This document shows positions 1 through 36,017 of a stretch of DNA of 36,017 nt, one piece after another; position 1 is the stretch's first letter; the number at the start of each line of letters is the position of its first letter. Below the pieces are notes generated by a model, which was given only the letters and a program-made list of their open reading frames with translations, did no database searches and was not told the DNA's origin. The DNA is taken from contig SBGQ01000105.1 in NCBI GenBank assembly GCA_006226965.1, forward strand, positions 1-36,017, read 5' to 3'. A program made the position numbers and the translations under genes. Source of the stretch: a bacterium (lineage in GTDB: Bacteria > Bacteroidota > Rhodothermia > Balneolales > M1805).

Positions 1-2127
1 CCTCGTGCTTTATATATTGATGAGGTAAGAAGCACTCTTTGGTTAGCAGATTATTCAAACCATCGTGTACTTCGTTATGATTTACCACGCGAAAACGTTC
101 AAATGGTAAAAGTAAACGCGCCAAATGGTGGTGAGACCTATTCAATTGGTAAGATTTACCCAATTTCTTGGTCATCAAACAGCGTTGAAAATGTTAAATT
201 GGAATACTCTTCTAATAATGGATCTGATTGGAACGAAATTACAGTTGTTCCTTCTGTAAATGGCAGTTTTGCTTGGACAGTTCCAGATGCAGCTTCAGAG
301 CAAGCATTAGTTCGTGTTTCAAATGTTGCTGATGCAAATGTAAGTGACGTGAGTGATGCTGTATTTACAATTGCTCCTCCGGTTGAAGTTGTAACTGTTG
401 TTTCTCCTAACGGCTTCCAACATTGGGGTAAAGCAAGCAAGAAAAACATTTTGTTTACAACTCAGGATGTAGCAAGTGTTGACTTGTATTTCTCTGATAA
501 CAACGGACAGTCTTGGAATTCAATAGCAACATCAGTAAGTGCTGCTTCCGGTTCATATCTATGGGAATTGCCTAATGCAACATCAAATCAAATGTTGGTA
601 AAGGTTACAAAAGCCGGTGATATGAATGTTGATGACGTTAGCGATGCAACATTTGCAATCGTAGAGCCAATGGAAGGACACGAGCAAGATTATATATTCT
701 TTGCTGACAGTCCAACTCCAAACTTCTACGATCCAAGTTGGAACTCAGTAACTGCGCCAAGTACTTTATTGCGCGTTGGTGAAAAGATGCCAGTTTCAGC
801 TGAATATTCATTTACTGGTACCTATTCAATTAAATTGAATTGGAAATCTATGACTGGTGGAAACTGGGCTGCTGCAATTGCCGGTGTAGGTTGGCCTGGA
901 CGTGATTTAACAAGCAAAGACACGTTAGAGTTCAGAGTGTTTACAACTACTGCATTAGCGATTGCCGATATGCCTTTCATCTATTTGGAAGATTTATCCA
1001 ATCAAAAATCAACAAAACTACCTTTAGGAACATTAACAAACTCATTCGAAGCTAATACTTGGAATCTGGTAAAAATTCCTACTTCAACTTTTGTTGAAAA
1101 TAAAGGCGGTGCCGATTTAACACGTGTTAAAACGGTGTTTTTCGGTCAAAATGCTGCTGATGAAGTTGAACACACCTTGTTTATCGACGATATGCGTGCT
1201 TCAGGTGGTGAAATTATCACAGGTGAAGACAGAAACCTCATCGTTGTTATCGGTTCTTCAACATCTGCCGGTATCGGAGCTTCAACTTCAGATTCTTCAT
1301 ATGTAGGTCGATTAAGAAAATGGGTGTTAGATAGAGATCCTAATGCCTATGTAATAAACTTAGCTGTAGGTGGTTATACATCTTACGATTTAATGGCAAG
1401 TGATTTCGTTCCGCCATCAGGGCGTCCGGCTCCAAAGGTAAATAACAACATTACGTATGCCTTAACCTATAAGCCTGATGCAATCATCATGAACTTACCA
1501 AGTAATGATGCAAACATTGGTATGACCATTGAAGAACAAGTTTCAAATTTTGATGCGATTGTAGCACAAGCCGGTGATATCCCAATGTGGATTACAACAA
1601 CTCAGCCTAGAAACTTTACCGAGACAGCAAAACGCGAATCATTAATGCAAATGCGCGACTCGATTCTTACAAAGTATGGCGATCGTGCGATTGAAATCTT
1701 TACTGAATTAGCCGAAGCTGATGGTACTATCAAAGCGAAATACAATTCAGGTGATGGTATTCACTTAAACGACTCCGGTCATAAGTACATATTTGAACAG
1801 GTTGTTGCAACCGGATTTTGGGGCGTTGTAACTCCAATTGAAAATGGGACTGAAGTAATTAAAGAATTCCAGTTGTTCCAAAACTATCCGAATCCATTTA
1901 ACCCAACTACGCAAATCAGATTCAACTTGGCAAACTCTACTCAGAATGTTGTACTTACTGTATATGATATTCTTGGTCGTAAAGTGGCAACTCTGATTAA
2001 CGGTTCAATGGGTGCGGGCGCACATACCGTGAATTTTGATGCAAGTAGATACGCGAGTGGTACTTACATCTACCGATTACAAGCAGGAGAGAACGTATCA
2101 GTTAAGAAGATGACTCTTGTTAAGTAA
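1..2127 (+). CDS. Secreted SGNH/GDSL-hydrolase protein with sorting domain (5' partial)
   Basis: The frame is open from the first base of the window, so the true start lies outside; the Met at 103 is internal. The residues before it (LWLADYSNHRVLRYD) look like an NHL beta-propeller blade. Numbered from the Met at 103: two tandem Ig-like domains of the PNGGE type (about 4-90 and 97-188, each with a G..W core), a carbohydrate-binding-module-like beta-sandwich (about 195-372, ending in FIDDMRASG), an SGNH hydrolase (about 378-575) with block I GSSTSAG (nucleophile Ser386, Asp of GDS replaced by Ser) and block V DGIHLNDSGH (Asp551, His554), and a C-terminal type IX-type sorting domain (about 590-674) with NYPNPFNPTT and VYDILGRKVATL. 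The protein is probably exported and attached to or released from the outer surface, acting as an esterase or deacetylase on a polysaccharide or other ester; the substrate cannot be read. Stop TAA is followed by a strong terminator. Confidence 0.85.
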   Translation, partial: PRALYIDEVRSTLWLADYSNHRVLRYDLPRENVQMVKVNAPNGGETYSIGKIYPISWSSNSVENVKLEYSSNNGSDWNEITVVPSVNGSFAWTVPDAASEQALVRVSNVADANVSDVSDAVFTIAPPVEVVTVVSPNGFQHWGKASKKNILFTTQDVASVDLYFSDNNGQSWNSIATSVSAASGSYLWELPNATSNQMLVKVTKAGDMNVDDVSDATFAIVEPMEGHEQDYIFFADSPTPNFYDPSWNSVTAPSTLLRVGEKMPVSAEYSFTGTYSIKLNWKSMTGGNWAAAIAGVGWPGRDLTSKDTLEFRVFTTTALAIADMPFIYLEDLSNQKSTKLPLGTLTNSFEANTWNLVKIPTSTFVENKGGADLTRVKTVFFGQNAADEVEHTLFIDDMRASGGEIITGEDRNLIVVIGSSTSAGIGASTSDSSYVGRLRKWVLDRDPNAYVINLAVGGYTSYDLMASDFVPPSGRPAPKVNNNITYALTYKPDAIIMNLPSNDANIGMTIEEQVSNFDAIVAQAGDIPMWITTTQPRNFTETAKRESLMQMRDSILTKYGDRAIEIFTELAEADGTIKAKYNSGDGIHLNDSGHKYIFEQVVATGFWGVVTPIENGTEVIKEFQLFQNYPNPFNPTTQIRFNLANSTQNVVLTVYDILGRKVATLINGSMGAGAHTVNFDASRYASGTYIYRLQAGENVSVKKMTLVK

Positions 2128-2165
2128 TTGACAGAGCCTATTTTTCATAGTTGATCAACCGCGTA

Positions 2166-2200
2166 AGCCTGTCAGTTTAAAAACTGGCAGGCTTTTTTTT
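2166..2200 (+). terminator. Rho-independent terminator after the SGNH hydrolase gene
   Basis: A 13-bp stem (AGCCTGTCAGTTT at 2166-2178 pairing with AAACTGGCAGGCT at 2181-2193, one G-T wobble) with a very short loop is followed by a run of eight T. It lies 38 bases after the stop codon. Confidence 0.9.
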
Positions 2201-2622
2201 GATTAATTGATTTGAGATTGTGTATTGGGTTTTAGTTTTAGGAAGTTCATTTTATGACTTTATTTAAACCTTGGCAATACTTGTTGAAATGAAGTTAAAC
2301 ACCATTGAACCTGTTCTCTAATTCCAATATTCAGATATTTATAGCAGTTTGATGGATATCTATCAAAAGTTTTATAAGTGCCGGATACATGAAAGGCTTG
2401 GGACTGGGAGTACTTTTGATTCGTTATAATCGTCATTTCAATTCGTAGTACTGTGTATCACTTCGCAGCACCTGCGGTGTCCTCGAATGAGAGAATCTAT
2501 TTGAATTTACGACTTGTTTAACGTTTATCTTTTCTACAAAATCCCAATCGACATGAGACTCCCTTATGCACGGGAGTGATACTTTTTTGAACACTCTCGA
2601 GTGCTTTTTAATTTCTAAAATC
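2201..2622. other. Non-coding intergenic stretch with weak hairpins
   Basis: No convincing gene. The only ATG-initiated frame of note is 25 codons (2352-2429) with no recognisable product. Two short inverted repeats occur: ACTCCC/GGGAGT with an 8-base loop at about 2559-2578, and CACTC/GAGTG around 2604-2615; both are followed by T-rich sequence on the plus strand, but no plus-strand gene lies immediately upstream, so their role is unclear. About 2431-2507 resembles a dispersed intergenic repeat (see its own entry). Confidence 0.5.
2431..2507. repeat. Possible degraded dispersed intergenic repeat
   Basis: The stretch begins CGTCATTTCA and ends GAATGAGAGAATCTATTTGAA. This pairing of ends resembles short dispersed repeats (GTCATTTCGA...GAGAAATCT type) that I recall from intergenic regions of Bacteroidetes genomes, here interrupted by about 35 bases containing a small GCAG/CTGC inverted repeat. 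Only one copy is visible in the window, so the repeat status is a guess from resemblance. Confidence 0.25.
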
Positions 2623-2751
2623 GCTACATCGCTACATCGCTACATCGCTACATCGCTACATCGCTACATCGCTACATCAACTACATCAACTAATCAACTA
2701 ATCAACTAATCATCTAATCATCTAATCATCTAATCATCTAATCATCTAATC
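2623..2751. repeat. 8-bp tandem repeat array (16 units in three blocks)
   Basis: Read on the plus strand the array is seven exact GCTACATC units (2623-2678), one 9-base AACTACATC unit (2679-2687), three AACTAATC units (2688-2711) and five ATCTAATC units (2712-2751). The last unit supplies two bases of the stop codon of the minus-strand regulator gene (TCA at 2750-2752). The array therefore forms the 3' untranslated part of that gene. Homogeneous blocks of variants suggest stepwise expansion by slippage. Unit length is not a multiple of three and there are no spacers, so it is neither coding nor CRISPR. Confidence 0.95.
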
Positions 2752-5632
2752 AATACGTCATTAACATCTCAGTCAAATTCGTATCAGAATTTAGATTCAG
2801 GCGTTTGCGAAGTCTGTAGCGGCGTTCTTCTACACCTCGAACAGAAATATTTAGCAGAGGTGCAATCTCTTTGGAAGCCAAATTCATGCGCAAATAAGCG
2901 CATAAACGTAAATCGCCGGGAGTTAAATCGGGATATTCATCTTTTAAACGTTTGAAAAAGTTCCCGTGAGCCTGATCATACAATTGCTCAAAGGTTTCCC
3001 ATTCTTTTTCATCTTGCAGATTTCTATCAATAAGAGAAACAATTTTGTTGTAATACTTTTTAGGGAATCGATCACCAAGTTCATCTTTCTGAATACTCAA
3101 TTCATCTTTAATGGTATTTAATAACTCATTTTTTCTGATGATAGCCATCGTATTTGCGGCTAACTGAGACGATTTATGTTCAATTTCTACCTGGAGTTTA
3201 TCATTTCTAAGACTGATAATCTCTTTGTCTGCCATTTCTTTTTCGAGCTGCATTTGTTTGCGTTCCTGCTCAAGTTGTTTTCCAAGAGCTTTCCAGCGTT
3301 TTTTTGATATGGAGAATCGAATCAATAATGTTATAAGCCCCAAAATAAATGCATAAATCACATAACCAATGGATGATTTATACCAGGCTTCGTTAATTTC
3401 TAGTTCAACTCGGCTGGTAGAACTTAATAATCCGTTTGTTGATAACGTTCTTACCTCAAAGAAATAGACCCCCGAATTTAAACGCTCATAAGTAGCTTTT
3501 GTGTTTATCGTCCAATTACTCCATTCCGACTCATGCCCCAATAAACGATATTGGAAATAGGAGAGATGCCCGATGGGTTGAGATGACGTCCAGTTGAACG
3601 TAACCGAGTTCTCATCATTCGAAAAAACATAGGACTCGTTTGGCTCAACCGTAAGTTGTTTTTCCATTCCGTTATCTTGAATCACATCAATTGAACCGAT
3701 TACCGGAGTGGAAATCGGTGTTTCTGTTCGCAAAATTACATCCAGATTAATAATGGAAAATCCGTCATCCAAGCAAACCAAATGCAAATTATCAGATATA
3801 GGAATAATTCGTTCGTAGTTTTCTAATAGGTGGAAATCATACACTTTTGGGAGCATTCGATACAAGAGTTGTACTTGGTCGAAACGTACTTCGGCGAGTA
3901 ATACTTCCTGTTTTTTGATTATCCAATATCTATAATTTCCCGCAGGAACAATATTCATTACCGAACCGCTAACCGTAAATAAACTGTCCAATTTTCTGAA
4001 AGGATGGAAGCGATTTTGGATGGAATCCCACTCAAGCAAAGCATTTGATGTGGAAACGATAATTCTGTTATCTAGCTTAAAAATCCGATTGGTGGATTCA
4101 TACACATGTTGATTTTCGCCTATAATGGTTGTGGATTCAATACTGTCTAATTCAATGTTTGGTTGAAGCTGGCGAATGTTTTTGATACTGTGTCCCGCCC
4201 AAATTGTGCCTAAATGGTCGAATTCAAGAAATCGGGTTGGGCTTGAAAATCCTGAAATACTGCCCGATTTTTTCCAAAATTTACCTTCTTTTTGAAAGCG
4301 TACTAACTGACTGTAAGTACTTTGAATTTTGATATTCGGATTTGTTGAATAGTCTTTAAGATTGTAGGCGCCAATTACATCGCTCACCTGAATTAATCGA
4401 TGATTATCTAATACATAAGTTCCTCTGTTTAAACCTGCATATAAATAACCATCAATAACACGTAAAAACCAGACCTGTCCTTGTGAATTTTCAACCAGTT
4501 TGCCGTTTACAAATTTACCGTTTACATCTTGAATATATTCGTATAAACCTTGATTGGAACCGACATAAAGTTTGCCGTTCATCAAGGCAGCCGTATAAAC
4601 GCTGCCTACTTTAGGGTTTTCATCTCGATAACTATCTATCGGAGAATTAAACGCGATATAGTCGATACCTTTATCTAAACCCACCCAGATATTTTGATTT
4701 TGGTCTTTCTCTAATGATAAAACAGTATTGTTTTGAAGTCGTTTAGAGGTGTTTATTCTGCTTAAAAACTGATAATTACCGTCATTTGAAAACAAATAAA
4801 TACCGTCTAAAATAGTTCCGAAAACCAGATAGGAATCGGTTTGCGTTGCATAGTTTATTTTAGATTGAATCAATTCAGAAACGGACTTAGACTTAATTTC
4901 AGTTAACGTTCCCGTTGAGATGTTGAGTTCGTATAAACCTAAAGTTGTAGCTAATAAGGCTCGGTTATCACCTAAAGAAATAGCTGATTTTAGTTCTTCT
5001 TTTCCAAGTGTTTCTGTACCCGAAATGGGTTTAAGTTCATGACCGTTAACTGTATAGAGCCCGCCGTTAATTTTTTGAGTGATTACTATTGAATCAACCG
5101 GATACAAAAACATAAAACCCGAGAGTTCATTGGATAATCGTCGGACTTGTTTATGGTCATATACAAATAAACCGCCAAAGGTGTGGAAATAGATATAGCC
5201 ATTATGTTCAACAATTTGCCAAAATTCATCATTTGGACTAATCGGGTCAACCAAGTTCGGGATTAGAGAGGTATATACAAGCTGGTTTTCAGTGTTGTAA
5301 GTCCAATAACCTAATTCTTCAAAACTCCCTGTGTAAACCGTGTCGTTTACAACCGCAACAGAGCGGACAATAGTTTTCTCGGGTAAAGAATATAATTGGG
5401 TGGATGCATTATCGAATACAATTAAACCGAAGTTGTTAGCAATGTAAACCCGCTGTTTGGAATCTAAGGCTACATCCCAGTTTTGGTTTCCGCCTTTAGT
5501 GTATTCGACATTATAGTTGGTTATTTGATATTTAACTTGTGCAAAAAGAGTATTTCCTGAGCATAGCATTAGCATAGCAAGAATGCTTATTCTAATAGGG
5601 AAACCTTGTTTTTGCTGTGATATAAAACTCAA
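2750..5632 (-). CDS. Membrane-anchored propeller / Y_Y_Y / LuxR-type HTH regulator
   Basis: 960 residues. An N-terminal signal sequence (hydrophobic about 14-31, ending LFAQ) precedes a large repeat region (about 35-640) consistent with two-component-regulator-type beta-propellers (repeats such as NIWVGLDKGIDYI and GTIWAGHS). A Y_Y_Y domain follows (about 665-750; FQYRLLGHESEWSNW). One transmembrane helix lies at about 757-775, then a long charged coiled coil (about 778-850) and a C-terminal LuxR/GerE-like helix-turn-helix (about 902-956; LTPGDLRLCAYLRMNLASKE, then an ISVRGVEERRYRLRKRL recognition region). There is no histidine-kinase or receiver domain, so this is a one-component receptor with a periplasmic sensor and a cytoplasmic DNA-binding end on the same chain. 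Its ligand and targets are unknown. It is transcribed away from the cobalamin operon; whether they share regulation cannot be told from sequence. Confidence 0.85.
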   Translation of the reverse strand: MSFISQQKQGFPIRISILAMLMLCSGNTLFAQVKYQITNYNVEYTKGGNQNWDVALDSKQRVYIANNFGLIVFDNASTQLYSLPEKTIVRSVAVVNDTVYTGSFEELGYWTYNTENQLVYTSLIPNLVDPISPNDEFWQIVEHNGYIYFHTFGGLFVYDHKQVRRLSNELSGFMFLYPVDSIVITQKINGGLYTVNGHELKPISGTETLGKEELKSAISLGDNRALLATTLGLYELNISTGTLTEIKSKSVSELIQSKINYATQTDSYLVFGTILDGIYLFSNDGNYQFLSRINTSKRLQNNTVLSLEKDQNQNIWVGLDKGIDYIAFNSPIDSYRDENPKVGSVYTAALMNGKLYVGSNQGLYEYIQDVNGKFVNGKLVENSQGQVWFLRVIDGYLYAGLNRGTYVLDNHRLIQVSDVIGAYNLKDYSTNPNIKIQSTYSQLVRFQKEGKFWKKSGSISGFSSPTRFLEFDHLGTIWAGHSIKNIRQLQPNIELDSIESTTIIGENQHVYESTNRIFKLDNRIIVSTSNALLEWDSIQNRFHPFRKLDSLFTVSGSVMNIVPAGNYRYWIIKKQEVLLAEVRFDQVQLLYRMLPKVYDFHLLENYERIIPISDNLHLVCLDDGFSIINLDVILRTETPISTPVIGSIDVIQDNGMEKQLTVEPNESYVFSNDENSVTFNWTSSQPIGHLSYFQYRLLGHESEWSNWTINTKATYERLNSGVYFFEVRTLSTNGLLSSTSRVELEINEAWYKSSIGYVIYAFILGLITLLIRFSISKKRWKALGKQLEQERKQMQLEKEMADKEIISLRNDKLQVEIEHKSSQLAANTMAIIRKNELLNTIKDELSIQKDELGDRFPKKYYNKIVSLIDRNLQDEKEWETFEQLYDQAHGNFFKRLKDEYPDLTPGDLRLCAYLRMNLASKEIAPLLNISVRGVEERRYRLRKRLNLNSDTNLTEMLMTY

Positions 5633-5799
5633 AATAAACCGATTGTATTTGTTTTTTTGATACCTGTCGGAATCTACAAAAATGGAATTATTGATTCTTT
5701 CAAATAAGTAAAAAGAAATGCTTTATTCACAGATTGTGGAAAACTTTTTTTCGTGATTTAGAAAAAAACGCTCTATCATTGGTCATTCTTTGAAATAAT

Positions 5800-5975
5800 G
5801 GATTCGTGGTTCCGGTTCATCACGCCGGATTAAAAGGGAATTTCGTGTAAAACGAAAGCTGTACCCGCAACTGTAATCTCCACAACTTTTGAAACACATC
5901 AAAAAACCACTGTTTGCAAAAACGGGAAGGTTATTCAAAAGGGAGAGAGCCAGGAGACCTGCCTCGTTATCGTCG
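5800..5975 (+). promoter_or_regulatory. Cobalamin (B12) riboswitch
   Basis: Conserved elements occur in the right order: CGCCGGATTAAAAGGGAA at about 5823-5840, GCTGTACCCGCAACTGTAA at about 5858-5876, a variable arm, then the B12 box GCCAGGAGACCTGCC at 5949-5963. These are hallmarks of the adenosylcobalamin/cobalamin riboswitch aptamer. It sits in the leader of a TonB-receptor gene, the classic position for control of corrinoid uptake. Outer boundaries are approximate. Confidence 0.93.
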
Positions 5976-5980
5976 TTTCA

Positions 5981-6002
5981 GAACTTTCGGGATTAAAAGT
6001 TC
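5981..6002 (+). promoter_or_regulatory. Hairpin in riboswitch expression platform
   Basis: GAACTTT (5981-5987) can pair with AAAGTTC (5996-6002), loop CGGGATTA. It lies directly after the B12 aptamer and 14 bases before the receptor start codon. There is no oligo-T run after it, so control of translation or the L5-L13 kissing hairpin is more likely than transcription termination. The function is inferred from position. Confidence 0.5.
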
Positions 6003-6016
6003 ACTGAATTTAAAAC

Positions 6017-7912
6017 ATGAAATCGCTCTTTTTATCAGGCTTTGTTGCCATCATTTTATGGGTCTATCCGTGTACACTGCAAGCACAAGTGAAAGATTCG
6101 GTGTATTTGCCGGAGCTTATTATTCTGGAAGATGCTTTTGAGAAAGTAGAGTTTCAGCTTGGCGCTGATATCAAAAAAGTAAAATTGGGTTCAAGCGTTT
6201 CGAATCAGTCATTAGCAGATATTCTTCAAACGTTAAGTCCGCTTTTTTTTAGAAATCAGGGCGCCGGATTAGTGGCTACCGTTTCGCAAAATGGTTTTGC
6301 ACCACATCAGACCAAAGTAGAATGGAATGGAATGGAAATAAATCATCCGATGGTTGGTTTGGTTGATTTCTCCATCATTTCATCGAATTTTATAAGTGAA
6401 GCGGAGTTTTCATCAACATATTCGCAGGCGAATCCCGGTTCTATGGCTTTGGGCGGCGTAATACATTTAAAAACGAACAATGAAAACACATCGCGAAGTT
6501 CTTTACAGTACGAACAGGCACAATTTGGCAAATATGGTTTTCAGTTTGATGTAAGCTCAAAGCAAAACAGTTTTGTTAAACTGGCTTATTCGCAAGCCCA
6601 AAACGATTTTGAATATTATAATCCCGTTTTTGGAACACGAGAAAAGCGAAAGAGAAATGCCAATCAATCCATTGGATTTCAGGCAGGGAAACGGTTTAGC
6701 GTTGCAAATAAAGAGTTGAATTCAACGCTATGGCTACAACATATCTTCCGCGAAATTCCGGGTGCAGTCGGAACTACAGCTTCTGATGCCACACAGCAAG
6801 ACGGTTGGATTCGCTTAAGCAACGAATTGGTGTTAGAAAACGGAGAGAAACCGTGGAAGTTTTATGCGAATTTTAGCGTCGATAAACTGGACTATCGCGA
6901 TACGTTATTGGCTTCAGCAGGTAGTGATGAACTCAGTAAAAGTCTGAGTTATAAATCTCAAATTCGAACAACAAAACGTTTGTTATTTTCTCGAACTGTT
7001 TGGAGTGATTTTAACCTCGAACGGTTAGATAATTGGGTGAATACAAATAATTATGATGAGTTAAAGTTTAGAGGAATAACCCGATTCATTTCCCATTCCA
7101 CGATAACAGTTACGAAGAGTATTTTTCTATATCCAATCATTCAATTAGAACACTTTTCTGATTTTGGATGGGCTTTAAGTCCGTCTTTAGGAACATCTTG
7201 GGAATGGAAAAAAAATCGTTTTCAATGGTTTGGGTCTATAAGCCGCGCATATACAGCGCCAAGTTTGAATGCCTTGTATTGGCCAACTTTAGGCGACCCG
7301 AATCTAAAGCCGGAAGAAGCAATTAAACTGGAGTTCGGCTATCGTTTTAAATGGGAGAATAAAACACTTTCAGTTAAGCAAAGCAGTTCTTATTTGTTGG
7401 CTGATATAAAAAATGGAATACAATGGATTCCTGTTCAGAGTCAGTGGCGACCTCAAAATATTTTAGCTCTAAAACAACAGGCTTTTACTGCCAATGTTGA
7501 ATTAAAATATGCTGTGCAATCATGGTATATCTCTTTGGTAAGTACCATCAATATGGCTGAATCCATCATACAAAAAAGCCGATTTGAAGGTGACGAATCC
7601 GTTGGTAATACGCTTATGTACATACCTGACATTCAGTTTAAACAATGGTTCCAATTTGGAATACGAAACGTGCAATTGGATGTGAATTACCAAAGAGTTG
7701 GGAATCGTTTTATCAACCTAAGTAATTCTGATTGGCTAGATCCTTACCAGCAAGTTGATGTTCGAATTTCCGGAAAGAAACGTTTTAGACGTATGCAACT
7801 CGAATGCGGTTTGTATGTGAATAATATAACCGATGAAAGATATTCTGTTATTAAAGGATATCCGGTTCCGGGAAGAATAACAGGAATTATAATCAAAACA
7901 ACTCTTAATTAA
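6017..7912 (+). CDS. btuB: TonB-dependent outer-membrane receptor, probable cobalamin transporter
   Basis: 631 residues with a signal peptide (MKSLFLSGFVAIILWVYPCT, cleavage after about LQAQ). A TonB-box-like segment VYLPELIIL follows at about 28-36, then a plug domain (about 60-150; LADILQTLSPLFFRNQGAGL, ending GGVIHLKTN) and a beta-barrel with alternating aromatic strands, ending in VNNITDERYSVIKGYPVPGR and the terminal strand ITGIIIKTTLN typical of TonB-dependent receptors. The specificity call rests mainly on the cobalamin riboswitch in its leader and on the BtuG-like lipoprotein gene starting 5 bases after its stop. It should take up corrinoids across the outer membrane using TonB energy. 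Length matches BtuB-type receptors. No Shine-Dalgarno sequence is seen. Confidence 0.88.
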   Translation: MKSLFLSGFVAIILWVYPCTLQAQVKDSVYLPELIILEDAFEKVEFQLGADIKKVKLGSSVSNQSLADILQTLSPLFFRNQGAGLVATVSQNGFAPHQTKVEWNGMEINHPMVGLVDFSIISSNFISEAEFSSTYSQANPGSMALGGVIHLKTNNENTSRSSLQYEQAQFGKYGFQFDVSSKQNSFVKLAYSQAQNDFEYYNPVFGTREKRKRNANQSIGFQAGKRFSVANKELNSTLWLQHIFREIPGAVGTTASDATQQDGWIRLSNELVLENGEKPWKFYANFSVDKLDYRDTLLASAGSDELSKSLSYKSQIRTTKRLLFSRTVWSDFNLERLDNWVNTNNYDELKFRGITRFISHSTITVTKSIFLYPIIQLEHFSDFGWALSPSLGTSWEWKKNRFQWFGSISRAYTAPSLNALYWPTLGDPNLKPEEAIKLEFGYRFKWENKTLSVKQSSSYLLADIKNGIQWIPVQSQWRPQNILALKQQAFTANVELKYAVQSWYISLVSTINMAESIIQKSRFEGDESVGNTLMYIPDIQFKQWFQFGIRNVQLDVNYQRVGNRFINLSNSDWLDPYQQVDVRISGKKRFRRMQLECGLYVNNITDERYSVIKGYPVPGRITGIIIKTTLN

Positions 7913-7917
7913 ACCAA

Positions 7918-8940
7918 ATGAAAAAGTCTATAATATTTCTAATCGTTCTGAGCGTTGCATTTAATGCATGTAAAAAGGATAGAGAATCCAATAGCTCTTA
8001 TGCCGATGTATATATCATCAACCAAGGAATTTTTGGCAGTTCAACTGCTGAAATTTCAGGTTATAATCCCGACGAAGAACGAGTTACTAATCAACTCTTT
8101 CGAAGTGCAAATCCAAATGCTGAATTAGGTGATGTGGCTCAATCGTCATACATAATTGATGATGAATTATATGTTGCGGTTAATAACTCGCATAAAATTG
8201 AAGTGTTGGATGCCGTCACCTTGGTGAGAAAACGTGTGATAGTTTTACCGGAAGGCAATTATCCCCGATATATGGTTGATGGTGCTGAAAATGAATTAGT
8301 AGTCACAAACTTATACAATCCAAATGTGCTAAGGATTAACAGAGAAACCGGTGAAATTGTGGATTCTATCAAAGTCGGATACGACTCGGAGGGAATCGTT
8401 AAAGCAAATAATCAGCTATACATTACATTACCCGGTTCTTGGCCGGAGTATCATAATCAGGTTGCTGTTGTAGATTTATCCGATTATTCCATCGAATATG
8501 TGAATGTAGGTGTAAATCCGACTCGAGTTGCGGTTGATAATCAACAACTTGTTTGGGTTTTGTGTATCGGAACGTGGGGCGCAGCTAATGCGAGTTTATA
8601 TGCAATCAACTCAGTTACAAATGAAGTTGTACATTCGGCTTCATTATCCGGTTCGCCGGCAGATTTTGCACTCAATGTATCTGCTAATGAACTTTATGTT
8701 GATAACGGTTCAAAGCTTCAAGTGTATAATGTGAGTTCAAAATCTATGAAAACGGACTCGATTCAGCGTGGAGGATTTTATGATATCGCTTATTCAGCCT
8801 TAGAAAATAAAATTTATGCAGTCGATCCTTTGGACTATACTCAAAATGGACTTCTGTTTATTTATGGTACAGACGGTTCAAAAATTAATTCAGATACATT
8901 AAGAGTCGGAGTTATTCCGGGATATATTCAAATTCAGTAA
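7918..8940 (+). CDS. btuG: BtuG-like beta-propeller surface lipoprotein
   Basis: 340 residues. A lipoprotein signal peptide ends in a lipobox with Cys18 (VAFNAC), so the mature protein is lipid-anchored. The rest is a YncE/DUF5074-type seven-bladed propeller with repeats such as NHKIEV / VTNLYNPNVLRINRETGEIV / VAVVDLSDYSIEYVNV. In Bacteroides, proteins of this type (BtuG) sit on the extracellular face of BtuB and capture cobalamin with extreme affinity; the position immediately downstream of a riboswitch-controlled receptor supports the same role here. The sequence alone does not prove corrinoid binding. It overlaps neither neighbour: 5 bases after btuB and 1 base before the next gene, a clear operon. 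Confidence 0.78.
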   Translation: MKKSIIFLIVLSVAFNACKKDRESNSSYADVYIINQGIFGSSTAEISGYNPDEERVTNQLFRSANPNAELGDVAQSSYIIDDELYVAVNNSHKIEVLDAVTLVRKRVIVLPEGNYPRYMVDGAENELVVTNLYNPNVLRINRETGEIVDSIKVGYDSEGIVKANNQLYITLPGSWPEYHNQVAVVDLSDYSIEYVNVGVNPTRVAVDNQQLVWVLCIGTWGAANASLYAINSVTNEVVHSASLSGSPADFALNVSANELYVDNGSKLQVYNVSSKSMKTDSIQRGGFYDIAYSALENKIYAVDPLDYTQNGLLFIYGTDGSKINSDTLRVGVIPGYIQIQ

Positions 8941-8941
8941 A

Positions 8942-9301
8942 ATGGCTGAACATGCTGTTTCAAATTGTCTGCGCTGCGGGTCAGAAATGACCTGCAAAGT
9001 GGGCAATATTACACAATGTGATTGTTTTACCGTTTACGTTTCAAATGAGACGAGAGAGTTTTTGTCAAAAACTGATTTCGGATGTGTGTGCACAATTTGC
9101 CTGAACGATTTAGAGTTAAAACATCAACTAATAAAACGTTTCCCATTCCCCAAAAAGAAGCACGAGTTTATCGAAAACGTCCATTACTATATAGATGGGG
9201 AAAAATGGGTATTTACAGAACTGTATCATATATCAAGAGGAGATTGCTGCGGTAATAATTGCAGACATTGTGCTTATAAAGCCAAATTGCACTTGGGTTA
9301 A
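8942..9301 (+). CDS. Cysteine-rich CWC domain / DUF5522 fusion protein
   Basis: 119 residues, 12 cysteines, no signal peptide or membrane helix, so probably cytoplasmic. The N-terminal half (Cys9, 12, 18, 26, 28, 48, 50, 53) matches the Cys_rich_CWC pattern (CLRCG...CDC...CVCTICL). The C-terminal half (about 78-112) matches DUF5522: VFTELYHISRGDCCGNNCRH with Cys102, 103, 107, 110 and His109. Both halves look like metal or cluster sites. The start codon lies 1 base after the btuG stop, so it is the third gene of the B12 riboswitch operon. The function is not known; handling of corrinoid, cobalt or another metal is an inference from context. No clear terminator follows; the 163 bases to the next gene are AT-rich and featureless. 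Confidence 0.8.
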   Translation: MAEHAVSNCLRCGSEMTCKVGNITQCDCFTVYVSNETREFLSKTDFGCVCTICLNDLELKHQLIKRFPFPKKKHEFIENVHYYIDGEKWVFTELYHISRGDCCGNNCRHCAYKAKLHLG

Positions 9302-9464
9302 TTCCATTTGAAATTAAAAAGGGTTCGTTCATCGAGAGTTTTAGGCAGTTCAAACAGTTTATTATTTATTAAAAAGTCAAAGAGTTATACTTAGCTTGAT
9401 TCGTTCTATGGCGATTTATGGGCTGGTTAACTGGTTTCGGCAGTATTAAACGATTGATGAGCAA

Positions 9465-12400
9465 ATGTCTAGGTTGGAAATGGATAAACAGACAGATTTT
9501 TTAAGCGACTTGTTCAGGTTGAGTACAGATTTACTCATTTTGATAAATGAGCAGGGTGAAATTATAAATTGGAGTAAAGGTTGGTTTGGGATTCTTGATG
9601 CAACATCCTTTACAGGTAAGCAAATTGGAGATGTTTTTGGTCGCGTTCCGAACATTAACGAACTAAAGAAAGAAAACAAGGAACTCTCTCAATATGAAAT
9701 TGAATTACAGCAAATCGAATATCGGCAAAAAAAGTTTCTGGCATCATTTTCAAAGTTTGGCAATCAATTCGTAGTTCATCTTACTGATATTACTGACAAG
9801 CAACGTGCTGACCTGAGTTTCCCGGCAAAAGAAAACCTATTAGACGATGTACTTGTAAGCCAGCAGGGATTAATTATTCGTTATCGTTTGTATGATAGCG
9901 GCAAAGAAGAAATAGAATACATTTCGCAAAACTGTGAAGTTATTTTTGGTCTAAGCGCGCAGGAGAGCATTGATTTTATTGAACGTGTTTGGGCTAAAGT
10001 ACATTCAGATGATGTTGAATTCGTAAAAGAATCGCTAATAAATGCTTCTGAATCACTCCAAAAATGGAATTACGAATTCCGAATAGTTTCTGTAAATGAA
10101 ACGGTTAAGTGGGTAAAAGCCAATGGTATTCCTTATCGGCAACAGAATGAATCGGTAGTATGGAACATTTATATACACGATATCACCAAAAGAAAACTTT
10201 CAGAATTGGCTTTGCTTGAAAGTGAACAACGTTACCGAAGTTTAATTGAGAGTCAACGTGATTATGCCTTAATGTCCTTGCCTGATACCACGATTACCTA
10301 TGTTAATAACGTGTTATATGATGAAATGGGACTAAATAGTGAGCAAATTATCGGTAAAAAATGGCTCGACTTTTTATATCCGGAAGATGTTGAAGAAACT
10401 CAAAAGAAAATCGATTCTTTAAGTCCCACTAATCCATTTTTTATTACAGAAAATAAAAATAACATGCAGAATGGATCTGTCGGGTGGATTCAATGGATAA
10501 ACAAAGGCGTTTTTGATTCAGATGGGCAGCTTGTTAAAATTCAATCTGTCGGAAGAGATATCACACAACTAAAACAAATACAGTCGCAGTTAGAAGAAGC
10601 TCAGAATTTGTTAATTGAAGTAGGTAGAGTTGCTAAAGTTGGAGGCTGGAAATACGATTTACTTAAAAAAGAAATCACTTGGTCTGAGCAGATGTACGAA
10701 TTACTACATATCAGCCAACACCAAGTATTAACCAATGAACTCATAAAACAACTGGTTGCAAGAAAGACAGACTGGGCAATTCTAAAAACATTTTTTAAAA
10801 ATGCACTTAAATATGGAGAAACGTATAGTCATGATTTTAAGGTTCGTTTAAAATCGGGTTCAACTTTTTGGGTTCGAATGGCAGGAAAACCCATCGTTGA
10901 AAATGGAGTAGTAAACGGAATTTACGGAACAGTTCAGGATATCAATTCTCAAAAAACAAATGAAATCGAATTAGCCAATACAAAAGAAGTTTTTCAAAGT
11001 TTGATTAACAGTATCGACGGTGTGGTGTGGGAAGCACAATTGCCCGAAATTAAGTTCACCTTTGTGAGCGAAAAATCCATAAAAATAATGGGTTATACTC
11101 CTGAGCAATTCATGAACGATATTGAGTTTTGGGGCAGCAAAATTTATCCAGAAGACCACGATTTTGCAGTGAATTACTGTGTTTCAAAAACACATCAAAA
11201 AGAAGACCATACGTTTGAGTACCGATTTGTAAAAGCAAACGGCGAGATTATCTGGATTCGTGATATTGTTACCGTTGTTTTAAAAAACGGTATTCCGGAT
11301 AAGTTACGCGGTTTAATGATTGACATAACCGATCAAAAAAAGGCAGATGAAGAGTTAAAAAAGACATCAGAGTTTTTAGAGCAGACAACGAATGTTGCTC
11401 AAATAGGAGGTTGGGAAATTAATTTACATGACAACATTCCAAAACTCACAGAAATAACACGTAAAATTCATGAATTTGAGCCGCATGAGGGTTTGTCAAA
11501 TTTTGAAGGAATCAGTTTTTATAAACCGGGAATCAATCAAGAAACAATAGATAAAGCGGTTTTTGAGCTTATAGAGTATGCAAAACCCTATGATTTGGAA
11601 TTGGAATTTATAACGGCTAGAGGTAATCATAAATGGGTTAAAACTAGCGGTGATGCAGAAGTACGTGACGGCAAAGTTGTACGCATTTACGGAACTTTCC
11701 AAGATATTACCGATAGAAAAAAACTGGAACTGGATCTAGTTCATGCTAAGGAAGAAGCTGAGAAAGCCAATAATGCAAAAACAGAATTTTTGGCAAATAT
11801 GAGTCATGAAATAAGGACTCCACTGAACAGTATTCTCGGATTTAGCGATTTACTAACTAAGACCAAACTGAATGAAACCCAGTTCAATTATCTGAACTCA
11901 GTCATCTTATCAGGAAATATCTTACACGAATTGATTAATAATATTCTGGACTTGTCAAAAATTGAAGCCGGAATGTTAGAGCTCTCTGTGCAAAAGACAG
12001 ATATTGTTGATTTGGTTGAGCAAATGATGGAGATGAATAAATACTATCTGTCGAAAAAGAGTATCAACCATAAAGTTCAGTTTGATCTTCAAAAATATAG
12101 AGTAGCTTGGCTGGATGATCTACGTATTCGTCAGGTTATCGGAAATTTGTTGGGCAACGCATCAAAATTCACAGAAATCGGCGAAATTGAATTAAGCGTT
12201 AAATTGGGTGAATATGATTCTGAGAATAATGAGCATGAGTTGATTTTTGCTGTCAGTGATACGGGAATTGGTATTTCACATCAGAATCAAACGAAAATTT
12301 TTGAAGCATTTACGCAAGAAGACGGCAGCATTACACGAAAATATGGCGGAACAGGTTTGGGGCTAACCATTTCAAACAAGTTACTGCAACTCATGAATTC

Positions 12401-13685
12401 TAAGTTGGAATTAGAAAGTGAGCCGGGTATAGGAAGTACGTTCTCTTTCAAAGTAAAAGCACGTTTAGAAAAGGCGGAGCATGCTGTTGATACAAAAGTA
12501 AGCTTGAATAATGCTCTGATTTTTGATGAAAATGAGCAGACTCGCGAAAGCCTTTCCGAATTCTTATGCGATTTAAAAGTACCTCATCGTTTCGCCTACA
12601 CAAAACTGGATATGGTCGATGAGTTATCACACGGTATGTTCGATTGTCTTATGTATCATTTTGAAGGTACTAACGAGCAAGAGTTAAAAGATTTTCGATT
12701 ATTTCTTCAGCATGATGTAGCATTAAAAGCTGATGCATCCATTTCTTTGGTTGTTGTTCATGATGGACTTAGTAATGAACAAAAAAAAGCTATTTCAGAA
12801 CAATGCCGAGTTGATCAATTTATGGTATTGCCTTTAAGTACGTACAAAATTGAAAATTGCATTCAAATAATAAAGAAGAACAAATCTGATGAAAAAGGTA
12901 AGCAAGTCATTAGAAATCAAGAGATTATAAACTGTAAAGACGTTAAGATATTAATCGTTGATGACAATGAAATAAACTTGTTCCTGACTAAAAATTTGGT
13001 GAAATCTATTTTACCGAATGCCCAACTTTTTGAATGCTCAGACGGTTTTTGCGCAATTACGAATGTGCCTCAAATTAATCCCGATTTAGTGTTGATGGAT
13101 ATCCAAATGCCGGGAATGAGCGGGATTGAAGCAACCGATAAAATTAAATCAATTCAAGGATTTGAAGAGTTACCGGTGTTGGCTTTAACTGCTGGCGTGA
13201 CTCAAAAAGAGAGAAAATCAATTGAAAATTCAAAAATGAACGGCATAATTTCTAAGCCTATAAATTCATTTGAGTTAAAGTCTAAACTGACTTCCATATT
13301 AAAAGTTGAAACGCAAAAATCTGAAGTTCACAGCGATAGTTCAAACGAACATATCGATTGGGCAGAGTGGAAAAATTTTATGTCCCAATCTCAGATTGAT
13401 GAATTAAAAGAGCGATTGTACAGTAAGAAAGTAGCTGATTTATTTAACGAAGCACTTACGGTATTTACTTCGGAATATGCATCACAAAATGAAATTGATA
13501 CGGTCATTATTAAACTTAACAGTCTCGCAAAAGTGGCGAAAATGAATAAATTGCAAGGATTGTTATCCTCCTATAAACGTGCATATAATTCCGAAACCAA
13601 TCAAAAGCCGGATATGGTGATTGATATTATAGATGAATTAAATATTCTGAGTGATGAATTATACGGGAATAAAAAAAGGGGATAA
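9465..13685 (+). CDS. Cytoplasmic hybrid histidine kinase, six PAS domains, REC and HPt-like tail
   Basis: 1406 residues, no signal peptide or membrane helix. Six PAS/PAC units occupy about 12-112, 128-247, 252-372, 384-498, 506-627 and 640-752 (PAC ends such as IHDITKRK, VGRDITQLK, FQDITDRKK). The HisKA H-box is FLANMSHEIRTPLNSILG with phospho-acceptor His781. The ATPase core (about 880-1005) keeps the N-box (GNLLGNASKF), G1 (VSDTGIGIS, Asp932) and G2 (GGTGLGLTIS). A receiver-sized region at about 1019-1140 lacks acidic-pocket motifs and may be a pseudo-receiver. A true receiver follows (about 1160-1278; Asp1166/1167, phospho-acceptor Asp1212 in LMDIQMPGM, KPIN lysine). The tail (about 1295-1400) resembles an HPt helix bundle, but the expected His is Asn1352 (KLNSLAKVAKMNKLQGL). 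A second ATG at 9480 is also possible. The signal is unknown. Confidence 0.9.
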   Translation: MSRLEMDKQTDFLSDLFRLSTDLLILINEQGEIINWSKGWFGILDATSFTGKQIGDVFGRVPNINELKKENKELSQYEIELQQIEYRQKKFLASFSKFGNQFVVHLTDITDKQRADLSFPAKENLLDDVLVSQQGLIIRYRLYDSGKEEIEYISQNCEVIFGLSAQESIDFIERVWAKVHSDDVEFVKESLINASESLQKWNYEFRIVSVNETVKWVKANGIPYRQQNESVVWNIYIHDITKRKLSELALLESEQRYRSLIESQRDYALMSLPDTTITYVNNVLYDEMGLNSEQIIGKKWLDFLYPEDVEETQKKIDSLSPTNPFFITENKNNMQNGSVGWIQWINKGVFDSDGQLVKIQSVGRDITQLKQIQSQLEEAQNLLIEVGRVAKVGGWKYDLLKKEITWSEQMYELLHISQHQVLTNELIKQLVARKTDWAILKTFFKNALKYGETYSHDFKVRLKSGSTFWVRMAGKPIVENGVVNGIYGTVQDINSQKTNEIELANTKEVFQSLINSIDGVVWEAQLPEIKFTFVSEKSIKIMGYTPEQFMNDIEFWGSKIYPEDHDFAVNYCVSKTHQKEDHTFEYRFVKANGEIIWIRDIVTVVLKNGIPDKLRGLMIDITDQKKADEELKKTSEFLEQTTNVAQIGGWEINLHDNIPKLTEITRKIHEFEPHEGLSNFEGISFYKPGINQETIDKAVFELIEYAKPYDLELEFITARGNHKWVKTSGDAEVRDGKVVRIYGTFQDITDRKKLELDLVHAKEEAEKANNAKTEFLANMSHEIRTPLNSILGFSDLLTKTKLNETQFNYLNSVILSGNILHELINNILDLSKIEAGMLELSVQKTDIVDLVEQMMEMNKYYLSKKSINHKVQFDLQKYRVAWLDDLRIRQVIGNLLGNASKFTEIGEIELSVKLGEYDSENNEHELIFAVSDTGIGISHQNQTKIFEAFTQEDGSITRKYGGTGLGLTISNKLLQLMNSKLELESEPGIGSTFSFKVKARLEKAEHAVDTKVSLNNALIFDENEQTRESLSEFLCDLKVPHRFAYTKLDMVDELSHGMFDCLMYHFEGTNEQELKDFRLFLQHDVALKADASISLVVVHDGLSNEQKKAISEQCRVDQFMVLPLSTYKIENCIQIIKKNKSDEKGKQVIRNQEIINCKDVKILIVDDNEINLFLTKNLVKSILPNAQLFECSDGFCAITNVPQINPDLVLMDIQMPGMSGIEATDKIKSIQGFEELPVLALTAGVTQKERKSIENSKMNGIISKPINSFELKSKLTSILKVETQKSEVHSDSSNEHIDWAEWKNFMSQSQIDELKERLYSKKVADLFNEALTVFTSEYASQNEIDTVIIKLNSLAKVAKMNKLQGLLSSYKRAYNSETNQKPDMVIDIIDELNILSDELYGNKKRG

Positions 13686-13710
13686 GCATCGCTTAACCCC
13701 TTTAATTTTT
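13675..13710. terminator. Bidirectional terminator between convergent genes
   Basis: AAAGGGG (13675-13681) pairs with CCCCTTT (13697-13703) and the inner TAAGC pairs with GCTTA across one A-A mismatch, loop ATC. T-rich sequence follows on the plus strand, and the A run at 13671-13677 gives the U tract on the minus strand. The stem contains the stop codon of the histidine kinase (TAA 13683-13685), so the hairpin overlaps the coding end. It serves both the kinase and the oxoglutarate dehydrogenase gene. Confidence 0.85.
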
Positions 13711-13721
13711 GTAAGAATGAA

Positions 13722-16700
13722 TTAGTTACCGAAAGCTTGGCTTACTAAATTATCTTGTTCAATTTGATGCAATTTTGCGGAACCGGTTGCCGGTGATGCA
13801 GAAGCCGCACGACCCGCATATCTGAGTTTTTGACCATCAGCCAAATCATTCATAATACGAGGAGCTGCAAATGTCCAAGCGCCCATGTTTTTAGGCTCTT
13901 CTTGGCACCAAACTACATCTTTTGCATTCGGATAAGAAGCTAAAATAGCTTTCATATCCGCATCAGGGAACGGATAGAATTGCTCTAAACGAACCAAAGC
14001 CGTATCAGTAGTGGAATGGTCTTCACGATATTTAGCTAAATCGTAATACACTTTTCCGGCACTTAAAATCACACGTTTAATATCAGATTTTGATGGTGTT
14101 TCATCATCTAATAACTCGTGGAATGCTCCGTTTGCTAATTCTTCAACACTGGAAACAGCAGAAGGATGGCGTAATAAACTTTTCGGTGACATAACCACTA
14201 ATGGCTTTTTCACATCGCTTACAACCTGACGGCGTAATAAATGGAAATACTGTGCCGGAGTTGAAACGTTAACTACGCGCATATTATCTTCCGCACAAAG
14301 TTGTAAATAGCGTTCTAGGCGGGCAGATGAGTGCTCCGGACCTTGACCTTCAAATCCATGAGGCAATAACATTGTAACGGCCGTTTTTTGTCCCCATTTT
14401 GCTTCGCAACTAGAGATAAACTGGTCGATAATAATTTGTGCACCATTCGAGAAATCGCCGAATTGTGCTTCCCATAGAACCAATTGATTCAAATCGGTAG
14501 ATGAATAACCGAATTCGAAACCTAAGACAGCGAACTCACTCAAATGTGAGTTGTAAACCATGTATCGGCCTTGGTTTTCCTGAATATTGTTCAAAGGAAC
14601 ATATTTTTGAGCACTCTCTGTTCCGTGTAAAACAGAATGGCGATGAGAGAATGTACCGCGCTCAACATCTTGTCCGGTTAAGCGAACGTTACGACCTTCA
14701 ACCAAAATAGAACCGAATGCTAAAGACTCTGCAAAGCCCCATTCAATTTTCTTTTCGTTGTTTTCAACGATTTCGTGTCGCTTTGCGAGAATGCGCAATA
14801 ACTTCGGATTGGCATCAAAATCTTTAGGAACAGTAAGAATTTGTTGGCTGATTTTTTTGAGTTCATCTAATGGGAAAGATGTATCCGTTTTAGATTCACG
14901 CTCAGCTTGTTTGGTTTCTTTTCTGTCGATGAAGGAAGCCGTGTCGATGGAAGTCGTAGTTTGTTTCGCATCTTCAAAAGCTTGCTCTAAAAGTGTATTG
15001 AACTCTTCGAAGATTTCATTTACTTCATCTTTAGTTAATTGCTTTTTCTTCATTAACTCATTGGCGTAAATATCGCGAACGCTTAAATGGTCGTTAATTT
15101 CTTTGTATAGTCCCGGTTGTGTGAATGCAGGTTCGTCGCCCTCGTTGTGACCATATTTACGGTAACATATCAAATCGATAACAACGTCTTTGCTAAACTC
15201 TTGGCGATATTCTAAAGCCATTCTCATGGCATGAACAGCTGCCTCAGGCTCGTCACCGTTTACGTGGAAGATTGGCGCCATAATCGTTTTTGCGATATCC
15301 GAAGCATATGTAGTGGAACGAGCATCAACAGGAAGGGTAGTAAAACCAATTTGGTTGTTGATGATAATGTGAATAGTTCCTCCGGTTTTGTATCCGCGAA
15401 GCTGAGACATGTTTAATGTTTCTGGAACAACGCCTTGTCCGGCAAAAGCTGCATCACCATGAATGAGTAAAGGTATGATTTTTGTAGCTGCATCATCTTC
15501 CAATCTAGAATCCTGACGAGCTCTCGCAGTACCTTCAACAACAGGATTTACTGCTTCCAAATGCGATGGATTCGCTAATAATTGCAATCTGATTTCTTTA
15601 CCGGATTGTGTTTTATGGTAACCTGTGGTTCCTAAGTGATATTTAACATCGCCACTGCCTTGGAAAGTTGTCGGGTCGATGTTACCGTCAAATTCAGCAA
15701 AAACTTTATGATATTTTTTGCCCATGGTGTTAACCAATACGTTCAGGCGACCTCGGTGAGCCATACCAAGAATGACTTCTTCAACGCCTAAGTCTCCGCC
15801 TTTTTCAAGCATGTAGTCAATCATAGGAATCATGGTTTCGCCGCCTTCTAATGAGAAGCGTTTGTGGCCTACATATTTCTTATGGAGGAATTGCTCGAAA
15901 GCCATTGCCTGATTGAGTTTGTGAAGAATTTGTTTCTTCTCATCAACACTTAGTTTGGTTGTGTTTGCAGAGCTTTCCATTTTCTCGCGCAACCACTTAC
16001 GTTCGGCTAGCTCTAAAATATGCATGAACTCGGCGCCGATAAAACCACAATAAGTATCGCGTAATAATTTAACTATAACTCTGAGCGGAGCTTTTTCAAA
16101 ACCGCCTAAACCACCGCAATAAAACTCACGGTCTAAATCCCAAATGGTTAATCCGTAATAATCAAATTCTAACTCAGGGTAGTGTCCGGGGCCATGTTTT
16201 AATGGGTTTAAATCGGCTAAAAGATGTCCGCGTGTGCGGTACATGTTAATCAACTGAATTACACCAATGGCTTTTTTGTTAACTTCGCTTGAGCCATTGT
16301 CTAAGAAACCTGTGTAGTTATCTGTGCCGTAATCAATTGGCTTGTAAGGAATGTCTAAATCACCGAAAATAGAATCATAGAAATCTTCTTCACCATTCAG
16401 TAAAGCATGAATCTTTGCTAAGAATGCTCCGGATTCAGCACCTTGTATAATTCGGTGATCATAAGTTGAGGTGAATGTCATCACTTTAGAAATTCCTAAA
16501 TGATTTAGAACTTCTTGTGACATTGCCTGAAACTCAGCCGGATATTCCATAGCTCCGGTTGCAATAATCGCACCCTGACCTTTCATCAGGCGAGGAGCAG
16601 AAGAAACGGTTCCGATTGTTCCCGGATTTGTGATAGAAATTGTAGTATCGGCAAAATCTTCAACTTCTAACTTTCCGGCTCTGGCTTTAGCTATTAACGC

Positions 16701-17354
16701 ATAATAAGCAGCTAAAAACTCGTTGAAGTTCATTCTATCAACGGCTTTAATATTTGGAACAACTAAATTTCTTGCGCCGTTTTTTCCCGGTAAATCTATC
16801 GCAATTCCAAGGTTGATTTGTTTTGGCTTTACACGTGTCGGAACGCCATCAACATAATGAAGAGAATGGGAGAGAGACGGATATTCTTTAATCGCTTTAA
16901 TAACAGCCCAAGCAATAAAATTGGTAAAGGTCGCTTTTGGGTCGCCGCGTTGCTCTAAATGTCGGTTGATAATAGTTCTGTCTTCAATCAACATTTTAAC
17001 AGGAATAACTCTTAAAGAGGTAGCAGTCGGAATTTCGAGACTTTCTTCCATGTTGGTTACGATTTTAGCCGCAACGCCTTTAATTTTTTCGTATTCGTAT
17101 TTCTCTTCGTTGATATTAACCGTGTCTGCTTTCTTTGCAACTGTTTCTGCCGGTTTTATCGGTGCTGATACGGTAGTTGCACTTGGAGCGCTAATGGGTT
17201 CAGAAACCGGCATTGGAGCAGGTTCTTTGCCTAAAGATTCGTCGAAGTAGTTTCTCCAATAAGTTGGAACTGAATTTGGATTGGTTACATACTGGTTATA
17301 AAGGTCTTCAACCAAGGCCGTGTTAGGGCCAAAAATTTCTTCAAGAGATTTCAA
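13722..17354 (-). CDS. kgd: Fused 2-oxoglutarate dehydrogenase E2 core-E1 (KGD type)
   Basis: 1210 residues, close to mycobacterial KGD. Domains: a short E1 N-terminal helix (1-40; NTALVEDLYNQYVTNPNSVP), a Pro/Ala linker (about 45-85), an E2 acyltransferase core (about 88-330) with the catalytic motif DHRIIQG (His300), then a complete E1 (about 365-1210) with HRGRLNVLVN and the thiamine-diphosphate motif GDAAFAGQG (Asp634) through NNQIGFTT. No lipoyl-attachment domain is present, as in actinobacterial KGD/OdhA, so lipoyl groups must come from another E2. It decarboxylates 2-oxoglutarate in the TCA cycle, giving succinyl-CoA (or succinate semialdehyde / carboligation products described for KGD). 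It is transcribed alone; about 340 bases of leader/intergenic space lie upstream. The start is chosen because MKSLEEIFGPN matches the family N-terminus. Confidence 0.94.
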   Translation of the reverse strand: MKSLEEIFGPNTALVEDLYNQYVTNPNSVPTYWRNYFDESLGKEPAPMPVSEPISAPSATTVSAPIKPAETVAKKADTVNINEEKYEYEKIKGVAAKIVTNMEESLEIPTATSLRVIPVKMLIEDRTIINRHLEQRGDPKATFTNFIAWAVIKAIKEYPSLSHSLHYVDGVPTRVKPKQINLGIAIDLPGKNGARNLVVPNIKAVDRMNFNEFLAAYYALIAKARAGKLEVEDFADTTISITNPGTIGTVSSAPRLMKGQGAIIATGAMEYPAEFQAMSQEVLNHLGISKVMTFTSTYDHRIIQGAESGAFLAKIHALLNGEEDFYDSIFGDLDIPYKPIDYGTDNYTGFLDNGSSEVNKKAIGVIQLINMYRTRGHLLADLNPLKHGPGHYPELEFDYYGLTIWDLDREFYCGGLGGFEKAPLRVIVKLLRDTYCGFIGAEFMHILELAERKWLREKMESSANTTKLSVDEKKQILHKLNQAMAFEQFLHKKYVGHKRFSLEGGETMIPMIDYMLEKGGDLGVEEVILGMAHRGRLNVLVNTMGKKYHKVFAEFDGNIDPTTFQGSGDVKYHLGTTGYHKTQSGKEIRLQLLANPSHLEAVNPVVEGTARARQDSRLEDDAATKIIPLLIHGDAAFAGQGVVPETLNMSQLRGYKTGGTIHIIINNQIGFTTLPVDARSTTYASDIAKTIMAPIFHVNGDEPEAAVHAMRMALEYRQEFSKDVVIDLICYRKYGHNEGDEPAFTQPGLYKEINDHLSVRDIYANELMKKKQLTKDEVNEIFEEFNTLLEQAFEDAKQTTTSIDTASFIDRKETKQAERESKTDTSFPLDELKKISQQILTVPKDFDANPKLLRILAKRHEIVENNEKKIEWGFAESLAFGSILVEGRNVRLTGQDVERGTFSHRHSVLHGTESAQKYVPLNNIQENQGRYMVYNSHLSEFAVLGFEFGYSSTDLNQLVLWEAQFGDFSNGAQIIIDQFISSCEAKWGQKTAVTMLLPHGFEGQGPEHSSARLERYLQLCAEDNMRVVNVSTPAQYFHLLRRQVVSDVKKPLVVMSPKSLLRHPSAVSSVEELANGAFHELLDDETPSKSDIKRVILSAGKVYYDLAKYREDHSTTDTALVRLEQFYPFPDADMKAILASYPNAKDVVWCQEEPKNMGAWTFAAPRIMNDLADGQKLRYAGRAASASPATGSAKLHQIEQDNLVSQAFGN

Positions 17355-17651
17355 TGTCGTGCGATTTTATTGTGTGCCGATGTTTCTTGGGACTGAAATT
17401 AAATCTGATAACTCAGTTCAATTTTGAGCCCCAAAATTAAGCAAAACAAAAAGAAAAAAACGCTTTTTTTATGGTTTTAATAGGAATAAATATCAATTTA
17501 TATGGCTTTTTAAAACATGTAAACACAATTAGTGTAAATCGAGTATTTGAAAAATTAAAAACGAACTATATCTGAAATGTGTTAGGTTATGTACTGACAT
17601 GAATTATAAACACAAATTTCAGAGCGAAGTGCATCAAAAGATGTTTTGAGT
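17355..17651. other. AT-rich intergenic stretch, promoter region of kgd
   Basis: No open frame of note. On the minus strand TAATTTTG (17432-17439) fits the Bacteroidetes -7 element TAnnTTTG about 78 bases before the kgd start, but the usual TTG about 19-20 bases further upstream is not seen, so the promoter call is weak. The remainder is low-complexity A/T sequence. Confidence 0.35.
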
Positions 17652-17690
17652 TTCAAAAAAAAAGCCGAATAAATCGGCTTTTTTAATGTA
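17652..17690 (-). terminator. Terminator after the M28 peptidase gene
   Basis: An 11-bp perfect stem (17658-17668 with 17674-17684, core AGCCGA/TCGGCT, loop ATAAA) is flanked by A and T runs. On the minus strand the U tract comes from the A run before 17661. It lies about 16 bases after the peptidase stop codon. Confidence 0.88.
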
Positions 17691-17700
17691 TTTCTGTTGT

Positions 17701-19080
17701 TTATCTGATAAGTGTGCCCGGCATATCAGCTAATACATAAGCTAAAACAGCCATTGAAGCCACACATGAATTCACTTCTTTAGGGTCTAATTTGTCGATA
17801 TTGTCGGCTTCTGTGTGGTGATACCAGAAGTATTTTTCTCCGTTCACATTTAAGCCAAATCCCGGAACGCCTTCTTTCATTAGAGGACCGATATCTGCGC
17901 CGCCGCCGCCTTGTGTAATACTTCCTGCACCGATGGGTTCTAGTAACTTGGCAATTTCTTTAAGAACGGGCATGTTTTCAGGTTTTCCGCCAAATCCAAA
18001 TCCTGTTGCAGCAAAAACTCCGGCATCAGATTCAATAGCGGCAACATGTTTATCAACAAAAGTGGCAACGGAGTCTTTATAAACTTTTCCGCCTTCTAAA
18101 CCATTTTCTTCGTTAGTCCAGAATACAACCCGAATCGTACGTTTTGGACGTAGATTTAATTTTTTCAATAGTTTGATGGCTTCCCAAGAAACAACACAGC
18201 CTCCGGCATCGTCCATCGCACCCTGACCAACGTCCCAAGAGTCGATATGTCCGCCCATTACTACGATTTCATCCGGTTTTTCTGAACCTTTCCATTCAAC
18301 AACAAGATTCCTGGAAGCTGCCATTGGCAAGGTTTCGGCTTCCATGTAAAGTTTTAAAGTTACTTTTTCACCTTTTTCAGTTGTTCTTGCAATCCAATCA
18401 GCATCTTCTGTGGTTATAGCAGCGTGCGGAATCTTGCGAATGCCTTCTTCATATCTCATAACTCCAGTATGCGGTGTTTGCATGGAAAAACTTGCAACAG
18501 AACGAATAATAGAAGCAATAGCGCCCGCTTTTGAGGCTTCATTTGCACCTTGTGTTCGAATAGAAACCGTACCGCCATAAGTTGTAAATGGTTGATTAAT
18601 GAGTACGATTTTTCCCTGTGCTTTTTCCGGATAGTTTTTTAACTCTTCCAATGAAGCGTAAACAACAACTTCTCCTGTAATACCATCAGCGGGTGTTGCT
18701 ATAGAACCGCCCAATCCCAACATTGGAATTCTTTTTGAAACCGGTGAAATTAATTCTACATATTCATTACCGCGTTTCCAGTTTGGAACCATTACAGGTT
18801 GAGTATGAATATTTTCAAGACCATCTTCCGACATTTCTTTTTGAGCCCAATCAATAGCTTTTTCCAAGTTTTCACTGCCGCTGATTCTTGCAGGAAATTG
18901 GTCAACTAATTCCGTAAGTCGAGTGAAAACAGAACTGTCTTTCATGGCAGCCTGAATAATCTTTTCAGTTACTTTTTTATAGGCTTTAATGTCTTTGGGT
19001 TTTGCTTGTTGGGCTGAAACAGGTAAAATAAACGCACTAAGCAGGGCAGTGCCCATCAACAGTTTTTTCATAGACAACAA
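17701..19080 (-). CDS. Secreted M28 family zinc aminopeptidase/carboxypeptidase
   Basis: 459 residues. The more natural start is Met4 (19071), since MKKLLMGTALLSAFILPVSA is a standard signal peptide; the annotated Met1 only adds MLS. A PA (protease-associated) domain spans about 130-235. The M28 catalytic domain (about 255-459) shows all expected ligands: His278 (GGHIDSWD), Asp290 (GAMDDAGG), Glu324/325 (NEENG), Asp352 (ESDAG) and His421/422 (HHTEAD). It should be a periplasmic or extracellular di-zinc exopeptidase, most similar in layout to carboxypeptidase Q/PSMA-like aminopeptidases. It is divergent from the M3 oligopeptidase gene, which suggests a shared peptide-utilisation theme, though this is an inference. 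Confidence 0.9.
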   Translation of the reverse strand: MLSMKKLLMGTALLSAFILPVSAQQAKPKDIKAYKKVTEKIIQAAMKDSSVFTRLTELVDQFPARISGSENLEKAIDWAQKEMSEDGLENIHTQPVMVPNWKRGNEYVELISPVSKRIPMLGLGGSIATPADGITGEVVVYASLEELKNYPEKAQGKIVLINQPFTTYGGTVSIRTQGANEASKAGAIASIIRSVASFSMQTPHTGVMRYEEGIRKIPHAAITTEDADWIARTTEKGEKVTLKLYMEAETLPMAASRNLVVEWKGSEKPDEIVVMGGHIDSWDVGQGAMDDAGGCVVSWEAIKLLKKLNLRPKRTIRVVFWTNEENGLEGGKVYKDSVATFVDKHVAAIESDAGVFAATGFGFGGKPENMPVLKEIAKLLEPIGAGSITQGGGGADIGPLMKEGVPGFGLNVNGEKYFWYHHTEADNIDKLDPKEVNSCVASMAVLAYVLADMPGTLIR

Positions 19081-19241
19081 TTAAGATTCACGATTTTGAG
19101 TTCATCAAATAAATAAAAAATGAAAGAACTCAATTGTAAAATGAAATGAAATTTTTGAGCTTCAATTTTGCGTGATAATGCCTATCGGAATTGTCTATAT
19201 TTCGGGCGAAATTGAATCAAAAAGATAAAAAAACACAAAAT

Positions 19242-21035
19242 ATGTCAACCACTCACGGCGCTGAAACCGTTTTTTGGGACCTCAACGATTTGTACAACTC
19301 ATTAAGCAGTGAAGAGTTCAAAGCAGATAAAAAAAAGGCAGCTGAATTAGCTCAACAGTTCGAGAAAAACTGGAAGGGGAAAATGGAAACCCTCTCAGCA
19401 TCTGAGATGAAAATAATGTTGGATGAATATTCTGTTTTGGCTGATTTACTCTCAAAGTTACATTCGTATGTGTATTTAGTTTGGTCAACAGATACCATTA
19501 AAGCTGAACATGGTAAAGCTTTGGCAGAGATTGGAGATTTTTACGCTCAGTTAAGTCAGAATTTGGTTTTCTTTGATGTGGAGTGGGTTGGTGTAAGCGA
19601 TGTAAAAGCGAATGAACTCATTAATGCACCCGAATTAGCCAATGAGAAGTACTTTTTGGAAGTAAATCGCAAGATGAAGCCTTATACTTTGGATGAAAGT
19701 GCCGAGAAAATTATGGCAGCAAAATCTCCGACTGCACGTCAGGCTTGGGTTCGTTTTTTTGATGAGTTATTGGGCGCCGCTGAATTTGATTTGGATGGAA
19801 AGAAGTTATCTGAACAAGAAGTACTAAGTAAACTCCACGAAAGTGATCCTGATTTACGTAAACGTGCCGCAGATTCGTTAACCGCAACATTTTCTTCACT
19901 AAGTCGCCAATTAACGTTCATTTTTAACACTATTCTTCAGGATAAAGCTTCGAATGACGGTTTACGCAACATGCCGGATTGGATTAGTTCTAGGCATTTA
20001 GCTAATCAGATTGATGATGCTACTGTTCAAACTTTAGTTGACTCTGTGACAGAAAGTTATGGACTCGTTCAGCGTTATTATACCTTGAAAGCGAAGTTAC
20101 TCGGACTCGAAAAATTAAAAGATTATGACCGCTATGCTCCATTGTTGAAAGCCGAAACTACTATTTCTTGGGATGATGCCAGAAAAATAGTTTTAGATTC
20201 ATTCGGAGCATTTGATTCCAGAATAAAAGACATCACCGCAAAGTTTTTCGATAACAATTGGATAGATGCGGCTATTCGTCCGGGTAAGAGAAGCGGTGCG
20301 TATGCTTCCAGTTCAGCGAATTCAGTACATCCATACGTATTTATGAATTATGACGGAAAAATTCGTGATGTGCAGACATTAGCTCATGAATTGGGACATG
20401 GTGTACACATGTATTTATCGCAAAAGCAAGGGCCGCTTTTATCAGACACTCCGCTAACAACTGCTGAGACAGCATCTGTTTTTGGCGAGATGTTAGTTTT
20501 CCAAAAGTTAAAATCCGGCCTAACAGACCCCAAAGAAAAGTTAGCGCTACTTCTTGGTAAGATTGATGATACTATTGCAACGGTTTACAGACAAGTATCA
20601 ATGAATCGTTTCGAGCATTCCATTCATACAGCCAGAAGAACAGAGGGTGAACTCTCTACTGAGCGTTTTTCAGAGTTATGGAGAAAATCCCAAACCGATT
20701 TATACGGCGATTCTGTAGAATTAACGCCAAATTATGATTTGTGGTGGTGTTATATTCCGCACTTTTTGCATACGCCGGGTTATGTTTATGCCTACGCTTT
20801 TGGTGAATTATTGGTTTTAGCTTTGTATGAGTTATATAAACAAGGAAAACCGGGATTTGAAGACACTTATGTTGAACTATTAAGTGCAGGCGGCTCAAGA
20901 AAACCGGAAGAATTAGTCGGTATGTTTGGATTCGATATTCAATCCGCTGATTTTTGGAAATCCGGAATTCGAGTAGTAGAATCAATGATAGAAGAAGCTG
21001 AAGAATTAGCAACAGTGTTAGGATATGGCAATTAA
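19242..21035 (+). CDS. pepF: M3 family oligoendopeptidase F
   Basis: 597 residues from the ATG at 19242 (MSTTHGAETVFWDLNDL), which matches the family N-terminus; an upstream TTG at 19191 would add 17 poorly conserved residues and is rejected. The zinc-binding motif is HELGHG (His382, Glu383, His386) preceded by VQTLA, with the third ligand in TAETASVFGEM (Glu), and the substrate-positioning YxxxF region HTPGYVYAYAFGELL is near the C-terminus. No signal peptide, so cytoplasmic. It cleaves short peptides (roughly 5-20 residues) in peptide recycling. The stop codon overlaps the start of the next gene by 11 bases, so the two are translationally linked. Confidence 0.92.
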   Translation: MSTTHGAETVFWDLNDLYNSLSSEEFKADKKKAAELAQQFEKNWKGKMETLSASEMKIMLDEYSVLADLLSKLHSYVYLVWSTDTIKAEHGKALAEIGDFYAQLSQNLVFFDVEWVGVSDVKANELINAPELANEKYFLEVNRKMKPYTLDESAEKIMAAKSPTARQAWVRFFDELLGAAEFDLDGKKLSEQEVLSKLHESDPDLRKRAADSLTATFSSLSRQLTFIFNTILQDKASNDGLRNMPDWISSRHLANQIDDATVQTLVDSVTESYGLVQRYYTLKAKLLGLEKLKDYDRYAPLLKAETTISWDDARKIVLDSFGAFDSRIKDITAKFFDNNWIDAAIRPGKRSGAYASSSANSVHPYVFMNYDGKIRDVQTLAHELGHGVHMYLSQKQGPLLSDTPLTTAETASVFGEMLVFQKLKSGLTDPKEKLALLLGKIDDTIATVYRQVSMNRFEHSIHTARRTEGELSTERFSELWRKSQTDLYGDSVELTPNYDLWWCYIPHFLHTPGYVYAYAFGELLVLALYELYKQGKPGFEDTYVELLSAGGSRKPEELVGMFGFDIQSADFWKSGIRVVESMIEEAEELATVLGYGN

Positions 21036-22533
21036 AACAGTTCCTCAATTCAGTACTAAAAAAGACGATTTAGGGGAAAAACGAGAAGAAAAAGTTCAGA
21101 AGCAGTTTAAAATGGTGCTTTCAGAGTTAATTCAGCTCTTGAGAACATCAACTGATACAGAGACGGTTTATCTCTATTGGGTGAATAAACACCGTGGGCA
21201 ATTGGTGTTGGAATCGGTTGCTACTCGTGTTAATAATACCATGTTTCAAGATCGTGTTGCCTTCGAAAATCATTTTCTAAACGATTATTTAGATATTACA
21301 GAGCCAATTATTATTGAAGTTGGCAAACATATTTCTGCTGAACAACTCACACATTATTATAACACGGTTCCGGTTCGATACATCACCTTAATTCCATTTA
21401 TAAACAATGGAGAAACAGTTGCTGTAACAGCGCTAGAAAGCAAGTTTAACAGCTTACGAGACGATGAAGAAGAGGCGATTGAAGCGTATGCTTTGGCACT
21501 AGGACATTTGCTTCATACCTATATGGAATTAAGTGATTTGTCCGAAAATCAAGCACAATGGATTCAGTATTCTGAACAGCTTGATAAAGTATTAAACCAA
21601 AGAAATACAGTTAGTCTGATTCAACAAGCTATGCAGCTTATTCAGAAGAATATGCGTTATGGTGGAGTGAGCTTTTTAACCAGAAACTTGGAAGAATGGT
21701 CAGTTGTGGCAAATGCAGAACAAGCGTTTAATGCACTTCCACTTGGTTTAGGTCTCGATGAACAAACGATTGTGTATGAAGCACTTCAAACCGGAAAGCC
21801 TGTTTTTAATATTCATTTTAACGGAAACCCCAAGCGTGTAAATGTTGCTGAACCTATGAGTAATGGTGCTACATTAGCAGTTCCATTGCTGGTTAATGAT
21901 AGAAGGCAAGGGGTTTTTGTCTGTTATGATGAAAATCCATTGATTTTTAATGAGTCGACCAAACACAAAATTATAAACACAGTACGTTCAGTTGCATTAA
22001 AACTAGAATCGCCAAAATTTGGTTCAAGTGTAGATAAAGACTTATTCGCTGTTGTCCATGGCTTATTAGACCCTGACTTCTGGAGAGCTACTTTAGCAAC
22101 AGAAATAAAAAGAGCCAGAATCTATCCGAAAACCAAATCCTACTTTGGTTTTATGACAATTGGTGATTTGCAGTCCATTCGTTCAAAATATCGATTGGAT
22201 GATTTACAAAAAATGCAGTTCGATGTTGTTCGTTTGGCAAACCCGTCTCAACTAGGCATTGCCGGAATGTTAGGTCAGTTCTCTGATTACGTTTATGCGT
22301 TTATTATTCAGGGTACAGATGATCAAAGTATTACAAAATGGGTGAAAGCTGTAAACAAAGTATTTCAGCAACCGATTGTGATGAAGGACGGAAGTACGAA
22401 AACCATTCGAATGCATTTTGGATTTACCTATATCAGAGAAGATGTTTCTGATGAAGAACAAGTTATCAGCGAAGCAAAAACTGCACTTTCTCATGCTTTA
22501 AAGAATCCGGACGTTCCCGTTTTTGAATATTAA
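21025..22533 (+). CDS. Tandem-GAF protein with degenerate GGDEF-like domain
   Basis: 502 residues, soluble. A GAF-like domain at about 30-168 (ESVATRVNN, YITLIPFINNGETVAVTALE) is followed by a second at about 185-328 (MRYGGVSFLTRN, GATLAVPLLVNDRRQGVFVC). The C-terminal part (about 345-500) follows the GGDEF fold: a LLDPDFWRATLATEIKRARI opening, FGFMTIGDLQSIRSKYRLDD where active cyclases have IDxFKxIND, QFSDYVYAFI where GGDEF should be, MHFGFTYI for the SIG strand and AKTALSHALKN for the final ADxALYxAK helix. The metal and substrate residues are gone, so it is probably not a diguanylate cyclase but a binding or scaffold domain. The start codon lies inside the pepF 3' end (11-base overlap). 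The function is unknown; this domain reading is mine and has not been tested by profile search. Confidence 0.7.
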   Translation: MAIKTVPQFSTKKDDLGEKREEKVQKQFKMVLSELIQLLRTSTDTETVYLYWVNKHRGQLVLESVATRVNNTMFQDRVAFENHFLNDYLDITEPIIIEVGKHISAEQLTHYYNTVPVRYITLIPFINNGETVAVTALESKFNSLRDDEEEAIEAYALALGHLLHTYMELSDLSENQAQWIQYSEQLDKVLNQRNTVSLIQQAMQLIQKNMRYGGVSFLTRNLEEWSVVANAEQAFNALPLGLGLDEQTIVYEALQTGKPVFNIHFNGNPKRVNVAEPMSNGATLAVPLLVNDRRQGVFVCYDENPLIFNESTKHKIINTVRSVALKLESPKFGSSVDKDLFAVVHGLLDPDFWRATLATEIKRARIYPKTKSYFGFMTIGDLQSIRSKYRLDDLQKMQFDVVRLANPSQLGIAGMLGQFSDYVYAFIIQGTDDQSITKWVKAVNKVFQQPIVMKDGSTKTIRMHFGFTYIREDVSDEEQVISEAKTALSHALKNPDVPVFEY

Positions 22534-22556
22534 TAACTTTCAAATTTCCTAAAGAA

Positions 22557-22590
22557 GGCCGTTTAATTAAAAAGTTGAACGGCTTTTTTA
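22557..22590 (+). terminator. Terminator after the pepF operon
   Basis: GCCGTTTAA (22558-22566) pairs with TTGAACGGC (22575-22583, one wobble), followed by six T. It lies 24 bases after the GAF protein stop, and its T run touches the stop codon of the convergent DUF6265 gene. Confidence 0.88.
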
Positions 22591-23106
22591 TTGGTTGGTG
22601 TAAGCGAATTTTACTTCTTCCGTTTTACCTTTGTCGTGAATTACAACGTAAATGTTTAGTTCGGTTTGCGAAACTCGCTCAAATGTGAACCCATCGAAAT
22701 AAGCTTTATTCTGTTCAAGTTTTACTAAACGGGATTCGATTTTCTCGTTTTGCTTTTCCCATCCATTTAGATTTTCGTGGAAATGTTTTAGGCGAAACAC
22801 CAAAGTGCCATTTTCTTCGGAAATCGTACAAATTTCATAGAATTCTACTTTATTGTTTGATACTAATTTAAACACACACATCATGGAATTACCGAGTGGC
22901 GGAGTCCAAAGTTCTTCTGTTTGTCCGCCAAAAGCTTCGCCTTTCCAGTGTCCGGCAATCCATGCTACATCAGTAATTGTTGCTTTAGGTGAGCCGATAG
23001 AGTCAGCATAGCTAAGTGTATGTGTTGCATTTTTTTGAGCGTGCAGTGGCGATATTGATATTAAAAACAGAACCGTGAGAAGTAAACAAGAAAAACGTGA
23101 ACCCAT
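22588..23106 (-). CDS. Exported DUF6265 family protein
   Basis: 172 residues with a signal peptide (about 1-23, ending SPLHAQ). The mature part matches the DUF6265 pattern: WIAGHWKGE at about 49-57, TEELWTPPLGNSMMCVFKLV, FYEICTISEENGTLVFRLKH, then NGWEKQNEK and a final FDGFTFERVSQ. The fold is expected to be a small lipocalin/FABP-like barrel; no biochemical role is established to my knowledge. It is a single gene, convergent with the pepF operon and divergent from deoB. The MGSRF start is the only ATG in frame near the signal peptide. Confidence 0.82.
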   Translation of the reverse strand: MGSRFSCLLLTVLFLISISPLHAQKNATHTLSYADSIGSPKATITDVAWIAGHWKGEAFGGQTEELWTPPLGNSMMCVFKLVSNNKVEFYEICTISEENGTLVFRLKHFHENLNGWEKQNEKIESRLVKLEQNKAYFDGFTFERVSQTELNIYVVIHDKGKTEEVKFAYTNQ

Positions 23107-23246
23107 AATCGTATGAAATCAAATAAATAATGAATGGGGAGTATAGTGAAATCGAGACATCATTCATAAAAGAAATGGGGGCTTTGTAGTTTTAAAAATG
23201 CTTAAATTCATGGTTCAAATTTTGAAGGATTAGTCAAAAACTGTTT

Positions 23247-24413
23247 ATGGGAAATTTTTATTTAGTTGTACTTGATGGAGTTGGATGCGGACATCAGGAA
23301 GATGCCGGCGATTACGGCGATTTCGGCTCAAATACACTCGGACATGTAAGCGCTGTTACTCAAGTTCAATTACCGAATATGCAGAAATTGGGATTGGGAA
23401 ATATTATCCCGCTAGATTCTGTTCCGCCAGTGAAAAACCCCATTGCATCAGTTGGAAAAATGCGCGAGGTATCGAAAGGTAAAGATTCAACTACCGGACA
23501 TTGGGAAATAGCCGGTGTGCAACTAGAACAACCGTTTCCAACCTATCCGAACGGTTTTCCAGATTCAGTTTTAGCTGATTTTATGCAAGCTACAGGCACA
23601 AATCAGGTTTTGGCTAATAAACCATATTCAGGAACAACGGTGATTGATTTGTTTGGTGAAGAGCACATGAAAACGGGTCAGCCTATTGTGTATACATCTG
23701 CCGATTCAGTGTTTCAAATTGCTGCGCATATTGACGTTGTACCACTAGATAAACTTTATGAATGGTGTGATATCGCCAGAAATCAAATCATGCAAGGCGA
23801 GCATTTGGTCGGTAGGGTAATTGCTCGTCCATTTAAAGGAAAACCGGGTGCTTTTGAGCGTGTTTCAGAAAAAAGAAAAGATTATTCGGCTGTTCCTCCA
23901 AAACATGCACTTCCAGAACATTTGCTGTCTTGTGGAATCAAGACCTATTCAATCGGAAAAATTGTTGATTTATTTGCGGGAGTTGGTTTTAATCAATACA
24001 GAAAAACAACCAATAATGCAGAAGGTATTGCGCAGTTATTAAGTGCAATGAAAGCAGTAGAGGAAAGTTTTGTATTTGTGAATTTAATTGATTTCGACCA
24101 ATTATTTGGACATCGTTTAGATCCTCAGGGTTTTGCAGGTTCTTTGGAAGAGTTCGACCGGGCAGTTCCGGCAATCGTTAATAATTTGAAAGCTGATGAT
24201 GTTTTGGTGATTACTGCCGACCATGGAAACGACCCTGTTGGAACCAATACAGATCATGCAAGAGAATTTGTTCCCTTGGTTGTACTTGCAGAGAATCAGG
24301 ATTTAGCAAAGGATTTAGGCACAAGAGAAACGTTTTCCGATTTAGCTGCAACAGTTTGTAGTTATTTCAAGGTTGAAAACCCTTACACCGCTTTTGCAAA
24401 ACCATTGTTTTAA
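23247..24413 (+). CDS. deoB: Phosphopentomutase
   Basis: 388 residues, the usual size of DeoB. Metal and catalytic motifs of the alkaline-phosphatase superfamily are present: VVLDGVGCG near the N-terminus, KGKDSTTGHWEIAG (phosphorylated Thr region), DFDQLFGHRLDPQGFA, ADHGNDP and TDHAREFVPL. It interconverts ribose-1-phosphate or deoxyribose-1-phosphate with the 5-phosphates in nucleoside salvage, in the cytoplasm. No deoA/C/D or other nucleoside gene is beside it in the window. The start ATG follows an A/T-rich leader; the deoB-DUF6265 divergent space is 140 bases. No obvious terminator follows. Confidence 0.95.
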   Translation: MGNFYLVVLDGVGCGHQEDAGDYGDFGSNTLGHVSAVTQVQLPNMQKLGLGNIIPLDSVPPVKNPIASVGKMREVSKGKDSTTGHWEIAGVQLEQPFPTYPNGFPDSVLADFMQATGTNQVLANKPYSGTTVIDLFGEEHMKTGQPIVYTSADSVFQIAAHIDVVPLDKLYEWCDIARNQIMQGEHLVGRVIARPFKGKPGAFERVSEKRKDYSAVPPKHALPEHLLSCGIKTYSIGKIVDLFAGVGFNQYRKTTNNAEGIAQLLSAMKAVEESFVFVNLIDFDQLFGHRLDPQGFAGSLEEFDRAVPAIVNNLKADDVLVITADHGNDPVGTNTDHAREFVPLVVLAENQDLAKDLGTRETFSDLAATVCSYFKVENPYTAFAKPLF

Positions 24414-24583
24414 TTGAGTTTCATAAACTGCTAAAAAACACATATATTTCAGGCTATTTTTGATTAAAAATGTGTACAAAGTTCTTGAATAATTGATTTC
24501 TAGCGCTTAGTATTCCGATTAAGTATCGTAATTCAAAGTCGATACTCTTTAATCTTTGATAGATAACACTTTAACCGATTTCT

Positions 24584-25468
24584 GTGGCAAGACAAAAGAA
24601 AAAAGATGCGAATAATTTTTCCTCGAGTGGGATATCCATTCGTGAGTCGCAATCTTTAGAGCGATACTTGCAGGAAATCAGTAAAGTGCCTTTGATTACG
24701 GCAGATGATGAGGTGCGATTAGCGCGTGAAATTCAGGCCGGAAGTCAAGAAGCGTTGGAAGAACTCACCAAAGCAAATCTCCGATTCGTTATTTCAGTTG
24801 CGAAGCAGTACCAAAATCAAGGCCTTTCACTTATCGATTTAATCAATGAAGGCAATATCGGACTAATAAAGGCTGCTAAACGATTTGACGAAACACGTGG
24901 CTTCAAATTTATTTCATATGCCGTTTGGTGGATTAAACAATCCATTTTACAGGCATTGGCTGAAAACTCAAGAACAGTTCGTTTGCCACTGAATAAAATT
25001 GGTGAAATTTCAAAAATCAACAAAGAATATGCAAAACTAGAGCAGATTTTAAACAGAGAACCAACCCCGGCTGAGCTTGCAGAAGCATTAGAAATGACTG
25101 AGTCGGATGTTAGCGCTCTAAAGAAATATTCTGCCGGTGATGTATCCGTTCATTCTCCGTTTTCTCAAGGTGAAGAAAGCACACTTCTGGATGTTATGGA
25201 AAACAAGGAAACTCCAAACCCGGACAATGAACTCATAAGTGAGTCGTTGAAAATGGACATTGAACGAGCATTATCAAAATTAACTGAACGAGAAGCCGAT
25301 GTGGTTCGTTTATATTTTGGAATTGGTACTGATCACGCCGCAACTTTAGAAGAAATAGGCGAAAAATTTGATCTCACTCGTGAACGAGTTCGACAAATTA
25401 AAGAAAAAGCGTTGCGTAAGTTACGTCATCATAACCGTTCTTTAGCTTTAAAAACATACATCGGATAA
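24584..25468 (+). CDS. rpoD: Primary-type RNA polymerase sigma-70 factor (paralog 1)
   Basis: 294 residues, GTG start ([11 protein letters not shown]), no ATG suitable. It has the compact Bacteroidetes RpoD layout without region 1.1: region 1.2 ([18 protein letters not shown]), region 2 ([40 protein letters not shown]), region 3 (about 120-205) and region 4 ([20 protein letters not shown]) with the -35-binding helix. It matches the canonical sequence of Bacteroidetes RpoD more closely than the next gene does, so it is the better candidate for the housekeeping factor. 170 bases lie upstream; TATTTTTG in that space fits the -7 TAnnTTTG pattern but lacks an obvious -33 TTG. Followed after 59 bases by a second sigma gene. 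Confidence 0.92.
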
Positions 25469-25527
25469 CCTGCTTTAACGAGCAAGAATATAACTGCTAA
25501 CAAAATCATTAAAACCGTTTAAAACCT

Positions 25528-26406
25528 ATGGCAAGAAAAAAAAGAGAAGCAGCATCTCTGGCAACAAGTGGAATTTCAATTGCGGAATCAAAAGCAATTG
25601 ATTTGTACTTAAAAGAGATTTCAAAACTGCCTCTGATTACAGCCGAAGAAGAAGTAATACTCGCAAGAAAAATTCAAGCCGGTGATAAAGCCGCTTTGGA
25701 CAAATTAATCACGTCAAACTTACGTTTCGTTGTTTCTGTTGCTAAACAATATCAGAACCAAGGTTTATCATTAATTGACCTTATCAACGAAGGTAACGTG
25801 GGTTTGATTAAAGCTGCACACCGTTTCGATGAAACTCGTGGTTTTAAATTTATTTCATATGCAGTATGGTGGATTAAGCAGTCAATCCGTCAGGCTTTAG
25901 ATGAAAAAGCTAAAACTGTTCGTCTGCCTTTGAATAAAGCCGCTGATATTATGAAACTCAGCAAGGCTCGTTTCAAGCTAAACCAAATTTACAAGCGTGA
26001 ACCTTCTGTTGGTGAATTGGCTGATGAAACAGGATTTACAGAAACCTATATCGCAGATTTGATGCGCTATGCATCATCAGATGTTTCTTTCGACAGTCCG
26101 TTTGCTACCGGTGAAGATTCTACTTTATTGGATGTAATGGCCAATCAGGATACACCCGATCCTGATAACGAATTGATGAAAGATTCCTTGAAAATGGAAA
26201 TCGAACGTGCATTTTCTAAGCTAACTCAACGCGAAGCTGAAGTAGTGCGTCTCTATTTTGGAATCGGACGTGAGCACTCTTTAACACTTGAAGAAATTGG
26301 TGAGCGTTTTGATTTAACACGTGAACGTGTACGCCAAATTAAAGAAAAAGCATTGCGTAAATTGCGTCACAATTCAAGAAATTCAGTGTTGCTTACTTAT
26401 ATCTAA
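25528..26406 (+). CDS. Primary-type RNA polymerase sigma-70 factor (paralog 2)
   Basis: 292 residues, start ATG with [20 protein letters not shown]. Same domain order as the gene before it, with a nearly identical -10 helix ([14 protein letters not shown]) and an identical -35 recognition helix ([20 protein letters not shown]). Differences cluster in regions 1.2 and 3 ([20 protein letters not shown]). Likely arose by tandem duplication and should recognise very similar promoters; a group 2 (stationary-phase or stress) role is plausible but unproven. The 59-base gap has no terminator, so the pair is probably co-transcribed. A terminator follows the stop. Confidence 0.92.
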
Positions 26407-26427
26407 CACGAAATTCATCGAAAAAAT

Positions 26428-26454
26428 TAAAGCCGGTTTATCCGGCTTTTTTTA
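26428..26454 (+). terminator. Terminator after the sigma factor pair
   Basis: AAAGCCGG (26429-26436) pairs perfectly with CCGGCTTT (26442-26449), loop TTTAT, followed by T4. It lies about 22 bases after the sigma gene stop. Confidence 0.9.
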
Positions 26455-26499
26455 TGTTCTGTGGTTGTTAATGGTTTTACTACGTTGAAAGTTCACTCT

Positions 26500-27282
26500 A
26501 TGAAAAAGGTCTATTTGTTTTTGATTGTATTGTTTGCTGCCATTCAATCAACACATGCTCAACTAAACTCAGCACAAATTGATTCACTTGATGCGGTTTT
26601 TATGTACGGAACGGTATCAAATGAGATGGGAAAAATCGGATTCCGAATGTATGATTCCAAAGTTAATCACAAACGTCCGATAATTATTTTTCTACACGGA
26701 TCGGGTGAGAGAGGAGCAGATAATAAAACTCCGCTAAAATGGGGAGCTATGGATATTTTAAATCATGCGAAACGTTTAGGTGAGGACCCAATACTTATTG
26801 TGCCCCAATGTCCTGATGGAAGAAGATGGGTTGAGGTTGATTGGGATTTGCTTTCACATAAACAGCCTGAAAAACCTTCAGAACCATTGACCTTAGTTAT
26901 GCACTTGTTGGATTCCGTATTGGCAAATAATCCAAATGTAGATGAATCTAGAGTGTATTTAACTGGCATGTCGATGGGTGGTTTTGGGACTTGGGATTGG
27001 ATAACACGAAATCCAAATTTATTTGCAGCTGCTATTCCGGTATGTGGCGGTGTTGACGAAACTGTATTAAATAATGTAGCTGAAATGCCAATTTGGGTTC
27101 ATCACGGAGCTGATGATAATGTAGTTAATCCGATTCGTTCCAGAAATGCTGTGTCTGAGCTAAGAAAATATGATGCGCCTGTCCAGTTTACCGAGTATGT
27201 ACAAACAAATCATAACTCTTGGTCGCCGACATATTCAAATTCCAATGTATATAAGTGGCTTTTCCGGCAGAGAAAAAAGTAG
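26500..27282 (+). CDS. Secreted alpha/beta-hydrolase (esterase/phospholipase type)
   Basis: 260 residues from the ATG at 26500, chosen because MKKVYLFLIVLFAAIQSTHA is a standard signal peptide; a GTG at 26461 would put 13 extra residues ahead of it. The fold shows the oxyanion strand IIIFLHGSGERGAD, the nucleophile elbow GMSMGG (Ser158), the acid HHGADDNVV (Asp205 or 206) and the base NHNSW (His238). This is the dienelactone/LpqC/PHB-depolymerase-like branch often labelled prolyl-oligopeptidase-like. It is probably periplasmic or secreted and hydrolyses an ester; the substrate is not readable. Convergent with the next gene, with directly adjoining stop codons (TAG at 27280-27282 then CTA). 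Confidence 0.88.
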   Translation: MKKVYLFLIVLFAAIQSTHAQLNSAQIDSLDAVFMYGTVSNEMGKIGFRMYDSKVNHKRPIIIFLHGSGERGADNKTPLKWGAMDILNHAKRLGEDPILIVPQCPDGRRWVEVDWDLLSHKQPEKPSEPLTLVMHLLDSVLANNPNVDESRVYLTGMSMGGFGTWDWITRNPNLFAAAIPVCGGVDETVLNNVAEMPIWVHHGADDNVVNPIRSRNAVSELRKYDAPVQFTEYVQTNHNSWSPTYSNSNVYKWLFRQRKK

Positions 27283-28212
27283 CTACCAATATTTTTCTAA
27301 GTCATTGCTGGGCTTCCATTTATCCTGTGGTTCGAAATATTCATACAAGGTTCTTGATACTTCGCGGATAAATACAAAACCGGGATCATTATAATCAAAA
27401 GATTGTTTTTTTTGTTGATCTGTAATCACACAAAAGAAATAAGTTCCGTGTTCTGCTTGTACTCCAACAACTTCAGATTTGGAACGCGCAATGGCGCCTT
27501 GCTTAGAAAGCATAAATGTGTTCGGTGGAATTTGACTCAAGGCTTCACCGTCCCAATAACTTCGGGATAAAATGCGAATCATTTTTTCACTAGCGTCTTT
27601 TGAAACGAATTTTTTATCATAAATACCCAAAAGCAAATCAGTCATTTCTCTCGGCGTTGTAGTACCCCAACCATGGCGCATTTCAAACCATTCTCGACCG
27701 TACGTTTTAGTGTTTACTCTTGTGTGGATAAATCCATTAGTTTTCAGCCAATCATTGATAGCAACGCCATAACCTGCAACATCCTGCAGCCATATACTGG
27801 CAGAATTATCACTAAAAATGAGCATAAGATTCAGCAATTTATTAATGCTTATTTTCGAACCCATCTCAAAACTGTTTACAATATCTGTATCGTAAGGGTA
27901 GGCATAGTTTTTTTGATAGGTTAGTTCATCATTAATATCCAACTCACCTTGTTCTATGCGGTCGAAAATTCGCAATAAGATTGGAATTTTTATCATACTG
28001 GCGCTAGGGTATAAGGAATCCTGATTTATTCCGGCAACAACGCCTTTGTCTTTGTGATACACGTAAATTCCGGCAACACCTTCAAATTCACTAACCATCA
28101 TTTCTAATTTTTTTTGTAACACGAAGTCTGTTTTATGTTTTGGGGCTTGTGCAAAAACACCGCCTGAAAACACAACATCAACTAACAAAAAAAAGGCAAC
28201 GACTAATTTCAT
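27283..28212 (-). CDS. Class A beta-lactamase-fold serine hydrolase (exported)
   Basis: 309 residues with a signal peptide (about 1-22, ending VFAQ). Motifs of the penicillin-binding/class A family: SMIK (Ser72, Lys75), SDN (Ser134-Asn136), TTTPREM and a KQG in place of KTG. The omega-loop ExxLN of true class A beta-lactamases is not evident (the region reads GREWFEMRHGWG), so efficient deacylation of beta-lactams is doubtful. It may act as a peptidase or a peptide/amide hydrolase of the Beta-lactamase2 family. The stop codon abuts that of the esterase with no gap and no terminator. Start ATG fits the signal peptide. Confidence 0.82.
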   Translation of the reverse strand: MKLVVAFFLLVDVVFSGGVFAQAPKHKTDFVLQKKLEMMVSEFEGVAGIYVYHKDKGVVAGINQDSLYPSASMIKIPILLRIFDRIEQGELDINDELTYQKNYAYPYDTDIVNSFEMGSKISINKLLNLMLIFSDNSASIWLQDVAGYGVAINDWLKTNGFIHTRVNTKTYGREWFEMRHGWGTTTPREMTDLLLGIYDKKFVSKDASEKMIRILSRSYWDGEALSQIPPNTFMLSKQGAIARSKSEVVGVQAEHGTYFFCVITDQQKKQSFDYNDPGFVFIREVSRTLYEYFEPQDKWKPSNDLEKYW

Positions 28213-28340
28213 TGGAAAATTTACAAGTCCGAATATGAATAATTATAATAGATAATTTTAAGCGTTATCGTCAATCAAAAGTTTAAAGTTAAACGGTAAG
28301 TTCTCTAAAGTATTTTGAGTGACTTTAGTATATTCAAACT

Positions 28341-29081
28341 ATGTTTGAAATTAGTGTGTACTCCGTTTTTATTGCCGCTTTGATAACTGCACTTGCCACA
28401 GGATTAGGCGCTGTACCATTCTTTTTTATTAAGAAAATTTCTGATTGGTGGTTAGGAGTTTCAAGCGCTGTTGCGGCCGGACTCATGCTCTCCGCAAGTT
28501 CATCACTTATCTACGAAGCTTCACAATATTCAGTAGAAAGAACAATTTTTGGAATACTATTAGGCCTGTTTTTAATCGTGTTAAGCGATAAGTTATTAGA
28601 AAATAAACAGGTGAATATTGAAGATATACCACAGGCAGATTCAAAAAAAATGTTACTCATAATGGGTGTAATGACTTTACATTCCTTTGCAGAAGGAATT
28701 GGAGTTGGGGTTAGCTTTGGCGGAACTTCTGAGTTAGGCGTATTTATTACAACAGCAATTGCCATTCATAATATTCCTGAAGGTTTAGCTATTAGTTTGG
28801 TATTGGTTCCGCGTGGAGTTTCTGCTATCAAATCTGCCGGATGGAGTGTATTCAGTTCTCTTCCGCAGCCAATTATGGCTATTCCTGCGTTTTTATTTGT
28901 ACTTACATTCACAGACTTTCTGCCGATTGGTTTAGGCTTAGCAGCAGGAGCAATGATTTGGATGGTTTTTTCTGAAATGATAAAAGATGCACTTGAACAT
29001 GTAGATTCTTCTGTGATTGCAATCGTAGTAACTCTGGCTTATACTGCAATGTTTGCATTCCAGTATTTAGTAATCGAGTAG
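28341..29081 (+). CDS. ZIP family divalent metal transporter
   Basis: 246 residues with about eight hydrophobic segments. The ZIP metal-binding helices are HSFAEGIGVGVSFG (TM4) and HNIPEGLAISL (TM5), the pattern of GufA/ZupT-type transporters. The His/Asp-rich loop of eukaryotic ZIPs is reduced to an acidic loop (ENKQVNIEDIPQADSKK). It should import Zn2+ or related divalent ions across the cytoplasmic membrane. First gene of a tight unit: 11 bases to the AI-2E permease, which starts just after its stop. 128 bases lie upstream, shared with the divergent beta-lactamase-fold gene. Confidence 0.92.
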   Translation: MFEISVYSVFIAALITALATGLGAVPFFFIKKISDWWLGVSSAVAAGLMLSASSSLIYEASQYSVERTIFGILLGLFLIVLSDKLLENKQVNIEDIPQADSKKMLLIMGVMTLHSFAEGIGVGVSFGGTSELGVFITTAIAIHNIPEGLAISLVLVPRGVSAIKSAGWSVFSSLPQPIMAIPAFLFVLTFTDFLPIGLGLAAGAMIWMVFSEMIKDALEHVDSSVIAIVVTLAYTAMFAFQYLVIE

Positions 29082-29092
29082 AAGAATTTTAT

Positions 29093-30178
29093 ATGGATGA
29101 TTTGCTCTCAACGGAAAGAGGTTTACGTTACCTTCGAATAATTAGCATAATGCTCACCATTATAGGTTTAAAGGTAGTCGGTGAGATGCTTTTTGCAGGT
29201 AAATCGCTTATTTTGCCTTTTGCGCTCGCATTGTTTTTGAGTTTTATTTTGGGGCCAATTATTGACTTTTTAGAAAAAAAGCGAATCCCAAGATGGTTAG
29301 CTATTCTAATTCCGATTCTGCTGACCGGATTTGTATTTTTTTTCTTAGGAATGTTGATCAAAAGCAATGTCCAAAGCTTTGTTATTGAATTTCCGAAATA
29401 TGAGACTCGTACCAAAGCTCTTTATGAAAATGTATTATCCTTGTTAAATATTCCGACTGATGTGTTTACAGGTTCTCCAAAAAGTTGGATAGATGATCCA
29501 AGATTGAGTCAGTATTTAGAAAATTTTTCTCTAACTAATACGATTTCAGGGATTTTAGGAGCGCTTTCAAACTTACTCTCAAATGCTCTGTTAGTTCTGT
29601 TGTTTTTAATGTTTTTATTGTCGGGGAGAAATCAACTTATCATAAAATTGCAGAAAGCGTTCAAAGAAGAAACCGCAAACCAGATAACATCGATTGTAAA
29701 AAACATAAATAGTCAGGTTCAAAAATATATCATTGCAAAAACGATAATTAGTATAGTTACTGCTATTTTGGTGATGATTGTTTTGTATTCCTTTGGTGTT
29801 GAATTCGCTTTGATTTGGGGAATATTGACTTTTTTATTGAATTTTATTCCAAATGTAGGTTCGATAATTGCCACACTGCTTCCACTCACAATTGCAGTTA
29901 TTCAGTTTGATAGTTTTGTCCCAATAATTTGGATTGGCGGGATATTAATGGCTATACAAACCGTGGTTGGAAATGTAATTGATCCTAAATACATCGGAAA
30001 AAGCATAAATCTAAGTGCTTTGGTTGTACTTTTGTCTTTAATTTTCTGGGGTTGGTTGTGGGGTATAATAGGGATGTTTTTGTCTGTGCCTATTATGGTA
30101 ATCATCAAAATTATATTGGAAAATATTCCTGAATTAAAATTTATGTCCACTTTAATGAGTGCAGAAAAACCCGAATAA
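29093..30178 (+). CDS. AI-2E family transporter (PerM/YdiK-type permease)
   Basis: 361 residues, about eight transmembrane helices in the AI-2E family pattern: two helices at the N-terminus (about 15-65), a long loop (about 90-155), then a C-terminal membrane bundle with ISIVTAILVMIVL, LNFIPNVGSIIATLLPLTIA and the typical NVIDPKYIGKSINL. Family members have been linked to autoinducer-2 export and, in other cases, to Na+/H+ antiport; the substrate here is unknown. It sits 11 bases after the ZIP gene and 1 base before tatD, so it belongs to the same transcript. Confidence 0.93.
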   Translation: MDDLLSTERGLRYLRIISIMLTIIGLKVVGEMLFAGKSLILPFALALFLSFILGPIIDFLEKKRIPRWLAILIPILLTGFVFFFLGMLIKSNVQSFVIEFPKYETRTKALYENVLSLLNIPTDVFTGSPKSWIDDPRLSQYLENFSLTNTISGILGALSNLLSNALLVLLFLMFLLSGRNQLIIKLQKAFKEETANQITSIVKNINSQVQKYIIAKTIISIVTAILVMIVLYSFGVEFALIWGILTFLLNFIPNVGSIIATLLPLTIAVIQFDSFVPIIWIGGILMAIQTVVGNVIDPKYIGKSINLSALVVLLSLIFWGWLWGIIGMFLSVPIMVIIKIILENIPELKFMSTLMSAEKPE

Positions 30179-30179
30179 C

Positions 30180-30944
30180 ATGATTGATACGCATGCACAT
30201 ATCTATTTGCCTCAGTTCGAAGAGCAAATAAATGAAGTCTTAGACAGAGCTATAGAAGCAGGTTTGACGGATATTTTGATGCCCGGTATACATGAGGAAA
30301 GTTGGCAACAAATGGCCAGACTTCCACAAAGAAATGATATTAAATTGCACAAAATGTTTGGGATTCACCCGTGTGATGTTGAGGAATCAGTACATAATTA
30401 TTACGATTTATTGATGAACTATTGCAAGAGAGCCGATGTAATTGCAATCGGTGAAACAGGCTTAGATTATTATTGGAGTACTGAACGAGTACATCAACAA
30501 AAAGAAAGTCTTCGAATACATTGTGTTGTGGCAAAAGAGCTTAAGAAACCAATTGTTTTGCATAATCGTGAAAGTACAACTGACCTGTTAAATTTAATTG
30601 AAGAAGAACAGGACGGGACTTTAACGGGAGTTTGGCATTGTTTTACCGGAAATATTGATGAAGGTAAACGAGCAATTGACTTAGGATTACATTTGGGAAT
30701 TGGCGGTGTTCTTACTTTTAAAAATGGAGGTATTGACAAAATTGTACCACATTTACCGGTAAAGAGTTTATTACTTGAAACAGATTCTCCATTTTTGGCA
30801 CCAAGTCCACATAGAGGTAAACAAAACGAGCCGGCATATACAAAACTCGTAGCAGATAAACTAAGTGTTTTAATTAATTTGCCGCTCACTGAAATAATTC
30901 AGATAACAGATAATAATTCTAAGAAATTATTTAAACTTGCCTAA
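30180..30944 (+). CDS. tatD: TatD family metal-dependent hydrolase (DNase)
   Basis: 254 residues from the ATG at 30180, one base after the previous stop; a GTG at 30159 would overlap that gene and is rejected. The family motifs are complete: DTHAHI (His5, His7), IAIGETGLDYYW (Glu), VLHNRES (His), GVWHCFTGN (His) and LLETDSPFLAPSPHRGKQNE (Asp). Expected activity is a metal-dependent 3'-5' DNase/exonuclease in the cytoplasm, with reports in DNA repair. No terminator is seen in the 55 bases before the next gene, so read-through into the subtilisin gene is possible. Confidence 0.95.
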   Translation: MIDTHAHIYLPQFEEQINEVLDRAIEAGLTDILMPGIHEESWQQMARLPQRNDIKLHKMFGIHPCDVEESVHNYYDLLMNYCKRADVIAIGETGLDYYWSTERVHQQKESLRIHCVVAKELKKPIVLHNRESTTDLLNLIEEEQDGTLTGVWHCFTGNIDEGKRAIDLGLHLGIGGVLTFKNGGIDKIVPHLPVKSLLLETDSPFLAPSPHRGKQNEPAYTKLVADKLSVLINLPLTEIIQITDNNSKKLFKLA

Positions 30945-30999
30945 TCGAAATCGGGAAAATTACCTCATTTATCGAGCACTAACGATTAATTACTAGTAT

Positions 31000-33456
31000 A
31001 TGAAAAGCGTATTAATGGCTTTGATGAGTTTTATACTTGTTCAAAGTTTATCTGCACAAAATAAACCACATGTTTATAAAGCATTTCAAAGTATAAAAGG
31101 GAAAACCATTCACCTTAATACCGAAAAGGAGCAATTAAAAACTGCACCAGCAAATTTGTCTTCGGTTTGGCAGAGTAAAGTAGATCCATCTCTAACCAAA
31201 TTTGTATTTACAAATTCTGAAAAACAGCTAAAAAAAGGACTTAATTCTAGCTTACAAAGAACTGAAAAACAGAAAGTGACCGTGTTTAAAGATAAGGCGG
31301 GTAAATTAAAAGCTCCTGTTTTTATCGAGTTTAATTCGGGTTCTGCCGGCTCGATTGAAGGATTTGAACTTAGAAGGATTTCACCTGAGCAAAATATCGC
31401 CATTGGATATATCGAAATCGAAAAGATAGAATCTGTTGCACTGAACAAATCAGTCGTAAAAATTCAGGCTGCCAAGTTTCACAAAAGAAAAAAAGTTGAA
31501 GGTATCAAAAGCATACAAGCAGATGTAATTCATGCCAGTTCTCTTGCTTTCCCAAATGGGGTAAAAGGTAAAGATGTTATAGTTGGTGTATTAGATACCG
31601 GAATTGATTTCGATTTGGATGTTTTTGGTAATCAGAACGGAACAAGAATTCAGTATTTATTGGAGTACACTATGACTGAAAGTGGTTCCGGAAATATTAC
31701 CTATGGACAAAATGAATGGACAAAAGCTCAAATTGATGCAAATCCAGCATCTGTAACTGCAAAAGACGGCTACGGCGGTGGTGGGCATGGAACTCATGTT
31801 ACATCAATAGCTGCTGGAAATGATGCAAATGGCTCTTATCCGACAGGTTCAATTGGAGTTGCACCTGAGTCTGATATCATCTTTGTAAAAGGTGACAGAG
31901 ATCCAGATTCAAATTCCGGGTTTTCTGATGATGATATCGTAGATGGAGTCGCATACATAATCGAGAAAGCTGAATTATTAGGAAAACCAGTTGTTGTAAA
32001 CCTATCATTAGGTGGAAACTACGGTCCATTAGACGGTACAGATTTATACGAGCAATACTTAACGCAGCTTACAGGAGATGGTAAAGTAATAATAGCAGCA
32101 GCAGGAAACGAAGGTTTTGACTTTTTACATACCGGTTATGCTAATGATTCAGAATCAGTTGTTGCTAGTGTTGATATTCCATGGGATGATATTAGTTTTG
32201 ATAAGTACATTTGGTCTGATGCCGGTGTAATTAGCGCATATAAAATTATTGCTTTAAATAAGGATACGTATCAGGAAGTGGGTTCTACACAATGGCTTAC
32301 GAAAGGTTCATCAAATTGGAATGATGTAGAAGCTATTCGTATTACTGATATGCAAACAAATGATAATGCAGGTTTTGTTTATCACTATTCAAACGGTGGA
32401 GTTAACAGTCAAAATGGTGATGAATACATACAAATTTATGTTTATGACGGCTATGATTCTGATGATGATGAAGATTATGCATGGATTGACGATTATGTCT
32501 GGGCAATTGCTTATCAAACAACCAATACAACCGGTAGAATTGATGTAATTAATGGTTATGCCAGTTCATCACCGGAAACGATAAATGTAACAGGTGCTAC
32601 TTTTATTCCGGGAGATCAAGCATTATCTGTCGGTTCTCCGGCTACAGCAAAAAATGTTGTCTCCGTGGGTGCATACGTTACGAATATATCTTGGCAGGAT
32701 ATCAATAACTCGAGTCATCAAACTAAATATCCGATGGATTTTGAGTTTTCTGAATATAGAAATGCAGTTTTAGGCGAATTAGCTTATTTCTCATCTCGTG
32801 GACCAACAAGAGATAATCGTTTAGCGCCAATAGTATCTGCTCCGGGCGATTTAATTTTTTCAAATCGTTCTTATGATATCAGTAACAATGAGTTAGAAGA
32901 GGAGTACATGACTGAGGGCGGTAAACTTATCGGTTATCAAGGTACATCTATGGCAACCCCATTTGTAACCGGAACAGTAGCATTGATGCTTCAAGTTAAT
33001 CCGGATTTAAACTATGAAGATATTGTTGACATCTTTTCGAGAAAATCAGTTAAAGATAATTTTACTGGTTCTGAAGCATCTACACTTTTTGGACATGGTA
33101 AACTCAACGCATATGAGTCTGTATTAGAAGCATATAATATGGCTACAAGCAATGAAAGTAATTCAGATATTGTACAGGAGTTTTCATTACTTGAAAACTA
33201 TCCGAACCCATTTAACCCAACTACTACAATTCGTTTTTCAGTTGCAAACATTGCAAATGTGAGCGTGAAAGTGTACGATTCAATCGGAAGAGAAGTAGTT
33301 ACTTTAGTGAATGAAAAACAATATTCAAAAGGCGTACATCAAATCCAGTTAAATGCTTCCGGTTTATCAAGTGGAGTTTATTGGATTAGAATGAAACAAC
33401 AGAATCAAAATGGAAGCATGAACTATAAAATGCATCCGGTCACACTAATTAAATAA
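31000..33456 (+). CDS. Secreted S8 subtilisin-like protease with sorting domain
   Basis: 818 residues. Signal peptide about 1-19 (ending QSLSAQ). A pro-region follows to about 180 (IKSIQADVIHA). The catalytic domain has Asp199 (GVLDTGIDF), His263 (GGHGTHVTSIAAG), oxyanion-hole Asn in VIIAAAGNEG and Ser650 (GTSMATPFVTGTVALML). About 180-200 residues of acidic beta-rich sequence (about 385-560, SDDDEDYAWIDDY) are inserted between His and Ser and may bind calcium or substrate. The C-terminal sorting domain (about 728-818) carries NYPNPFNPTTTIRF and VYDSIGREVVTLV, so the enzyme should be exported through a type IX-like system. Substrate unknown; extracellular protein degradation is the likely role. 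Followed by a strong bidirectional terminator. Confidence 0.94.
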   Translation: MKSVLMALMSFILVQSLSAQNKPHVYKAFQSIKGKTIHLNTEKEQLKTAPANLSSVWQSKVDPSLTKFVFTNSEKQLKKGLNSSLQRTEKQKVTVFKDKAGKLKAPVFIEFNSGSAGSIEGFELRRISPEQNIAIGYIEIEKIESVALNKSVVKIQAAKFHKRKKVEGIKSIQADVIHASSLAFPNGVKGKDVIVGVLDTGIDFDLDVFGNQNGTRIQYLLEYTMTESGSGNITYGQNEWTKAQIDANPASVTAKDGYGGGGHGTHVTSIAAGNDANGSYPTGSIGVAPESDIIFVKGDRDPDSNSGFSDDDIVDGVAYIIEKAELLGKPVVVNLSLGGNYGPLDGTDLYEQYLTQLTGDGKVIIAAAGNEGFDFLHTGYANDSESVVASVDIPWDDISFDKYIWSDAGVISAYKIIALNKDTYQEVGSTQWLTKGSSNWNDVEAIRITDMQTNDNAGFVYHYSNGGVNSQNGDEYIQIYVYDGYDSDDDEDYAWIDDYVWAIAYQTTNTTGRIDVINGYASSSPETINVTGATFIPGDQALSVGSPATAKNVVSVGAYVTNISWQDINNSSHQTKYPMDFEFSEYRNAVLGELAYFSSRGPTRDNRLAPIVSAPGDLIFSNRSYDISNNELEEEYMTEGGKLIGYQGTSMATPFVTGTVALMLQVNPDLNYEDIVDIFSRKSVKDNFTGSEASTLFGHGKLNAYESVLEAYNMATSNESNSDIVQEFSLLENYPNPFNPTTTIRFSVANIANVSVKVYDSIGREVVTLVNEKQYSKGVHQIQLNASGLSSGVYWIRMKQQNQNGSMNYKMHPVTLIK

Positions 33457-33472
33457 GCAGAGAATCTGATTT

Positions 33473-33512
33473 CAAAAAAAAAGCGGATAGAAAAATCTAT
33501 CCGCTTTTTTTA
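33473..33512. terminator. Bidirectional terminator between convergent genes
   Basis: A ten-base stem AAGCGGATAG (33481-33490) pairs perfectly with CTATCCGCTT (33497-33506), loop AAAAAT, with A7 before and T6 after. It serves the subtilisin gene on the plus strand and the amidase gene, whose stop codon starts at 33512, on the minus strand. Confidence 0.92.
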
Positions 33513-36017
33513 TTCCAGTGTTTTATCAAAGAAATCAAGAATGGCTTTCATTGTCATATTCCTGTCTTTTTCCTGAAGGATAGTTTCAAAAGGGAATCCA
33601 AATACAACCGTTTTATAATAACCTTCAAAAGCTACAGCAGCACTAAATCCGTTTTCCTTGTAACGGGCAATAATTTTGGCATCTTCTGTTGATGGATGAA
33701 TGGCATCAGGTGATTCTACCTGATAAATACTACTGCTTAACTTTGTGTTAAAAAATAAACTCTTTGGGAGTTTAAACTCAGAAGGGGATGTTGCAACAAC
33801 TTCACCCGTTTTTGAAGCATGATCAGTTCTGTGTTTCACATGCAGTGTTTCTTCAAGTAATTGAACACCATTTGAGTCTGGCAAGAAGTTTCTATAAGAA
33901 TCAGTTGTTATATAAGCGCCTGAAATAAACAAATTACCGCCGCTTTGAGCGTAAAATTTGATTTTTGATTGTAGTTTCTCCGGAAAGGTTTCGAACTCAA
34001 TATCTTCATTTAACTTATATCCTTGCTTGTACCTTCTGGTTTTCTTTTGTTCACCTAAAATCAAATCGACGTATTTAAACGATGTTATGTCAATGTGATT
34101 ATCCATTACGGCATCAGATGAACTAGAAAAGAACGAGTAACCGGCCTCTAATATTGATTTTCCATGAACAAGACCAAAATCAAAGGTGTTTCCTGCAATT
34201 ACAGAAGTTTCGTAATTCGCATAACTTGCACCATGTCCCGGTTCGTCATCCGTTCCCCAACGGCTGCTTTTATCATAGTTGAATTGTTCACCTACATAAG
34301 AGATGTCATTCCCTTCATAAACGCCTCTATCAATATCGAATAGAAATCCTTCAAAATTTCCCACACTAATAGATGATGGACCACTTAATCGATTAAATCC
34401 ATTAATAACCAGAACAGGGGACTTACCTTTATTTCCTAAACCTGCTGAAACTATTTCTGATGACATGCTTCTGCCGCCTTTGTTAACAGCTTCAACTTTA
34501 AAACTGTAAATCACATTCTTTTTTGGTTTCTCAAACTCATATGTAACATCTTCAACTAGTGTTCCATTATCAAATCCATTTTCACCTTCACGCACATAAA
34601 CCATGTAAGCATCAGCTGTTGCTGTGGATTCTAATGGATCTGTTTGAGGTTGCCAGTTTACTTTGAAATTCCCCTTATCAGTTAGTTGAACAGACATATG
34701 AGTTACAGGAAGCGGTAGTACTACATATTCAAACTGATGCTGTTCCGCGAGAAATTTCAGCATACTTTTGTAAATCGCTCTGGCAACTTCAAATTTGTAT
34801 TTAGGATTATGTCCAAATTTTACATCTGCAAAGTTTTGATGGGAGAGGAGTTCCAGTAAAACAGAAGGAACGTTAGCTCTGAATGCCTCTGAATATTGTC
34901 TGTTATATAAATTTCTTCTTGTCCATGTTGAATCAAAATGGTATCTGATGTCATCAACAATTTGAGTTTGCATTAAATCACCAAGGTCGCGGTTTGCAAA
35001 ACGTGACATGCCATTCGGAAATACAAGTGATGAATCATAATCTTCAACCGAATAAATCATTAGTGTCCCGATGATATCATCATTACCGGTTATACCGGCG
35101 TCAGTATGGAAAGCAAGTGAGATATCAACAGGGATTCCTAGTCCTTTTTCATCACGTTTTTTATTGGGGCCATAAGGCGCACCGACAAGGTAATTAACCC
35201 ATTCACCACGGCTTTGATAATCATCATTATAATCGTTTTCTTTATTCAAATCATAGATTAATGTGTCCGGGAAACCTGCATATTGTAACCAATATCGAGA
35301 GCCTTCAACAAATTTTGGGCGATCACTAACTCGGCCATTTCGTTCGATAACACCCATTCCTCCACCAAAACGAACGGCATCACCAGAAACACGTGCTCCG
35401 TCTTTCATTACTTTATTTGTAAGAACAACTTTTTGATTTTTCGAATCTAAACCTTCGTTAAAATGGAAAGTCCCCAAATACACCCAAGTTGACCCCCCGA
35501 TTTGTTGGTTCACATAAAAGGTAGTTTCACCACCACTATGGTATACTTTGTATTCTGCATCAGTTGTGTTTTCAGGTGATGAATCATAACTAACATAAAC
35601 AGCATAATACCCGGATTCCGGGATTTCAGGAATCCAACCAATTTGAGAAGAGCCTTTTAAGTTACCGATAATTTCTCTGGTTGATCCTTGAACGAAGGGG
35701 TTTACATTACCTTTATAAGGTCTTTTTCCAATGGCAAAACCTTTCGTTTTACCGTTTCTCCAAGTGCCGTTTTCAACATATTTTGATTTATAATCAGAAC
35801 CGTTATTATCAACAATAATCTCATTAGTTTGGATATCTCTTTCTCTTGGTAAAAAGGTATTAGCACCAGCTCGTTCTAACATAGGAACTAAGTAGGGAAC
35901 AACAATAGACATCGGATATAAATCTTCAACAGTGCCAAAAAGTCTAGCTCTCTGCCACATCCATCTATCTTCTTTGTAATTATAATACCAACCATGGGAG
36001 TGCCACATTGCAATGTG
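33510..36017 (-). CDS. N-acetylmuramoyl-L-alanine amidase with inserted golvesin-like domain (5' partial)
   Basis: The frame stays open past the ATG at 36008 to the window edge (HIA precedes it), and HIAMWHSHGW is an internal conserved motif, so the start is outside. Numbered from that Met: the first amidase part is at 1-65 (WHSHGWYY with His3/His5; YLVPMLERAGANTFLPRERD), a golvesin/Xly-like binding domain at about 75-219 (GYYAVYVSYDSSPENTTDAE; DAVRFGGGMG), then the amidase resumes (FHTDAG with His301; PSVLLELLSHQNFAD with Glu386), an FN3 domain about 433-522, and a C-terminal domain of about 300 residues (530-832) that I do not recognise. The His/Glu/His/Glu order fits Amidase_3 zinc and catalytic residues, so it should cleave peptidoglycan cross-peptides at the muramoyl-L-alanine bond; automated pipelines may call such proteins xanthan lyase. 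No sorting domain at the C-terminus. Confidence 0.8.
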   Translation of the reverse strand, partial: HIAMWHSHGWYYNYKEDRWMWQRARLFGTVEDLYPMSIVVPYLVPMLERAGANTFLPRERDIQTNEIIVDNNGSDYKSKYVENGTWRNGKTKGFAIGKRPYKGNVNPFVQGSTREIIGNLKGSSQIGWIPEIPESGYYAVYVSYDSSPENTTDAEYKVYHSGGETTFYVNQQIGGSTWVYLGTFHFNEGLDSKNQKVVLTNKVMKDGARVSGDAVRFGGGMGVIERNGRVSDRPKFVEGSRYWLQYAGFPDTLIYDLNKENDYNDDYQSRGEWVNYLVGAPYGPNKKRDEKGLGIPVDISLAFHTDAGITGNDDIIGTLMIYSVEDYDSSLVFPNGMSRFANRDLGDLMQTQIVDDIRYHFDSTWTRRNLYNRQYSEAFRANVPSVLLELLSHQNFADVKFGHNPKYKFEVARAIYKSMLKFLAEQHQFEYVVLPLPVTHMSVQLTDKGNFKVNWQPQTDPLESTATADAYMVYVREGENGFDNGTLVEDVTYEFEKPKKNVIYSFKVEAVNKGGRSMSSEIVSAGLGNKGKSPVLVINGFNRLSGPSSISVGNFEGFLFDIDRGVYEGNDISYVGEQFNYDKSSRWGTDDEPGHGASYANYETSVIAGNTFDFGLVHGKSILEAGYSFFSSSSDAVMDNHIDITSFKYVDLILGEQKKTRRYKQGYKLNEDIEFETFPEKLQSKIKFYAQSGGNLFISGAYITTDSYRNFLPDSNGVQLLEETLHVKHRTDHASKTGEVVATSPSEFKLPKSLFFNTKLSSSIYQVESPDAIHPSTEDAKIIARYKENGFSAAVAFEGYYKTVVFGFPFETILQEKDRNMTMKAILDFFDKTLE

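Follow-up and report, generated by a model that had tools for sequence, protein, structure and literature searches.

A tandem-GAF protein with a degenerate GGDEF fold, conserved in Balneolales and with relatives across much of the phylum

A GGDEF domain is normally taken as a sign of c-di-GMP signalling. What, then, should be made of a protein that keeps the fold of this domain and has lost its signature, as encoded by a gene, here called gafX, in a 36,017-nt stretch of a Balneolales genome (contig SBGQ01000105.1, the window in what follows)? A first-pass annotation, made from the letters of the DNA, had proposed two GAF domains followed by a pseudo-GGDEF domain, coupled to an oligopeptidase gene, and had imagined a reader of some peptide- or nucleotide-linked signal. 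Our best guess is a putative regulator or scaffold reading a small molecule other than c-di-GMP. The gene, its domains and its closest neighbours are the following:

19191-21035, plus strand: pepF, M3-family oligoendopeptidase, the conserved upstream neighbour in the order (TIGR02290, 617 bits, over the cut-off)
21025-22533, plus strand: gafX, tandem-GAF and pseudo-GGDEF protein of 502 aa (open reading frame, Pfam, AlphaFold model)
21082-21519, plus strand: GAF domain 1, residues 20-165 (secondary structure of the model, tandem-GAF fold matches)
21607-22011, plus strand: GAF domain 2, residues 195-329 (Pfam PF01590, model)
22042-22530, plus strand: degenerate GGDEF-fold domain, residues 340-502 (match to 4iob, hhalign)
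22159-22173, plus strand: IGDLQ in place of the metal-binding IDxFK
22282-22296, plus strand: SDYVY in place of GG(D/E)EF
22588-23106, minus strand: DUF6265 gene, between gafX and deoB
23247-24413, plus strand: deoB, phosphopentomutase, the closest downstream neighbour in relatives (TIGR01696, over the cut-off)
24584-25468, plus strand: first of two RpoD-type sigma-70 factors in tandem, with homologues downstream of gafX in relatives
25528-26406, plus strand: second RpoD-type sigma-70 factor

In the window, the ATG of gafX at 21025 lies, as had been annotated, inside the coding end of pepF; the overlap is 11 nt. Since a start at the next in-frame ATG (21112) would lose the family-conserved residues R20, F28 and K29, position 21025 is the likely start. 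Profile searches with the protein recovered a GAF domain (PF01590, E 2.7e-9, 38.1 bits against a cut-off of 22.4, best stretch 197-311), whereas Pfam gave no GGDEF match (PF00990) over the curated cut-off, either in the protein or in its whole genome. No NCBIfam family matched gafX, a sequence search of the PDB returned just a CBS-domain protein at E 0.02, and no membrane-like segment was detected in the protein. The structural comparison was more informative. An AlphaFold model computed from 64 orthologues (mean pLDDT 89.7, pTM 0.70) showed a GAF-GAF-GGDEF layout whose GAF domains are flanked by long helices (146-190, 310-328 and 350-366). In this model residues 344-502 superposed on the GGDEF domain of YfiN (4iob) with a Z of 20.5 and an rmsd of 1.9 over 155 residues (VIA-align), at a sequence identity of 12%. 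In this line, hhalign against 15 canonical GGDEF domains of the phylum gave a probability of 74% and an E of 2.8e-5 for columns 346-497, and the best whole-chain matches in Foldseek were phytochrome/GAF diguanylate cyclases and tandem-GAF proteins. The first among them is the phytochrome diguanylate cyclase of Idiomarina (5llw), which likewise carries serial sensor domains before its GGDEF domain but is, by its entry title, a light-activated cyclase, and which shares just 11-12% identity with gafX. As modelled, the C-terminal domain of gafX is a GGDEF fold; residues 345-500 could have been predicted as something unrelated and were not, and the proposed domain order was thus borne out.

The fold is kept and the chemistry seems to be gone. 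The annotated substitutions, QFSDYV for the signature and IGDLQ for IDxFK, agree to within one residue of register with our alignment, where SDYVY takes the place of the motif and the DIDxFK position reads TIGDLQ. The GGDEF motif was found in none of 136 family sequences (0/60 from the phylum, 0/12 from Rhodothermia and 0/64 from Balneolales); the controls recovered it in 15/15 canonical cyclase domains and in 29 of 31 control loci. Among the 64 Balneolales sequences, the position of the strand 1 metal Asp is variable (E in 24, D in 16, others in the rest), and the signature reads S-D-Y-V-Y or near it, with D at the second position in 62. Of the 60 phylum sequences, 57 keep one metal-site Asp. 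By the motif and the metal site, gafX is predicted not to be an active diguanylate cyclase. The inhibitory site (I-site) has fared no better in the order, with Gly replacing its Arg in 58 of 64 sequences and its Asp in 63, and gafX, judged by the RxxD expected before the motif, does not qualify as an I-site receptor of c-di-GMP.

Despite these losses the dead domain is not drifting freely. Values of dN/dS were listed for 14 of 53 pairs, and in six of the seven listed pairs with dS <1, three of the six sharing species, the dead domain gave 0.03-0.20, which indicates that it is under purifying selection; the seventh pair gave 0.41 at a dS of only 0.04. A decaying remnant was therefore rejected. 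The domain nevertheless evolves faster than the GAF domains, with a mean top-residue frequency of 0.48 against 0.61 and 0.61, and of its 159 columns 14 reach a conservation of 90% or more, Q398, D421 and W439 among them. Conserved positions in the sensor part (H264, N266, P269 and E276, invariant in GAF2; W52, N54 and R57 in GAF1) suggest ligand or fold constraints.

Could gafX still read c-di-GMP? In the 40 high-quality Balneolales genomes (completeness of 90% or more, contamination no higher than 5%), profiles for GGDEF (PF00990), EAL (PF00563) and PilZ (PF07238) each found nothing, and each matched in just one of all 59 relatives; control genomes were positive in the same searches. The only GGDEF and EAL matches among the 59 relatives sit in one 1064-aa frame (contig C329 of G037, locus L222), possibly a contaminant in a genome with 4% contamination. 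In another Balneolales genome, G093, a match to GGDEF was borderline (E 9.6e-4). Because none of the 40 genomes holds GGDEF, EAL or PilZ and the I-site is lost, we consider c-di-GMP reading by gafX in Balneolales very unlikely, and a c-di-GMP receptor was dropped as a candidate for the order; the nucleotide-linked signal that had been entertained at the outset is thus very unlikely to be c-di-GMP.

Degenerate GGDEF proteins that serve as receptors through the I-site are known, as in PelD and PopA (PMC7112168, PMC5052742, as far as the consulted text of these sources goes), and the same kind of binding at an inhibitory site could be proposed for gafX. In other classes of the phylum the I-site is indeed often kept (Arg in 34 and Asp in 45 of 60 sequences), GGDEF matches number 6-9 in some of those genomes, with canonical motifs among them, and members outside Balneolales that retain RxxD could, by sequence, still bind c-di-GMP. 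With both residues replaced by Gly in nearly all Balneolales sequences, and an order devoid of GGDEF, EAL and PilZ, this explanation of gafX is nonetheless exceedingly improbable. PelD, as described in the part of PMC7112168 consulted, combines a membrane region, a GAF domain and a degenerate GGDEF domain, belongs to a polysaccharide operon and binds c-di-GMP by an intact RxxD; on that description gafX differs from it in having no RxxD, two GAF domains, no membrane-like segment and a locus with deoB and rpoD. There are parallels in other bacteria as well. According to the portion of PMC9239204 at hand, Campylobacter subgroup II proteins carry a degenerate GGDEF domain and an I-site that is likewise degenerate, and their genomes lack active cyclases and EAL/HD-GYP. 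This resembles the situation of gafX, although in another phylum. GdpS of staphylococci, in the consulted part of PMC9714401, is the sole GGDEF-domain protein of genomes without EAL, HD-GYP or PilZ and acts without c-di-GMP; its GGDEF domain is conserved, unlike that of gafX, and that text describes for it neither a GAF pair nor an rpoD/deoB locus, both of which gafX has.

The gene is a stable component of the order. A single copy of gafX was found in 57 of the 59 relatives (Balneolales, including Balneola, Gracilimonas, Fodinibius, Rhodohalobacter and others) and in all 40 high-quality genomes, which rules out a chance overlap or a spurious reading frame, and 72 of the 74 named loci encode a member of the family with 300 aa or more. 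The arrangement across the order is pepF-gafX-deoB, usually followed by rpoD. Leaving aside two loci with no full-length frame (L069 and L125) and three with too little upstream flank, and with L071 dropped from both pepF counts for an artefactual distance, pepF ends at most 300 nt from gafX in 67 of the 69 loci with enough upstream sequence, one Balneolales locus having a 3.5-kb gap instead. On the other side, deoB starts at most 300 nt from gafX in 67 of the 69 loci with enough downstream sequence; its start and the gafX stop have a base in common at 16 of the 69, and at L065 and L070 no deoB was found. Of the 53 loci with at least 4 kb of downstream sequence, 47 carry an rpoD gene there in the same orientation. 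In the window, the gap of 713 nt between gafX and deoB, which holds the DUF6265 gene, departs from this otherwise tight junction; the DUF6265 gene had no match at the relatives' loci compared.

The overlap with pepF had been offered as a hint of a function next to the peptidase. Its conservation proved to be a matter of linkage: pepF stays close in nearly every locus, but the overlap itself occurs in 8 of 69 and is uncommon. A peptide- or PepF-linked sensor would account for that closeness within Balneolales; it is poorly served by the wider family, where the two class-level homologues adjoin deoB and not pepF, and where no BLAST match to pepF was found within a few kb of flank in the first 40 loci of other families. 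On these grounds pepF as the defining partner was discarded, deoB and rpoD being the more widely shared neighbours, and the suggestion of a sensor working with PepF looks very improbable.

How far does the family reach? Hits to the Balneolales profile (E up to 1e-3) came from 52 members of the order, from 2 further genomes within its class and from 38 outside that class but within the phylum. The first 18 remote homologues all matched the Balneolales HMM (E 1.5e-38 to 9e-10), mostly end to end, the exceptions being L165, which matched near the start only, and the two proteins L162 and L167, whose matches were each split into two segments. Proteins at the first 40 remote loci are 541 to 841 aa long, and many remote homologues have an N-terminal membrane-like segment. 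The six other-class homologues that were scanned all passed the Pfam cut-offs for GAF and GGDEF, and the two class-level ones scored under the GGDEF cut-off. A broader search of the phylum gave 331/389 hits, many of them weak and generic GAF/GGDEF matches, with about 159 at E <1e-75 by hand count. The 2 class-level and 38 phylum-level hits, together with 20 chosen for spread from the broader search, make up the 60 phylum loci referred to throughout, which span 20 families outside Balneolales. As an illustration that overstates the share and is not a rate, of 48 chosen phylum genomes (six GGDEF-rich ones with 6-9 matches, G170, G174, G178, G182, G264 and G270, being excluded) 46 had a GGDEF match, which in 42 was the family gene alone and in 4 was accompanied by one more, and 2 had none. 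No literature on this family was recognised from titles and abstract openings in open-licence PMC. What appears new, within these literature searches, is a largely syntenic family over much of the phylum with the enzyme motif lost in every member examined.

Of the 60 phylum loci, 34 (from 14 families) have an rpoD-type gene downstream in the same orientation and 23 (from 8 families) have deoB so placed; neither was ever found upstream or on the opposite strand in the 60, and profile scans of ten representative phylum loci name both genes. Upstream of the family gene, ndk and sucD recur in 17 and 14 phylum loci, L159 included, and NUDIX and NlpC/P60 genes also recur nearby. The link to rpoD is not universal, for 26 of the 60 loci have no rpoD in the stretch examined. 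Moreover, genes with housekeeping functions can remain side by side even if none acts on another, and the neighbours seen in this family (pepF, deoB, rpoD, ndk, sucD) are of this kind. A real GAF/pseudo-GGDEF regulator could accordingly be a passenger of a stable chromosome segment, with its target elsewhere. This explanation draws on the broken linkage just described; the constancy of order and strand wherever deoB (23/23) or rpoD (34/34) occurs, and the base shared by gafX and deoB at some Balneolales junctions, argue against it, and we regard it as rather unlikely.

Another possibility is a dedicated regulator of DeoB, where gafX would sense a pentose phosphate or nucleoside and adjust the activity or amount of phosphopentomutase. 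As seen above, deoB is the nearest gene to gafX within the order, and 8 other families have it downstream as well. In other families of Rhodothermia the gene ahead of deoB encodes, at about 10 of 20 loci, a protein with a single GAF domain and a degenerate GGDEF domain, mostly with a membrane-like start, a layout which that of PelD, on the partial text cited before, resembles. No rpoD was found near deoB in those 20 loci, within flanks of a few kb. Across the phylum, however, 37 of the 60 loci have no deoB in view and several adjoin rpoD instead, so that an exclusive role in DeoB control seems quite unlikely.

The presence of relatives across the phylum, often beside a sigma factor and even in genomes without a c-di-GMP system, suggests that the dead GGDEF fold has been retained to serve another regulatory function. 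In the explanation that we favour, and to which as a whole we give a probability of roughly one half, gafX is the soluble form, found in Balneolales, of an old family that extends over much of the phylum and whose two GAF sensor domains are linked through helices to a GGDEF-fold domain unable to make c-di-GMP. On this reading gafX is a tandem-GAF sensor, and its dead GGDEF fold would serve as a binding output directed at transcription or at nucleoside/pentose metabolism. The GAF domains would bind a cytoplasmic metabolite, plausibly from nucleotide or pentose pathways given the adjoining deoB and the ndk of relatives; binding would shift the helical linkers and alter the contact of the GGDEF-fold domain, probably acting as a dimer, with a protein partner. 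The most likely target would be transcription (RpoD/RNA polymerase) or DeoB, and gafX might in this manner adjust growth to the nucleotide status of the cell while catalysing nothing itself. A more specific version is unlikely as a whole: a regulator with the GGDEF fold that works independently of c-di-GMP and goes back to an early ancestor of the phylum, whose tandem GAF domains would read nucleotide or pentose status and whose dead fold, often the sole GGDEF domain of its genome, would bind and act directly on the housekeeping sigma factor or RNA polymerase.

An order without detectable c-di-GMP enzymes thus keeps one dead GGDEF fold under purifying selection, which makes gafX a concrete candidate for a role of this fold without its chemistry, and its nearness to deoB and rpoD offers testable partner candidates. 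Within the wider family, four loci (L164, L165, L167 and L171) encode proteins of 700-805 aa with two genes of 325-361 aa just upstream, one scanned example of which matches DUF6263. Elsewhere in the window, positions 13722-17354 (minus strand) encode a 2-oxoglutarate dehydrogenase E1 with the catalytic domain of a 2-oxoacid dehydrogenase acyltransferase (E2) on its N-terminal side, and positions 27283-28212 (minus strand) a protein of the beta-lactamase fold (PF13354, E 1.2e-38), possibly a serine beta-lactamase or a relative of the penicillin-binding proteins.
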